Source of the DNA: Acinetobacter calcoaceticus DSM 30006 = CIP 81.8
Lineage (GTDB): Bacteria > Pseudomonadota > Gammaproteobacteria > Pseudomonadales > Moraxellaceae
DNA: 64,000 bases
Reading direction: 5' to 3'
Assembly (NCBI RefSeq): GCF_000368965.1
Contig: NZ_KB849780.1
Span: 806,145-870,144, forward strand
The translations under genes and the position numbers were made by a program. The notes below the pieces were generated by a model. That model saw only the letters and a list, made by a program, of their open reading frames with translations, ran no database searches and was not told the DNA's origin. Shown here one piece after another: positions 1 through 64,000 of the stretch. Every line of letters begins with the position of its first letter. The first letter of the stretch is position 1.

Positions 1-306
1 TTTGGTTTTTGCTTTTACCCAAATCTTGTCCATACCTAAATTTTTTAAATTCAGGACACATAAGATACTTGCTTCAATATCTTCACCAATTGCTACAACA
101 ACTGCATCACAATTTTGAATATTAAGTTCATCAAGTACATGTTCGTCGGTCGCATCGGCAATGACGGCATGGGTTAAAACGTTGGCAAGATTTTCAACAT
201 TCTTTTTTACCGTATCAATGCCAATAACATCATGATTTAATTTTGTGAGCTCTTGAGCAACAGTTGCTCCGAAACTCCCTAAGCCAATGACTGCAAACTG
301 TGCCAT
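1..306 (-). CDS. TrkA/KtrA-family potassium uptake regulatory subunit (partial, N-terminal part)
   Basis: Only the first 102 codons are in the window; the gene runs off the left edge. The visible part is an RCK_N (TrkA-N) Rossmann domain: a Gly-rich dinucleotide loop GLGSFG at residues 8-13, an acidic residue at the end of strand 2 (GIDT), then ADATDE and VVVAIGEDIEAS. Such proteins bind NAD(H)/ATP on the cytoplasmic side of a Trk/Ktr potassium channel and gate it. The start at 306 is preceded by AGGA at a usable distance. The missing C-terminal RCK_C domain would decide between KtrA and TrkA; a partner membrane subunit is not visible here. Confidence 0.85.
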   Translation of the reverse strand, partial: MAQFAVIGLGSFGATVAQELTKLNHDVIGIDTVKKNVENLANVLTHAVIADATDEHVLDELNIQNCDAVVVAIGEDIEASILCVLNLKNLGMDKIWVKAKTK

Positions 307-405
307 GTTGGTCCTTGTTTCCTGATTAGACGTTTATTTTTAAGGATATTTTCTTTGAGATAAAGAGAGGCAATGTAAATATGATGCAAATATTAAAATA
401 ATTAT

Positions 406-439
406 ATGAATAAGCCGACAAATTTGTCGGCTTATTCAT
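406..439 (-). terminator. Perfect 34-bp palindrome, likely ilvA terminator
   Basis: A perfect inverted repeat lies immediately downstream of the ilvA stop (on the minus strand), with GCCGACAAA/TTTGTCGGC at its core. It is followed in the ilvA direction by an A/T-rich stretch rather than a long clean T run. It probably ends ilvA transcription and may protect the mRNA end. Confidence 0.65.
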
Positions 440-451
440 CAAAATCAAAGA

Positions 452-1993
452 TTATTTTAAGAAACGTTTGTAGCCGACATTATTCGTAATTTCTGCATAC
501 GGATAGCTAATCTGCTCAAGAGTTTCAATTAATCCATCTGGATTTTGTTTCGCATCGGTCGCTTGTAAGCCGACTAATACACGTCCTTCTGCCGCACCGT
601 GGTTACGGTAATGGAACAACGTAATATTATGGGTTGGGCCTAAACGAGTTAAGAAGGTTAAGAGGGCACCTGGACGTTCAGGGAACTCAACGCGGAACAA
701 TCTTTCATCGTCCAGATTTGCATGACCGCCAATCAAATAACGAATGTGTAATTTGGCAACCTCATCATCAGATAGATCATCTACCACATAATTTTGTTGC
801 TTCAATTGTTCTAAAATTTCATGGCGCTCAGCATCGCCGCCTTTTAAGCTAATACCAACAAAGACTTGCGCTTCTTCTGTGTTGTTTGCTCGGTAGTTGA
901 ACTCGGTAATATTACGGCCCTGTAAAGCGCGACAGAAGCCTAAGAATGCGCCTTTTTCTTCTGGTAGTGTCACCGCATAAATGGCTTCACGCTGTTCACC
1001 TAACTCGGTACGCTCAGCAATATAACGTAGACGGTCAAAATTCATATTGGCGCCACATACAATCGACACAATATTTTTATTGCTGATTTTATGTTCGGTA
1101 ATATATTTTTTGATGCCAGCGAGGGCCATCGCACCTGAAGGCTCAACAATACTGCGGTTTTCGTCGAAGGTATCTTTAATTGCCGCACAGATTTCATCTG
1201 TATTTACAGTCACAATCGCTGGGTCAACAATAGGACCAGAATTATCAGACTTACGTAGACGAATAATATCAAATGGCAAAGCACCGATTTGTGCAACAGC
1301 TGTACCATCTGCAAACAAGCCTACATGCGGCAAGATTACACGTTCATTTGCTTCTAAGGCTGCTTTTAAACACGCAGATTCTTCATATTCAACACCAATA
1401 ATTTTCACATGAGGTGCAACTTCACCAAGGTAAGCCGCTACGCCTGAAATAAGGCCACCACCACCTACAGCAACAAACACATATTCTACATCACGCCATT
1501 GACGTAATATTTCATTTGCAATTGTACCTTGACCAGCAATGACAAGTTCATCGTCATAAGGTGGAATAAATACAAGGCCTTCAACTTCGGCACGTTGTTG
1601 CGCATATTTATTTGCTATATCGAAACTATCGCCATGTAATACAACTTGACCGCCTAAGCGCTTAACTGCTTGAACTTTAATGTCAGGAGTCGTGCTTGGC
1701 ATGACAATAATCGCTGGAATTCCTAAACGTTGACCTGATAATGCTACGCCTTGAGCATGGTTACCAGCAGATGCACAAATTACCCCACGTTCGAGTTGTT
1801 CTTTAGGTAATTGGCTAATACGGTTATAGGCACCGCGTAATTTAAAAGAAAAAACAGGCTGTAAATCTTCACGTTTAAAACGAATAATATTATTTAATTT
1901 TTGACTAATTCGTGGAGCTGCTTCGAGAGGTGTTTCAATTGCAACATCATAAACCGTTGCTTGTAAAATTTGTCGTACCACACGAGACAGCAT
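452..1993 (-). CDS. ilvA: Biosynthetic threonine ammonia-lyase
   Basis: PLP-dependent deaminase making 2-oxobutanoate from threonine, the first committed step of isoleucine synthesis, in the cytoplasm. The fold type II catalytic domain fills about residues 1-320: the PLP-lysine motif is FSFKLRGA, followed by ASAGNHAQG and the phosphate-binding loop VGGGGL. Two ACT-like regulatory repeats follow (about 330-410 and 425-510), which marks the long, isoleucine-inhibited biosynthetic form. The start at 1993 (513 aa) is preferred to the ATG at 1999, because GGGAAG abuts 1999 but sits 6 nt before 1993. It is divergent from rpiA across about 100 bp. Confidence 0.96.
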   Translation of the reverse strand: MLSRVVRQILQATVYDVAIETPLEAAPRISQKLNNIIRFKREDLQPVFSFKLRGAYNRISQLPKEQLERGVICASAGNHAQGVALSGQRLGIPAIIVMPSTTPDIKVQAVKRLGGQVVLHGDSFDIANKYAQQRAEVEGLVFIPPYDDELVIAGQGTIANEILRQWRDVEYVFVAVGGGGLISGVAAYLGEVAPHVKIIGVEYEESACLKAALEANERVILPHVGLFADGTAVAQIGALPFDIIRLRKSDNSGPIVDPAIVTVNTDEICAAIKDTFDENRSIVEPSGAMALAGIKKYITEHKISNKNIVSIVCGANMNFDRLRYIAERTELGEQREAIYAVTLPEEKGAFLGFCRALQGRNITEFNYRANNTEEAQVFVGISLKGGDAERHEILEQLKQQNYVVDDLSDDEVAKLHIRYLIGGHANLDDERLFRVEFPERPGALLTFLTRLGPTHNITLFHYRNHGAAEGRVLVGLQATDAKQNPDGLIETLEQISYPYAEITNNVGYKRFLK

Positions 1994-2100
1994 GTTCATC
2001 TTCCCTATAACAGTTTAAAATAGGAAGTTATTGTAGCAAACCCCTGTGCATTTGCGCCGATTATTGGTGCATAAATGTCAAAAAATAGTTGAGTGATGTC

Positions 2101-2772
2101 ATGAGTCTATATGCAACCCAAGATGAAAAGAAACAAGCTGCTGCGAAAGCTGCTTTAAAACACTTACCCAAAGGTGGCATTTTGGGGGTTGGGACTGGAA
2201 GTACAGTAAACTTTCTAATTGATTTATTGCCTGAATTGCAATTAGAAGCTGCTGTGGCAAGTTCTCAAGCAACTGCCGATCGCCTTAAAAAATTAGGCAT
2301 TGAAGTTGTAGATATGAATCATGTAGGTGGTTTAGATGCCTATGTTGATGGTGCAGATGAGATTGACCGTCATATGCATATGATTAAAGGCGGTGGTGCT
2401 GCATTAACACGTGAAAAAATTGTAGCTTCAATTGCTAAGAAATTTGTTTGTATTGTTGATGATTCAAAGTGGGTTGATCAACTTGGTCGTGATTTTCCAC
2501 TCCCAGTTGAAGTCATTCCAATGGCTCGTTCGGCAGTTGCTCGTAAACTAGTGGCTTTAGGTGGTGATCCGGTTTATCGCGAAGGCGTCGTAACAGATAA
2601 CGGTAATGTGATTTTGGATGTATTTAATCTTAATATTTTAAATGCGATTGATGTAGAAAAAACCATTAATAACATTCCAGGTGTTGTGACTAATGGTATT
2701 TTCGCTTTAAACCCAGCAACGATTGCAATTGTTGCAACAAATAACGGTATTGAAGAGCGTACAGCACAGTAA
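2101..2772 (+). CDS. rpiA: Ribose-5-phosphate isomerase A
   Basis: Interconverts ribose-5-phosphate and ribulose-5-phosphate in the non-oxidative pentose phosphate pathway. The 223-residue protein has the family motifs GVGTGSTV (phosphate loop), SSQAT, DGADEID (catalytic Asp region) and [11 protein letters not shown]. The ATG at 2101 gives the usual RpiA N-terminus and length; a TTG four codons upstream (2089) is possible but unlikely. The stop overlaps the start of the next gene by one base (TAATG), indicating translational coupling. Confidence 0.95.
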
Positions 2773-3452
2773 TGTCTGCAAAAATGCCAGAGATTAAAAT
2801 CGTTCGACACGTAAGGGCAAGAAAATTGCGCTTACGTGTTGAGCCAGCTTCAATACGCCTGACAGTTCCTTTGTTTTGTAGTAAGAATCAAATTCAACTT
2901 TTTTTAGCACAATCTGAGCAATGGTTGATCGAAACTTGGAATAAGCAACAACACGTTCAATCTAATTCGCTTGAGATTCCTTCAGAAATTTATTTTTTTA
3001 ATAAAGAGCAACCATTTCAAGTTATTGTTCAAAAGCAACATCGTGTTTTCCAACTTGATTGGGAAAATAACTGTCTATTTATTAAAGATACGCAGCCATA
3101 TTTGGCGTTGCAAAGTGCAGTTATTGCTTTTGCAAAACAAGAATTACCAAAGCTTTTAAACGATTTAAGTGAGCAAACTCGTCTAAATTACAGCGAATGT
3201 TCAATCCGCCGTCCCAAAACTCGTTGGGGAAGTTGTAGTAGTCAGCATAATATTATGCTGCATGCAGGTTTGGTGCTCATGCCACATGAGATTGCTCGCT
3301 ATGTTGCTATTCATGAGTTAGCGCATACTAAACATTTTGATCATAGCCCTGCATTTTGGGCAGAAGTTGAAAAATACGATCCATATTTTCAAAGACACCG
3401 CAGACAACTTAAATCAAATCCGTTGCCTGCATGGTGGTATGTCTCAAATTAA
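2772..3452 (+). CDS. YgjP-like zinc metallopeptidase domain protein (M48/DUF45 type)
   Basis: A 226-residue protein of the YgjP/DUF45 family. The C-terminal third carries RRPKTRWGSCSS and then a zinc-protease HELAH motif, with a downstream FDHSPAFWAEVE segment that should supply the third ligand, a typical gluzincin layout. No signal peptide or membrane segment is seen, so it is probably cytoplasmic. Its substrate is not known from sequence. It begins within the rpiA stop codon and its last four bases overlap the end of the convergent lipoprotein gene. Confidence 0.85.
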   Translation: MSAKMPEIKIVRHVRARKLRLRVEPASIRLTVPLFCSKNQIQLFLAQSEQWLIETWNKQQHVQSNSLEIPSEIYFFNKEQPFQVIVQKQHRVFQLDWENNCLFIKDTQPYLALQSAVIAFAKQELPKLLNDLSEQTRLNYSECSIRRPKTRWGSCSSQHNIMLHAGLVLMPHEIARYVAIHELAHTKHFDHSPAFWAEVEKYDPYFQRHRRQLKSNPLPAWWYVSN

Positions 3453-4972
3453 CTAAAACTACATTCTAATTGTGGGGTTTGTAAGTTATCTGGTGCTTTT
3501 CGGCTATCTAGACCTGCTTTGGCACTCACAATTTTATTTGCTTTAATCGATAATTGTATAAAGTTGTATTGCTGCGTTGAGTTATTTGGTTCGGCTGAAC
3601 TTGAGTTCAGTAAATAACTTAAGCTTGCAGCATCTGTTTGCAATAGATTATCTGTACTATCAGCGCTTAAAGCAGAGCGATAAGTCTGTGATCCTTTAAT
3701 AAGTTCGATTTGACCATTCGCACGGAAATTAAGTTGGCAACCTGTTGCAGTGTCTTCATAGTGACCTACTAAATAGTCTGTAGCTGGTAGTTTGGGGTCG
3801 GACAGATTAATGCTAGTCAAACCTTGTTTGCAAGGATATGCAGAACCGTTACAGGTCGCTGTAATACCGCTAAAACCTACAGCACGACGATAATCACCAG
3901 CCCCATCTATACGGAAAAAGTCAGTTGTATTTCCGGCAGGTACGACTCCTGAATATAGTTTCTTTTGCAGTAGATCATAGCCTGTTTGATCTAAACTGGA
4001 TTGGTTTTGGGTATCTGCCAATTTTAAAGTAGCGGCTTTTAAATTGGTTGCAAAAGAATCACGTGTTGTTTTTTGATTAGCTGCGATATCTAACAGTGTA
4101 TTTTTAACTGGATCAATATTATCTGGAGCAGATGTGAAAATAGGGGTAAAAGTCGTTTGATCCCCATGAAGTTTTTTCCCATCTAAAAAGCCATCTTTTA
4201 AATCGGTTGCCAAACTTTTAATGAGTTCTTGGTATGTAGTTACTCCGCTATGAAAAGTTGACCAATGTTGTAAGTAGCCAAAGCTAAGATAACTATCTAC
4301 ATATGTACTAGGTTTTTTAGTTGAGTACTGCAATAAAGTTAAAACCGTAAGGGGATTGGCTGGACTTAAACTTGGAATGTCGGCATCTTTGAACGCATTA
4401 AGAAGAGATCTATAAACGTCTTGAGAAGCTAAATCCACATGCAATTGCTCAATGCGTGTTGGGTCAATCGTCTCTTGAGGAAGTTGTCCTGAACGTATAA
4501 CAGCGCGTTGGTAAATTGCTTCACTGCTTGGACTTACGGATAGGGTTCTGCCACTTACACTGTTCGGTGTAATAAACGCATGATAAATACCAGAGAAATT
4601 TTGGTATGTTGAAGTAATTGGATCAAATACTTGAGATGAATTTTGAGTCGTAATTTCTACACGATATAAACGATTCAATTTAGCGGTAGGAATTTTGACA
4701 TTAAAGCTGTTTAAACTTGCAATTGAAGTATCTACCAAAACAGAGTTAGTGGTGTTGTCATATACTTTGAGTTGAATATTACGCATTTCTACAGGAGATT
4801 TAAGAGTAACATCAGTCGTTGCCTCTGGAGTAGGATCAATGGGTGTTGGAGTGCTTGGTGAGTTGCCACTACTACTGCCTCCACCTCCGCAACCTACAAG
4901 TAGTGCACTTAAAATTAAGGTGCTCAAGCCAAGGTAAGTGTGTAATTTTGTTTCTTTTGATTGATGAAGCAT
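3449..4972 (-). CDS. Putative lipoprotein with Gly/Ser-Pro linker, function unknown
   Basis: The 507-residue product starts with a charged n-region and a hydrophobic stretch ending in a lipobox (LLVGC). A low-complexity linker GGGGSSSGNSPSTPTP follows, so it is an exported, lipid-anchored protein. The rest has no motif I can assign. The region after the linker (about 55-125) reads like a beta-sandwich domain, and four Cys lie in the last 140 residues, which could form disulfides in the periplasm. The gene is monocistronic and convergent with the YgjP-like gene. Confidence 0.75.
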   Translation of the reverse strand: MLHQSKETKLHTYLGLSTLILSALLVGCGGGGSSSGNSPSTPTPIDPTPEATTDVTLKSPVEMRNIQLKVYDNTTNSVLVDTSIASLNSFNVKIPTAKLNRLYRVEITTQNSSQVFDPITSTYQNFSGIYHAFITPNSVSGRTLSVSPSSEAIYQRAVIRSGQLPQETIDPTRIEQLHVDLASQDVYRSLLNAFKDADIPSLSPANPLTVLTLLQYSTKKPSTYVDSYLSFGYLQHWSTFHSGVTTYQELIKSLATDLKDGFLDGKKLHGDQTTFTPIFTSAPDNIDPVKNTLLDIAANQKTTRDSFATNLKAATLKLADTQNQSSLDQTGYDLLQKKLYSGVVPAGNTTDFFRIDGAGDYRRAVGFSGITATCNGSAYPCKQGLTSINLSDPKLPATDYLVGHYEDTATGCQLNFRANGQIELIKGSQTYRSALSADSTDNLLQTDAASLSYLLNSSSAEPNNSTQQYNFIQLSIKANKIVSAKAGLDSRKAPDNLQTPQLECSFS

Positions 4973-5162
4973 CCTAGCTCTCCAAAATTAAATCTGATAT
5001 TTATTTGCTGATATTTGTTTAGTTATGACAGTTGAATAAGTGCTATCTAATTGTCGCTAAAATTAAAAAAATTAAAATTACCAAGCATGAAATGGTTTTG
5101 TAAGCTTGGACATCCTGTCATACTACTGCACAAGTATAGATTCAAAAATTGAGGTAATGCAC

Positions 5163-6212
5163 GTGATTTCTGTCGGAATTGTTGGTGGAACGGGTTATAC
5201 AGGCGTTGAACTATTACGTATTTTATTACGACATCCTAAAGCGCAGGTTCGAGTTCTTACTTCACGTACAGAAGCGGGCAAACCAGTTGCAGACATGTTC
5301 CCTAATTTACGTGGACATACTGATCTTCAATTTTCAGATTTAAATATTGATGATTTAAAAAAGTGTGATGTTGTGTTTTTTGCGACTCCTCACGGTGTTG
5401 CTATGCAACATGCAAAAGAATTGATTGCGGCTGGCACAAAAGTTATTGATTTGGCTGCTGATTTTCGTTTACAAAATCTTGAGCAGTTTGAGAAATGGTA
5501 TGGCATGGAACATGCTTGCCCAGACGTTCTGGAAAACTCAGTATATGGTTTGGCTGAACTAAACCGCGAAAAAATTAAACAGGCGCAAGTGATTGGTAAC
5601 CCTGGTTGCTACCCGACTACTGTTCAATTGGGTTTGGCTCCACTTTTGAAATCAGCACAAGCATTGATTGAAACAAAAAATATTATTATTGATGCGAAAT
5701 CAGGTGTTTCAGGAGCAGGCCGTAAAGCAAGCTTAGGCATGATCTATAGCGAAAATGCTGATAACTTCAAGGCCTATGGGGTTGCGGGTCACCGTCACCA
5801 CCCAGAAATTGTTGAAGCATTAGAAAATATTGCGGGGCAAAAAGGTGGCTTTGAAGGGCTCTTGTTTGTTCCTCATTTAGTTCCAATGATTCGCGGTATG
5901 CTCAGCACAATCTATGTCGATTTGACAGAAGCTGGAAAACAAACGGATATTCAGGCATTGTATGAGCACTTTTATGCAAATGAAAAATTTGTTGATGTGA
6001 TGCCTGCTAACAGTTCGCCTGAAACACGTAGTGTGCGCGGTGCGAATGAGCTTCGTATTGCTTTATATAAGCCGCAGCCGAATAAACTTATTATTCTTGC
6101 GGTACAAGATAACCTTGTGAAGGGTGCATCTGGTCAAGCTGTACAAAATATGAACCTTATGTTCGGCTTTGATGAAGATGAAGGCTTACAAGGGATTGGT
6201 TTATTACCATAA
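5163..6212 (+). CDS. argC: N-acetyl-gamma-glutamyl-phosphate reductase
   Basis: NADPH-dependent reductase of arginine synthesis, forming N-acetylglutamate semialdehyde. The 349-residue protein has the nucleotide loop [15 protein letters not shown] at the N-terminus and the catalytic cysteine in GNPGCYPT (about residue 148). [10 protein letters not shown] and GHRHHPEI follow. A GTG at 5163 is chosen because GAGGT lies 7 nt upstream; the ATG at 5157 would leave almost no spacing, and an upstream TTG at 5106 would give a non-family extension. No other arg genes are adjacent. Confidence 0.94.
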
Positions 6213-6230
6213 AAAACTCTTTTTTGCTTC

Positions 6231-6262
6231 ACACACATTTAAATTTCGATTTAAATGTGTGT
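6231..6262 (+). terminator. 14-bp hairpin with TTCG loop after argC
   Basis: ACACACATTTAAAT and ATTTAAATGTGTGT form a perfect 14-bp stem around a TTCG tetraloop, 18 bp past the argC stop. No T run follows, so it may stabilise the 3' end or act as a weak terminator rather than a classical intrinsic one. Confidence 0.5.
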
Positions 6263-6287
6263 CTTGACTCTGATCTTAAACACTGAG

Positions 6288-7046
6288 ATGACGATGCAAA
6301 ACTCTGGACAGACGACTTCAGCAGAAAGTTCGTTGCAAAAGAAAAAATTTTTAAATACCAATAAACCTTTGTTTATTGGTGCGGCTATTTTAATGAGTGG
6401 TTGTCTTGCGCTCGGCTACACAATTGGTCACCGTCAAGGTCTAACTGTTGTAGGTTACGATGCAGATGCAGAGCAATTAGTTGAAGTGGTGCAAAAGCAA
6501 AAAACAGCTTTGGATGCGGTTAATAAAAGCCTGAATGCTGCGGTACAAGAGCGTGATGTTGCTGTAACAAATGCAAATGATCTGTTTGAAGCCCTTAATC
6601 AGGCCAATGCTGATAAAACGCAGCAAGAAGGTATGAGTAATATCTACCGTGATATCTTGAGGCAGCGCGGTGGTCTAAGCTTGACGATTCAAAATTTGGC
6701 GATCAAACCTCTGCCTGAAAATGCTTATGAATATCAGTTAGATTTAGTGCAGGTGAGCCCAAGCAAGCGCCGTGCTTCAGGATCGATTGAGATAAGACTC
6801 ATTAAAGATACAGAAGTTTTGGTTGTGCCACTTGAGGCTAAAAACTTTAACTTTACTGATTTTGAGCGTTTAACAGGTCGTTGGACGATGCCTAAAGGTT
6901 TTATACCTCAATTTATTGAGGTACGTTTAACAGGCGGTTCTGATACACCAGTTATTAAACGTTTTAGTTGGCAGCGCGGTAAACCTGTCGAAACATCTTC
7001 TGCTTTTGTGGCAGAAATTCCTCAAGCTGAAGCAAATTCACAATAG
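6288..7046 (+). CDS. Membrane-anchored coiled-coil protein (DUF6776-like)
   Basis: A 252-residue product with a short cytoplasmic N-terminus and one hydrophobic segment (about residues 25-45, PLFIGAAILMSGCLALGYTI). A heptad-rich stretch (about 60-110, with EQLVEVVQKQKTALDAV) and a C-terminal beta-rich domain follow. This resembles the DUF6776 family, whose function is not established. Translation is taken from 6288; an in-frame ATG at 6255 sits inside the preceding hairpin and has no ribosome site. It lies 9 bp upstream of clpS. Confidence 0.75.
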   Translation: MTMQNSGQTTSAESSLQKKKFLNTNKPLFIGAAILMSGCLALGYTIGHRQGLTVVGYDADAEQLVEVVQKQKTALDAVNKSLNAAVQERDVAVTNANDLFEALNQANADKTQQEGMSNIYRDILRQRGGLSLTIQNLAIKPLPENAYEYQLDLVQVSPSKRRASGSIEIRLIKDTEVLVVPLEAKNFNFTDFERLTGRWTMPKGFIPQFIEVRLTGGSDTPVIKRFSWQRGKPVETSSAFVAEIPQAEANSQ

Positions 7047-7055
7047 TAACATCCT

Positions 7056-7469
7056 ATGCGAACAAATAAGCGTCAAACAAACTTAAAAGATATCAAGGCT
7101 TCTTTTCAGCAGTCTGGTTATGTCGATTGGCACTTCCATCCACGCTTAAGTGATTCGCAAAACGAAGATCATGACGGAGAGGTTGTTGTACAAACAGCAC
7201 CTCCTGAACTCAAGCGTCCGCCGTTATATGCAGTCGTCTTAATGAATGACGATTACACGCCAATGGACTTTGTAATTGAAATTTTACAACAATACTTTGC
7301 AATGAATCTTGACCAAGCAACTCAAGTAATGCTAACAGTACACTATGAAGGTAAAGGTATTGCTGGGGTATATCCAAGAGACATCGCGGAAACCAAAGCA
7401 AACCTTGTTAATAATTACGCTCGATCGCAAGGTCATCCATTACTTTGCCAGATTGAGCCTAAAGCATAA
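7056..7469 (+). CDS. clpS: ATP-dependent Clp protease adaptor
   Basis: ClpS delivers N-degron substrates to ClpAP. The 137-residue protein has a longer than usual disordered N-terminus (about 50 residues). The core domain follows with its signature [16 protein letters not shown], where the Asn-Asp pair binds the substrate N-terminus. A second signature, [20 protein letters not shown], packs on the ClpA N-domain. clpA begins 9 bp later behind a GGGGG-containing ribosome site, the standard clpS-clpA operon. Confidence 0.95.
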
Positions 7470-7478
7470 GGGGGTTAC

Positions 7479-9755
7479 ATGCTCAGTCGTCAATTAGAAG
7501 TATCATTACGTTTGGCTGTTAGCATGGCTCGTCAAAAGAGACATGAGTTTCTTACAGTTGAACATTTATTATTAGCGCTACTCGACAACGATTCGGCCGT
7601 GAATGCGTTAAAGGCATGTGGGGCTGATATAGTTTCTTTACGTAAAGAATTAGAAGAATATGTAGAACAACATACTCCTAAGCTTGGCGAAAATAGCGAG
7701 CAGGCGCCTCATCCAACAGAAAGTTTCGACCGCATTTTGCAACGTGCTATTTTCCATGTGCAATCAAGTGGCGGCGATCGTACTGTTGAAGGTGCGGATG
7801 TTTTGGTCGCAATGTATTCAGAGCGTGATTCTTTTGCTGTGTATTTGCTTAAACGTCATCAAATCAATCGATTGACATTGACTCAATACTTGTCTCATGG
7901 GACACGTAAAGATGAAGTGCAAGTTGAAGAAGAAGTTGAAGATATTGAGGGTGAAACGAGTACGGGCAATGCAGGGCCATTAGAGCTTTATACGCTGAAC
8001 TTAAATGTTGAAGCGCAAAAAGGCAAAACTGATCCACTTATTGGTCGTGAAAAAGAAATTGAGCGTACAGCACAAATTCTGTGCCGCCGTCGCAAAAATA
8101 ATCCATTACTTGTCGGTGATCCGGGCGTTGGTAAAACCTCGATTGCTGAAGGTTTGGCATGGTTAATTGTGAATGGTAAGGCGCCTAAACCTTTGAGTCA
8201 GGCTGAAGTTTATAGTTTAGATATTGGTGCATTAGTTGCTGGGACCAAATATCGAGGTGACTTTGAAAAACGTTTAAAACAATTGCTTAATGCTTTGAAG
8301 AAAAATCCAAATGCGATTTTATTCATTGATGAAATTCATATGATCATTGGCGCGGGCTCAAGTATGGGCAGCACAATGGATGCTTCGAATCTCATCAAGC
8401 CAGCTTTGGCAAATGGTAGTTTGCGTTGTATCGGTTCAACGACGTTCCAAGAATATCGTCAGGTTTTTGAAAAAGACCATGCGTTATCACGTCGTTTCCA
8501 GAAAATTGATGTCAATGAGCCAAGTATTTCTGAAACAATTGATATTTTGCGTGGCTTAAAATCTAAATTTGAAGATTTTCACCACGTACAATATGACGAT
8601 AAAGCATTGGTATCAGCTGTAGAGCTTTCTGCTAAATTCATTAATGATCGTTTCTTGCCAGACAAGGCAATTGATGTGATTGACGAAGCTGGTGCTCAGC
8701 GTCGTTTGAAGGCTGAAAGTGATGATAGTTTGATTACGGTAGAGAATATCGAAGATATCGTTTCTAAGATCGCTCGTATTCCACCAAAAACTGTTTCTAA
8801 AGACGATAAGTCAGTGCTTGAAAATCTTGAGCGTGATTTAAAACGTGTTGTGTTTGGTCAGGATGAAGCGATTACAGCGTTAGGCTCGGCAATCAAGTTG
8901 TCTCGTGCTGGATTGAAATCACCAGATAAGCCAGTAGGTAGTTTTGTTTTTGCTGGCCCAACAGGTGTGGGTAAAACTGAAGTCACTAAACAGCTGGCGA
9001 AGTTGTTAGGTGTGGAGCTGGTGCGTTTCGATATGTCTGAATATATGGAACGTCATGCAGTTTCACGTTTGATTGGTGCACCTCCGGGTTATGTGGGTTA
9101 TGACCAAGGTGGGCTGTTAACTGATGCGATCCATAAGAATCCGCACTGTGTTTTATTGCTAGATGAAATTGAGAAAGCACATCCAGATGTGTTCAATCTC
9201 TTGCTGCAAATCATGGATCATGGTGCTTTAACGGATAACAACGGACGTAAGTCAGACTTTAGAAACGTTATTATTGTCCTGACTACGAATGTGGGAGCAG
9301 AGAGTATTTCTCGCGCGAGTATTGGTTTTACTGAACAAGATCATAGTTCTGATAACCAAGAAGCAATGAAACGTGCTTTCTCACCAGAGTTCCGTAACCG
9401 TCTAGATAGTGTTATTCAATTCAAGTCATTACCAACAACTGTTATTGAGTCTGTGGTTGATAAATTCTTGACAGAGTTACAAGCTCAACTAGATGACAAA
9501 CAAGTTGTACTTGATGTCGATCAAAGTGCTCGTGATTGGTTGGCAACAAATGGTTATGACCGCTTGATGGGTGCACGTCCAATGCAACGCCTCATTCAAG
9601 AACACTTGAAGAAACCATTAGCTGAAATGATTTTGTTTGGTGAACTGGCAGATCATGGTGGTAATGTGGCTGTATCAGTGAAAAATGAAGATGGCAAAGC
9701 TGTTGGCTTAAAACTTGAAGTGTTTGAAGATCATCATACGGCAGAACCAGCATAA
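7479..9755 (+). CDS. clpA: ATP-dependent Clp protease ATP-binding subunit
   Basis: Hexameric AAA+ unfoldase of ClpAP. The 758-residue protein has an N-domain (about 1-145), an acidic linker (EVEEEVEDIEGE) and the first AAA module with Walker A GDPGVGKT and Walker B ILFIDEIH. The second module carries Walker A GPTGVGKT, sensor/arginine-finger region SPEFRNRLD and pore loop GAPPGYVGYDQGG. It is translated just after its adaptor clpS. A strong hairpin begins about 25 bp past the stop, inside the next reading frame. Confidence 0.97.
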   Translation: MLSRQLEVSLRLAVSMARQKRHEFLTVEHLLLALLDNDSAVNALKACGADIVSLRKELEEYVEQHTPKLGENSEQAPHPTESFDRILQRAIFHVQSSGGDRTVEGADVLVAMYSERDSFAVYLLKRHQINRLTLTQYLSHGTRKDEVQVEEEVEDIEGETSTGNAGPLELYTLNLNVEAQKGKTDPLIGREKEIERTAQILCRRRKNNPLLVGDPGVGKTSIAEGLAWLIVNGKAPKPLSQAEVYSLDIGALVAGTKYRGDFEKRLKQLLNALKKNPNAILFIDEIHMIIGAGSSMGSTMDASNLIKPALANGSLRCIGSTTFQEYRQVFEKDHALSRRFQKIDVNEPSISETIDILRGLKSKFEDFHHVQYDDKALVSAVELSAKFINDRFLPDKAIDVIDEAGAQRRLKAESDDSLITVENIEDIVSKIARIPPKTVSKDDKSVLENLERDLKRVVFGQDEAITALGSAIKLSRAGLKSPDKPVGSFVFAGPTGVGKTEVTKQLAKLLGVELVRFDMSEYMERHAVSRLIGAPPGYVGYDQGGLLTDAIHKNPHCVLLLDEIEKAHPDVFNLLLQIMDHGALTDNNGRKSDFRNVIIVLTTNVGAESISRASIGFTEQDHSSDNQEAMKRAFSPEFRNRLDSVIQFKSLPTTVIESVVDKFLTELQAQLDDKQVVLDVDQSARDWLATNGYDRLMGARPMQRLIQEHLKKPLAEMILFGELADHGGNVAVSVKNEDGKAVGLKLEVFEDHHTAEPA

Positions 9756-9758
9756 CTC

Positions 9759-10121
9759 ATGTTAATTGATAGTCTTGCTATAACCCGAATACTGAGTGTA
9801 TTCGGGTTATTTATTATTACAGCAATTGCTGAAATTCTGGGTTGTTATTTCCCTTATCTGATTTTAAGAGAAGGTAAGTCGGCTTGGCTGTGGTTACCTA
9901 CAGTTTTAAGTTTGGCTGTCTTTGTATGGCTGCTGACCCTACATCCAGCGGCTTCAGGGCGCATTTATGCTGCATATGGCGGTATTTATATTTTTACTGC
10001 GTTAATGTGGCTGCGCTTTGTTGATCAGGTCGGATTAACAAGATGGGATATATTAGGTGGTCTAATAGTGTTTTGTGGAGCTGGCTTAATTATTTTACAA
10101 CCTCAAGGGCTGATTCGTTAA
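9759..10121 (+). CDS. YnfA family small membrane protein
   Basis: A 120-residue protein with four hydrophobic segments and the YnfA signature [22 protein letters not shown]. The family resembles small multidrug resistance transporters, but its role is not settled. The reading frame starts 3 bp after clpA with little ribosome site. It is about 12 residues longer at the N-terminus than typical YnfA proteins, and the extra codons overlap a 13-bp hairpin. A later non-ATG start is possible. Confidence 0.85.
9780..9810 (+). terminator. Hairpin downstream of clpA, inside the 5' end of the YnfA gene
   Basis: ATAACCCGAATAC and GTATTCGGGTTAT form a perfect 13-bp stem with a TGAGT loop, followed by TTATTATT. 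It looks like an intrinsic terminator for clpA although it lies within the YnfA reading frame. Confidence 0.6.
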
Positions 10122-10166
10122 GACAATGAGTGAATCTGAAAATAAGAAGTTTTTCAAAAAAAAGAC

Positions 10167-10195
10167 TTGTCAAAGCCCTCAACAATGCGTATTTT
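10167..10195 (+). promoter_or_regulatory. Candidate promoter for aroG leader RNA / small RNA
   Basis: TTGTCA (10167-10172) and TATTTT (10190-10195) are separated by exactly 17 bp, a reasonable sigma70 promoter. Transcription would start near 10202, upstream of a structured RNA ending at the terminator at 10366. Confidence 0.5.
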
Positions 10196-10201
10196 AGATT
10201 T

Positions 10202-10366
10202 AAGGAACATTTTTTTATATTTGAGATAAAGATGTTAAATCTATCTGTGAACACTAACGCATATTATTATTTTTGGCAATTTAGATAGTTGCCTGAGCGT
10301 ATTCGGGCATGAGAAAGTTGCCCATCACAGTTAATACCTGATCGGCAACCCCGATCAGGTTTTTTT
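10202..10366 (+). ncRNA. Candidate structured leader RNA or small RNA upstream of aroG
   Basis: About 165 nt between a plausible promoter and a strong intrinsic terminator, with no reading frame. GCCTGA/TCGGGC can form a short stem (10291-10307). Two copies of GTTGCC (10288-10293 and 10317-10322) can pair with GGCAAC (10344-10349), which spans the upper stem and loop of the terminator. The RNA could therefore switch between terminated and read-through forms. I do not recognise an Rfam family. Confidence 0.45.
10337..10366 (+). terminator. Strong intrinsic terminator just upstream of the aroG leader peptide
   Basis: CCTGATCGG and CCGATCAGG form a perfect 9-bp stem with a CAACC loop followed by seven T. 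It lies only 33 bp before the leader-peptide start, leaving little room for a separate promoter, so aroG may depend on read-through. Confidence 0.85.
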
Positions 10367-10398
10367 ATGCTTTATCTTTTTGAATCGAGGAACTTAAA

Positions 10399-10491
10399 AT
10401 GAACAACATGACTTATTCATACTTTAGCAACTTTTATTGGTTTTACTTTTGCTTGCCTTTACCAACGAATAGATCCAAAACGCTCAAATAA
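10399..10491 (+). CDS. Aromatic-rich leader peptide of the DAHP synthase gene
   Basis: A 30-codon frame with a good ribosome site (GAGG at 10387-10390) encodes a peptide whose first 18 residues are MNNMTYSYFSNFYWFYFC. Nine of residues 6-17 are Tyr, Phe or Trp. It ends at TAA 10489-10491, 40 bp before aroG. This is the hallmark of an attenuation leader that senses charged aromatic tRNAs. Bases 10433-10444, within the Phe-Tyr-Trp-Phe-Tyr codons, are complementary to 10525-10536 covering the aroG start codon. That suggests control at translation initiation: stalled ribosomes would keep the aroG start open. Expression and stalling are inference. Confidence 0.75.
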   Translation: MNNMTYSYFSNFYWFYFCLPLPTNRSKTLK

Positions 10492-10497
10492 ATGATC

Positions 10498-10518
10498 GGA
10501 CTGAATAGATTGCAGTCC
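10498..10518 (+). promoter_or_regulatory. Small hairpin between leader peptide and aroG ribosome site
   Basis: GGACTG (10498-10503) and CAGTCC (10513-10518) form a perfect 6-bp stem ending two bases before AAGGA, the aroG ribosome site. It would nest inside the longer leader-to-start-codon helix and could bring those arms together. Confidence 0.5.
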
Positions 10519-10531
10519 CAAGGAAAAACCA

Positions 10532-11587
10532 ATGAATGCCCTAAATACTTTATTGACACAAAGCAATACAAAAGAAACTCCAGTTAGTTTACCTGTCCAG
10601 TTAAAAGCAAAATATCCGCTTGCACACTCTTTCGTGCGTCAAATTGCCGAACACCGTCAAACTATTCAAAATATTCTTATCGGCAAAGATCATCGGTTAA
10701 TGGTAATTACAGGGCCTTGTTCCATTCATGATCCGGTTGCAGTACTTGAATACGCTGAAAGATTGCAAAAATTACAAGAAAAAGTAAAAGATCAGATTTT
10801 TATCGTGATGCGTGCATACATTGAAAAACCACGTACAACTGTGGGTTGGAAGGGTTTTATGTATGATCCAAATTTAGATGGTTCATCAAATTTACAACTT
10901 GGCTTAGAAAAGTCTCGCGAACTTTACTTACAAATTATTGAAAAGGGTTTGCCAATTGCGAGTGAAATTTTAAGTCCAATGGCAACTGGTTATTTTGATG
11001 ATTTATTGGCTTGGGGTGCAATTGGCGCTCGTACAAGTGAGTCTCAAATTCATCGTGAAATCTCAAGTCACATGCCATACAGTATTGGTTTCAAGAATGG
11101 TACGGATGGTTCAATTCAGATTGCCTTAGATGCGATTCAGTCAGCACAAAATGAACATCAATTTTTAGGAATGAATCAACAAGGCTTACCTTCAGTGATT
11201 CAGAGTGCTGGTAATCCCTTACCACACTTGATTTTGCGCGGAGCGAATCATGGGCCAAATTATGATTTAGCTTCAATTCAGGCTATACGAGAAAAACACA
11301 AACAAAATCTTCCTGCATTGGTGATTGACTGTAGTCATGGCAATAGCAGTAAAGATCCGTTACGTCAGCCAGAAGTTTTACAGCAAATCGTTGCTGAACG
11401 TTTAAAAACACAAGTAAAGGGTGTCATGATTGAAAGTCATTTGGTTGATGGTAGCCAAAAGATTTCTTGTGATATGACTTATGGGCAGTCAGTAACTGAT
11501 GGTTGCTTAGGATGGGAAAAAACAGAGCGACTTTTGTTAAGTGTTTCAGAGCAATTAAAAGCAAAAGAGTTAGCTCATTCAGCTTAA
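10532..11587 (+). CDS. aroG: 3-deoxy-7-phosphoheptulonate synthase (class I DAHP synthase)
   Basis: Condenses phosphoenolpyruvate and erythrose-4-phosphate, the entry step of the shikimate pathway. The 351-residue protein shows MVITGPCSIHDP, the active-site segment VMRAYIEKPRTTVGWKG, GARTSESQIHRE, GFKNGTDG and the metal-ligand region VIDCSHGNSSKDP of the AroF/G/H type. Which aromatic amino acid inhibits it cannot be read from sequence, so the symbol denotes the family. AAGGA lies 7 nt before the ATG, and a leader peptide precedes it. Confidence 0.9.
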   Translation: MNALNTLLTQSNTKETPVSLPVQLKAKYPLAHSFVRQIAEHRQTIQNILIGKDHRLMVITGPCSIHDPVAVLEYAERLQKLQEKVKDQIFIVMRAYIEKPRTTVGWKGFMYDPNLDGSSNLQLGLEKSRELYLQIIEKGLPIASEILSPMATGYFDDLLAWGAIGARTSESQIHREISSHMPYSIGFKNGTDGSIQIALDAIQSAQNEHQFLGMNQQGLPSVIQSAGNPLPHLILRGANHGPNYDLASIQAIREKHKQNLPALVIDCSHGNSSKDPLRQPEVLQQIVAERLKTQVKGVMIESHLVDGSQKISCDMTYGQSVTDGCLGWEKTERLLLSVSEQLKAKELAHSA

Positions 11588-11603
11588 TGTTTTGCACATT
11601 TAA

Positions 11604-11636
11604 AAAGGGATCTGCGAACAGATCCCTTTATTTTTT
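11604..11636. terminator. Bidirectional terminator between aroG and the convergent hydrolase
   Basis: AAAGGGATCTG / CAGATCCCTTT is a perfect 11-bp stem with a CGAA loop. It is flanked by an A run on the left and a T run on the right, so it serves both converging genes. Confidence 0.85.
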
Positions 11637-12552
11637 AAGAAGCATGTTTTAATTCTGATAAAAATGTTGTGATTTCATGGCCAAATTTTTTCGGCTCGGT
11701 CAATAACGGTGTATGGCCTGAACGCTCAAAGTATATTGCTTTTGCATGCTCGACACTCTGTGCAATAAGTGTCTGCCCAGTTTCTGGATAAAGCGTCGAA
11801 TTACGACCAATAAAGAAAGTGGTTGGGCACTCTAATTGCTGGATAGCTTCACGATAATCTTCATTGTGATAAAGATAATTTTCCACATACCAAAATAAAT
11901 AATCTAAACGCTGAATAGGTAATAAATATTTTTGTAGAAACGGTTGTTTTAGCGCTGTTTTAAAAACTAAAGGGCTAAATGGATTGCTACTTTGTAAATC
12001 AATAAAATCTACCCAAAGGCGAACCAATTCCTGTCGATCTGGAAGTGATAATTCATAAAGATATTTGGCATTTTTGTGCTTTGATAATAATTGATAGATA
12101 TCATTTAGTAATTGTTTGAACTGAGTATGATGAGAACCAAATAAACCATATTCCCATGTTGAATCTACAGATATTTTGGGTGTTTGGTCGATATGTAAAT
12201 AAGCTTTTAGTTGCTGTGCGAGATGAGCATGTTTCATACCGTGCATGGCCGTCGTGGCGCCCATTGAATAACCCATCAAGATAAAATTATCGAGTTTTAA
12301 TTGTTCTATTAAATGAGCAACGTCTTGCCAATGGCTTGATATCGCATCTTGCTCAGGGATTGCACAATTTTTTGAACCGCCAAACCCACGCCAATCTGGA
12401 ATAATAAACTCATAATCTTTACGATTTGCATAAATAAAAGGTAGCCATTGCCAACTTTGCATACCAAGACCAGATAAAACCAAAACTGGTTCACCACGAC
12501 CAACACGACGTACAAATAAATTTTCCCGATCGGGCATGGTGTAATATGGCAT
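11635..12552 (-). CDS. Alpha/beta fold hydrolase
   Basis: A 305-residue cytoplasmic alpha/beta hydrolase. The oxyanion segment LSGLGMQSWQW, the nucleophile elbow GYSMGA (Ser about residue 97), a likely acid in the FFIGRNSTLYPETG region and the catalytic His in SGHTPL (about 284) are present. The substrate is unknown; the neighbouring lipid genes suggest an ester or acyl substrate. The PadR regulator gene ends 2 bp upstream of its start, so the two form an operon. Confidence 0.85.
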   Translation of the reverse strand: MPYYTMPDRENLFVRRVGRGEPVLVLSGLGMQSWQWLPFIYANRKDYEFIIPDWRGFGGSKNCAIPEQDAISSHWQDVAHLIEQLKLDNFILMGYSMGATTAMHGMKHAHLAQQLKAYLHIDQTPKISVDSTWEYGLFGSHHTQFKQLLNDIYQLLSKHKNAKYLYELSLPDRQELVRLWVDFIDLQSSNPFSPLVFKTALKQPFLQKYLLPIQRLDYLFWYVENYLYHNEDYREAIQQLECPTTFFIGRNSTLYPETGQTLIAQSVEHAKAIYFERSGHTPLLTEPKKFGHEITTFLSELKHAS

Positions 12553-12554
12553 GG

Positions 12555-13115
12555 CTATTCTCCGGATACGCTATGTTGGGCAAAGCGTTTTAATTGAGGG
12601 ATGACTTGTTCCAACCATTTGATCCATTCACTTTCCATCGTAATTCCAAGTTCTAAGATCATTTTATGGATGTATAACACACGGTCATTTAGATCATTGC
12701 TATCTTTAAAATCTTTGTCATAAATACTTTGATAAAGTTTAAGCTTTTCCTGATGTAGACCAAGGTGTCGTAACAGCTCAGGTAATATCTGATTATTGCT
12801 CAATTGTGCTTCAGCACGCAATCTAACCATCAAGTCATCACGAAGCTGCGCAGGTTCACTTTGTTGCGTCATCCATGAAGCTAGCTCAATACGTCCCAGT
12901 TGTTCAACTTGATAGGTCTTTTTTCGACTATTTTCCATTTCATTTTCTAACGTTGAAACCCAACCTTTTTTGAGCATGTTGTTGAGTTCACGATAAATTT
13001 GCTGGTGTGTGGCATTCCAGAAAAAGCCCATTGAACGGTCAAAGCGGCGGGCAAGTTCGAACCCTGTGCTTGGTCGTTCAAGCAAGCTGGTCAATAAAAC
13101 ATGAGGAAGTGACAT
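12555..13115 (-). CDS. PadR-family transcriptional regulator
   Basis: A 186-residue repressor type protein. The N-terminal winged helix begins MSLPHVLLTSLLERPSTGFE, and the family core FWNATHQQIYREL and LKKGWV follows. The C-terminal part is helical and resembles the Vir_act_alpha_C dimerisation domain of AphA-like PadR proteins. The start at 13115 is chosen because the upstream ATG at 13169 lies inside a 16-bp palindromic operator. It is divergent from fadH with two palindromes between, so it probably represses both directions. Confidence 0.88.
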   Translation of the reverse strand: MSLPHVLLTSLLERPSTGFELARRFDRSMGFFWNATHQQIYRELNNMLKKGWVSTLENEMENSRKKTYQVEQLGRIELASWMTQQSEPAQLRDDLMVRLRAEAQLSNNQILPELLRHLGLHQEKLKLYQSIYDKDFKDSNDLNDRVLYIHKMILELGITMESEWIKWLEQVIPQLKRFAQHSVSGE

Positions 13116-13160
13116 GGCAATCCGGTTTGTAAGCAAAAGTAAAGTGTGACTGATGAGATT

Positions 13161-13176
13161 ATGCAACATGTTGCAT
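13161..13176. promoter_or_regulatory. Palindromic operator 1, probable PadR site
   Basis: ATGCAACATGTTGCAT is a perfect 16-bp palindrome in the padR-fadH intergenic region. TGCA-N6-TGCA resembles the site of AphA, a PadR relative. Its centre is 42 bp (four helical turns) from operator 2. Confidence 0.7.
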
Positions 13177-13202
13177 AAAAGTCAAAATTTGATTATAAAT
13201 TA

Positions 13203-13218
13203 ATGCAACAAGTTGCAT
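13203..13218. promoter_or_regulatory. Palindromic operator 2, probable PadR site
   Basis: ATGCAACAAGTTGCAT repeats operator 1 with one base changed in the central dinucleotide, and lies 33 bp before the fadH start. Confidence 0.7.
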
Positions 13219-13229
13219 TAGCAAGCTAA

Positions 13230-15275
<2,046 letters not shown>

Positions 15276-15280
15276 ATCTA

Positions 15281-15313
15281 TATGGGCATTTCTTTGAAAA
15301 GGAAATGCCCATA
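15281..15313 (+). terminator. Hairpin after fadH
   Basis: TATGGGCATTTC / GAAATGCCCATA is a perfect 12-bp stem with a 9-nt loop, followed by ATTTCATT. It is a likely weak intrinsic terminator. Confidence 0.6.
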
Positions 15314-15345
15314 ATTTCATTAAGTAAATTAAAGGAAAAATAATA

Positions 15346-15753
15346 ATGGCACTTGAAACAACAAAACAGTCTTTAGAAAAATGGCATCACATGATTCAGG
15401 CAGGTAACTTGTCTGATCTAAATGATTTATTAGCCGATGAAGTCGTTTTCCGTTCTCCTGTTGCTCATAAACCTTATGAAGGAAGGCAAGTCGTTTTTTT
15501 CATTCTGAGCAATGTTATTCAGGTATTCCAAGACTTTACTTATCATCGTGAGTTTTATACGGAAGATGGCGAAAATGTGGTACTTGAGTTCAGTGCAAAT
15601 GTAAGCGGCAAGTCATTAAAAGGTATTGATATGATACGTTTTAATGAGCAAGGCAAAATTATTGATTTTGAGGTAATGATTCGTCCAATGAGTGGTTTAG
15701 CGGCACTAGCTGAACAAATGGGTGAAAGAATCACCAAGTTTCAACCGCAATAA
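15346..15753 (+). CDS. NTF2-like / SnoaL-like family protein
   Basis: A 135-residue single-domain protein beginning with the usual helix, then DLNDLLADEVVFRSP and the strand pattern YTEDGENVVLEFSANV, ending GKIIDFEVMIRPMSG. These are typical of SnoaL/NTF2-like cone-fold proteins that bind small hydrophobic ligands. No catalytic residues can be assigned with confidence. It follows fadH and precedes an SGNH esterase, consistent with lipid or ester metabolism, but the role is unknown. Confidence 0.75.
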   Translation: MALETTKQSLEKWHHMIQAGNLSDLNDLLADEVVFRSPVAHKPYEGRQVVFFILSNVIQVFQDFTYHREFYTEDGENVVLEFSANVSGKSLKGIDMIRFNEQGKIIDFEVMIRPMSGLAALAEQMGERITKFQPQ

Positions 15754-15760
15754 TTTTAGC

Positions 15761-15772
15761 AAATAGCCTAAG
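15761..15772 (+). repeat. AAATAGCCTAAG intergenic motif
   Basis: Exact copy of the 12-mer found also at 50891, 53315, 53356 and 53392. It lies in the 41-bp gap between the NTF2-like and SGNH hydrolase genes, followed by TAATATT. Confidence 0.6.
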
Positions 15773-15794
15773 TAATATTATTGAGGTCATTAGA

Positions 15795-16511
15795 ATGTGG
15801 TTAAAACTTTCAACATTAGTCTTATTGCCTGTATTATTTATACAAGGGGCAAAGGTTCGTAAGAATACACCACGTCTATTAGAGGCCATTGGCGAGCGTG
15901 AAGGTCTGTGCGGACACGGAAGACCTTTGTCATTGCTTATTTTAGGTGATTCTGCAGCGGCAGGTGTTGGAGTTGAAACACAAAAAGATGCTTTATCTGG
16001 CGTAATTATTTCTGAGTTGCAAGATGAGTATTCTTTATGCTGGAAACTTCATGCAAAAACAGGCGATACAACCAAGCAGGTTTTTCAAGCTCTACAGCAT
16101 TTAGAGCAACAAAATTACGATGTGGTGGTTACGTCGATTGGTGTTAATGATGTAACAAAATTAATCTCAGCAAATCTATGGTTAAAACAACAAAAGCAAT
16201 TGTTTCAGCAAATACAGACGCGTTTTCAACCTAAACTCATTATCGTATCTGGTGTGCCGCCAATGCAACATTTTCCAGCTTTGCCGAATCCATTGGCTTG
16301 GTTATTTGGAAAATATGCAGAGCAAATGAATCAGTCATTATATAAATGGTTAGAATCACAAAACCAATTTAGATTCATTCAATATGATATTGAAAGTTTT
16401 CAAGCGATGAATTTGCCTATGGCAAGTGATGGTTTTCATCCAAGCAAAGAAATTTATGCAATTTGGGGGCAGCAGGTTGCAGCATTAGTGCGGCAATCAT
16501 TTAACTCATAA
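15795..16511 (+). CDS. SGNH/GDSL hydrolase
   Basis: A 238-residue esterase/lipase-type protein. Block I is ILGDSAAAGVG (Ser about 54), block III is TSIGVNDVTKL, and block V is DGFHPSKE with catalytic Asp and His near the C-terminus. The N-terminal hydrophobic stretch LSTLVLLPVLFIQGAKVRK looks like a signal anchor. The substrate is unknown. Its stop is 19 bp before the next hydrolase. Confidence 0.85.
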   Translation: MWLKLSTLVLLPVLFIQGAKVRKNTPRLLEAIGEREGLCGHGRPLSLLILGDSAAAGVGVETQKDALSGVIISELQDEYSLCWKLHAKTGDTTKQVFQALQHLEQQNYDVVVTSIGVNDVTKLISANLWLKQQKQLFQQIQTRFQPKLIIVSGVPPMQHFPALPNPLAWLFGKYAEQMNQSLYKWLESQNQFRFIQYDIESFQAMNLPMASDGFHPSKEIYAIWGQQVAALVRQSFNS

Positions 16512-16530
16512 TCAGAGGTCGTGATTGGAA

Positions 16531-17625
16531 ATGGGCATATCTACTTTAAATAAAATTAAAGCTTTCGGTTCAGAATTGTTCGATTCGGTATTAGGTGCTG
16601 AACAGCCAAAAATCTATTATGACCCACAAGGGAAAATAAAAGATATTCTGGAGAAATTGCCCCAGCTCAAGCAAAAATATCGTCCTACGCCATGGTTGAG
16701 CAACAATCACGTTCATCTTTTGTATTTTGATATTATTAGAAAAAAAACCATTAAGCTTGAATATGACCGTATTGATCAGCTCACCATGAAAGATGGTGGC
16801 GTAACTGCGATCGCGTGGTATGGCTATAATCTTCCAAAAGCTACTCCTACAGTTGTCATCATGCATACCATTACAGGTACACCTGAAAGTATGCGTGAAC
16901 TGGTGAAAGATTTACATCACTATACGGGGTGGAGAATAGCGCTTTGCTTACGCCGTGGGCATGCTGGTTTACCTATGCCTGTACCACAGATTTCTCTTTT
17001 CGGATCAACAAGTGACCTTAAAGAGCAGCTTACGCATATTCAAAATTTGTTTCCTGAATCAGATCTGTACGCTGTCGGCTCCTCTGCTGGCACAGGATTG
17101 TTAGTTCGTTATTTGGGGGAGCAAGGCACTGACACGCCATTTAAAGCTGCTTTTGCAATGTGTCCAGGCTATAACACTGAGATTGGCTTTAAAAATGTTC
17201 ATCCGTTTTATAGCAAAATGATGACCAAAAAGTTATTCAAATATTTTATTCATCCTTATCAAAGTACTTGGAACAAGATTCCTTCTTTAGAAAAAGTTCT
17301 AGCGACGACTAGTCTGGAAGAGTTTGAAAAAGAATATTTTGAAATGGCTGGCTTTCAGGATTATCAAAGTTATTGTCAGGCAATTAATCCAATTTATGTA
17401 TTTGAAAATGTCAAAATTCCATTAATGATTCTTAATGCTGAAGATGATCCAGTATGTTCTATTAAAAATTTAGAACCTTATAAAGAAAAGATCCAGCAAA
17501 TGAGTAATATTGCAGTTGTAACCACTAAAAAGGGAAGTCATTGTGGCTTTTACGAGGGTTGGAAAAGTACCTCTTGGGCTGCCAAATTAATTTCGAATTA
17601 TTTTATGGTTAATCATAAACAATGA
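16531..17625 (+). CDS. YheT-like alpha/beta hydrolase
   Basis: A 364-residue hydrolase of the YheT type. A long N-terminal extension is followed by VVIMHTITGTPESM, the nucleophile elbow GSSAGTG (Ser about 187), an acid in NAEDDPVCS (about 307) and a late His in GSHCGFYEG. The latter His-Cys-Gly-Phe segment is characteristic of YheT proteins. The ATG at 16531 follows CAGAGG; an in-frame TTG at 16525 adds two residues only. Function unknown beyond probable ester hydrolysis. Confidence 0.8.
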   Translation: MGISTLNKIKAFGSELFDSVLGAEQPKIYYDPQGKIKDILEKLPQLKQKYRPTPWLSNNHVHLLYFDIIRKKTIKLEYDRIDQLTMKDGGVTAIAWYGYNLPKATPTVVIMHTITGTPESMRELVKDLHHYTGWRIALCLRRGHAGLPMPVPQISLFGSTSDLKEQLTHIQNLFPESDLYAVGSSAGTGLLVRYLGEQGTDTPFKAAFAMCPGYNTEIGFKNVHPFYSKMMTKKLFKYFIHPYQSTWNKIPSLEKVLATTSLEEFEKEYFEMAGFQDYQSYCQAINPIYVFENVKIPLMILNAEDDPVCSIKNLEPYKEKIQQMSNIAVVTTKKGSHCGFYEGWKSTSWAAKLISNYFMVNHKQ

Positions 17626-17648
17626 CGGTGTTGCTGTAATAAATTAAA

Positions 17649-17675
17649 TAAAGCCCATCTATTGAATGGGCTTTA
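17649..17675. terminator. Terminator between convergent hydrolase genes
   Basis: TAAAGCCCAT / ATGGGCTTTA forms a 10-bp stem with a 7-nt loop, between the alpha/beta hydrolase and the convergent metal-dependent hydrolase gene. Confidence 0.75.
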
Positions 17676-17688
17676 TGATTTTATCAGG

Positions 17689-18534
17689 TCAAGATAAAAG
17701 CAATTTTGGATCTTTCAGTCCAATTTTGATTTTGGTACTAGCAACGAGGTCTTTTTCATCTGTTTGGTTAGGGTGGAAATCAAAGCGATAATAGTCAAAA
17801 AATTTAGGGACTAATGTTCTATATTGTTTGTTAGCAAAACCAAAGAAATTACGCCAAGAGTTAAAGTTTAGAAGTTGGCGATCTCGTTTCATAAGAACGA
17901 ATTGATAAATTGTTGAGAAGCTTGTAATTAAAAATAGACTTAAAGTAAAGACAGTAATGCGAGGGAGATAGGCGCTCAGTCCACTTCCATATAAGTGTTG
18001 ATAAAGATCAAAGGCGACAGCTTTATGTTCGGTTTCTTCAATGCTGTGCCATAACCATAAATTACGGATCGTTGAGTCAGTCATGAGTTCATTAACAGAT
18101 TGCATCATGCTCACTACAAGTACTGCGGTATAGTGCTCTAAGCCAACTGTTACGAGCAAATTCCATTTTTTACTAAAAACTTTTTCAATACTTTTTAAAA
18201 CGATACCAGTTGCTTTTTCCAAAGATTCGGGATCAAGGCCATGTTGCTGGGCGCTGACATGAAAGGCATGATGCTCTTTTGAATGCATTGCTTCTTGACC
18301 AATAAATGCGCTGATTTCGCGATCTAGAATTTCATTCGACTTTGCTTTAGCACGTAACGCTCGAACTGAACGAACAAAATATGATTCACCCTCAGGGAAC
18401 AATGTAGATAAGCCCGTAAAATAGTGGGTAAGTGAGGGTTCGTTATTACACCAGTAACGAGGTGTATTTTCAAAGTTGTAGTCCATACGACGGACTGGAA
18501 ATGAGGCGGGTACGCGATTTGATACAGTAGTCAT
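17689..18534 (-). CDS. Metal-dependent hydrolase, PF10118 family
   Basis: A 281-residue protein of the predicted metal-dependent hydrolase family PF10118. Conserved ligand-type residues occur in GQEAMHSKEHHAFH (about 87-100), GLEHYTA and HSIEETEHKAVAFD (about 168-182), a ferritin-like arrangement of Glu and His helices. A hydrophobic segment near 205-225 suggests membrane association. The start at 18534 has GGAG 7 nt upstream. The family's reaction is not established. Confidence 0.82.
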   Translation of the reverse strand: MTTVSNRVPASFPVRRMDYNFENTPRYWCNNEPSLTHYFTGLSTLFPEGESYFVRSVRALRAKAKSNEILDREISAFIGQEAMHSKEHHAFHVSAQQHGLDPESLEKATGIVLKSIEKVFSKKWNLLVTVGLEHYTAVLVVSMMQSVNELMTDSTIRNLWLWHSIEETEHKAVAFDLYQHLYGSGLSAYLPRITVFTLSLFLITSFSTIYQFVLMKRDRQLLNFNSWRNFFGFANKQYRTLVPKFFDYYRFDFHPNQTDEKDLVASTKIKIGLKDPKLLLS

Positions 18535-18546
18535 TTTAAGCTCCAA

Positions 18547-18778
18547 TCTTCTTTTAATTAAGGTTCCAAAAAGGAACTTGCTAAAAAACTACATCTCAGC
18601 GTGAGTAACGTCAATGCTTTTTCAGAGTGAATAAGTAGATTGTCCTAAATTGATATCTAGGAAAACTTTAAAGACAAATTAGAAAGAGAAAGGTAGAACT
18701 GATTATTGAATTGATAATTTTAATAATATTTAAAAAGCCCAAATCAACTGTTCAATTTGGGCATATTCATACGGGAAC
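18547..18778. other. Intergenic stretch with nothing recognised
   Basis: An A/T-rich stretch between two minus-strand genes. It holds the upstream region of the metal-dependent hydrolase gene and the 3' region of the repeat lipoprotein. I see no clear hairpin with T run, reading frame or palindrome. Confidence 0.5.
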
Positions 18779-19264
18779 TTAGTTTTTAAGCGCTGGTGTA
18801 GCAGCAGCAATCGCAGCGGCAACAGCATCATCTTCAGTTTGAGATGGTTCTGCTGGCTTAGCTGGTTTTGACTGAGCTTTTTCAGGCTTAGGTTCTGGTT
18901 TTGGCTCTGGTTTTGGCTCAGGTTTAGGTTCTGGCTTAGGCTTCGGCTCTGCTTTAGGTTGCTCAGAAGCTGTTGTTTGTGAACTTTGATCAGATTGGGC
19001 AGGACGAGTTTCACGGCGAATTTCAGTTGTGGTATTCGCTGTTTCTTCGTGATGAACTTCAACTTGCGTTGGTTCCTGCGTTTGAGCTTCTTCAGTTTTA
19101 ACGCTTTCTAAAGACTCAAATTTTGCAGGTTCAGCAGGCTTAGGTTCTGAAACAGCAGTTTCAACCTTTTCTTGCTCTTCTTCTGGTGTTTCTTTTTTGA
19201 CACATGCGGTTAACAATAGTCCAGCTGCAATTGCAGCACAGATTAAAAGTTTTTTATTTGCCAT
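18779..19264 (-). CDS. Lipoprotein with Lys-Pro-Glu-Pro repeats
   Basis: A 161-residue protein with a signal peptide and lipobox LLLTAC (Cys about 21), so it is lipid-anchored. After an acidic stretch it carries an uninterrupted run of Lys-Pro-Glu-Pro units (about residues 105-128), then an Ala-rich C-terminus (AVAAAIAAATPALKN). Such repeats form stiff, periplasm-spanning rods, as in TonB, but there is no TonB C-terminal domain. The DNA of the repeat (18885-18960) is itself repetitive and could vary in unit number. Function unknown. Confidence 0.75.
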   Translation of the reverse strand: MANKKLLICAAIAAGLLLTACVKKETPEEEQEKVETAVSEPKPAEPAKFESLESVKTEEAQTQEPTQVEVHHEETANTTTEIRRETRPAQSDQSSQTTASEQPKAEPKPKPEPKPEPKPEPKPEPKPEKAQSKPAKPAEPSQTEDDAVAAAIAAATPALKN

Positions 19265-19420
19265 TGTCCTAAACAACATTTAATTGAGGAGCTGGCATTA
19301 TAACAGCAAAAGAGAATGAAAAAATCATGTGAGATGGACCTAATTTTTATTAAAAATGCTGATAGAATAACCAGTTGTTTAATGATCTTTGAATTGATGC
19401 GGTTTGACTTTGCTTTATAG

Positions 19421-21124
<1,704 letters not shown>

Positions 21125-21154
21125 TGCGATTTTAAATAAACTGGGAAAGTTTAA

Positions 21155-23363
<2,209 letters not shown>

Positions 23364-23402
23364 TCTTTAAATAAAAAGTTAAAATTAGTTTTTTAACATT
23401 TT

Positions 23403-23446
23403 AAGGTGCTATTTCTCTATTTTTAATAGGAAATAGCACCTTTTTT
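23403..23446 (+). terminator. eno terminator
   Basis: AAGGTGCTATTTC / GAAATAGCACCTT is a perfect 13-bp stem with a 14-nt loop, followed by a T run. It closes the pyrG-kdsA-eno unit and separates it from the accessory island. Confidence 0.88.
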
Positions 23447-23577
23447 AATGCTTAAAAGATGAGTTACTTTTTCACTTTCTAGTGATTCTTTTATTACACC
23501 TCAAAAATGCAAAAAACTGGTAACTACAGCATTTTCAAAAACTTCATGTCAGACATTTATAATACTCAATTCTTTTA

Positions 23578-24255
23578 CTATCCTAGTCGACGGGTTTTTA
23601 AAGACTCAGCCCAACTATGATGTTTGCAACGAGAACACTCTTGATCAATTTTATTGAGAATTTTAGTTTCACCACATTTCATACATGAATAAAAAGTATT
23701 GATTTTAAGTACGTCAACTTTGCAATAAGCATCGGGGAATAGTGGTAATCCCCATTTTACTTCTTCATCTTCATAGTACAGTAAGCTAAGGATGCCGTCG
23801 GATTCCAGTAAAGCTATTCTCACTTGACCTAAATGTTCAACATTTTGTTGGCGCATCTCTGAGAAAAACTCATCATGTGAATATGATTGTTTCTGGAAAT
23901 CTTTGTAGACTAAAAGTCCATCTTTAACCACGCAAAGCGCTTTTCCTTCTAATAGATCTTCAATTTTCTTATGCTTCACCATGGCCCAAGTTACTAGACG
24001 ATAGAGAAAAAGAATAACGATAAATACGACTAAAGCATGGGCAATAGGTAAGTCCTTGGTAAACATTGGATCACCAGCAGCCGAGCCTAAACATAAAATA
24101 ATTGCGAGTTCAAAAAGGGAAAGTTGGCGAACACCATGCTTACCTGATAGTCTTAAAAAACTAATAATAATGATAAACATGAGGAAGCATCGAACCAAAA
24201 TTTCCAAAATAAAGGTCCAAGTCGTGTCACCTATGAAAATATTAAAAAAATCCAT
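23578..24255 (-). CDS. DUF421 (YetF-like) membrane protein with C-terminal zinc-ribbon-like tail
   Basis: A 225-residue protein. The N-terminal half has about three hydrophobic segments, including the DUF421 signature RLSGKHGVRQLSLFELAI. A cytoplasmic domain follows with GKALCVVKDG and EMRQQNVEHLGQVRIALLESDG. The last 40 residues add C-x2-C-x12-C-x2-C, a probable zinc ribbon not typical of YetF proteins. Function is unknown. It is the first island gene after eno, and a decayed second copy lies at 29018-29345. Confidence 0.82.
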   Translation of the reverse strand: MDFFNIFIGDTTWTFILEILVRCFLMFIIIISFLRLSGKHGVRQLSLFELAIILCLGSAAGDPMFTKDLPIAHALVVFIVILFLYRLVTWAMVKHKKIEDLLEGKALCVVKDGLLVYKDFQKQSYSHDEFFSEMRQQNVEHLGQVRIALLESDGILSLLYYEDEEVKWGLPLFPDAYCKVDVLKINTFYSCMKCGETKILNKIDQECSRCKHHSWAESLKTRRLG

Positions 24256-24625
24256 TTTTTTCTCCTTTTTAATAGGTATATGAACTCTTTATAAAATTCT
24301 TAGCAAATTAAGAATAAAAAAAATATACTTTTTAAGTAGTTATTGGTTAAAGATTCGAAGTTTATGTGATTTTGTATAAATTTCATTTTCAAACTATGCA
24401 TTAGAATAAATATATAGCATGGGTTTTAATTGTAGATAAATAGCAAGACAGAATGATTGTTGAAGTTGTCAAATAGGATAAAAATGCTATTTATTAGAAT
24501 TTTAGTTTTAAATTTATTTTTCTATATTGGCTAGGAATTACGGCACTTCATTTTTACAATATCTAATATTAATAGACATATAATTTGTTTTAATATTATT
24601 TTCATTTTATGAGGACTTTTATATC
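24256..24625. other. Intergenic region, promoters presumed
   Basis: Very A/T-rich spacer between the divergent DUF421 and ParB-like genes. GAGGA (24611-24615) near the right end is the ribosome site for the ATG at 24626. No other feature is distinguishable. Confidence 0.4.
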
Positions 24626-24691
24626 ATGAGAAAATAATATCATTTTAGAAAAATTGAAAATGATACTTATATTTGGGATGTAGATAATTTA

Positions 24692-25003
24692 GTGGAATTA
24701 ACTAAAAATTTTAAAGTAAAAGAAATTTTACTATCAGAAATAAAAGAATTAGATGAACCGTATTGGTATCCGGATTCTCATCCTACTACTCAAGATATTA
24801 TTAATCATATGCTATTAATTCAAGAAGCAGATTTGGCCTATCCAATAATAATGTGTTCACAGGGTAGAATAATGGATGGTATGCATAGGGTGGGGAAAGC
24901 AAAAAATTTAGGCAAGGTTAAAATATGTGCTGTACAATTTGATAAAGATCCCCAGCCAGATTATATCAATGTTGATGAAAATGATCTTATCTATGATGAT
25001 TAA
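24692..25003 (+). CDS. ParB/sulfiredoxin-like domain protein, 5' end interrupted
   Basis: The 103-residue frame resembles small ParB/Srx-like proteins: KVKEILLSEIKELDEPYW, then PIIMCSQGRIMDGMHRVGKA, where the Gly-x-x-Asp-Gly-x-His-Arg segment matches the ParB nuclease-like nucleotide motif, and an acidic tail DENDLIYDD. The coding frame continues upstream to 24638 with sensible residues (YHFRKIENDTYIWDVDNL) and then meets TAA at 24635. Three codons before that is ATG 24626 with a good ribosome site. The native start therefore seems cut off by a nonsense codon. A GTG at 24692 could still make a short product, so it may be a pseudogene. Confidence 0.6.
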   Translation: MELTKNFKVKEILLSEIKELDEPYWYPDSHPTTQDIINHMLLIQEADLAYPIIMCSQGRIMDGMHRVGKAKNLGKVKICAVQFDKDPQPDYINVDENDLIYDD

Positions 25004-25217
25004 TTATTTAGTCTCCATAAATTTTATATTTAGAAATATAAAATTTATTAGAAAGTTTTTCTTTGTTTAGAGTTAATTGTGAAAAATTTATTTAGCTATG
25101 AATGATACAGAAGATTTTGCTTATGCTGTTTTATTTTTAATCTCAATTATTTAGGTTCTATTACGAGCAAGCCAAAATTTTAAGGAGCATGGTGGCTTAA
25201 ACATCCATTAATATGCT
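25004..25217. other. Intergenic stretch with nothing recognised
   Basis: An A/T-rich spacer between convergent genes. No clear terminator hairpin or conserved frame seen. Confidence 0.4.
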
Positions 25218-25898
25218 TTACTGACAATTCGGGATATACGGAATGGCATCTAAACGTTTTTGAAAAGCACTGGCATTCAGTATATTTTCATACATTTGTT
25301 GATATGTTTTTTTGTGATCTTCAATGTTGTGATAATCAATAATTTCTTGAAGTTTATCTCTATATTCTATATGGCCGGCATGGAACATTGCTGCATAATG
25401 TCCCCACAATGCATATTGATATCGTACAGCTGCCTTCGGAATTAAATTTATTTCGTTTAAATAGCTATGGGCCGTTTTTTCATAACATTCTTTTATTTCA
25501 TGAGCATCTTTTTTCATTTTTCTTAAGAAAATGCATTGCATCTCTTGTAGTTGTGAACTATCTGTTTTATTTAGAATTTTTTCGGTAACTATATATGCTC
25601 CTTTAAGGCAACCTAAGTGAATAAGTACCTTGCGTTTGGTTTTTAAAATATCTAAATTATTATCGCTAGAGGGAATTTTTTTTAATAAGTTTTTAAATTT
25701 TAAATGGGCAGTATCTGGATCTTGTCCAGCTTTTAGTGTGTATACAATATCATTATATTCAAATATATAGGGGGTAGCTGATGTATGTTGTGTCTGATTA
25801 CTCTCCATATTAATTATTTTTGAAGGGCTGTCATCAGTAGGGTTATTACAAGCGCTTAAACCTAAGCTTGCTAAAGAAAATGCTAAAATTTTATGCAC
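25218..25898 (-). CDS. Hypothetical lipoprotein
   Basis: A 226-residue product with a short signal sequence and lipobox (LSAC, Cys about 17), so it is lipid-anchored. The body is mostly helical, with pairs such as ECYEKTAHSYLNEI and several Cys (CLKG, MQCIFLR). This could form a TPR-like helical repeat, but no family is recognised. It lies in the accessory island between the ParB-like gene and the TonB receptor and has lower GC than the flanking core genes. Confidence 0.65.
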   Translation of the reverse strand: MHKILAFSLASLGLSACNNPTDDSPSKIINMESNQTQHTSATPYIFEYNDIVYTLKAGQDPDTAHLKFKNLLKKIPSSDNNLDILKTKRKVLIHLGCLKGAYIVTEKILNKTDSSQLQEMQCIFLRKMKKDAHEIKECYEKTAHSYLNEINLIPKAAVRYQYALWGHYAAMFHAGHIEYRDKLQEIIDYHNIEDHKKTYQQMYENILNASAFQKRLDAIPYIPNCQ

Positions 25899-26203
25899 TA
25901 CAGTTTATACCTTTATTCTCTTTTATGAGATTTATGAAGAATAATAAAATATAAAAGAAAATACTGTGTAGTTTTTTATTTCTCTTGTTCTTGAGCAGTT
26001 CCATAGTCAATATTAATTTAAAAGTTAATTTATATATTTTAAATCAATAATATAAGCATCATAGTTTGAGTTTCATTAGTCAACAGGATCTGCGTCTAGT
26101 TTGTTAGAAATCCAGAGTTTTGGATGGATAGCTATTCTAGACCTAATGCAATATCGATTAACAAGTTACATTAAACAAATAAGAATAATTATTAACTTAA
26201 AGT
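25899..26203. other. Intergenic upstream region of the TonB receptor
   Basis: Divergent promoter region between the lipoprotein and the receptor, very A/T-rich. A short frame at 26101-26343 overlaps the Fur box and receptor start and has no coding character. Confidence 0.4.
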
Positions 26204-26222
26204 TGATAACAATTATCATTCG
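26204..26222. promoter_or_regulatory. Fur box upstream of the TonB-dependent receptor
   Basis: TTGATAACAATTATCATTC closely follows the 19-bp Fur consensus (GATAATGATAATCATTATC) with its inverted ATAA/TTAT symmetry, about 100 bp before the receptor start. It predicts iron repression. Confidence 0.7.
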
Positions 26223-26323
26223 TGTTAATTTTTGTGCCGAACTTTTACTACTGTGTAACAAGGAACAAGGTAGTGGAAGGCTAAAAATATGGTACAGCAC
26301 ATTGGTTATTATGGAATTTTCTT

Positions 26324-28516
26324 ATGTACAATCCGCCCTTTAGAAAAGCATTTAGAGTTCACCCTTTAGCACTTTCTATGGCTTTAACGGTCCCTTCATT
26401 TGTTTATGCAGAACAAACCGAAACAACCACTTTAGCAACGATAAAAGTACAAGCAGAACAAGAAAATCCGGCTGTTACTGAAGGCTCTGGCAGCTATACA
26501 GCAAAAAGTTCAAATACTTCTACAAAACTAAATTTATCTCTTCGTGAAACTCCTCAATCGGTCAAAGTTTTAACCCGTGAATATTTAGATGATCGAAAAA
26601 TCGATTCCTTTCAAGATTTAATGAACAATATTACGGGTGTTTCGACCTCACGTACTGATGAGCGCCAAAAAGTTTATGCACGTGGTTTTGAGGTGGATTA
26701 TTACTTAATAGATGGAATGCCGAGTACGATTAATTTAGGTACAGGGGACCTTGATTTAGATATTTATGATCATGTCGAAGTAGTTAAGGGGGCCAGTGGC
26801 CTAACCACAGGTGCTGGAAACCCAGCGATGGCGCTGAATATGATTCGGAAACATGCAAACTCAAAAGAACTCACTGGTAATGTCAGCACATCTTTAGGTT
26901 CATGGAACTCTTGGAGTAGTTCGGCAGATATTTCTACACCGCTTAATGCAGATGGATCATTGCGTGGCCGCATGTTCGTAAAGCATTCTGATGAAAAATC
27001 ATTTATGGATTTTTATGAGAAAGAACGGAATGTATTTTATGGTGCGGTTGATTATGACTTGAGTGATAAAACAAGCATGTCGCTTGGAGCTACTTATCAA
27101 GAATTACATCGTGATGGTATTCGCTGGGGTGGGACACCGGCTTTTTATACTGATGGGACTCGTACCAATTTTTCTAGAAGCTTAACTGTAAGTGCACCTT
27201 GGACCTATTGGGATGTGAATACAACGGCAGTATTTGCAAATTTAAAGCAGAATTTATTTAATGAGGTTAATTTAAATGTTGCTTATACCTTCCGTAAAGA
27301 AGATACGGACTCTATGTTGCTATATACAGCTGGAAGAGTAGATAAGGCCACAAATACCAGTCCATTAGAAAATCCAAATGATAATCAGAAGAATAAAACT
27401 GATTATGTTTCTGTATATGGCGCAAAAGCTGCAAATGAAGAAAATAATATTGATGTTTTTATCAATGCTCCATTTACGCTTTTTAATCGTCCACAAGAAA
27501 TCATTATTGGTGGATCTTGGAATAAGAATGAGAAAACAAAGGATATTTTTGGTGGATCTAACACAAACCAAGACATTGAAAAGTATTTAGGTGGACCACT
27601 TAACTATAATGATATGGCTCAAGAGTTGCTTCAGCCTATTGTTTTAAACGGCAAAAATGCACTAAATGAAACCACACAAACTGCCGCATATATTGCCGGA
27701 AAATTTCAGATTCTGGATCCTTTAAAAATTATTGCAGGGGCACGCTTATCAAATTGGAAATATGAAGCAGAAAATGATAAAGGTAATCGTGAATTTAATA
27801 ATGAATTAGCACCATATATTGGGGCTATTTATGATTTTGCCCAAGATCATTCTGTATACGCGAGTTATACAGAAATTTTCAAACCTCAAGAACGTAAAGA
27901 TATAAATGATCAATATATAGATCCGATTACAGGTAAGAGTTATGAGGCTGGCTTAAAGAGCGAATGGTTTGGAGGGCGTTTAAATACAGCATTATCAGTA
28001 TTCCGGATCGAGCAGTCTAATTTTGCTGAACTCATACCTGACAGGTTCATTATTCGCAATGGTACACAAACTACAGAGCAGGCCTATCGAGCTGTAGATG
28101 GGGTTGAAAGTAAAGGTTTTGAGTTTGAAGCTGATGGCGAGATTAACGACAATTGGGCTATTAACTTTGGTATTGCTAATTTTGAAGCAAAAGATGCAAA
28201 AGGCACAAAGGTTAATACGACAAACTCTCGAACAACCTCGAATCTATTTGTTAAGTACAAACTTGATCAATGGAGTGCAGGACTTGGCTTAAATTATAAG
28301 AGTAAATACTATACAGGTAGCGGAAGCTCCCGTATTGAGCAAGATGCTTATGTTTTAGCAAGTGCGATGCTTGGCTATCAAGTAGATAAAAATATCAAAC
28401 TTCAATTTAATATCGATAATATTTTTGATGAGAAATATTATGAAGGTATTGGTGCTAACTCAATGAATTGGGGAACACCACGAAATGCAACAGTTAGTGT
28501 TCGTTATAATTTCTGA
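26324..28516 (+). CDS. TonB-dependent siderophore receptor
   Basis: A 730-residue outer-membrane receptor. The signal peptide ends near VYA-EQ (about residue 29), and a TonB-box-like stretch TTLATIKVQAEQ follows. The plug domain carries LRETPQSVKVLTREYLDDR and VEVVKGASGLTTGAGNPA. A long beta-barrel includes KSYEAGLKSEWFGGRLNTALS and ends at a C-terminal aromatic (VRYNF). This matches the FpvA/FoxA-like siderophore receptor group; the ligand cannot be read. No siderophore biosynthesis genes are nearby, suggesting use of foreign siderophores. A Fur box precedes it. Confidence 0.9.
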   Translation: MYNPPFRKAFRVHPLALSMALTVPSFVYAEQTETTTLATIKVQAEQENPAVTEGSGSYTAKSSNTSTKLNLSLRETPQSVKVLTREYLDDRKIDSFQDLMNNITGVSTSRTDERQKVYARGFEVDYYLIDGMPSTINLGTGDLDLDIYDHVEVVKGASGLTTGAGNPAMALNMIRKHANSKELTGNVSTSLGSWNSWSSSADISTPLNADGSLRGRMFVKHSDEKSFMDFYEKERNVFYGAVDYDLSDKTSMSLGATYQELHRDGIRWGGTPAFYTDGTRTNFSRSLTVSAPWTYWDVNTTAVFANLKQNLFNEVNLNVAYTFRKEDTDSMLLYTAGRVDKATNTSPLENPNDNQKNKTDYVSVYGAKAANEENNIDVFINAPFTLFNRPQEIIIGGSWNKNEKTKDIFGGSNTNQDIEKYLGGPLNYNDMAQELLQPIVLNGKNALNETTQTAAYIAGKFQILDPLKIIAGARLSNWKYEAENDKGNREFNNELAPYIGAIYDFAQDHSVYASYTEIFKPQERKDINDQYIDPITGKSYEAGLKSEWFGGRLNTALSVFRIEQSNFAELIPDRFIIRNGTQTTEQAYRAVDGVESKGFEFEADGEINDNWAINFGIANFEAKDAKGTKVNTTNSRTTSNLFVKYKLDQWSAGLGLNYKSKYYTGSGSSRIEQDAYVLASAMLGYQVDKNIKLQFNIDNIFDEKYYEGIGANSMNWGTPRNATVSVRYNF

Positions 28517-28544
28517 TTTAGACCCTCATAAGCAGTCGATTTAT

Positions 28545-28570
28545 AAGAGCCCTTTAATGAGGGCTTTTCT
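28545..28570 (+). terminator. Terminator after the TonB receptor
   Basis: AGCCCT (28548-28553) and AGGGCT (28560-28565) form a short stem followed by TTTTCT. The 3' arm also begins the repeat shared with the ftsB upstream region. Confidence 0.6.
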
Positions 28571-28828
28571 ATATTTACTCAGCATAATTTCATCATACTT
28601 AGACTGGTGTTTAGGTGCATAGATTGATTTATAAGCAATTGTACTTATAAATATTATTTCCCTTTCAAATTCCATTCATTTTTGACAAAATGAAACATGT
28701 CACAATGGTCAATTAAAGTAATATGCCCATTAATAATTTTGCAGGAATTGCGCATGTTTTTTTGTGTAATTAATATGCAATACAAACTCTTAACGAAAGT
28801 TTTTAATTAAAAATATTAATGATATGTT
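28558..28828 (+). repeat. Copy 1 of the ftsB-upstream repeat
   Basis: About 270 bp closely matching 34497-34778, which ends in the first codons of ftsB. Long exact blocks are shared, for example the run around GCAATTGTACTTATAAATAT and the stretch from TTTTTGACAAAATGAAACA on. One 12-bp difference occurs near the GCAGGAATTGCGCATG block. Identity stops at ATGTT, the first five bases of the ftsB reading frame. It marks an old junction within the island. Confidence 0.9.
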
Positions 28829-29017
28829 GTACATGTAAATATTAATAAGAAATTGATATTTAGAATTTTATAGTGATATTTTTTGTAGGAGAAATAGCAC
28901 TTTTAGAAATTAATGAAAACAATAACTTAGTTGATAGTTTTTTAGGTAGAGTCTTCCGTCACTTTTGCAAATTGAATTGAAATACCAGTTTCCCATCCTT
29001 TCAAATAATCTCATATT
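28829..29017. other. Junction segment between repeat copy 1 and the DUF421 remnant
   Basis: No gene. It contains AAATAGCACTTTT near 28893-28905, which resembles the 3' arm of the eno terminator and may be a trace of a second eno end. The match is short and could be chance. Confidence 0.35.
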
Positions 29018-29345
29018 TCATCGACGAGTTTTCATTGACTCAGCCCAGCTATGATTTTTACAGCGCGAGCACTCCTTATCGATTCTGTTTAGAATTTTGG
29101 TTTCACCACACTTCATACAAGATTAAAAAGTATTAGTTTTAAGGACCTCTGCTTTGCTATAAGCATCCGGAAATAAGGGTAAACCCATTTAATATCATCA
29201 TCTTCAAAATAAAGCAGATTGAGAATATTGTCTGATTCAAGCAGGGCTGTTCTTACCTGACCTAAGTGTTCAACATTTTACTTATGCATTTCCGAAAAAA
29301 CTCATCATGAGAATATGACTGTTTTTAGAAATCTTTGTAGACTAC
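29018..29345 (-). pseudogene. Remnant of a second DUF421 gene (C-terminal part)
   Basis: The minus strand encodes a clearly related but broken version of the C-terminal half of the 23578-24255 gene. It ends WAESMKTRR-stop against WAESLKTRR in the intact copy, and is followed upstream by the same zinc-ribbon region, the LSLLYF-like and HLGQVRTAL-like segments and the SHDEFF region. Single-base losses (for example near 29190 and 29300) and stop codons break the frame. Homology ends abruptly at about 29345, where phage-like sequence begins. Confidence 0.85.
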
Positions 29346-29352
29346 ATATATA

Positions 29353-29379
29353 AACCGACGCTAATAAGGTCGGTTTTTT
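29353..29379 (+). terminator. Intrinsic terminator upstream of the endolysin remnant
   Basis: AACCGAC / GTCGGTT is a 7-bp stem with a 9-nt loop, followed by a T run. It sits about 20 bp before the endolysin remnant and is probably part of the same prophage fragment. Confidence 0.7.
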
Positions 29380-29399
29380 ATTACCTAAAGGAAAGTGAA

Positions 29400-29776
29400 A
29401 TGAACATTAAACAATATCTTGATGAACTAATTAAACACGAAGGTGGTTATGTAAATAACCCAGCAGGCCGTGGAGGGGCAAATAAGTACAGTATTACTGA
29501 AGCAGTAGCATGTGCTAATGGTTTCAAAGGGAATATGTGTGATCTGCCTTCAGACGTGGCGAAGGACATTAATAAAAAGTAGTACTGTACAGCTCTAGTC
29601 TTTGACCAGATAAATTTCATTTATTCTGCAGTTGCCGAAGAGCTTTTAGATACGCGTGGAAATTGCGGTACCAGCGTTGCAAAATCTCTTTTGCAACGCG
29701 CTTTGAAATTGCAGAACGCAACCCAAGCCAAGAGCAGTTTTTCTATGGTTGGATTGCTAATCGAGAGGTTATTTAA
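29400..29776 (+). pseudogene. Decayed prophage endolysin (GH108-type lysozyme)
   Basis: The first 60 codons encode the start of a phage muramidase of the glycosyl hydrolase 108 type: IKQYLDELIKHEGGYVNNPAG contains the catalytic Glu in KHEGGYVNNP. TAG at 29580-29582 interrupts the frame, yet coding resemblance continues past it (FDQIN, SAVAEELLDT, NCGTS, LLQRAL). A deletion and frame change then lead to the C-terminal end ERNPSQEQFFYGWIANREVI with a stop at 29774-29776. It is a non-functional prophage leftover. Confidence 0.85.
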
Positions 29777-29974
29777 ATGGCGAACTGCCCCATGAAATAA
29801 AACTTGTAAAAATGATCACGACAAGAAGCAGGTCATTAGGACGGGCTATATAAAAAATAGCTCGTTGCCAGTTAACCCACTTAAGCTTTTAAACGAATAG
29901 AAATCTAACTGACAAAAAAACTTTAGCATGTTTTATAACCGATTATACCAATGCTTATAATTAGTTACTTAAGT
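29777..29974. other. Short spacer with nothing recognised
   Basis: May contain further phage debris directly after the endolysin end. No frame with coding character was seen. Confidence 0.35.
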
Positions 29975-30118
29975 TTATGGATTTTTTAGGTATCCTTCTT
30001 TACTAAATAGCTTTTCACGATATTCAATTTCTAACATTTCTGTTTGCATATGCTGAGGATTAAAATCTTGATCTCTAAGATCAAGCATATCGCAGTAGTT
30101 TAAAATCAAGGATTCGTC
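29975..30118 (-). pseudogene. Possible C-terminal remnant of an unidentified gene
   Basis: On the minus strand an open stretch of about 47 codons reads ILNYCDMLDLRDQDFNPQHM and later EIEYREKLFSKEGYLKNP-stop. Its amino acid usage looks like real protein, but it has no start codon at its beginning and an in-frame TAA lies directly upstream. I do not recognise the family. It is probably the tail of a gene lost when the island was rearranged. Confidence 0.35.
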
Positions 30119-30139
30119 TTAGTTGTCAGGGATATGAAT

Positions 30140-31216
30140 ATGACTGCTGGTGGTTTACATAAGAAAATTAGGGATAATTCAGGAAGTAAAGTGCTTATTG
30201 GACTTGTAATACATTTCCTTGAACATGTAAATTTTTTTGGAATTAACCGAGAAGAGCTATTATTACAAGGAGAGCTAATTGACGATAAATTAAGTGATTC
30301 AAATCAATGTGTTGCCCTTTATCACTTTGAGAGAATGATTACATATACATATAATACCTGCAAAAATCCTGTAATTGCATTGGATTTTTTTCAAAAAATG
30401 GATTCCACTGCATATGGTGTTTTAGGACATCTAGTACCTCTATCTTCAAATTTAAAACAAGCTATAGATACCTTAAAAGAATTCCAACCTTTAATTGGAT
30501 GTATTGGTGATATTTCACTTCAGCTTAGGTCTGATACTGTTTACTGGAAATGGGATTGTAGGTCAGATGATCCAATTTTTAATCGCTGTGCCAATGAATA
30601 CAATTTGGCTTGGTGGGTAAGTTTAATCCGTTTGGTTCGAAATGAGCAGTTTTCTGTACTTAAAGCTGTTCATTTCAAACATAGTTTAGCTAAACCAGAA
30701 TTACAAAATTATTATAATGAGTTTTTTGGGTGTTCAGTCTATTTCGACCAGCCAGAGACAGCTCTGTTGTTATTACCAAAATCTTTAAATATGGCGTTAA
30801 GGACTGGAAATGCAGGATTGTATGAAAGTGTTCGAATATTTGCTTCAAAATTATTAGAACAACAAAAAGCTGAAAAAAACTTTACGCAGCAAGTTAAGTC
30901 ACAAATTTATCTATTACTTCATAAAGATAAGCTTTCTCGTGAAAATGTTGCGGAACAATTAGGGGTGAATGTTAGAACTCTGAGTAGAAAATTACAGCAA
31001 GATGGGAATTTATCATATAGTACGCTACTCGATCAGGTTAGATTTGAATTGGCTATAAATTATTTAGAAGTCCATCATGAGCACTCTGTTCTATTTATTT
31101 CTAAAGCGCTTGGATTTTATACTAGTCATTCATTTATTTCTTGGTTTAAATCAAAAACAAACTTGACTCCAATGCAATATCGTAAAAATAAGAATACTGA
31201 ATATCCACAATACTAA
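30140..31216 (+). CDS. AraC-family transcriptional regulator
   Basis: A 358-residue regulator with an N-terminal ligand/effector domain of the Arabinose_bd (PF12625) type seen in OruR/ArgR-like proteins (about 15-205), and a C-terminal double helix-turn-helix. The latter includes LSRENVAEQLGVNVRTLSRKL and ISKALGFYTSHSFISWFK, with the usual ending LTPMQYR. The start at 30140 is chosen because AGGGA lies 7 nt upstream; ATG 30134 has no spacing. It precedes the M28-like lipoprotein by 247 bp and probably regulates it. Confidence 0.88.
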   Translation: MTAGGLHKKIRDNSGSKVLIGLVIHFLEHVNFFGINREELLLQGELIDDKLSDSNQCVALYHFERMITYTYNTCKNPVIALDFFQKMDSTAYGVLGHLVPLSSNLKQAIDTLKEFQPLIGCIGDISLQLRSDTVYWKWDCRSDDPIFNRCANEYNLAWWVSLIRLVRNEQFSVLKAVHFKHSLAKPELQNYYNEFFGCSVYFDQPETALLLLPKSLNMALRTGNAGLYESVRIFASKLLEQQKAEKNFTQQVKSQIYLLLHKDKLSRENVAEQLGVNVRTLSRKLQQDGNLSYSTLLDQVRFELAINYLEVHHEHSVLFISKALGFYTSHSFISWFKSKTNLTPMQYRKNKNTEYPQY

Positions 31217-31463
31217 TAGATATGTCCTATCTGGGAAATTAATTGACCTATAAGCGTTATTTTTTTCTTATTTGTTAAGAATATTATAAAAACGTAATTT
31301 AGTTTTACTGGCAGAATTGGTTATGGGGGAAGTCGGCTAATTTGTTCTTGAGTTGTTTTTATTAGCCTATCACCATTTTCTAATAGTAGATGATTTGCAT
31401 TCAAGGAATTAGAAAGTAGGCACTATTTATAAGTAGTCTCTATAGTAACATCAAGGAAATGAT
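31217..31463. other. Intergenic region between the AraC gene and the lipoprotein
   Basis: Presumed promoter of the lipoprotein gene. GGCTAAT (31333-31339) and ATTAGCC (about 31359-31365) can form a hairpin with a long loop. No other feature stands out. Confidence 0.35.
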
Positions 31464-33152
31464 ATGAAATTACAAAAAATTTACCCACAGACAATCGGTT
31501 TGCTTTTACTTGGATCTTCCATTGCAGGATGTGGTGATAATGATACGGCCTATATTCCCCCTGAAGTGGAGGAATCTTGCCCAGTTGTGATGGACGAAAA
31601 ACTATTTGCAGACGCCAAAACGCTAGAAAAGCTTGTTCAAGTTGGACCAAATATTGCGCAGCTTCGCTCTACTGGTAGTCAGGCTCATAATCAATTGATT
31701 GACTGGATTGAGCTTGAAGCAAAGAAAATACCTGGAATGCAAGTCTATTCAGATCGTTTTGACATTCAGAGATGGCAACCTATTGTTCTGGCTGAAGATG
31801 GTAAAGGCCGTAGTTTATTGCGTTCTGGCCAGTTATCAGTAAATGGTAGAGATATTCCTATAGCAGGTGTAGTACCTTATTCTTTAGGAACTCTTTTAGA
31901 GGGTAATACAGGACAATTAGTGTTTTTAGCAAGCAATCAACCAATTACAGCTGAACACAAAGGTAAAATTATTGTTCGTGAGATACCTACAGCTAAAGAT
32001 GCGGTTTTTGCTAATATTGTAGCTCCGCCCTACGCATTTTTATTTCAATTTGCAAAATATTTAAGCCCTTTACTTGATGATCTTAAAACCCAAAGATATG
32101 ACAAACCATTTTTAGCAGCCCAACTAATGAATAATGATTTAGTTGCTGCTGGAAAAGTTGGAGCTGCAGGACTTATTCTCGGATTTAGTGTCCCTCAAGA
32201 TCAGGTTAAAGATTATTTTGATCCTCATAACGGGTTACATTATCGTCTTCCAGCAGTGTTCCTTGGTGCTGATGAGTTTGCTGAGGTGAAAGAATTAGCT
32301 GAGAATAATACAAGTGGGCGTATTGTTGTTCAGGCAGAGCGAGATATCGCATCTACTCGTAATTTAATAGCAACTCTACCAGGAATGAGTCCTGAGAAGG
32401 TAGTATTTGTTGCTAATACAGATGGAAATACTTGGGTACAAGAAAATGGTGTGGCTGGGATTATCGCTTTGGCACAATATTTTGCAAAAATACCATTAAA
32501 ATGCCGCCCTAAAACATATGAGTTTGCATTTAATACGGCTCACCTCCATATGTCTAAGGAGGGTACGATTCGATATATGAAAGAATTGGATAAAGAATAT
32601 AAAGAGAAAAAAGTTAGTTTTGTTTTTGCTATTGAGCATCTTGGAACACAAGAGATAGTTGCAAAACCAAGAAAAGATAATGGGCTGGGTCAAAAATTAG
32701 AGTTTTCTGGAAGAGCTGAACCACAAGCTTGGTTCGTGCCCGAAGACCATACCTTAATGCAAAATATTGCAATAGAAGCAGCAAAAAGACATAAATTACC
32801 TAGTGTGTTGGTTACTACTGGTCAAGATGCTCCAGACCCTGAACGCTTACCTAAACAATGCAGTTTTGGTGGTATTGGTACAGCTTCACATAGAGAATTA
32901 ATTCCGACAATGGCCACAATTTCAGGTCCGTGGTCTCTATGGGCACCGTCATTTGGAAAAGAAGCAATTGATTTTAATTTAATGCGTAATCAATTGTTAG
33001 CAATAGGTGATTCTGTTTTATCACTACAAACACACTCTCGAGCTGAAATTGAAGGACCATACGCTGCTTGGAGAGTTGCACGTGATCAAGGCAAATTGGT
33101 GTGTTCACCTGAGGATAATAATGATGGCATAGAAGATGCATCTATTCAGTAA
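31464..33152 (+). CDS. Lipoprotein related to M28 zinc aminopeptidases, ligands apparently lost
   Basis: A 562-residue exported lipoprotein (lipobox IAGC, Cys about 23). The layout follows M28 peptidases with a PA-like insert: an N-terminal segment with STGSQAHNQLIDWIELEAK, a PA-type region (about 110-285, with GKIIVREIP and GAAGLILGFS) and a late region starting ATLPGMSPEKVVFVANTDGN. Where active enzymes have His-x-Asp, an Asp-containing second ligand loop and Glu-Glu, this protein reads NTDGN, QENGVAG and NTAHLHMSKEG. It may therefore be an inactive or re-purposed homologue. The AraC gene just upstream is the likely regulator. Confidence 0.7.
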   Translation: MKLQKIYPQTIGLLLLGSSIAGCGDNDTAYIPPEVEESCPVVMDEKLFADAKTLEKLVQVGPNIAQLRSTGSQAHNQLIDWIELEAKKIPGMQVYSDRFDIQRWQPIVLAEDGKGRSLLRSGQLSVNGRDIPIAGVVPYSLGTLLEGNTGQLVFLASNQPITAEHKGKIIVREIPTAKDAVFANIVAPPYAFLFQFAKYLSPLLDDLKTQRYDKPFLAAQLMNNDLVAAGKVGAAGLILGFSVPQDQVKDYFDPHNGLHYRLPAVFLGADEFAEVKELAENNTSGRIVVQAERDIASTRNLIATLPGMSPEKVVFVANTDGNTWVQENGVAGIIALAQYFAKIPLKCRPKTYEFAFNTAHLHMSKEGTIRYMKELDKEYKEKKVSFVFAIEHLGTQEIVAKPRKDNGLGQKLEFSGRAEPQAWFVPEDHTLMQNIAIEAAKRHKLPSVLVTTGQDAPDPERLPKQCSFGGIGTASHRELIPTMATISGPWSLWAPSFGKEAIDFNLMRNQLLAIGDSVLSLQTHSRAEIEGPYAAWRVARDQGKLVCSPEDNNDGIEDASIQ

Positions 33153-33603
33153 TTTGGAATAGCTATTATGGAATATATTTTATAAATTAGGTTTTTAGTA
33201 TTCTATAGTGCTTATGGAATTGAAAAAATCTAAAAATAGATACTACTTATTTTATACATCAGAATAAATCATTTATTTGTTATTTTAAATAGTGGTTTAT
33301 TTTGATGTACTCTAATAAATATTACTAATACTAATTTAATGTAAGTATGATTTTATATAATCATCATTATTACAAGGCAATAAATAACTTATTTGTGAAA
33401 AATATTGTGAAAATCCATTTTAATTACAATCTTTTGTGATATTGATAAAAGTTATTAAATTTTTTATTCTACTTTCTAAGTGATTATAGATGTGGAATTT
33501 ATAAAATATTTATGGAGGAGTTATAGATATAGCTATTCATCTGGGTGAATAGAGATGCTAGTAACTCGTCAATTAATATTTTTTAAGAATATTAAATACT
33601 TAT
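33153..33603. other. Intergenic stretch with nothing recognised
   Basis: About 450 bp of very A/T-rich sequence between convergent genes. No terminator-like hairpin, reading frame or repeat was identified. Confidence 0.5.
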
Positions 33604-34275
33604 TTAAATAAGATTATTTAAATAATCAATCGTAGTTTTCAATTCATCATAATGATGAATTTGGCTATCTGTCAAATAATAACTCATAGAAGTATTTGGA
33701 TGAAAAAAGATAGTTCGCATCCCGACCTTTTTAGCACCTTCGATATCAGCTTTGGGATTGTCTCCTACAAAGATGCATTCGTTTGGAGAGCAACCTAATT
33801 CATCACATGCGTATTTAAAAATTCGTGGATCGGGCTTTCTTAAACCTATTGCTTCAGATACGATGATAGTTGAAAAGAACTCGGTTAGACCTAGAGCATG
33901 AAAGTTATTTTCCTGAAATGGGGATTTTCCATTTGAAATTAATCCTAATTTATAACCTTGTTGATATAGGTTTTGGATTATTTCAGGTACATGTTCAAAC
34001 GCTACAGAAAATTTATTGAAATCGGAAATATAAGAGTTAAGAAGATCATTAACATCAAATTTCTCTATATGGAATTCTTTGATTAATTGAGCATAAACTA
34101 AGTCTTTCCAAACACTCCCATTATTGTCTAGTTTAATAAATCTTTTGATGAATGCTTTTTTGTTCTTTTGTGGTACCAGTTGGTAATAGTTAACTTGCCA
34201 TTCAATAAATCTTATAAGTGACGTAGTACGATCAAGTATGGTCTGATCTAAATCAAATAAAATAGCTTTCAACAT
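33604..34275 (-). CDS. HAD-family hydrolase
   Basis: A 223-residue haloacid dehalogenase-like phosphatase. Motif I is FDLDQTILDRT with the nucleophilic Asp, motif II is LISNGKSP, the motif III lysine is in GLRKPDPRIF, and motif IV is FVGDNPKADIEGA. A helical cap lies between motifs I and II (about 20-90), which places it in the subclass I group near YjjG/HAD-IA phosphatases. Substrate unknown. It is the last gene of the island before repeat copy 2. Confidence 0.85.
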   Translation of the reverse strand: MLKAILFDLDQTILDRTTSLIRFIEWQVNYYQLVPQKNKKAFIKRFIKLDNNGSVWKDLVYAQLIKEFHIEKFDVNDLLNSYISDFNKFSVAFEHVPEIIQNLYQQGYKLGLISNGKSPFQENNFHALGLTEFFSTIIVSEAIGLRKPDPRIFKYACDELGCSPNECIFVGDNPKADIEGAKKVGMRTIFFHPNTSMSYYLTDSQIHHYDELKTTIDYLNNLI

Positions 34276-34496
34276 TTTTACTTTTATTAAATTTCTAGAT
34301 TTATTAAGTATAGAGACTTAATTGATCAAAATATTTTTAAATTTGTAGCCTAGTCATTGAAGAGAGCAGATCTACGCAAAAGTATAGATGCTCATCCTTG
34401 GCATTTACCCCAATGGACAGTTACCTTAACTAAATACAAAATAGTAATTCAGTGGCGATGGAGGGCGTTGAACCTGTGTCTTAAAGAGTTCTCTTC

Positions 34497-34778
34497 TGAG
34501 GGCTTTTCTTATATTTATCCAGCACAATATCCTGATATTTAGAATCGCTTTTATGTGTATAGACTGATTTGTAGGCAATTGTACTTATAAATATTATTTC
34601 CCTTTCAAATTCCATTCATTTTTGACAAAATGAAACACGTCACAATGGTCAATTAAAGTAATATGCCCATTAATAATTTTGCTTAAATTTTTGCAGGAAT
34701 TGCGCATGTTACTTGTTAATTACTATACAATACAAACTCTTAACGAAAGTTTTTAATTAAAAATCTTAATGATATGTT
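34497..34778 (+). repeat. Copy 2 of the ftsB-upstream repeat
   Basis: The copy in its expected place, running directly into the ftsB start codon at 34774. It contains GCTTAAATTTTT (34681-34692), missing from copy 1. The stretch 34276-34496 to its left holds no convincing gene. Confidence 0.9.
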
Positions 34779-35163
34779 AGAAGTATTTCGATCCACTTCA
34801 AGCAAACTGATATTGCTACTTGTTATTGTTTTAGTAGCTATACTGCAATATCAATTTTGGTTAGGTGAGGGTGGCTATATCCCTCATCAAGCTCTCATGC
34901 AACAAATTCAGCAACAAGCTGAGGTAAATGAAGAGCTTAAAGAACGAAACCGTATTTTGGCAGCAGAGGTTTTTGACCTGAAAAATGGTACAGAAGCAAT
35001 AGAAGAACATGCTCGCCTTGATCTTGGTTTGGTTAAGCCTCACGAGACATTTGTTCAAATGAGTACAATCAGTACCCATTACAAGCCTATTTATATTGAC
35101 CCGAACGCTAAAGTTGATTTGGAAACGAATGAGACACCTGCATCCCCAGATATCCCAGACTAA
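34774..35163 (+). CDS. ftsB: Cell division protein FtsB (septum formation initiator)
   Basis: A bitopic divisome protein that complexes with FtsL and FtsQ. The 129-residue product has a short cytoplasmic N-terminus, one membrane helix (about residues 9-28, LILLLVIVLVAILQYQFWLG) and a periplasmic coiled coil (about 40-75, IQQQAEVNEELKERNRILAAEVFDLK). The conserved GTEAIEEHARLDLGLVKPHETF follows. The tail overlaps ispD. In related genomes it directly follows eno; here the island intervenes. Confidence 0.93.
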   Translation: MLEVFRSTSSKLILLLVIVLVAILQYQFWLGEGGYIPHQALMQQIQQQAEVNEELKERNRILAAEVFDLKNGTEAIEEHARLDLGLVKPHETFVQMSTISTHYKPIYIDPNAKVDLETNETPASPDIPD

Positions 35164-35845
35164 ATTATGGGCAGTTATACCAGCTGCTGGATCAGGAAGT
35201 CGATTTTCTAAAACTGAATTGAAGCAGTATCAATATATTCAGGATAGGACTGTTTTAGAACACACTATTCGCCGTATAAGTCAACTTCCGTTAAATGGTT
35301 ATGTTTTGGCTATTGGTACACAAGACACCTTTGCTCAGACTCTTGCATTTCAAAATATAGATAAGGCTCATTTTTGCACTGGTGGAGCTGAGCGAGTTCA
35401 TTCGGTATTGAATGCGTTAAATCATCTTTTAAATTTTGCCGATGAAAATGATTGGGTTCTTGTGCATGATGCAGCTCGACCTTGTGTAACAATTGATTGT
35501 TTAAATGCACTTGTGGCAAAGGCAATTGAATCAAATAATAGTGCTATTTTAGCAATTCCTGTTCGTGATACTTTAAAGCAAGTTAAGACAGGCGATCATA
35601 TTGGTAAAACAGTAAGCCGAGACTCATTATGGCAAGCTCAAACGCCTCAAATTACTAAAATTGGTAAACTCAAAAAAGCAATTGAACATGCTTTAGAAAA
35701 TAACGTCACTATTACAGATGAAGCAAGTGCACTTGAATATATGGGTGAAACTGTACGGGTCGTGATGGGGCGTTCGGATAATATAAAAATTACTTATCCC
35801 GATGATTTAGAACTTGCGCGTTTGATTCTCCAATCTCAATCTTAA
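35129..35845 (+). CDS. ispD: 2-C-methyl-D-erythritol 4-phosphate cytidylyltransferase
   Basis: Makes CDP-ME in the MEP isoprenoid pathway. The 238-residue protein has the nucleotide-binding motif AVIPAAGSGSRF, VHDAARPC, AIPVRDTLK, QTPQ and the late ITDEASALEYMG. The ATG at 35129 is preferred, giving a 35-bp overlap with ftsB and hence translational coupling; an earlier in-frame start at 35096 would lengthen the overlap without a conserved sequence. Confidence 0.95.
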   Translation: MRHLHPQISQTKLWAVIPAAGSGSRFSKTELKQYQYIQDRTVLEHTIRRISQLPLNGYVLAIGTQDTFAQTLAFQNIDKAHFCTGGAERVHSVLNALNHLLNFADENDWVLVHDAARPCVTIDCLNALVAKAIESNNSAILAIPVRDTLKQVKTGDHIGKTVSRDSLWQAQTPQITKIGKLKKAIEHALENNVTITDEASALEYMGETVRVVMGRSDNIKITYPDDLELARLILQSQS

Positions 35846-35980
35846 TTCTATTATTTTTAAATTGCTTGGATGATTAAATCGTCTAAGCAAATTTTCTACA
35901 TATCTATTTATAACAACTCATATTCTTTTACATTTATAAGTTTTACGATTTATCCGGATTATACAACTATCTTAGATAAT
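35846..35980. other. Spacer after ispD
   Basis: An A/T-rich region ahead of the pca operator. No clear intrinsic terminator for ispD was seen. Confidence 0.4.
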
Positions 35981-36018
35981 GTTCGATCATCGAACAAATT
36001 TCACTTATACCGAACAAA
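35981..36018. promoter_or_regulatory. PcaU-type operator of the pca-qui operon
   Basis: GTTCGATCATCGAAC (35981-35995) is a perfect palindrome. Its right arm ATCGAACAAA (35989-35998) is repeated as ACCGAACAAA (36009-36018) after exactly 10 bp. This palindrome plus spaced third repeat is the arrangement described for PcaU (IclR family) binding upstream of pcaI in A. baylyi. It lies about 170 bp before the pcaI start and should mediate protocatechuate-responsive activation. Confidence 0.82.
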
Positions 36019-36186
36019 ACCATAGTGGGATAACTAGATCAAATTATAAAAATTATCAAGAATGTTTAAAAGGGAAATCTAAGGGAAACACTCGGGATTG
36101 AGTGAAATATTTATCTATTCTTCTCGCCTCAGTGTGCCTAACTCTCTTACCTATCTCTTCTTCAATGAGCACAATGGAGTTGTCTA

Positions 36187-36858
36187 ATGATTGACAAAAG
36201 TAAGTCCTCTCTTAGCGAGGTTCTATCGCAGATTAAAGATGGTGCCACCATCCTGATTGGTGGTTTTGGTACCGCAGGACAACCCGCTGAACTCATTGAC
36301 GGACTGATTGAACTGGGTGTTAAAGGCCTGACTATTGTTAGCAATAACGCCGGTAATGGCGATTACGGTCTGGCTAAACTGCTTAAGGCTGGTTCAGTTA
36401 AAAAAGTCATCTGTTCTTTCCCGCGTCAGTCAGACTCTTATGTATTTGATGAACTGTACCGTGCCGGAAAAGTAGAGCTTGAAGTAGTGCCGCAAGGTAA
36501 TCTGGCTTGTCGTATTCAGGCAGCGGGTATGGGACTTGGGGCTGTATTTACCCCAACAGGCTTTGGAACACTTTTAGCCGAAGGCAAAGAAACCCGTGAG
36601 ATTGATGGGAAAGATTACGTACTTGAATATCCGATCAAGGCTGACTTTGCCTTGATTAAAGCTTACAAGGGCGATCGCTGGGGCAATCTGGTTTACCGTA
36701 AATCTGCACGTAACTTTGGCCCGATTATGGCGATGGCAGCTGATGTCACCATTGTTCAGGTCTCTGAGGTAATTGAGTTAGGTGGATTAGATCCAGAGCA
36801 CATCATCACCCCAGGTATTTTTGTACAGCACGTTGTACAAGTAGCGCCAGCACAATAA
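36187..36858 (+). CDS. pcaI: 3-oxoadipate CoA-transferase subunit A
   Basis: With PcaJ, transfers CoA from succinyl-CoA to 3-oxoadipate in the beta-ketoadipate pathway. The 223-residue alpha subunit has the SugarP/CoA-transferase family start GATILIGGFGTAGQP, then IVSNNAGNGDYGL and GFGTLLAEGKETREIDGKDY. It is the first gene of the pca-qui run and lies behind the PcaU-type operator. Its base composition is richer in GC than pcaB-pcaD further down. Confidence 0.94.
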   Translation: MIDKSKSSLSEVLSQIKDGATILIGGFGTAGQPAELIDGLIELGVKGLTIVSNNAGNGDYGLAKLLKAGSVKKVICSFPRQSDSYVFDELYRAGKVELEVVPQGNLACRIQAAGMGLGAVFTPTGFGTLLAEGKETREIDGKDYVLEYPIKADFALIKAYKGDRWGNLVYRKSARNFGPIMAMAADVTIVQVSEVIELGGLDPEHIITPGIFVQHVVQVAPAQ

Positions 36859-36876
36859 GCAATAAGGAGAAATAAC

Positions 36877-37530
36877 ATGAGCTATCAAAAACTCAGCCGT
36901 GACCAGATTGCAAAACGTGTGGCACAAGACATTCCTGATGGTGCCTATGTGAACTTGGGTATTGGTTTGCCAACCAAGATCGCAAGCTATTTACCTAATG
37001 ACAAAGATATTTTCCTTCATTCTGAAAATGGTTTATTGGCTTTTGGCCCACCACCAGTGGAAGGTGAAGAAGACCCTGAACTGATTAATGCAGGTAAAGA
37101 ATTTGTGACCATGCTTGAAGGTGGTAGCTTTTTTCACCATGGTGACTCATTTGCCATGATGCGTGGTGGACACCTTGATATTGCGGTACTTGGTGCCTTT
37201 CAGGTTGCAGCTAATGGTGACTTGGCGAACTGGCATACCAGTGCGCCAAATGCGATTCCTGCAGTGGGTGGTGCAATGGATTTAGCTGTGGGTGCCAAGA
37301 AAGTATTTATCACCACAGACCATGTGACCAAACAAGGTGAGCCGAAGATTGTGGCTGAGCTGAGTTATCCAGTTACGGGTAAGCACTGTGTTGACCGTAT
37401 TTACACCGATCTTTGCGTGATTGATGTGACCAAAGATGGTTTGAAAGTGATTGAGAAAGTAGAAGGTCTTAGCTTTGATGAGTTACAGGCTTTAACGGGT
37501 GCAACTTTGATTGATGCGACTCAAGGGTAA
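36877..37530 (+). CDS. pcaJ: 3-oxoadipate CoA-transferase subunit B
   Basis: Beta subunit of the PcaIJ transferase, 217 residues. It shows IPDGAYVNLGIGLPT and the catalytic glutamate in HSENGLLAFGP (about residue 50), with GGHLDIAVLGAFQV and later QGEPKIVAELSYPVTG. AAGGAG precedes the ATG, 18 bp after pcaI. It shares the higher-GC character of pcaI and pcaF. Confidence 0.95.
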   Translation: MSYQKLSRDQIAKRVAQDIPDGAYVNLGIGLPTKIASYLPNDKDIFLHSENGLLAFGPPPVEGEEDPELINAGKEFVTMLEGGSFFHHGDSFAMMRGGHLDIAVLGAFQVAANGDLANWHTSAPNAIPAVGGAMDLAVGAKKVFITTDHVTKQGEPKIVAELSYPVTGKHCVDRIYTDLCVIDVTKDGLKVIEKVEGLSFDELQALTGATLIDATQG

Positions 37531-37541
37531 GGAAGTAGGAA

Positions 37542-38750
37542 ATGACATTAAAAAATGCTTATATCATCGATGCCATCCGTACTCCGTTTGGTCGTTATGC
37601 CGGTGGCCTTGCTCCTGTTCGTGCCGATGATCTTGGCGCTGTGCCGATTAAAGCTTTAATCCAGCGTAACCCGAATGTAGATTGGGAACAGGTCGATGAT
37701 GTGATCTATGGCTGTGCCAACCAAGCTGGTGAAGACAACCGTAATGTCGGTCGTATGTCGGCTTTACTTGCTGGTTTACCGTATCAGGTTCCAGCAACCA
37801 CCATTAACCGCTTGTGTGGTTCATCACTCGATGCGATTGCCATTGCAGCTCGTGCTATTAAAGCGGGTGAAGCAAACTTGGTGATTGCAGGTGGTGTAGA
37901 AAGCATGAGCCGTGCACCGTATGTGTTGGGTAAGTCGGACAGTGCTTTTGGTCGTAGTCAGAAGATTGAAGACACCACCATGGGCTGGCGTTTCATTAAC
38001 CCAAAACTTAAAGAATTGTATGGTGTAGACACCATGCCCCAGACTGCCGAAAACGTAGCTGAAAAGTTTAACGTTAATCGTGCAGATCAGGACCAGTTTG
38101 CCTTGGCGAGCCAACAACGCACCGCAAGCGCGCAAGCCAAAGGCTTTTTTTCTAAAGAAATCGTGGCAGTTGAAATCCCTCAGCGTAAGGGTGATGCTGT
38201 TGTGATCGATACCGATGAACAACCACGCGCTTCAACCCTTGATGGCTTAAGCAAGCTTAAACCTGTGGTTAAAGCAGATGGCACAGTCACTGCGGGTAAT
38301 GCTTCAGGCATTAACGATGGTGCAGCAGCACTACTGATCGCATCTGATGAGGCAGTTCAAGCTTACAACTTAAAACCACGAGCCAAGATCATTGCTTCAA
38401 CAGCAGTGGGTGTAGAACCGCGCATTATGGGTTTTGCTCCGGCACCTGCAATCAAAAAGCTTCTTAAACAAGCCAACCTGACTTTAGATCAGATGGATGT
38501 GATTGAGCTGAATGAAGCATTTGCTGCGCAAGCATTAGCAGTGACCCGTGATTTAGGTTTGCCAGATGATTCTGAAAAGGTCAATCCAAACGGTGGTGCA
38601 ATTGCATTGGGTCATCCACTTGGTGCCTCAGGTGCACGCCTAGTGACTACAGCCTTAAACCAGCTTGAGCAAACAGGTGGACGTTATGCCTTATGTTCAA
38701 TGTGTATTGGTGTAGGCCAAGGTATTGCACTCATTATTGAGAGAGTCTAA
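37542..38750 (+). CDS. pcaF: 3-oxoadipyl-CoA thiolase
   Basis: Cleaves 3-oxoadipyl-CoA to succinyl-CoA and acetyl-CoA, the last step of the pathway. The 402-residue thiolase has the acylated cysteine in [11 protein letters not shown] (about 91), [12 protein letters not shown], the His region NEAFAAQAL and [19 protein letters not shown], and the second cysteine in [10 protein letters not shown]. It follows pcaJ by 11 bp, and pcaB starts 2 bp after its stop. Confidence 0.95.
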
Positions 38751-38752
38751 TC

Positions 38753-40111
38753 ATGAGCCAGTTATATGCTAGCTTGTTTTATCAAAAAGACGTCACTGAC
38801 ATCTTTAGTGACTCATCTTTAATCGCATATATGATTCGGGTTGAAGTTGCGCTAGCTCAAGCACAGGCACAAGTTGGCGTGATTCCTCAAAATGCTGCTC
38901 ATACAATTGCCCAAGTAGCTGAGCAGGCACTAGAAAAGTTTGATTTTCCAGCGTTGGCTGTAGCAACTGGCTTAGCTGGAAATATCGCAATTCCATTTGT
39001 AAAGCAACTTACAGCAATAGTTAAAGATGTTGATGAAGATGCTTCACGCTATGTGCATTGGGGCGCAACGAGTCAAGATATTTTAGACACAGCATGTATT
39101 TTGCAATGCCGTGATGCGTTGAACATTGTGGAAGCACAACTTCAACAGTGCTACACCACTGCATTACAACAAGCTAAGCAATATCGCCATCAGGTCATGA
39201 TTGGGCGTACATGGTTACAGCAAGCTTTGCCAATTACTTTAGGACATAAGCTTGCACGTTGGGCTTCTGCATTTAAACGTGATTTGGACCGTATACAAGC
39301 AATGAAACCACGTGTACTCACTGCTCAGTTAGGTGGTGCTGTGGGTTCATTAGCTTCTTTACAAGATCAAGGTTCGTTTGTGGTCAGTGCATTTGCTAAG
39401 CAGTTGAATCTGAATGTACCCACAAGCACATGGCATGGTGAGCGTGACCGTATTGTAGAAATCGCAAGTGTGCTCGGCATGATTGTTGGTAACACAGGCA
39501 AGATGGCTCGTGATTGGTCACTCATGATGCAAACAGAAATTGCTGAATTGTTTGAGCCAACTGCAAAAGGTCGTGGTGGTTCATCGACCATGCCTCATAA
39601 GCGTAATCCAGTGGCAGCAGCTTCAGTACTTGCAGCAGCAAATCGTGTGCCTGCACTTATGTCTAGCATTTATCAAAGTATGGTGCAGGAACATGAGCGT
39701 AGCTTAGGTGCGTGGCATGCAGAATGGCTGGCAATCCCTGAAATTTTTCAGCTTTGTGCTGGAGCTTTAAGTCGTACTGGTGAAGTTTTACAAGGTTTTG
39801 AAGTTAATGTTGAGCATATGCAACAGAACCTTGAATGTACCAACGGGTTGATTATGGCGGAAGCTGTGATGATGGCACTGGCTCCAAAAATTGGACGTTT
39901 AAATGCACATCATGTTGTTGAAGCAGCTTGTAAAACAGCTGTGGCTCAAAAGCAGCATTTATCTGAGGTGGTTAGTCAGTTAGATGAAGTAAAAGAACAT
40001 TTTTCCCCAACAGAAATTTTGGAAATATTTAAAGCAGAAAACTATTTGGGCAACATTCAGGCTCAAATTGATGCTGTTCTGCAAGAAGCACAAGGAGGAG
40101 ACATAAAGTGA
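38753..40111 (+). CDS. pcaB: 3-carboxy-cis,cis-muconate cycloisomerase
   Basis: Cyclises beta-carboxymuconate to gamma-carboxymuconolactone. The 452-residue protein belongs to the fumarase/aspartase superfamily: VHWGATSQDILDTA, IGRTWLQQALPITLGHK and the signature GGSSTMPHKRNPVAA (about 280-295). Its last four bases overlap the pcaD start (GTGA). From here on, codon use returns to the A/T-rich style of the rest of the window. Confidence 0.95.
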   Translation: MSQLYASLFYQKDVTDIFSDSSLIAYMIRVEVALAQAQAQVGVIPQNAAHTIAQVAEQALEKFDFPALAVATGLAGNIAIPFVKQLTAIVKDVDEDASRYVHWGATSQDILDTACILQCRDALNIVEAQLQQCYTTALQQAKQYRHQVMIGRTWLQQALPITLGHKLARWASAFKRDLDRIQAMKPRVLTAQLGGAVGSLASLQDQGSFVVSAFAKQLNLNVPTSTWHGERDRIVEIASVLGMIVGNTGKMARDWSLMMQTEIAELFEPTAKGRGGSSTMPHKRNPVAAASVLAAANRVPALMSSIYQSMVQEHERSLGAWHAEWLAIPEIFQLCAGALSRTGEVLQGFEVNVEHMQQNLECTNGLIMAEAVMMALAPKIGRLNAHHVVEAACKTAVAQKQHLSEVVSQLDEVKEHFSPTEILEIFKAENYLGNIQAQIDAVLQEAQGGDIK

Positions 40112-40893
40112 AACAGCTTATAACCAATCGACAAGGTAAACAGCTCGCTGTATATACCGACGGATTAAAAGATGCTCCTGTGCTTGTGTTTTCTAATTCG
40201 TTAGGAACAGACCATGGGATGTGGCAACCACAGTTAAATGAATTAAAAAGTCATTTTAATGTCATTACATATGACACACGAGGCCATGGTGAAAGCGATG
40301 TAATTAGCGATACCACATTGCAAAATTTAGCGGAAGATGTTGTTGATATCTTAGATGCCTTAAATATTGAAAAAGCTCATTTTTGTGGAATTTCAATGGG
40401 TGGAATTACAGGGCTTTGGTTAGGTATTCATTATCCAGAGCGCTTTCACAGCATTACAGTTGCAAATTCAGCAGCCAAAATTGGGCAGGCTGATGCTTGG
40501 TTAAGTCGCGCAGAATCAGTAGAACAAAATGGTTTAGCTGAATTGGTTAAAACCACGCACACACGTTGGTTTAGCGAAAAATTCGACTATCAACATAATG
40601 TGGTTGCACAAACGACGATTCAAAGTCTCGCAAACACACCAGCACAAGGTTATGCCAATGCATGTCGTGCTTTAGCACATGCCGATTTAAGAGATGAAAT
40701 TGCACAAATCCAAATTCCAGTACTGCTGGTTGCAGGGACATATGATCCGGTGACTACAGTAGCAGACGCTGAGTTTATGCAGCGTGCTATTAACAATAGC
40801 CAACTTGCAAAACTGGAAGCATCTCATCTTTCTAATATTGAACAACCACAAAGATTTACTCAGGAATTGACTAGGTTTATTCAGCAAATCTAA
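40108..40893 (+). CDS. pcaD: 3-oxoadipate enol-lactonase
   Basis: Hydrolyses beta-ketoadipate enol-lactone to 3-oxoadipate. The 261-residue alpha/beta hydrolase has FSNSLGTDHGMW, the nucleophile elbow GISMGGITG (Ser about 95), the acid in VAGTYDPVT and the His in LEASHLSNIEQP. It starts at GTG behind a strong AAGGAGGAG at 40092 and is translationally coupled to pcaB. Confidence 0.94.
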   Translation: MKQLITNRQGKQLAVYTDGLKDAPVLVFSNSLGTDHGMWQPQLNELKSHFNVITYDTRGHGESDVISDTTLQNLAEDVVDILDALNIEKAHFCGISMGGITGLWLGIHYPERFHSITVANSAAKIGQADAWLSRAESVEQNGLAELVKTTHTRWFSEKFDYQHNVVAQTTIQSLANTPAQGYANACRALAHADLRDEIAQIQIPVLLVAGTYDPVTTVADAEFMQRAINNSQLAKLEASHLSNIEQPQRFTQELTRFIQQI

Positions 40894-40935
40894 TAGCTTA
40901 GTGATTTAAAAGGAATTGGCCTTAAGGAGGCAAAT

Positions 40936-42291
40936 ATGGCGTCTCAGGATTACGCTGCACCAAACAAAAGTATCGATGCTCAAGCACTGATTAATGATGC
41001 TCCACTCAGTAAGTATCAATGGATGATCGCAATCATCTGTTTCTTAATTATTTTTACTGATGGGATCGATACTGCTGCAATGGGTTTTATTGCTCCAGCT
41101 TTGGCTCAGGACTGGGGCGTTGACCGTTCTCAGTTAGGCCCAGTAATGAGTGCTGCACTTGGTGGAATGATTATTGGAGCTTTGGTTTCTGGCCCGACAG
41201 CTGACCGTTTTGGTCGCAAAATCGTTTTGGCCGTTTCAATGCTGATTTTTGGTGGTTTTACCTTGGCATCTGCCTATGCAACAAATCTGGATAACCTTGT
41301 TGTATTGCGCTTTTTGACAGGTATTGGGCTGGGTGCAGCTATGCCAAATGCCACAACATTATTCTCTGAATATTGTCCAACACGCATTCGTTCCCTACTG
41401 GTGACATGTATGTTCTGTGGCTACAACTTAGGTATGGCAACAGGTGGCTTTATTAGTAGTTGGCTCATTCCGACTTACGGTTGGCACAGTCTATTTTTGC
41501 TGGGTGGCTGGTCACCTCTGATTTTAATGATTTTAGTGATTTTCGTTTTACCTGAGTCTTACCGCTTTTTAATTGTTAAAGGTAAAGACCCAGAGAAAGT
41601 ACGCAAAATTTTAAATCATATTGCGCCAACTCAAGTTAAAGACGTAAGCACTTTTTATGTTCCAGAAGAAAAAACTGAAACAGTGCAAAAGAAAAATGTT
41701 TTTGGAATTATGTTTTCTAAACCATATGCGAAAGGAACATTTTTGCTTTGGTTGACCTATTTCATGGGATTGGTTGTTGTTTACTTGCTTACAAGCTGGT
41801 TACCAACACTCATGCGTGAAACAGGTGCTTCAATGGAGCGTGCTGCATTTATTGGTGGGTTGTTCCAGTTCGGTGGTGTGGTGAGTGCATTATTCATTGG
41901 TTGGGCGATGGACAAATTCAACCCGAACCGAGTGATTGCTATTTTCTACTTCGCCGCAGGTCTATTTGCGATTGCTGTAGGTCAAAGCTTAGGAAATTCA
42001 ACTTTACTTGCTGTATTGGTGCTTTGTGCAGGTATCGCGATTAACGGTGCGCAATCTTCAATGCCAGCTTTAAGTGCACGTTTCTATCCAACCCAATGCC
42101 GTGCAACAGGCGTGTCTTGGATGACAGGTATTGGACGTTTCGGTGCAGTATTTGGTGCTTGGATTGGTGCAGTACTACTCGGTAACGATTGGTCGTTTAC
42201 TGCCATTCTCAGTTTATTACTGATTCCAGCGACTGCTGCGGCTGTTGCTGTATTTGTTAAATCACTTGTTGCGCATACCGATGCAACTTAA
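40936..42291 (+). CDS. pcaK: 4-hydroxybenzoate/protocatechuate MFS transporter
   Basis: A 451-residue aromatic acid:H+ symporter of the inner membrane. About twelve hydrophobic segments are visible. The family motif TDGIDTAAMGFIAPAL lies in helix 1, GPTADRFGRKIVL follows helix 2, and the second-half repeat GWAMDKFNPNRVI is at about 330. Being in the pca operon, it should import protocatechuate formed in the periplasm by the qui enzymes. AAGGAGG precedes the ATG. Confidence 0.92.
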   Translation: MASQDYAAPNKSIDAQALINDAPLSKYQWMIAIICFLIIFTDGIDTAAMGFIAPALAQDWGVDRSQLGPVMSAALGGMIIGALVSGPTADRFGRKIVLAVSMLIFGGFTLASAYATNLDNLVVLRFLTGIGLGAAMPNATTLFSEYCPTRIRSLLVTCMFCGYNLGMATGGFISSWLIPTYGWHSLFLLGGWSPLILMILVIFVLPESYRFLIVKGKDPEKVRKILNHIAPTQVKDVSTFYVPEEKTETVQKKNVFGIMFSKPYAKGTFLLWLTYFMGLVVVYLLTSWLPTLMRETGASMERAAFIGGLFQFGGVVSALFIGWAMDKFNPNRVIAIFYFAAGLFAIAVGQSLGNSTLLAVLVLCAGIAINGAQSSMPALSARFYPTQCRATGVSWMTGIGRFGAVFGAWIGAVLLGNDWSFTAILSLLLIPATAAAVAVFVKSLVAHTDAT

Positions 42292-42306
42292 TGGAGGTCT
42301 ATCACA

Positions 42307-43456
<1,150 letters not shown>

Positions 43457-43470
43457 TCAGGAGCCTTAGT

Positions 43471-44100
43471 ATGAATAACTGGAATTTTCAGGAATTAAAA
43501 GAAACAGCATCTCAAACGGGTGGTCCTTACGTTCACATTGGTTTGTTACCACAACAAGCAAATATCGAAGTTTTTGAAAACAACTTTAATAACCAGCTTG
43601 TACAAGACCAGACTCAAGGCCAGCGTATCCGTCTTGAAGGGCAAGTATTTGACGGGTTGGGTTTACCTCTACGCGATGTGCTTATCGAAATTTGGCAGGC
43701 CGATGCAAATGGTATTTACCCGAGTCAGGCTGATACACGTGAGCAAAAAGCTGACCCAGCATTTCAAGGTTGGGGCCGTACTGGTGCAGACTTTGAAACG
43801 GGTATTTGGAGTTTCAATACAATTAAACCGGGCGCAACTGCGGGGCGTAAAGGTTCAACTCAGGCACCTCATATTGCTTTAGTGATTTTCGCTCGTGGTA
43901 TTAATTTAGGTCTTAATACGCGTGTTTATTTTGAAGATGAAGCAGAAGCAAATGCCAATGACCCGATTTTAAATAGCATTGAATGGGCACCACGTCGTCA
44001 AACACTTATTGCAAAGCGTTTTGAAGAAAACGGTGAAGTTGTTTACCGCTTTGATATTCGTATTCAAGGCGATGACGAAACCGTATTTTTTGATATTTAA
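43471..44100 (+). CDS. pcaG: Protocatechuate 3,4-dioxygenase alpha subunit
   Basis: Partner of PcaH in ring cleavage of protocatechuate to 3-carboxy-cis,cis-muconate. The 209-residue protein has the parallel fold: TGGPYVHIGLLP, IRLEGQVFDGLGLPLRDVLIEIWQ, GWGRTGADFETG and APHIALVIFARGIN. The alpha subunit lacks the full iron ligand set. The gene is followed by a terminator-like hairpin before quiB. Confidence 0.95.
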   Translation: MNNWNFQELKETASQTGGPYVHIGLLPQQANIEVFENNFNNQLVQDQTQGQRIRLEGQVFDGLGLPLRDVLIEIWQADANGIYPSQADTREQKADPAFQGWGRTGADFETGIWSFNTIKPGATAGRKGSTQAPHIALVIFARGINLGLNTRVYFEDEAEANANDPILNSIEWAPRRQTLIAKRFEENGEVVYRFDIRIQGDDETVFFDI

Positions 44101-44109
44101 GAAACACCC

Positions 44110-44150
44110 AAGGCTACACATGATCGCCCATGGATGCGTGTAGCCTTTTT
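44110..44150 (+). terminator. Terminator-like hairpin between pcaG and quiB
   Basis: AAGGCTACAC (44110-44119) and GTGTAGCCTT (44138-44147) form a perfect 10-bp stem followed by TTT, 15 bp before quiB. It may reduce qui expression relative to pca. Confidence 0.7.
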
Positions 44151-44164
44151 CAAGGATGAATGAT

Positions 44165-44998
44165 ATGAACATGAAAACATTATTAAGCTTAAGTTTGCTT
44201 GCACTTCCATTTTTTACAGCACAGGTGAATGCTGAACCAGTCGCTTTATCTGCTCAAACACAACCTACGAGTACAGCTGTTAAAACGATTGTTCCGATTA
44301 CAGCAAAAACTAAAGAACAAGCTTTGGCACAAGCTCAAGTCATTGTAAATACAGCAGATGCTGATTTGGCAGAATTCCGTATCGATTTACTCAGTTTTGC
44401 TAGTGATACAAAACAAGTAATTGCGTTAGGTCATGAATTAAAAAAGATCTTAGGCAATAAGCCAATGATTGCCACAATTCGTACTAAAAATGAAGGTGGC
44501 CAACTTGAAATTAGCGATGTGGATTATGGTAAGACCTATCAGGCTTATTTAAAAAATCCTTTCATGGATTGGTTAGATGTTGAAATGTTCCGTGATCAAA
44601 AAGTAGTTTCAGAAATCGTTCAAAAAGCACATCAAAAGAAAGTGCTGATTGTGATGTCTAATCATGACTTCCAAAAAACACCAAGCCAAGATGAAATTGA
44701 AAAGCGCTTGTTAAAACAAGATCAGATGGGCGCAGATGTTCTGAAAATTGCAGTAATGCCAAAATCTAAACAAGACGTTTTCACTCTAATGAACGCGACT
44801 TTAAAAGTAAGTCAGCAAACCACTAAACCTTTATTGACCATGTCAATGGGGCAGTTAGGGACGATTTCTCGTGTTGCGACAGCCAATATGGGTGGAAGTT
44901 ATAGCTTTGGCATGATTGGTGAGGCTTCTGCACCAGGGCAAATTGATGTGACCAAGCTCAAACAGATTTTAAAAACCGTTCAACCAACAAACCCATAA
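44165..44998 (+). CDS. quiB: Periplasmic type I 3-dehydroquinate dehydratase
   Basis: Dehydrates 3-dehydroquinate to dehydroshikimate in quinate catabolism. The 277-residue protein has a clear signal peptide (LLSLSLLALPFFTAQVNA) and then a class I aldolase-type barrel. The catalytic His region is IVMSNHDFQKTP, the Schiff-base lysine is in VLKIAVMPKSKQ, and TMSMGQLGTISRVA follows. The signal peptide separates it from biosynthetic AroD/AroQ enzymes. AAGGA sits 8 nt before the ATG at 44165. Confidence 0.92.
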   Translation: MNMKTLLSLSLLALPFFTAQVNAEPVALSAQTQPTSTAVKTIVPITAKTKEQALAQAQVIVNTADADLAEFRIDLLSFASDTKQVIALGHELKKILGNKPMIATIRTKNEGGQLEISDVDYGKTYQAYLKNPFMDWLDVEMFRDQKVVSEIVQKAHQKKVLIVMSNHDFQKTPSQDEIEKRLLKQDQMGADVLKIAVMPKSKQDVFTLMNATLKVSQQTTKPLLTMSMGQLGTISRVATANMGGSYSFGMIGEASAPGQIDVTKLKQILKTVQPTNP

Positions 44999-45017
44999 AT
45001 CATAAGGACATGATGAA

Positions 45018-46469
45018 ATGAATACATTACGTTTAACTACTCTTGCATTAGGTTTGATGGTTTCAGGTGTAGCCGCGGCTCAAACTTATGTTGTTGACCG
45101 TTATCAGGACGATAGCAATAAAGGTTCTTTACGTTGGGCAATTGAGCAAGCCAATGCTAACCCAGCCGATGCGAGCGAAATCTTGATTCAGGCAGTGGGC
45201 AAAGCACCTTATGCAATCAAATTAAACAGCGCGCTTCCTGAGATTAAAGCACCGGTCAAAATCATTGGTACCCAGTGGGATAAAACTGGTGAATATATTG
45301 CGATCGATGGTTCAAACTATATTAAAGGCGAAGGTGCGAAAGCTTGCCCAGGCGCAAACCCTGAACAGTACGGAACAAATGTACGTACCATGACTTTACC
45401 GGGCTTAGTACTACGCGATGTAAATAATGTCACGTTAAAAGGTCTAGATATTCATCGTTTCTGTATTGGTGTATTGATCAACCGTTCAAGCAATAATCTC
45501 ATTCAGCACAACCGTATTAGCAATAACTATGGTGGTGCGGGTGTCATGCTTACTGGTGATGATGGGCAAGGTAACCCAACTGCAACCACGACCAATAACA
45601 ATAAAGTTTTAGACAACATCTTCCAAGACAATGGCGATGGTTTAGAACTAACCCGCGGTGCTGCTTTTAACCTGATTGCAAATAACCATTTTGTTTCAAC
45701 TAAAGCAAACCCAGAGCCATCACAAGGTATTGAAATTTTGTGGGGTAATGACAATGCCGTAGTCGGTAATAAATTCGAAAACTATTCGGATGGCTTACAG
45801 ATTAACTGGGGTAAGCGTAACTATATTGCCTACAACGAAATGACCAATAACTCGATTGGTTTTAACATGACTGGCGATGGCAACATTCTCGATAGCAACA
45901 AAGTGCATGGTAACCGTATTGGTGTTGCGATTCGCTCTGAAAAAGATGCAACTGCAAAAATTACATTGACTAAAAACCTGATTTGGGACAATGGTAAAGA
46001 TATCAAGCGCTGTGAAGCGGGTGGTTCATGTGTACCGAATCAGCGTTTAGGTGCAATTGTATTTGGTGTACCTGCACTTGAGCATGAAGGATTCGTAGGT
46101 TCTCGTGGTGGTGGTGTAGTTGTTGATCCATCTAAACAACAAAAAACATGTACTCAACCAAATCAACAAGGCTGTAATGCTCAACCTAATCAGGGTATTA
46201 AAGCTCCTAAATTAACTGCGAATAAAGGTTCAGTTGCGGTAGAAGTTAATGGTTTACCAAATCAACGTTACCAAGTTGAATTTTTTGGTAATCAAAATGC
46301 GGCATCAAAAGAAGCTGAGCAATATTTAGGGGCAATAACAGTTGCTACAGATGCACAAGGAATTGCAAAAGCGAATTGGAAGCCAACTGTAAAAGTTGCC
46401 TCAATTACAGCGAATATCACTGATCGTTTTGGTGCAACTTCTGAGCTTGGTTTTACAAGTGTTAAATAA
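45018..46469 (+). CDS. quiC: Periplasmic 3-dehydroshikimate dehydratase
   Basis: Converts dehydroshikimate to protocatechuate. The 483-residue protein starts with a signal peptide (LALGLMVSGVAAAQ). It continues as a right-handed parallel beta-helix with Asn-rich repeats such as NVTLKGLDIHRFCIGVLINR and SNNLIQHNRISNN. This matches the exported QuiC type of Acinetobacter, unrelated to the AsbF-type barrel. It lies 19 bp after quiB. Confidence 0.9.
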   Translation: MNTLRLTTLALGLMVSGVAAAQTYVVDRYQDDSNKGSLRWAIEQANANPADASEILIQAVGKAPYAIKLNSALPEIKAPVKIIGTQWDKTGEYIAIDGSNYIKGEGAKACPGANPEQYGTNVRTMTLPGLVLRDVNNVTLKGLDIHRFCIGVLINRSSNNLIQHNRISNNYGGAGVMLTGDDGQGNPTATTTNNNKVLDNIFQDNGDGLELTRGAAFNLIANNHFVSTKANPEPSQGIEILWGNDNAVVGNKFENYSDGLQINWGKRNYIAYNEMTNNSIGFNMTGDGNILDSNKVHGNRIGVAIRSEKDATAKITLTKNLIWDNGKDIKRCEAGGSCVPNQRLGAIVFGVPALEHEGFVGSRGGGVVVDPSKQQKTCTQPNQQGCNAQPNQGIKAPKLTANKGSVAVEVNGLPNQRYQVEFFGNQNAASKEAEQYLGAITVATDAQGIAKANWKPTVKVASITANITDRFGATSELGFTSVK

Positions 46470-46480
46470 CAATAAGGAAA

Positions 46481-46499
46481 GCGCCTCAAACTGAGGCGC
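46481..46499. other. Short GC-rich hairpin between quiC and quiX
   Basis: GCGCCTCA / TGAGGCGC forms a perfect 8-bp stem with a 3-nt loop and no T run. It probably stabilises mRNA ends or tunes expression within the operon rather than terminating it. Confidence 0.5.
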
Positions 46500-46535
46500 A
46501 GCATAGAAATATAGAAATGATAAAAGGGACTTAAG

Positions 46536-47855
46536 ATGCCGAATTTAATGAAACTGAGTGTATTAACAATCGCTGTATTAGGCAGCCAATTTGCGCTTGC
46601 GAATGAGCCGTGGTCACAAGACCGTCAATGGTTGCTTGGCGACTGGAATGGTGAGCGCCAGCAGCTAGAGCAACAGGGCTATAAATTTACAGCTTCTATT
46701 ATGAGCCAAGCTGCCACAAATTTAGATGGTGGTTACAACGACAGCAATACTTTTGAAAATGCTGCACAACTTTCTTTAGGTGCAAACTTCGACTTAGAAA
46801 AAATTGCTGGATGGAAAGATACAACAGCGAGCCTAGTCGTGACTAAACGTGACGGGAATGCACTCACTTTAGAGCGTATTAAAGACCCGCGTTCTAGCCA
46901 ATTGGGCAATGCCCAAGAGATTTATGGTCGCGGTAAAATCTGGCGTCTGTCTCAGGCATGGGTCAAAAAAGGTTTTGTTGATAACACAGTACAGGTCAAA
47001 GTGGGCCGTATGGGTATGTCAGAGGACTTTAATAGTTCTCAATGTGAGTTTCAGAACTTATTGCTTTGCGGTGGGCAGTTAGGAAAATCAATCGGTTCAA
47101 TTTGGTACAACTCACCAGTTGGTGTTTGGGCTACAAATGTTAAATATCAGTTTGCGCCTGAGTGGACATTGGGATTGGGTGTTTATGAGGTAAATCCAGA
47201 CAACATTAAAACCGAATCAAACAGTGATGGTTTTAATCTGGATATGAATAATGTGAAGGGAGCAACCATACCGGTTGAGCTTGCATGGAAACCAAAACTT
47301 GCTGCTTTTAATGGCTTACCGGGTGAATATAAAGTAGGGGCGTTGTACTCAACAGCAGAAGCGAATGACATTAAAACTGCTGGCAAAGTTCGTGATGGGA
47401 AACAAAGTTTCTGGATTAATGCTCAGCAACAACTTACCCATAAAGGTGAAGACCCTAAACGTGGTTTATACGTAAGCTTGAACGGTGTTGTAAATGATAA
47501 AGCAACCACCTTTGTTCAAAGTACACAACAACTTGCACTTTGGTATAAAGGGCCGTTTGATAGCCGTCCAAATGATTCGATTGGTTTTGGTATTGCCAAT
47601 TATGTGGTCAATGATCGTGCTAAAGATAAGCAGATCGCAACGAATGAAAGTCGTGGATACTATAGCTATGATGCGATTGCATCTGACTATATTCCAATTC
47701 AAGACGACGAACTAAATGTCGAGTTGAACTATACCTATCAATGGTCTCCGGCCGTTATGTTACGTCCAAACATTCAATATATCCATCAACCTGCTGGTGT
47801 AAAAGCGGTCGATGATGCTTGGGTGGCTGGTCTTAGCGTAAAAGTCAATTTTTAA
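46536..47855 (+). CDS. quiX: OprB-family porin of the quinate cluster
   Basis: A 439-residue outer-membrane barrel with a signal peptide (IAVLGSQFALA-NE). The OprB/carbohydrate-porin start WLLGDWNGERQQLEQQGY is followed by amphipathic strands and a C-terminal Phe (VKVNF). It occupies the position of quiX in the qui cluster, so it probably lets quinate or shikimate cross the outer membrane. That substrate is inferred from context. Confidence 0.85.
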   Translation: MPNLMKLSVLTIAVLGSQFALANEPWSQDRQWLLGDWNGERQQLEQQGYKFTASIMSQAATNLDGGYNDSNTFENAAQLSLGANFDLEKIAGWKDTTASLVVTKRDGNALTLERIKDPRSSQLGNAQEIYGRGKIWRLSQAWVKKGFVDNTVQVKVGRMGMSEDFNSSQCEFQNLLLCGGQLGKSIGSIWYNSPVGVWATNVKYQFAPEWTLGLGVYEVNPDNIKTESNSDGFNLDMNNVKGATIPVELAWKPKLAAFNGLPGEYKVGALYSTAEANDIKTAGKVRDGKQSFWINAQQQLTHKGEDPKRGLYVSLNGVVNDKATTFVQSTQQLALWYKGPFDSRPNDSIGFGIANYVVNDRAKDKQIATNESRGYYSYDAIASDYIPIQDDELNVELNYTYQWSPAVMLRPNIQYIHQPAGVKAVDDAWVAGLSVKVNF

Positions 47856-47936
47856 CAATGTTGATGGCTGGTTAGACATAGTTTAACTGGCCCAAATGCT
47901 TGAACTATTGTGTTCAGTATATGTGGAGTAGGATCT

Positions 47937-50366
47937 ATGTCTGAGTCAGATTCTAAGTTTCATATCTTATTCAAAATATGGTGTTTTCTATTAGGCCTAG
48001 TTTTATTGGCTACTGGTGTTTTTTACATCGTAGGCGGTGGAAAGCTAGTCTCGTTAGGTGGATCTTGGTATTTCCTCGTCGCAGGGCTGTTGATTACCAT
48101 TTCTGCATTTAGTATTTTTCGTAAAAAGGCGCTTGGCGTCTGGATTTTTGCGGCTGTTTTCGTTGGCACCGTAATTTGGTCGCTGATTGATGCAGGTTGG
48201 GAATTCTGGCCGTTATTCTCGCGGTTAATGTTTCCTGCTGGTCTTTTTGCTGCATTGTTATTTACCTTACCTGCAATTCGACGTTACCAATTCCAAAGCG
48301 GTTTGGCATCTTCATCCTATGCGGTAGGTGGATTAGTTGTTGTTGGTATGTTGATTGCGTTCTATCAAATGTTCCAACCACATCCAACAGTAGCAAGTTC
48401 AGGTGAAAAACTACCTTTAGTGCCAGTTGATCCTGCAAAAAAACAGGTGAATTGGGAAAACTATGGTAATGATGCAGGTGGTAGTCGCTTTGTTGCTCTC
48501 GATCAAATTAACCGAGATAACGTTCATAAACTAAAAGAAGCTTGGCGTTTTAGAACCGGTGATTTTACAACGGGTAGTGGTAATGGTGCGGAAGACCAAA
48601 TGACCCCACTACAAGTTGGGAATAAAGTCTTTTTATGTACACCGCATAATAATATTTTTGCGATCGATGCTGATTCAGGCAAACAGCTCTGGAAAGCTGA
48701 GGTGAACTCTAAAGCCGATGCTTGGGAGCGCTGCCGTGGTGTTGCATACTTTGATTCGACTAAGCCACTTGTACAACCAACTTTAGCTGGTGCAAATGCA
48801 GTAACCACAGTTGCAAACAATACGGCATGTCCACGCCGTTTATATACAAATACACCTGATGGTCGTTTAATTGCAGTCAATGCAGATAACGGTCAGCGCT
48901 GTGCTGATTTTGGTGTAAATGGAACAGTTGACTTGTTAGAAGGTCTTGGGGCTGGAACCAAAGCTCCACGTTTTGAAGTGACTTCTGCACCGACTATTGC
49001 TGGAACAACCATTGTGGTCGGTAGCCGTATTGCTGATAACGTTGCGGCAGATATGCCGGGTGGTGTTATCCGTGGTTATGACGTGATTACCGGTAAACTT
49101 CGCTGGGCATTTGACGCACGTAATCCAAACCCTAACTATGTTCTTAAACCGGGTGAAACTTATAAACGTAGTTCGGCAAACTCTTGGGCTGCAATGTCAT
49201 ATGACCCGCAAATGAATACGGTGTTCTTACCTATGGGTAGTTCATCTGTCGACATTTGGGGTGGTAACCGTAATCCATTAGATCATAAATATAACACTTC
49301 TGTTTTGGCACTTGATGCAACAACAGGTAAAGAAAAATGGGTATATCAAACTGTTCATAATGATTTATGGGACTTCGATTTACCAATGCAACCAAGTCTA
49401 GTTGATTTCCCATTGAAAGATGGTACGACTAAACCTGCTGTTGTCATTGGAACCAAATCAGGCCAATTCTTTGTGCTTGACCGTGTAACAGGTAAACCAC
49501 TAACTAAAGTGATTGAACAGCCAGTTAAGCCTGCCAATATTCCGGGTGAGCAATACAGCGCAACTCAACCACGTTCAGTTGAAATGCCTCAAATTGGTAA
49601 TCAGACTTTAACTGAATCAGATATGTGGGGTGCAACGCCGTTTGACCAACTCATGTGCCGTATTAACTTTAAGTCAATGCGTTACGAAGGTCTATTTACT
49701 GCACCGGGTACTGATGTTTCACTAAGCTTCCCAGGCTCTTTGGGTGGTATGAACTGGGGTAGCATTGCTTTTGATCCGACACATCGCTATATGTTCGTAA
49801 ACGATATGCGTCTTGGATTATGGATTCAGTTAATGGAACAGACCCCTGAAGATATTAAGATTCAGGCGAGTGGTGGAGAAAAAGTAAATACGGGTATGGG
49901 TGCTGTGCCAATGAAAGGTACACCATATAAAGTGAATAAAAACCGCTTTATGTCGGCTCTTAGCATTCCGTGTCAAAAACCTCCATTTGGTACCATGACT
50001 GCAATTGACATGAAAACACGTCAAATCGCATGGCAAGTACCGCTAGGTACAGTACAGGATACTGGACCTATGGGTATCAAAATGGGTTTAAAAGCACCAA
50101 TTGGTATGCCAACTATTGGTGGACCAATGGCAACACAAGGCGGATTGGTTTTCTTTGCAGCAACACAAGATTACTACTTACGTGCTTTTGATTCATCTAC
50201 AGGTAAAGAACTGTGGAAATCACGCATGCCAGTAGGTAGCCAAGGAACCCCAATCAGCTATGTTTCACCGAAAACAGGTAAACAATATGTGGTTGTTACG
50301 GCAGGCGGTGCTCGTCAGTCTCCTGATCATGGTGATTATGTAGTCGCTTATAGCTTAGAACAGTAA
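47937..50366 (+). CDS. quiA: PQQ-dependent quinate/shikimate dehydrogenase
   Basis: Oxidises quinate or shikimate in the periplasm with PQQ and feeds electrons to ubiquinone. The 809-residue protein has four to five N-terminal membrane segments (about 10-145), then the PQQ propeller start VNWENYGNDAGGSRF. Blade motifs such as GKQLWKAEVN, GKEKWVYQTVHNDLWDFD and GKELWKSRMP follow. This matches the membrane-bound glucose-dehydrogenase-like group. The ATG at 47937 gives the family length; the frame extends to 47910. PQQ synthesis genes are not in the window. Confidence 0.94.
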   Translation: MSESDSKFHILFKIWCFLLGLVLLATGVFYIVGGGKLVSLGGSWYFLVAGLLITISAFSIFRKKALGVWIFAAVFVGTVIWSLIDAGWEFWPLFSRLMFPAGLFAALLFTLPAIRRYQFQSGLASSSYAVGGLVVVGMLIAFYQMFQPHPTVASSGEKLPLVPVDPAKKQVNWENYGNDAGGSRFVALDQINRDNVHKLKEAWRFRTGDFTTGSGNGAEDQMTPLQVGNKVFLCTPHNNIFAIDADSGKQLWKAEVNSKADAWERCRGVAYFDSTKPLVQPTLAGANAVTTVANNTACPRRLYTNTPDGRLIAVNADNGQRCADFGVNGTVDLLEGLGAGTKAPRFEVTSAPTIAGTTIVVGSRIADNVAADMPGGVIRGYDVITGKLRWAFDARNPNPNYVLKPGETYKRSSANSWAAMSYDPQMNTVFLPMGSSSVDIWGGNRNPLDHKYNTSVLALDATTGKEKWVYQTVHNDLWDFDLPMQPSLVDFPLKDGTTKPAVVIGTKSGQFFVLDRVTGKPLTKVIEQPVKPANIPGEQYSATQPRSVEMPQIGNQTLTESDMWGATPFDQLMCRINFKSMRYEGLFTAPGTDVSLSFPGSLGGMNWGSIAFDPTHRYMFVNDMRLGLWIQLMEQTPEDIKIQASGGEKVNTGMGAVPMKGTPYKVNKNRFMSALSIPCQKPPFGTMTAIDMKTRQIAWQVPLGTVQDTGPMGIKMGLKAPIGMPTIGGPMATQGGLVFFAATQDYYLRAFDSSTGKELWKSRMPVGSQGTPISYVSPKTGKQYVVVTAGGARQSPDHGDYVVAYSLEQ

Positions 50367-50372
50367 TTAAAT

Positions 50373-50404
50373 AAGGCAAAAGAGAGCATTTCTCTTTTGC
50401 CTTT
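50373..50404 (+). terminator. quiA terminator, end of the pca-qui unit
   Basis: AAGGCAAAAGAGA / TCTCTTTTGCCTT is a perfect 13-bp stem with a GCATT loop, 7 bp past the quiA stop. Confidence 0.85.
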
Positions 50405-50735
50405 AACTTTAATATATTTTTTGTATTAAAGCCTGAGAGTAAGTTCTATTGTTTTATATAGATAGGTTTACCAAATAGTAAAAAAGTGCTTTAACTTATT
50501 GCAAAACCTAAAATATTCCTAAGATTGATAGCGCTTGAACAATAGATGTAGTCGAACTGTTAGATATTTTTTTACAATGTTTTACCTATAAATAAATCTT
50601 ATTTGTTTATTAAGTTTTGTTTAACTTAAAGTTGTGAATTTTAATTAGAAATAAACATTATTAACTTTTTAGTCTTGAAAAGTAGGAAATTTTTGCCGAA
50701 AAAACAAGCGTAAATATATATTTATATTATATTTA
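50405..50735. other. Intergenic stretch with nothing recognised
   Basis: A/T-rich sequence between the quiA terminator and the candidate small RNA. No coding frame or repeat seen. Confidence 0.4.
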
Positions 50736-50747
50736 TATAATTTATAG

Positions 50748-50856
50748 CATTACGTTAGAATGATCGTCGCAGGTTATTACTACCCAGTAATAATTTGTAT
50801 TTCAGGAATTTAAGCTTTTATTGGCTTAAGGCTCATCGCAAGATGGGCCTTTTTTT
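50748..50856 (+). ncRNA. Candidate small RNA
   Basis: A perfect TATAAT box (50736-50741) is followed by TTATTACT-ACCC-AGTAATAA, an 8-bp hairpin (50774-50793). The strong intrinsic terminator AAGGCTCATC-GCAA-GATGGGCCTT with a T run ends at 50856. There is no reading frame. The predicted RNA is about 110 nt. The -35 region is weak. I recognise no family. Confidence 0.5.
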
Positions 50857-50890
50857 ATGCGATTTAAACTATAATATTTGATTATTATGA

Positions 50891-50902
50891 AAATAGCCTA
50901 AG
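50891..50902 (+). repeat. AAATAGCCTAAG intergenic motif
   Basis: One of five exact copies of this 12-mer found in intergenic DNA, all on the plus strand (others at 15761, 53315, 53356 and 53392). Confidence 0.6.
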
Positions 50903-51008
50903 CAATGATGTATATCAATTAATGAAAACAATCACAAAAAATAGTCTTTAATGACAAGAAGTGTATGATTTGATAAATTAAAGCCACTTGATAATAATAG
51001 GTGATACG

Positions 51009-51476
51009 ATGAGATTTTTGGTTCTTGCAACTTTATCTGGTTTAGCTTTGATGGGTTGTGCATCTGTTCAGCAAGCACCGAATACACAAGAAACTATTCG
51101 TTATGCTTCTAGTCCATGCTTTGGTGCATGCCCAATCTATTCTGTAGAAGTAGCACCTACGGGTTTAATTCGTTTTGAAGGCAAGCAATATACTAAAGCT
51201 ATAGGCGTTAAAGAAATTCAAGGCAGTGTAAAAGACTATCAAAAACTTGCAGATGATTTAAAAACTTATCGCCCAGAAACAGGCACACAAGCGAAAACTG
51301 GTGGATGTCAGCAAACTGCAACTGATATGTCTAGCTATTACATTTCATGGATTCAACCAAATGGCACGGAAACAAAATTAAGCCATTACACAGGTTGTAT
51401 CTCTCCAGCAAATAATAGATTGAATAAAGTCATGGAAAAGTTGCCTGAACAATTAGGCATTAAAGATCTAATTTAA
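51009..51476 (+). CDS. DUF6438-like lipoprotein
   Basis: A 155-residue lipid-anchored protein (lipobox LMGC, Cys about 16). The domain begins TIRYASSPCFGACPIYSVEV, where the paired cysteines Cys-Phe-Gly-Ala-Cys-Pro are the DUF6438 hallmark, and further Cys occur at GGCQQT and YTGCIS. Disulfide bonding is likely. Function unknown. AGGTGA lies 4 nt before the ATG at 51009; an upstream TTG at 50988 is ignored. Confidence 0.78.
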   Translation: MRFLVLATLSGLALMGCASVQQAPNTQETIRYASSPCFGACPIYSVEVAPTGLIRFEGKQYTKAIGVKEIQGSVKDYQKLADDLKTYRPETGTQAKTGGCQQTATDMSSYYISWIQPNGTETKLSHYTGCISPANNRLNKVMEKLPEQLGIKDLI

Positions 51477-51481
51477 TGATG

Positions 51482-51508
51482 AAAGCCCCAATATTTTGGG
51501 GCTTTTTC
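51482..51508 (+). terminator. Terminator after the DUF6438 lipoprotein
   Basis: AAAGCCCCAA / TTGGGGCTTT is a 10-bp stem with a TATT loop and a short T run. Confidence 0.85.
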
Positions 51509-51568
51509 TTGTTAAGAAGAATTATATATTTGAGAGTTTTATTTTAAGTATTTCTAAAAAAATCAGCG

Positions 51569-51583
51569 TATAATACATATTAT
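51569..51583 (+). promoter_or_regulatory. Promoter -10 with overlapping palindrome, YeeE/persulfide operon
   Basis: TATAAT (51569-51574) overlaps ATAATA-CA-TATTAT (51570-51583), an inverted repeat placed where a repressor would block RNA polymerase, about 40 bp before the first gene. Confidence 0.5.
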
Positions 51584-51611
51584 AAAAACATATATTGTTG
51601 AGAGTGGTTAT

Positions 51612-52025
51612 ATGTCAAATATTGTCTATGCCTTTTTGGGTGGTTTGCTGCTCGGCATCGCAACAGTTGGATATTTATATATAAATGGTCGTGTAGCTGG
51701 AATTAGTGGATTGCTTGCTCAAATCATAAATCCCACTAAAGAGACCTTTAAAAGTTCTGCATTTTGGTTCATTGCGGGATTGGTGATTACACCGTTTATA
51801 TATGGTTATTTTTATCAGCCTGAAATTGAAATTAAAGCCAACACATATGCACTTATTTTAGCAGGTCTAATTGTGGGCTTTGGAACACGGCTAGGATCTG
51901 GTTGTACAAGCGGTCATGGTATTTGTGGCATGAGCAGGTTATCAAAACGCTCGATGATAGCGACAGCAGTTTTTATGTTTGCTGGCATGTTAACTGTTTA
52001 TATCATTCGTCATGTGTTGGGGTAA
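51612..52025 (+). CDS. YeeE/YedE family membrane protein, first half-size subunit
   Basis: A 137-residue inner-membrane protein with about four hydrophobic segments and the sulfur-transport signature GLIVGFGTRLGSGCTSGHGICGMSR, which contains the conserved Cys thought to handle thiosulfate or sulfide. It forms an operon with a second half-size YeeE protein and a persulfide-dioxygenase-like hydrolase, as in the sulfide-detoxification clusters (bigR-type) of other bacteria. No regulator is adjacent. Confidence 0.87.
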   Translation: MSNIVYAFLGGLLLGIATVGYLYINGRVAGISGLLAQIINPTKETFKSSAFWFIAGLVITPFIYGYFYQPEIEIKANTYALILAGLIVGFGTRLGSGCTSGHGICGMSRLSKRSMIATAVFMFAGMLTVYIIRHVLG

Positions 52026-52029
52026 TCCT

Positions 52030-52443
52030 ATGAAAAATATCTTTGCTTTTATATTTGGTAGCTTGTTTTCATTGGGCTTAATGATCTCTGGCATGTCTAA
52101 TCCTGAAAAAGTTTTAGGGTTTCTAGATATATTTGGACAGTGGGATATCGGCTTAATGTTTGTAATGTTAGGTGCTGTTGCTGTGGCATTTATTCCGTTT
52201 CAAAAAGCGATCAAAAATCCAAAAACACTTTTTAATGAACAAATTCAATTACCAATGAATACACAGATTGACCAAAGGTTAATTGCTGGTGCTTTTATTT
52301 TTGGTATAGGCTGGGGAATAGCAGGCATATGTCCAGCACCCGCTTTAACACTTATTGGGTTAGGATATTTTGAAGCACTTTATTTTATTGTCGCAATGTT
52401 ATTAGGAATGTTGATTTACCGAATCTTAAATAAAGGAAATTAA
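52030..52443 (+). CDS. YeeE/YedE family membrane protein, second half-size subunit
   Basis: A 137-residue partner with about four membrane segments. Signatures are GSLFSLGLMISGMSNPEKVLGF near the start and GIGWGIAGICPAPALTLIG (Cys about 95) near the end, the second half of the YeeE/YedE fold. The start at 52030, 4 bp after the previous stop, is preferred over a frame extension to 52012. The two halves probably assemble into one transporter. Confidence 0.87.
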   Translation: MKNIFAFIFGSLFSLGLMISGMSNPEKVLGFLDIFGQWDIGLMFVMLGAVAVAFIPFQKAIKNPKTLFNEQIQLPMNTQIDQRLIAGAFIFGIGWGIAGICPAPALTLIGLGYFEALYFIVAMLLGMLIYRILNKGN

Positions 52444-52447
52444 ACCT

Positions 52448-53314
52448 ATGCAACAACCTCTAGTAAAAGATTTTTTTGATGAAAATACCAATACTTTTAG
52501 CTATGTTGTTGCAGATTTGGTTACGCGTCAATGCGCCATTATTGACAGTGTACTTGACTACGATGCAGCTTCGGCGACTACGAAAATAACCAATGCCGAT
52601 TTAATTATCGATTATGTCTTGGCTCAAAACTTTAAAGTGCAATGGATTTTAGAAACCCACGTACACGCAGACCATATGACTGCTGCCCAATATTTAAAAT
52701 CTAAATTGGGTGGCACAATTGCCATTAGTCAAAAAATCTCAGTAGTACAAGAAACTTTTTCTGCTATCTATAATTTTGATTTTAAAAAATTTAATAAAAA
52801 TCAGCCTTTTGATTATTTATTTGAAGATCATGAGCATTTTAAAATAGGGGATATAGCAGCCTATAACATTCCTACGCCTGGGCATACACCTGCTTGCTTA
52901 AGCTATGTAATTGCTGATGCTGTTTTTGTGGGTGATACTTTATTTATGCCTGATTATGGTTCGGCTAGATGTGACTTTCCTAAAGGAAGTGCTGCCGCGC
53001 TTTATGATTCGGTACAAAAGCTTTATACACTTCCTGACCACATGCGCATGTTCTTGTGCCATGACTATAAGCCAGAAGGTCGTGATGAATATATCTGTCA
53101 AACAGACATAAAAACTCAAAAGCAAAGCAATATTCATTTAAACCGAAAAGTTTCTAAAGAGTCATTCATAAAAATGCGTCAAGAAAGAGATGCAACTTTA
53201 GCAATGCCAAAACTAATCTTGCCTTCAATACAAATTAATATGAATGCAGGAAATTTTCCAGAACCTGAAGCGAATGGCATCCGTTATTTAAAAATACCAT
53301 TTAATTACTTTTAA
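52448..53314 (+). CDS. MBL-fold hydrolase, persulfide-dioxygenase-like
   Basis: A 288-residue metallo-beta-lactamase fold protein. The metal motif is ETHVHADHMTAAQYL (about 69-83), with further ligands in TPGHTPAC, FVGDTLFM and LCHDYKP. The DYGSARCDFP segment is typical of ETHE1/Blh persulfide dioxygenases, which oxidise glutathione persulfide with one mononuclear iron. It lies 4 bp after the YeeE pair, supporting a role in sulfide/persulfide removal. Confidence 0.87.
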   Translation: MQQPLVKDFFDENTNTFSYVVADLVTRQCAIIDSVLDYDAASATTKITNADLIIDYVLAQNFKVQWILETHVHADHMTAAQYLKSKLGGTIAISQKISVVQETFSAIYNFDFKKFNKNQPFDYLFEDHEHFKIGDIAAYNIPTPGHTPACLSYVIADAVFVGDTLFMPDYGSARCDFPKGSAAALYDSVQKLYTLPDHMRMFLCHDYKPEGRDEYICQTDIKTQKQSNIHLNRKVSKESFIKMRQERDATLAMPKLILPSIQINMNAGNFPEPEANGIRYLKIPFNYF

Positions 53315-53403
53315 AAATAGCCTAAGCATATCCATCCAGTCATTACCACTCAATAAAATAGCCTAAGCAAATAATAAAATTTATCCCATAAAAATAGCCT
53401 AAG
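53315..53403 (+). repeat. Three AAATAGCCTAAG copies
   Basis: Exact copies begin at 53315, 53356 and 53392, spaced 41 and 36 bp, filling the gap between the MBL-fold gene and the convergent IclR gene. The third ends 7 bp before the IclR stop. Confidence 0.7.
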
Positions 53404-53409
53404 TAAGAT

Positions 53410-54222
53410 TTAAAGAACTTGTCTCAAATCCCGCGAAGTCTCTTGCAATAAAGGCAAAATGTGTTGAATTAAATATTCTTCAGTTGTTTTCATGGTTGGA
53501 GAAACAATGTTTAAAGCTGCAACAACTTTAAAGTCTTGCCCATAAATAGGTACGGCGAGTGCGTGAACGCCTAATTCATGTTCTTCACGTGAATAACACC
53601 AATCTTGTTCTCGAATCTCTTGTAGTAACTCTAAAAATTTATCGTTTTCAATATGCGTATATTTGGTTAAACGCTGTAGTGGGTATTTTTGAAGCCAGTC
53701 CAATTGTTCTTCTTGGCTTAAATGTGCCAGTAAAATTTTACCAGCTGAGGTCGCATGAGCAGGTAAGCGGTTACCCAAGTGTAGGCCGTATGGATTTACG
53801 CGGTCGGTTTGTTGGTGTGCGGCACTACGCGCAATGGTAATGGCTTCATAACCGTCAAGTACCATCACTGAATAAATAAGAGAGGTTTGGTTCGTTAATA
53901 GGTTTAATAAAGGCTGCGATACTTTTGGAAGTTGAGCAGCGCCCAAATATGCTCCTGAAAATTTCAGGACTTTTGGGGTTAAATAGTAATAGTGGCCATC
54001 TGACTCAAGATAACCTAGATATTCTAAGGTTAATAAATGACGTCTTGCTGCCGCTCGGGTAAGCCCAGTTTTTTCAGCGGCCATAGAAATGTTTAGGCGA
54101 TGTTGATTGCTACTAAAGCTATCTAAAATTGCCATGCCTTTACCGATGCCAGCAATGTAATCTTCATGACGAATAGTTTTCTTGTTGTCCTGATTTTGGA
54201 TTATTCGTTCATCTTTACTCAT
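53410..54222 (-). CDS. IclR-family regulator of the PcaU/PobR group
   Basis: A 270-residue regulator. It starts with the PcaU/PobR-like segment EDYIAGIGKGMAILDSF and a winged helix (TGLTRAAARRHLLTLEYLGY). The effector domain (about 110-265) carries HLGNRLPAHATSAGKILLA and EEHELGVHALAVPI. In Acinetobacter this group contains PcaU (protocatechuate) and PobR (4-hydroxybenzoate). No pobA is present and a PcaU-type operator lies upstream of pcaI, so PcaU is the better guess, but the gene is 17 kb away and the assignment is not proven. Confidence 0.82.
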   Translation of the reverse strand: MSKDERIIQNQDNKKTIRHEDYIAGIGKGMAILDSFSSNQHRLNISMAAEKTGLTRAAARRHLLTLEYLGYLESDGHYYYLTPKVLKFSGAYLGAAQLPKVSQPLLNLLTNQTSLIYSVMVLDGYEAITIARSAAHQQTDRVNPYGLHLGNRLPAHATSAGKILLAHLSQEEQLDWLQKYPLQRLTKYTHIENDKFLELLQEIREQDWCYSREEHELGVHALAVPIYGQDFKVVAALNIVSPTMKTTEEYLIQHILPLLQETSRDLRQVL

Positions 54223-54265
54223 GACAGGTCCTTGTACGATGTAGGCGTTAGTAGATCAATTTGCT

Positions 54266-55186
54266 TTATTGAAAAAGTTTAATAATTTCATGTCGCAAAA
54301 ATTGATGCCTTAAATTATCCCTTAAATCTTCATGCCAAAACATCCCCATTTTGATATTGGTCATCTCAAATGGGAGTGAATGCAAACGAATTTCCGAACT
54401 ATAGGATAAATGCTGCAAAATCATTCGGGGCATAGTCAATATTGCGTTGGCTTGAGCTCCCAAAACTTGTAACGCCGTTGAATAGTTTTGACAGCGCATA
54501 AATACATTTCTTGAAATTTTTTGATGTTGGTTTAAATAAATATCTTCAAGTAAGGCACCCGTACGGCGTGACGAAACACCGATGTGTCGACCATTGATAT
54601 AACTAGATAAATCGACTTCTTTAAGTTGGCTGCAAATGACAAACTCATCTGTTACCAGATGGTCAAAGGTAATTTTTGGAGATAAGTATTGTTCCAAATC
54701 AATCACGAAATCGAGCTGCTGTGTCGCCAAGTCCGTCATAATATGTTTTCGATCTAGCTTCATACTTACAAACTGCAAATCTAAATTAAGATTTTGAAAA
54801 TGTTGAGCAAGTCTTGGAAGAATAATAGGCTCAATTTCATCATGCACGGCGATCTTTAAGTTTTTTAAACTGGTTGGGTCAAAGACATGTTTCTGCTGGC
54901 TAATATTTTGAATGGTTAAAAGTGCTTGCTTCACAGTAGGGTAAATCTGTTCTGCAAAAGGCGTTGCAGACATTTTATTGCCTACACGTATAAATACATC
55001 ATCTTCAAGTTGTTGACGTAATCTTTGCAAGGCGTGACTTGCTGCCGATTGCGTAATATTAAGGCTGCTTGCAGCATTGGAAATACTTTTTTGCTCATAA
55101 ATCGCAATAAAAAGCGGATATAAGTTGATATCTATTCGATGAAAAAAGCTTAAGTCGAGCCCATGTAAGTTATGAATATTATTCAT
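54266..55186 (-). CDS. LysR-family transcriptional regulator
   Basis: A 306-residue LTTR with an N-terminal helix-turn-helix (about 20-80: FIAIYEQKSISNAASSLNITQ, then SAASHALQRLR) and a periplasmic-binding-protein-like effector domain from about 110. It is divergent from the acyl-CoA dehydrogenase operon across 90 bp and is its probable activator. That gap contains TGATGTAAAGG twice (55238-55248 and 55257-55267), 19 bp apart. Confidence 0.9.
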   Translation of the reverse strand: MNNIHNLHGLDLSFFHRIDINLYPLFIAIYEQKSISNAASSLNITQSAASHALQRLRQQLEDDVFIRVGNKMSATPFAEQIYPTVKQALLTIQNISQQKHVFDPTSLKNLKIAVHDEIEPIILPRLAQHFQNLNLDLQFVSMKLDRKHIMTDLATQQLDFVIDLEQYLSPKITFDHLVTDEFVICSQLKEVDLSSYINGRHIGVSSRRTGALLEDIYLNQHQKISRNVFMRCQNYSTALQVLGAQANAILTMPRMILQHLSYSSEIRLHSLPFEMTNIKMGMFWHEDLRDNLRHQFLRHEIIKLFQ

Positions 55187-55276
55187 GATGAGTTATTTAA
55201 TAAAATCATTTCATTCATATTAAGTTTCAAGTTATGTTGATGTAAAGGCAAGATAATGATGTAAAGGAAAAAAATA

Positions 55277-56518
55277 ATGTTTGAACTCTCAAAAACAGCT
55301 CAAGATTTTGTCGAGCGGACAAGAAAATTTATTCAAGAAGAAATAGAACCTGTTGAAGCCCAATTTTGGGAAGAAGTTCATGAGCTAAATCCGGATGGAA
55401 ACTGGAAAAAATGGCAGTGGCCCGAACTTCTAGAAACACTGAAATCTAAAGCAAAGCAAGCTGGCCTTTGGAATATGTTTTTACCAGATGACAAACTCGG
55501 TGCAGGGCTAACTGTTCAAGAATATGCTCACATTGCCGAATTAACCGGTCGTAGTTTATTGGCACCCACCGTTTTTAACTGTAACGCACCTGACACAGGG
55601 AATATGGAATTGTTATGGCGCTATGGCAGTGAACAGCAAAAACAACAATGGCTACAGCCTTTACTGGACGGAAAAATTCGCTCGGTTTTTTGTATGACTG
55701 AACCAGACGTTGCTTCAAGTGATGCAACCAATATGCAAGCGACTGCACTCATCGATGGTAATGAAATTGTTTTAAATGGCAAAAAATGGTGGTCGTCTGG
55801 TTTAGGTGACCCAAATGCTAAAGTCATTATTTTTATGGCTCATACCCCAGATGAAAGCAAAGACCGTCATCATCAACACTCCATGGTTTTAGTGCCTATT
55901 GATACGGCGGGTGTTGAAATTCAGCGTATGTTACCAGTGTTTGGAGACTACGATGCGCCACATGGACATGGTGAAGTCCATTTTAATAATGTTCGAGTGC
56001 CTTTTGATAACTTTATTGGTGGAGCGGGCCAAGGTTTTGAAATTGCTCAAGGCCGCTTAGGGCCGGGACGTATTCACCATTGCATGCGCTGTATTGGGGC
56101 TGCTGAAAAAGCTTTAGAACTCATGATTGATAGAGGCATGTCTAGAACGGCGTTTGGCAAAGAAATTTTAAAACTCGGTGGGAACCTCGAACGGGTAGCT
56201 GATGCACGGGTAGCGATAGACCAAGCTCGGCTTTTAACCTTGTATGCAGCCTATAAAATGGATACTTTAGGGAATATGGCCGCTTTAACAGAAATATCTG
56301 CAATTAAAGTGGTGGCTCCAAGTGTTTTAGAAAAAGTAGTCGACATGGCAATTCAGTTACATGGTGGCGCGGGCGTTTCAAGAGATACACCATTAACAGG
56401 TTTCTTTGCTCAAGCACGCAGTTTACGTTTAGCTGATGGTCCAGATGAAGTACATAAAGGCATGATTGCCAAATTAGAGTTAGCCAAACGTGGTTACGGT
56501 CGTCATAAGAAAGTATAA
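55277..56518 (+). CDS. Acyl-CoA dehydrogenase
   Basis: A 413-residue FAD enzyme of the ACAD family. Domains in order: helical N-domain (1-125), beta-domain with CMTEPDVASSDATN and WWSSGLGDPNAK (about 135-245), and C-terminal helices with GPGRIHHCMRCIGAAEKAL and QLHGGAGVSRDTPL. Size and sequence resemble ACAD10/11-type enzymes. The next gene encodes an APH-type kinase, the combination fused in ACAD11, which points to 4-hydroxyacyl-CoA breakdown. First gene of a four-gene operon. Confidence 0.9.
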   Translation: MFELSKTAQDFVERTRKFIQEEIEPVEAQFWEEVHELNPDGNWKKWQWPELLETLKSKAKQAGLWNMFLPDDKLGAGLTVQEYAHIAELTGRSLLAPTVFNCNAPDTGNMELLWRYGSEQQKQQWLQPLLDGKIRSVFCMTEPDVASSDATNMQATALIDGNEIVLNGKKWWSSGLGDPNAKVIIFMAHTPDESKDRHHQHSMVLVPIDTAGVEIQRMLPVFGDYDAPHGHGEVHFNNVRVPFDNFIGGAGQGFEIAQGRLGPGRIHHCMRCIGAAEKALELMIDRGMSRTAFGKEILKLGGNLERVADARVAIDQARLLTLYAAYKMDTLGNMAALTEISAIKVVAPSVLEKVVDMAIQLHGGAGVSRDTPLTGFFAQARSLRLADGPDEVHKGMIAKLELAKRGYGRHKKV

Positions 56519-56535
56519 GTTTAAAGGAAATTAGA

Positions 56536-57657
56536 ATGTCGGTAATTGATATAGGCGGTGAAGTACGTGAAGGTGAAGAACTTGATATTGGAGCAGTTGA
56601 AAGCTGGTTAAAGAACCAAGATGTTGAGTTGGTTGGCCCAGCAATCGTGACCCAATATACAGGTGGTGCTTCAAATTGGACTTATCGTTTAAAGTATGAA
56701 AATACCGATTTAATTTTACGACGTCCTCCAAAAGGAACAAAAGCGAAGTCGGCTCATGATATGGCCCGTGAATATATGGTGCAAAAAAATCTTGCGCCTT
56801 ATTATCCGGTGCTTCCTAAAATGGTGGCACTTTGTCAGGATGAAACAGTCATTGGCTGTGATTTCTATGTCATGGAACGCATTGAAGGTATTATTCCCCG
56901 TGCAAAATTGCCGCCCGAGCTTAGATTTAATGAAGAGGATGTTCACCAACTTTGTGTAAATGTGCTTGATAAGCTAATCGAGTTACATCAAGTTCCTTAT
57001 GAAAACACGCCTTTAGCTGAACTGGGCAAAGGGGGAGGATATTGCCGTAGACAAGTCGAAGGTTGGGATAAGCGTTATGAAAAGGTCCGAACGCTCAACG
57101 TTCCTTCATTTAAATATGTTCGAAAATGGTTGAAAGATAATGTCCCTCAAGATTCCACGACTTGCATTATTCATAACGATTGGCGATTTGATAATGTGAT
57201 TTTAGATCCAGAGCATCCAACTGAAGTGATTGGCGTGCTGGATTGGGAAATGGCAACCTTGGGTGATCCATTAATGGATTTAGGCAGTGCTTTAGCCTAT
57301 TGGGTTGAACCTACGGATAATATGATTTTCAGATCGACACGCCGTCAGCCTACCCATTTGAAGGGAATGTTTTCTCGTAAAGAAGTTGTTGACTATTACC
57401 TGAAAAAAACAGGTTTGAACCCTCAAAATTGGGCTTTTTATGAGGTATTTGGCGTATTCCGTTTAGCAGTGATCGCTCAGCAAATTTACTACCGCTATTA
57501 CCATAAACAAACCAGAAACCCAGCGTTTAAAGACTTCTGGATCGTCATTCATGCGTTACATATCAGAGCTTTAAAACTTATTGGGCAACAAAAAATTCAA
57601 GAATCGGAATTTGCCCAGCAATCTCTACAGAAAATAAAGGGTATTTTAAGAAAATGA
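56536..57657 (+). CDS. APH-type phosphotransferase (ACAD11 kinase-domain/LvaA-like)
   Basis: A 373-residue aminoglycoside-phosphotransferase-fold kinase. The nucleotide lobe has TGGASNWTYRL and LILRRPPKG. The catalytic loop is CIIHNDWRFDNVILD (about 210-224), and the metal loop is VLDWEMATLGDPLMDLG. It matches the ACAD10/11-associated kinases that phosphorylate 4-hydroxyacyl-CoA. Its stop overlaps the next start by 4 bp, so the products are probably made together. Confidence 0.88.
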   Translation: MSVIDIGGEVREGEELDIGAVESWLKNQDVELVGPAIVTQYTGGASNWTYRLKYENTDLILRRPPKGTKAKSAHDMAREYMVQKNLAPYYPVLPKMVALCQDETVIGCDFYVMERIEGIIPRAKLPPELRFNEEDVHQLCVNVLDKLIELHQVPYENTPLAELGKGGGYCRRQVEGWDKRYEKVRTLNVPSFKYVRKWLKDNVPQDSTTCIIHNDWRFDNVILDPEHPTEVIGVLDWEMATLGDPLMDLGSALAYWVEPTDNMIFRSTRRQPTHLKGMFSRKEVVDYYLKKTGLNPQNWAFYEVFGVFRLAVIAQQIYYRYYHKQTRNPAFKDFWIVIHALHIRALKLIGQQKIQESEFAQQSLQKIKGILRK

Positions 57658-58352
57658 CCACAATTTATCTGGTAAGACATGGTCAGGCATCATTTGGTAA
57701 AAGTAACTATGATGAGTTGTCTGAAAATGGTGAAGCTCAAGCGACTTTATTAGGGCAATACTTTAAACAAATATTGAAAGAACAACCTTATGTTGTGGCC
57801 GGAACCATGCAGCGCCATCAACAAACCGCACAACTCGCATTAAATGAATGCTTTCCAGATGCGGTGATTAATCACAATAGTTTATGGAACGAGTTTAATC
57901 ATCAGCAGGTTTTTGCACGTTATGAACCGCGTTTTGAACAACCGGAATTGTTAAAAGCTGACGTAGCACAAGATAATAATCCGCGTGCCTATCTTGCCAA
58001 AATATTTGAAGGCGCAATTGGACGATGGACTGATGGCGATTTTCATCATGAATATGATGAGTCATGGCCGCATTTTAAAGACAGAGTTGAAACAGCACTA
58101 CAACAACTTTGTGATGAATTGGCAAAAACCAAACCTCGTTATGCAGTCGTTTTTACCTCTGGTGGTGTGATTTCTGTAGCAATTGGCAAATTACTTGAAC
58201 TGAGTCCAAATCGAACTTTTGCCTTGAACTGGGCAATTACCAATACAAGTCTCACCACTTTACGTTTAGTTGGAAATGAAGCTCAGGTTTTAAGTTTAAA
58301 TGAACATCATTTTATAAAAGCTGAGCGTCCAGATTTACTGACATGGATTTAA
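57654..58352 (+). CDS. Histidine phosphatase family protein
   Basis: A 232-residue phosphoglycerate-mutase-like protein. The catalytic motif is YLVRHGQASFG at the N-terminus, followed by DELSENGEAQA, TMQRHQQTAQ and a late TSGGVISVAIGK in place of the classic second-His segment. It is coupled to the APH kinase gene. A role in removing a phosphate from a pathway intermediate is possible but not shown. Confidence 0.85.
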   Translation: MTTIYLVRHGQASFGKSNYDELSENGEAQATLLGQYFKQILKEQPYVVAGTMQRHQQTAQLALNECFPDAVINHNSLWNEFNHQQVFARYEPRFEQPELLKADVAQDNNPRAYLAKIFEGAIGRWTDGDFHHEYDESWPHFKDRVETALQQLCDELAKTKPRYAVVFTSGGVISVAIGKLLELSPNRTFALNWAITNTSLTTLRLVGNEAQVLSLNEHHFIKAERPDLLTWI

Positions 58353-58368
58353 AAATAAGGATAAAAGC

Positions 58369-59112
58369 ATGGCAAAGACAATTTTAATTACAGGTGCAAG
58401 TTCTGGGTTGGGTGCGGGTATGGCTCATGAATTTGCAGCCAAAGGCTATAACTTGGCGATTTGTGCACGCCGCTTAGACCGATTAGAGACTTTAAAAACT
58501 GAACTTGAAAATGAATATGGCATTCAGGTGATTGCAAAAAGTCTAGATGTGACTCATTACGATCAGGTTTTCGAAGTTTTTCGTGCATTTAAGCAAGAGT
58601 TTGGTTATTTGGACCGAATTATTGTCAATGCTGGAGTCGGAAATGGCCGCCGTATTGGCAAAGGCAATTTTGAAATTAATAAAGCCACCGCTGAAACCAA
58701 CTTTATTTCTGCCTTAGCGCAGTGTGAAGCGGCGGTTGAAATTTTTAGAGACCAAAACGCAGGCCATTTGGTGGTGATGTCATCCATGAGTGCGATGCGT
58801 GGATTACCAAAACATTTATCGACTTATGCTGCAAGTAAAGCTGCGGTTGCTCACTTGGCTGAAGGTATTCGTGCTGAATTACTGGATACTCCAATTAAAG
58901 TTTCAACCATTTTCCCGGGTTACATTCGCACTGAAATGAATGAAGGTGCTAAACATTTGCCATTTGAAGTCGATGCTAAAACAGGGTGCAAAGCACTTGT
59001 CAAAGCTATCGAAAAACAACCCGTGAAAGCTTATGTACCACAGTGGCCATGGTTGCCAATGAGTATTGCAATGAAGGTTTTGCCTTTAAGGTTGGTCAAT
59101 AAATTAGGATAA
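58369..59112 (+). CDS. Short-chain dehydrogenase/reductase
   Basis: A 247-residue SDR. The cofactor loop is ITGASSGLGAGMA, with CARRLDRLE (Arg suggests NADPH), IVNAGVGNGR, catalytic Ser in VVMSSMSAMRG and the Tyr-Lys pair in YAASKAAVAHL. The C-terminus is hydrophobic (WLPMSIAMKVLPLRLV), as in membrane-associated SDRs. It ends the operon, 16 bp after the phosphatase gene. Confidence 0.88.
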   Translation: MAKTILITGASSGLGAGMAHEFAAKGYNLAICARRLDRLETLKTELENEYGIQVIAKSLDVTHYDQVFEVFRAFKQEFGYLDRIIVNAGVGNGRRIGKGNFEINKATAETNFISALAQCEAAVEIFRDQNAGHLVVMSSMSAMRGLPKHLSTYAASKAAVAHLAEGIRAELLDTPIKVSTIFPGYIRTEMNEGAKHLPFEVDAKTGCKALVKAIEKQPVKAYVPQWPWLPMSIAMKVLPLRLVNKLG

Positions 59113-59114
59113 AA

Positions 59115-59146
59115 ATTACCCCCTAAATTTTAGGGGGTAATTTTTT
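59115..59146. terminator. Terminator after the SDR gene
   Basis: ATTACCCCCTA / TAGGGGGTAAT is a perfect 11-bp stem with an AATTT loop and T run. The A run on its left lets it serve the convergent porin gene too. Confidence 0.88.
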
Positions 59147-59150
59147 ATAT

Positions 59151-60407
59151 TTAGAACTTCTTGGTGTAATTGACAAATAAACGGTCTTCACCAAAGTCAT
59201 TGCCATGTTTGATGTTGTAATCAATACGAATATATTGCAGGGCAACGCCTTTTAAGAATGGCTGCTGAAACGCATAGTTAACAATCACATTTGACTCAGT
59301 TTCGTGATTTTTCTCGCCATTGGCTGCCTTGAAGTCATGGCCATAAACATATTTCACCATCGCATTTAAGCCTGGTACATAGTCCTTAAAGTCGTAGCCA
59401 TACATGACATGGTAAGACTTTTCATCTTCTTTAAAGAATCCGGTTGCGTTCCAGTTAATGAAATAAGTTTCAGGTAAGAAGCCATCTGGTAGTGGATAAG
59501 CTGATTCACCAATAATTTGTTGGTAGCCTAAACCAAAGGTATGGTTTCTCACTTTTACAGTTTCAAGTAGGCCGATGTTCTGCGCATCAATATCAAAAGT
59601 ATTGCCATCATCTTTGGCATTGAAGTATTTAAACTTGGAAGTTAGGGCAAAAGTTGGCTGCTTCCATGTATGCTCAAGCCCTACATAATGCTTGTTATAC
59701 AGATCCTCTAAATTACCAAAGTAATATTCACCCTTTAAAGACGGCGTAAATTGATAACGTAGGTCCACGTAGTTTAAGCCATCCGATTCTTTGGTAATTC
59801 CATTTGCCGTGAAGGAAAACTTTTTAAAATCTTCTTCATTTCGTGGCGAGACTTTTTCAACCCGACCAATTTCGGCATAAAGCTGATCTGAAAGTTGTGA
59901 CTTAAGATTGGTTCCCCAATATGAAGTGAGTAACTGACGGCTAGCATCGACAGCAGTTACGGGTAAATCCAACCAAAGCTCACCCACACTTAAAAGTGTT
60001 TTGTCATAGCCCAGCTTTAAGGTTGCACCGTATTTTAAATAGTCAGATGCCTGAGATTGGGTTTCCTTATTAAAAGGTAAAACGGTGTCGGCGACATGTT
60101 TGTCTGAACTTAAACGTACTGCATATTGAACGGAAGCATCGGCACCAATAGTGATTGGCTTATCTGCAATTTGCAGTGGGGTGTCATGCATTTTTGACTT
60201 ATAAAATAACGACGCTGCTTGCGACCAGCTACCTGTGTCTTTGAGTGCATCGTTATCAAAATCGCGGTTGATATAGGCATTTTTTAAAGTGAATTTCCAT
60301 TCATCTTCAGTTTGCTGATTCGGATTTGCAGCCCATGAATTGCCACACATCAATACTAAAGTTGCTATAGCTAAAGGCTGCGGTTTAAAGCGGTGTAATA
60401 ATTCCAT
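59151..60407 (-). CDS. OprD-family outer membrane porin
   Basis: A 418-residue outer-membrane protein with a signal peptide ending CGNSWA-AN (about residue 27). The OprD-like start FTLKNAYINRDFDNDALKDTGSWSQ is present in pieces, as is LWLDLPVTAVDASRQLLTSYWG. Repeating amphipathic strands and a C-terminal Phe (FVNYTKKF) follow. Members let small carboxylates or amino acids through. It is likely linked to the MFS transporter encoded upstream in the same direction, 114 bp away. Confidence 0.88.
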   Translation of the reverse strand: MELLHRFKPQPLAIATLVLMCGNSWAANPNQQTEDEWKFTLKNAYINRDFDNDALKDTGSWSQAASLFYKSKMHDTPLQIADKPITIGADASVQYAVRLSSDKHVADTVLPFNKETQSQASDYLKYGATLKLGYDKTLLSVGELWLDLPVTAVDASRQLLTSYWGTNLKSQLSDQLYAEIGRVEKVSPRNEEDFKKFSFTANGITKESDGLNYVDLRYQFTPSLKGEYYFGNLEDLYNKHYVGLEHTWKQPTFALTSKFKYFNAKDDGNTFDIDAQNIGLLETVKVRNHTFGLGYQQIIGESAYPLPDGFLPETYFINWNATGFFKEDEKSYHVMYGYDFKDYVPGLNAMVKYVYGHDFKAANGEKNHETESNVIVNYAFQQPFLKGVALQYIRIDYNIKHGNDFGEDRLFVNYTKKF

Positions 60408-60521
60408 AATCCATTTCCAAAATCTATGCGCCAGTCCTAGGCATTACGTATTGTGAAATATTTGTGTAGTACTCCCACGTTCTTAAAGGGAGTACTGTTA
60501 AATAGCGGGTGATTTCTTCAA

Positions 60522-61871
60522 TTAATTTAATTTTTCAAGCTTCATGCTTTCACTAAAGAATTTGCAGCCTTTGAAAAGTAAAATTAAAGCCAGTACACAA
60601 GAAAACCCACCAACAATAGATAAAGATGAGCCAACCATTAAAGGATTAGCAAAAAATTTATCTGTGATGATTGCAACCAATGTTGTGCCAATACCTAGTC
60701 CAATTAAGTTACTGATCAAAAGGAAGAGAGCTGAAAGGCGTGCTCTAAATTGATTTGGCGCTAACATTTGTAAGGCTGTTGCGGAAATCACTAGAGGGAA
60801 CGATGCAAAGAACATTGCTGGAATGAGTAGGCTCACTGAAAGCCAGAGTTGGTCTGTTTGGGTAAAAAACGAAATTGGAATAATAAGACCAACAATACCA
60901 ATCACACCCGTAATCATCGGAGCATCTTGGCGTCCTTTTTTGATAAACCAGTCGTTTAACCAACCTGCACAAAACACCCCTAATGTATTTGCAATTAATA
61001 GAATGGTACCGAGCATATAGCCTGTTTCAGTCGGTGCAAGTTGAAACTTTCGGATATAAAATGCAGGTGTCCAACTAGTTAGGCTGTAGAGCGCCATAGC
61101 ATAGAAGGTAAAACCTAAATAGTGACAGGCAAAGGTTTTCGAATGCTTTTTAATAAACTGAAGACATTGTGTGAATTTAACTTGATCAACTTGCCCGTTT
61201 TGGTTGAGCTGCTGACCTTTACGTGCTGGGTCTTTAACTGTCAGGATAAATAACAAACCAATAATGATGCCGGGTAAACCCACCACTAAAAAAGCGATTT
61301 GCCATGCCTTAAGTGCACCTAATAAAGGAACTTCAATTAAAGTCACACCTTTAAGTAAATTAATGACATAACCGCCGACTAAAAAGGCAATACCACCACC
61401 TAAAAATGCTCCAACAGAATAGATTCCAACGGCGCGACCTAGTTTGTCCTTACTGAACATATCGCTAAACATTGAATATGCAGCAGGAGATAAGGCAGCT
61501 TCGCCTACACCAACAGCCATACGACTTAAAAATAGTTGAATGAAGTTTTTACTTAAACCACACGTGGCTGTTGCCAAACTCCAGACAATAATGCCGATTG
61601 AGATAAGCTTTGGGCGTGAAAAACGGTCGGCAATATAGGCTAAAGGTAAACCCATGACGGCGTAAAACAGTGAAAAGGCAAGGCCATGTAATAGACTAAA
61701 CTGGGTATCTGAAAGTTGAAGATCGGCTTTGATCGGCTCGATCATAAGTGCCAGAATTTGGCGATCAATGAATGAAAATATATAGGCCAACATACAAAGT
61801 ATGACCACGTACCATGCATATGCATTGGTTTTCTTTTGTGTCCTTTCAACAGCGATATTACTTTGGTTCAT
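60522..61871 (-). CDS. MFS transporter, spinster-like
   Basis: A 449-residue inner-membrane transporter with twelve hydrophobic segments. FSFIDRQILALMIEPIKADL and ADRFSRPKLISIG resemble the spinster-like MFS group. The substrate is not readable; an organic acid is plausible beside an OprD porin. The MarR regulator and amidase genes lie upstream, suggesting one uptake and breakdown module. Confidence 0.87.
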   Translation of the reverse strand: MNQSNIAVERTQKKTNAYAWYVVILCMLAYIFSFIDRQILALMIEPIKADLQLSDTQFSLLHGLAFSLFYAVMGLPLAYIADRFSRPKLISIGIIVWSLATATCGLSKNFIQLFLSRMAVGVGEAALSPAAYSMFSDMFSKDKLGRAVGIYSVGAFLGGGIAFLVGGYVINLLKGVTLIEVPLLGALKAWQIAFLVVGLPGIIIGLLFILTVKDPARKGQQLNQNGQVDQVKFTQCLQFIKKHSKTFACHYLGFTFYAMALYSLTSWTPAFYIRKFQLAPTETGYMLGTILLIANTLGVFCAGWLNDWFIKKGRQDAPMITGVIGIVGLIIPISFFTQTDQLWLSVSLLIPAMFFASFPLVISATALQMLAPNQFRARLSALFLLISNLIGLGIGTTLVAIITDKFFANPLMVGSSLSIVGGFSCVLALILLFKGCKFFSESMKLEKLN

Positions 61872-62307
61872 ACACTTAATCCTTATGTATAAAACTCTTT
61901 TAGAGAAGTTGAATCTCGGCTATCTATGTTTCTTAAAAGATAGTTTGGTGTCCCCCCAATAACTTTTGAAAAATAAATAACCTGTTTGATTGAAGAATTG
62001 CCTTACATACAAAATGCATATACAGACAAAGATAGTTAAAGAAGAGGGTTAGAATTTCTACATGATGGAAATATTATTTTCTTTTTATATGTAAAATTCC
62101 ATTACTTATTAAGTATGTTTGGATACCTAATAGGTATTTAAACAGTCGGAATATTTAGAAATTATTATGATTTGTAGGAAGAAAATGATGTTTTATGATT
62201 TTAAGTTTTTGATAAATATTAATAATTTTTAAAAAAGTAAGCAGAAGGTCATATCGGTTTTCTGCTTACTCTTGCATGTTTAAAACAAGATGAATAAGAG
62301 ACCTAAG
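61872..62307. other. Intergenic stretch, MFS promoter region
   Basis: About 435 bp, very A/T-rich, between two minus-strand genes. It should contain the promoter of the transporter. No clear operator, terminator or reading frame was identified. Confidence 0.4.
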
Positions 62308-62832
62308 TTAGCTTGAAGGCATAAGATCAAATAATTTCTTCAACTGCTTATTTAGATTGTGGAGCTCATCTTCTGAAAAAGCATTCAAAATACCAGCCAA
62401 GGTCACAACACTAATCTGATTAATCTGTTCAACCAGCTCAACACCTTTGGCAGTTAATTTCACCATTGAGATCCGTTCATCCGAAGTAGAAGAGTAGACT
62501 TCAACAATTTCATCTTCAACTAACCGATATACAGCCTTGGTTGCAGTGGTTAATTTTAACGTCGAAAGATTAGCAATATCGGTAATACTTGCTTCTCCAA
62601 GGGCATTGGTACTTAAAATAATTTTACGGCGTGTATTATCGATACCTAGTTTTTTTATTGATTTTTCAATAAGTTGAGAATACTTTCCATTAACTTGGGA
62701 AATCCAAAAAAAAGGGAAATTTTGAATACTCGACGGTTCTTTATTAGGAAGAAATTGTTCTAAATGATCAAGCATAGCTAAGCAATAACTTAGTGAAAAA
62801 AGGGTAATCCTATTATAAACAAAATTTTGCAT
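62308..62832 (-). CDS. MarR-family transcriptional regulator
   Basis: A 174-residue winged-helix protein (or 155 if it starts at MLDHLEQF, 62775). The core reads LSTNALGEASITDIANLSTL, then TATKAVYRLVEDEIVEVY and STSDERISMVKLTAKGVEL, the MarR wing and dimer regions. ATG 62832 has AAGGA but only 3-nt spacing, and 62775 has no ribosome site, so the start is uncertain. Divergent from the amidase gene, whose promoter carries an inverted repeat. Confidence 0.85.
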   Translation of the reverse strand: MQNFVYNRITLFSLSYCLAMLDHLEQFLPNKEPSSIQNFPFFWISQVNGKYSQLIEKSIKKLGIDNTRRKIILSTNALGEASITDIANLSTLKLTTATKAVYRLVEDEIVEVYSSTSDERISMVKLTAKGVELVEQINQISVVTLAGILNAFSEDELHNLNKQLKKLFDLMPSS

Positions 62833-62862
62833 ATTTCCTTGAGTACAAATTATAAAAAATAC

Positions 62863-62920
62863 TTGACAATTCCATTAAATTTTCCCATATTTTAATCAAT
62901 AGATAAAAATACATGGAAAA
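62863..62920 (+). promoter_or_regulatory. Amidase promoter with overlapping inverted repeat
   Basis: TTGACA (62863-62868) and CATATT (62886-62891) are 17 bp apart. TTTTCCCATATTTT (62880-62893) and AAAATACATGGAAAA (62906-62920) form an imperfect inverted repeat over the -10 and start region, a candidate MarR operator. Confidence 0.5.
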
Positions 62921-62924
62921 GTGA

Positions 62925-64000
62925 ATGAATATTATTAGCGAAAGCGTGCATAAAGGAAATGGCAAGCTCAAGGTGATGGTCAAAGATACGATTGATATTC
63001 AGGGTCTAAAAACCATTGCTGGCAGTCGAGCTTTATTAGATGTTGAACCTGCTCAGGATGATGCTGAGGTCGTTAAAAACATCTTAAAAGCAGATTGTGA
63101 AATTATTGCAAAAACGAATTTGCACGAATTGGCTTTTGGCATTACTGGCATTAATCACGCTTTTGGTACACCCATTAATCCAAAATATCCTGAACTTATT
63201 CCTGGTGGCTCTTCAAGTGGTTCGGCTGCGGCTATTGCAGCAAAACAAGCTGACTTTACTTTAGGTACCGACACGGGTGGCTCTATTCGTATGCCCGCTG
63301 CATGCTGTGGAGTTTTTGGTTTAAAACCGACTTTTGGTCGTGTAAGTCGAAAAGGCGTATATCCGCCGTCAAGTTCTTTAGATTGCGTTGGCCCCTTTGC
63401 AAATTCAGTCGAAATGATTGAAAAAGCCATGCAAATTATTGACCCAAGTTTTAAGCCTGCAGAATGTACTAGCGCACCAAAACTTGCTGTTTTAGATGTA
63501 AAAGCAGATGACGTTATTTGGAACTGTATTCATCAAGCGCTTCAAAAAGCGAATTTACAGACCACTTCAGAAAAAGTTGAACATTTTGACGCGGCTTATG
63601 ATGCAGGCATGCAGATTATTAATTATGAAAATTGGCAAGCTTTTGGTGAGTTAACCAAAACGGGTTTAATTGGTCCGGATGTAAATAACCGCCTGTTAAA
63701 AGCTGCTGAAACTACCTTAGAGCAAGTAAAACAAGCCGAAGTTGTGAAGCAGCAGCTAACTCAGGAACTCGATGCTTTATTAGAAAAATATGATGCATTG
63801 ATTTTACCAACACTTCCGCAAATTCCACCCAAAGTTGCTGAAGCTGAAAATACAGTCGCTTTTCTGAATCTGACGGCTTTAGTTCGTCCATTTAATTTAT
63901 CAAGACATCCAGCCATTTCAGTGCCACTTGAAACCAGTGAAGGTTTACCTGTGGGCTTACAGATCGTATCGAAGCATCAAAACGATGAGAAATTATGCGC
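62925..64000 (+). CDS. Amidase signature family hydrolase (partial, C-terminus missing)
   Basis: The first 358 codons of an amidase run off the right edge. The Ser-cisSer-Lys triad is visible: Lys in KVMVKDTID (about residue 22), the Ser in GGSSSGSAAAIAA and the nucleophile in TDTGGSIRMPA. KTNLHELAFGITGIN also matches the family. Substrate unknown. It is probably controlled by the divergent MarR protein. Confidence 0.9.
   Translation, partial: MNIISESVHKGNGKLKVMVKDTIDIQGLKTIAGSRALLDVEPAQDDAEVVKNILKADCEIIAKTNLHELAFGITGINHAFGTPINPKYPELIPGGSSSGSAAAIAAKQADFTLGTDTGGSIRMPAACCGVFGLKPTFGRVSRKGVYPPSSSLDCVGPFANSVEMIEKAMQIIDPSFKPAECTSAPKLAVLDVKADDVIWNCIHQALQKANLQTTSEKVEHFDAAYDAGMQIINYENWQAFGELTKTGLIGPDVNNRLLKAAETTLEQVKQAEVVKQQLTQELDALLEKYDALILPTLPQIPPKVAEAENTVAFLNLTALVRPFNLSRHPAISVPLETSEGLPVGLQIVSKHQNDEKLC

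Follow-up and report, generated by a model that had tools for sequence, protein, structure and literature searches.

The DAHP synthase gene in the window (the whole 64,000-nucleotide stretch of Acinetobacter calcoaceticus DNA that was analysed) is probably controlled by a tandem attenuator, in which charged aromatic tRNA would be read twice, at transcription and then at translation. Two leader ORFs rich in aromatic codons, an intrinsic terminator and a hairpin (H) are present upstream of the gene, and their conservation and their folding behaviour in silico were followed across species. We infer that both leaders are translated, that ribosomes stall within them and that stalling alters enzyme output. 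In stage 1, a ribosome stalled on the Tyr, Phe or Trp codons of leader 1 would cover the TGGCAA of segment 1, whereupon segments 2 and 3, and then 4 and 5, would pair and the terminator would be blocked. A ribosome that reached the leader 1 stop would allow 3 and 4 to pair, and transcription would end at 10366. In stage 2, once transcription had read through, a helix (core:RBS) would form between the aromatic core of leader 2 and the SD-to-ATG stretch of the gene, with hairpin H folding away the distance between them. A ribosome stalled on this core would mask it and leave the gene start free; one that finished leader 2 would have moved past the core, by 13 codons in the window, so leaving the core free to close the gene start.

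Two leaders and a terminator upstream of the DAHP synthase gene

Leader 2 was the starting point, having been picked out in a sequence-only reading of this DNA. It is an ORF of 30 codons, MNNMTYSYFSNFYWFYFCLPLPTNRSKTLK* (10399..10491, + strand, as are all features below), seen in the ORF list and in alignments, with an SD (GAGGA) at 10387..10391 and a stop 40 nt upstream of the gene's ATG at 10532. Nine Tyr, Phe or Trp are found among residues 6-17, exactly as that reading had it, and the leader alignment defines this stretch as the aromatic core (Tyr6-Phe17, 10414..10449). No other ORF among the 1421 of 12-100 codons in the window contains more than 7 aromatics per 12 residues (9 in leader 2; next best 7), and a search of the window's genome that allowed up to 3 mismatches located a 23-base piece of the core a single time. 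The gene itself (10532..11587; SD, AAGGA, at 10520..10524) encodes a class I DAHP synthase. The earlier label of aroG is not supported: the closest solved relative is a Tyr-sensitive (AroF-like) enzyme, and the cut-off of the AroG model was not reached. Downstream of the gene, at 11604-11636, a hairpin (AAAGGGATCTG...CAGATCCCTTT) with a T-rich run behind it resembles, by eye, its transcription terminator.

A scan of 9750-10700 agreed with the earlier observation that no terminator follows leader 2. However, the conclusion drawn from it, which placed control at translation, gives just half of the picture, because an upstream leader and a terminator that precedes leader 2 had been overlooked. 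Since these lie upstream, leader 2 would form the second stage of a tandem attenuator. Leader 1 (MLNLSVNTNAYYYFWQFR, 10232..10288, ending ...NAYYYFWQFR) was identified from the ORF list and a genus-wide pattern. A promoter-like site (TTGTCA-17-TATTTT, 10167..10195) is a weak candidate from a consensus scan, which returned 5 sites in 9750-10700 where 3.2 were expected. The antiterminator/terminator set spans 10274-10366, after leader 1. Ribosome-mask folding delimits segment 1 (TGGCAA, 10274..10279, the Trp-Gln codons of leader 1), segment 2 (TTGCCT, 10289..10294), segment 3 (GGGCA, 10305..10309), segment 4 (GTTGCCC, 10317..10323) and segment 5 (GGCAAC, 10344..10349), the last lying within the terminator and being the antiterminator partner of segment 4. 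The intrinsic terminator, a strong one, CCTGATCGG-CAACC-CCGATCAGG-TTTTTTT (10337..10366), was found by scan, by folding and by paired changes, and its 3′ end lies 32 bases upstream of the leader 2 start codon. The region 10203-10367 folds with a z of -4.41 (0/200 shuffles as good), and the terminator stem shows paired changes across the genus (ATCGG/CCGAT, ATTGG/CCAAT, AGCGG/CCGCT).

The leader 1 core was found by pattern in 129/130 Acinetobacter loci (given below as L numbers), representing 93 distinct segments, every one of which has an ATG and, over its final 12 residues, 5-6 aromatics; L116, which the pattern missed, still carries TYVYFWYFR. The stage 1 RNA was folded with its end placed before the 3′ arm of the terminator, for 84 of the 93 segments (nine lack one of the five pieces by pattern). 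With a ribosome stalled on the leader 1 aromatic codons, mean scaled pairing was 1.04 for 2:3, 1.06 for 4:5 and 0.12 for 3:4. With the ribosome on the leader 1 stop, 3:4 rose to 0.67 and 2:3 was absent, with 4:5 still at 0.48. Pairing of 2:3 was higher in the stall than in the stop state by more than 0.3 in 82/84 segments; for 4:5 this was so in 54, with the reverse in 4 and no clear difference in 26. The antiterminator appears only when the RNA stops short of the terminator's second arm: equilibrium folding with the whole terminator revealed almost no switch, the terminator dropping by more than 0.3 on stalling in only 5/93. In most species the terminator thus wins in every state at equilibrium, which would be expected if the choice is kinetic. 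As modelled here, stage 1 follows the logic of a classical attenuator.

Distribution of the leaders and overlap with Rfam P15

The Acinetobacter sample comprised 80 named loci, loci from the window's own and further genomes (several of them repeats) and 20 diverged loci, giving 130 loci with 105 distinct leader 2 regions. All 105 contain an aromatic leader 2, which is frameshifted in one case (L079). Removal of L015 (misplaced gene start) and L079 left 103 rows, in all of which the aromatic content of the best 12 residues exceeded that of nucleotide shuffles at p<=0.05, although the most aromatic ATG frame was picked and the shuffles do not allow for that. L079, from Acinetobacter sp. WU_MDCI_Axc73, has its leader 2 frame broken by a 1-nt deletion and its leader 1 intact. 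The leader 2 SD and frame are kept. Among 72 distinct leaders of the main clade, none departs from Tyr and Phe at the YF pair, and 71 retain Trp; in A. baylyi (L022), Tyr replaces this otherwise near-invariant Trp. Codon choice is position-specific, with one Tyr being TAT in 54/54 and the Tyr after Trp-Phe being TAC in 55/65. The usual coding signature is weak, since the three codon positions differ almost equally between species (0.294, 0.290 and 0.351). In the most diverged Acinetobacter lineages, in which the enzyme is 55-69% identical, nearly all of the leader 2 peptide has changed and yet it is still aromatic (e.g. MTYQFFSSARFYQYW, YLVAYFQPRFWFYV).

The window's own genome contains a second class I DAHP synthase gene (L082, C3:1251420-1252415) that is 50% identical. 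The leader pair is absent there and in 19 genomes from 15 other genera of the family, where no terminator-like stem was found in the 450 bases upstream and aromatic windows of 5-6 are scattered. A tree of 28 rows places the 8 window-type genes in one clade (support 100/100), apart from L082 and the genes of the other genera, with which L082 groups; one row of this tree, L149, sits on an abnormally long branch and is likely to have been misread. Two Acinetobacter genomes (G101, G119) seem to lack the window's gene, as their single match is at the level of the second gene.

Across 244 sampled genomes of the order, the closest relatives outside Acinetobacter are 51-54% identical and fall into two other families, f21 and f43, most of them into the Pseudomonas-type one. 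The description of f21 as Pseudomonas-type is provisional and follows from P15 and the sequences. Upstream of these genes the plan is the same and the sequence is unrelated: a leader 1 ending ...YFFYGYWFSxRRA, a terminator, a leader 2 (e.g. MNTTYYRYYRNSDWRFSSALRATQRALPRTLR), a G+C-rich hairpin, an SD and the gene. Fifty-eight non-Acinetobacter loci were considered, of which L215 lacks the leader 1 core by pattern and L160 and L161 have no usable leader 2. Two more (L159, L209) were excluded for an implausible gene start 4-5 nt past the leader, which left 53 loci for the spacer test and 51 distinct ones for stall folding. The case for f43 is weaker, in that L161 carries P15 without a leader 2. 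In leader 2 of L151-L214, Trp-Arg-Phe-Ser is mostly encoded by TGGCGATTTAGC despite the genomes being G+C-rich. CGA and TTT are rare codons in such genomes, and their inclusion in TGGCGATTTAGC suggests a constraint at the level of RNA.

In these upstream regions, the end of leader 1 together with the terminator is Rfam RF00627 (Pseudomonas sRNA P15). It scored above the gathering cut-off in 10 of the 13 non-Acinetobacter loci scanned, each time upstream of the DAHP synthase gene (L151, L154, L156, L158, L161, L163, L175, L189, L203, L211), but not in the other three (L157, L160, L214). RF00627 had no match in the window, nor at the two other Acinetobacter loci scanned. L191, from another order, has a P15-like element just below the cut-off, followed by an aromatic-poor second ORF and what by eye is a DAHP synthase-like gene start. 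Given this position, at the leader 1 end and terminator before a DAHP synthase gene, P15 is probably an attenuator product and not a free-standing sRNA.

Predicted pairing at the gene's ribosome site and alternative readings of stage 2

The sequence-only reading had proposed a 12-bp helix with one G-U pair between 10433..10444, in leader 2, and 10525..10536, at the gene's ribosome site. This helix was recovered as part of the MFE fold. Its ribosome-site arm, which folding and the spacer test both indicate, contains the ATG (10532-10534), and beyond the leader arm CTTT (10446-10449) prolongs the helix to the SD. An equally long helix arose in 0/2000 mononucleotide shuffles and in 34% of 2000 synonymous recodings of leader 2; its length is therefore not clearly above chance, aromatic codons being U-rich. 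Against the other 37 ribosome sites in the window, the longest helix of leader 2 was 11 and the next 8. Opening the SD-to-ATG stretch of the gene costs 8.9 kcal/mol, compared with a mean of 4.8 in 60 synonymous recodings (share as high 0.02). Shuffling of the SD-ATG spacer gave p 0.03 for the rows that have the window's spacer (L002, L005), the window's own row having been merged into an identical one. What takes the helix beyond chance is how it affects the ribosome site of the gene, and not clearly its length. The fold of the leader 2-gene region as a whole is uninformative for stage 2 (z = -0.64). In the helix of the window, the C of the TAC that follows Trp-Phe is paired to the SD. By eye, the leader 2 SD could pair with TCCAAA upstream of the gene's SD. 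A further helix in the mean pairing map, linking the leader 2 codons for SYFS (TATTTTAGC) to the end of that same leader (GCTCAAATA), was dropped and is not claimed here, because Tyr wobble breaks one of its pairs in 31/88 rows.

Conservation of both the leader and its pairing had been put forward as a check on that reading. The reading frame and the aromatic codons are kept across Acinetobacter. The exact 12-bp helix is retained in the species complex of the window and in several further groups of the genus, but about half of the main clade has lost it: each of its two central G-C pairs is present there in only 45/88 rows and not once replaced by a compensatory change. Thirty-one Acinetobacter rows, from 36 hand-picked for diversity among the 103, were compared with synonymous recodings. 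At a share of <=0.03, opening cost was above the recodings in 7/31 (L081, L003, L006, L044, L053, L065, L068), and the drop caused by stalling went beyond them in 5/31. The site was not significantly more closed than in the recodings in haemolyticus (L020), baylyi (L022), ursingii (L012) and L035 (near soli).

Complementarity between the core and the ribosome site appears to recur across lineages in pairings that are unrelated in sequence (GACUGGCG:CGCCAGUC; CUGUUUUCCU:AGGAAAACAG; UAUUGGUUUU:AAAACCAAUG; GUUUAUCC:GGAUAAAU). The spacer fits the core at p<=0.1 for 13/58 distinct spacers in Acinetobacter (5.8 expected) and 15/33 in Pseudomonas-type rows (3.3 expected); the fit is worse than 80% of shuffles (p>=0.8) for 12/58 and 6/33, respectively. 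The stretch that pairs best with the ribosome site is part of the aromatic core in 31/54 Acinetobacter cases (18 expected by length) and 22/33 Pseudomonas-type cases (11.3 expected). Folding with ribosome masks bears on the claim that a stalled ribosome frees the gene start. The opening cost under stalling was below that of the free fold in 66/103 Acinetobacter rows (above in 16/103) and in 34/51 Pseudomonas-type rows (above in 3/51). The stop state was more closed than the stall state in 80/103 (less in 17/103) and 43/51 (less in 4/51), respectively; the rows are related and these counts are not independent. In these folds a ribosome positioned on the core tends to expose the gene start, and one positioned on the stop does not. 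Predicted sequestration goes beyond the null expectation in the complex to which the window belongs, in some of the other Acinetobacter and in many of the Pseudomonas-type rows; elsewhere it does not. From the core's end to the leader 2 stop there are at least 13 codons in Acinetobacter (median 15; window 13); Pseudomonas-type rows have a median of 16 but go down to 2, which counts against the pairing model.

Hairpin H (GGACTG-loop-CAGTCC, 10498..10518) lies between the leader 2 stop and the gene's SD and is indicated by the alignment and by fold tests. Paired changes preserve it (GGGCTG/CAGCCC, GGGC/GCCC, GAGCA/TGCTC, GGATTGC/GCAATCC, GGGT/ACCC), and stretches containing it fold better than shuffles at p<=0.05 in 61/76 distinct Acinetobacter cases and 26/45 Pseudomonas-type cases, where G+C-rich shuffles also fold well. 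The stop-to-ATG distance in Acinetobacter is 25-45 nt where H is present. Discounting H, it becomes 19 or 20 nt in 76/93 rows with a genuine hairpin, five rows of an H-less clade with a false 4-bp stem not being counted as having H. Rows lacking H have 16-17 nt (L118-L121, L124), 8 nt (L123) or an overlap (L112-L115). The leader 2 stop adjoins the gene's SD in L118-L121, L123 and L124, and elsewhere does so only with H folded. In the four diverged rows L112-L115, leader 2 passes 25 nt into the DAHP synthase gene in another frame; judged from sequence, this does not fit a simple masking helix.

Such regular spacing is what occlusion would predict. As for rtpLP-rtpA of B. subtilis, a ribosome terminating leader 2 on or beside the SD would block initiation, a ribosome stalled upstream would leave the SD open, and H would serve only to shorten the path; the 15 nt of L214, a Pseudomonas-type row without H, are in keeping with this. 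However, L157, also without the hairpin, has 29 nt, the Pseudomonas-type distance is mostly 24-29 nt when only the perfect stem is subtracted, and the constant spacing is in part just a matter of conserved flanks. Occlusion would also leave the complementarity of the SD-ATG spacer to the aromatic core unexplained, and as a general account of stage 2 we consider it unlikely. The same short effective distances could suit translational coupling, in which ribosomes finishing leader 2 would reinitiate at the DAHP synthase start and leader 2 would raise its translation, short distances between leader and gene having been proposed for reinitiation (PMC4833913). With aromatic codons in the leader, starvation would then be expected to cut enzyme output, which is the wrong sign for a biosynthetic gene and opposite to stage 1, and makes coupling improbable.

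Two further readings concern leader 2 itself, and both seem highly improbable. TnaC is arrested by its nascent peptide, and leader 2 could in the same manner sense free aromatic amino acids instead of codons. Some non-aromatic residues and the LK end are indeed conserved in the main clade, but diverged lineages retain the aromatic composition and not the residues. Alternatively, leader 2 might be a functionless, decayed duplicate of leader 1, given that both contain aromatic runs, that leader 2 is missing in L161 and that by eye it is aromatic-poor in L160 and L191. Against such decay, the open frame, the aromatic core and H recur in Acinetobacter and also in Pseudomonas-type rows, the latter with an enzyme of just 51-54% identity. 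For the complex that includes the window, and for many Pseudomonas-type species, core:RBS pairing is our preferred account of stage 2. In the rest of Acinetobacter, the terminating ribosome may instead act by occlusion.

Relation to known systems

The rtpA (anti-TRAP) leader of B. subtilis, reportedly described by Chen and Yanofsky in 2003 and 2004 as combining a T box with rtpLP, appears by analogy to be the nearest precedent in logic. It contains a T box plus the rtpLP leader peptide (PMC11255114). There one shortage is read twice in series, as we propose here, with termination first and translation second by way of tRNA-dependent ribosome stalling; its first stage is a T box for one amino acid only, where a leader peptide for the aromatic amino acids would serve here. 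The second stage of rtpA is ribosome occlusion, whereas here it is most likely core:RBS pairing.

The trp, his and pheA leaders are ribosome-mediated transcription attenuators. The leader of the C. glutamicum DAHP synthase gene aroF is of the same type (PMC4046766). These resemble stage 1 in having a leader peptide with regulatory codons, an antiterminator and a U-tract terminator, but each is described with one leader, whereas here a second follows the terminator. Salmonella mgtCBR has the tandem attenuators mgtM and mgtP, responding to ATP and proline (PMC3641672). The likeness is that of two short ORFs in one leader RNA; according to that description two different signals both act on transcription, whereas here one signal would act at two levels. 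In translational attenuators of the erm type, stalling in the leader frees a sequestered ribosome site, as is proposed for stage 2. Two leaders, ermBL and ermBL2, are described for ermB (PMC8274638). In the erm type as described, the signal is an antibiotic and not charged tRNA, and no terminator stage of the present kind precedes it. Among the matches listed from open-licence literature, in titles and the beginnings of abstracts, we found no description of the tandem leader device. To our knowledge, translational attenuation in response to amino acid shortage has seldom been described in Gram-negative bacteria, and we know of no series of two leader peptides that reads the same signal at two levels.

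On balance we favour extending the proposal across the order Pseudomonadales, with a single aromatic shortage being sensed by translating ribosomes twice in succession on one mRNA, at a transcription attenuator first and at a translational attenuator of flexible sequence second, at the enzyme of entry to the shikimate pathway; P15 would be the prematurely ended product of stage 1. RF00627 is filed in Rfam as a gene, whereas in Pseudomonas-type relatives it extends over the leader 1 end and the terminator. If the proposal is true, P15 would no longer be an orphan sRNA but an attenuator by-product, and the second stage would offer a testable example of a regulatory helix whose position is kept while its sequence turns over. 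It would also explain how DAHP synthase is controlled where the enteric TyrR/TrpR model may not apply: the cell probably checks its supply of Tyr, Phe and Trp twice before making the first enzyme of the aromatic pathway.
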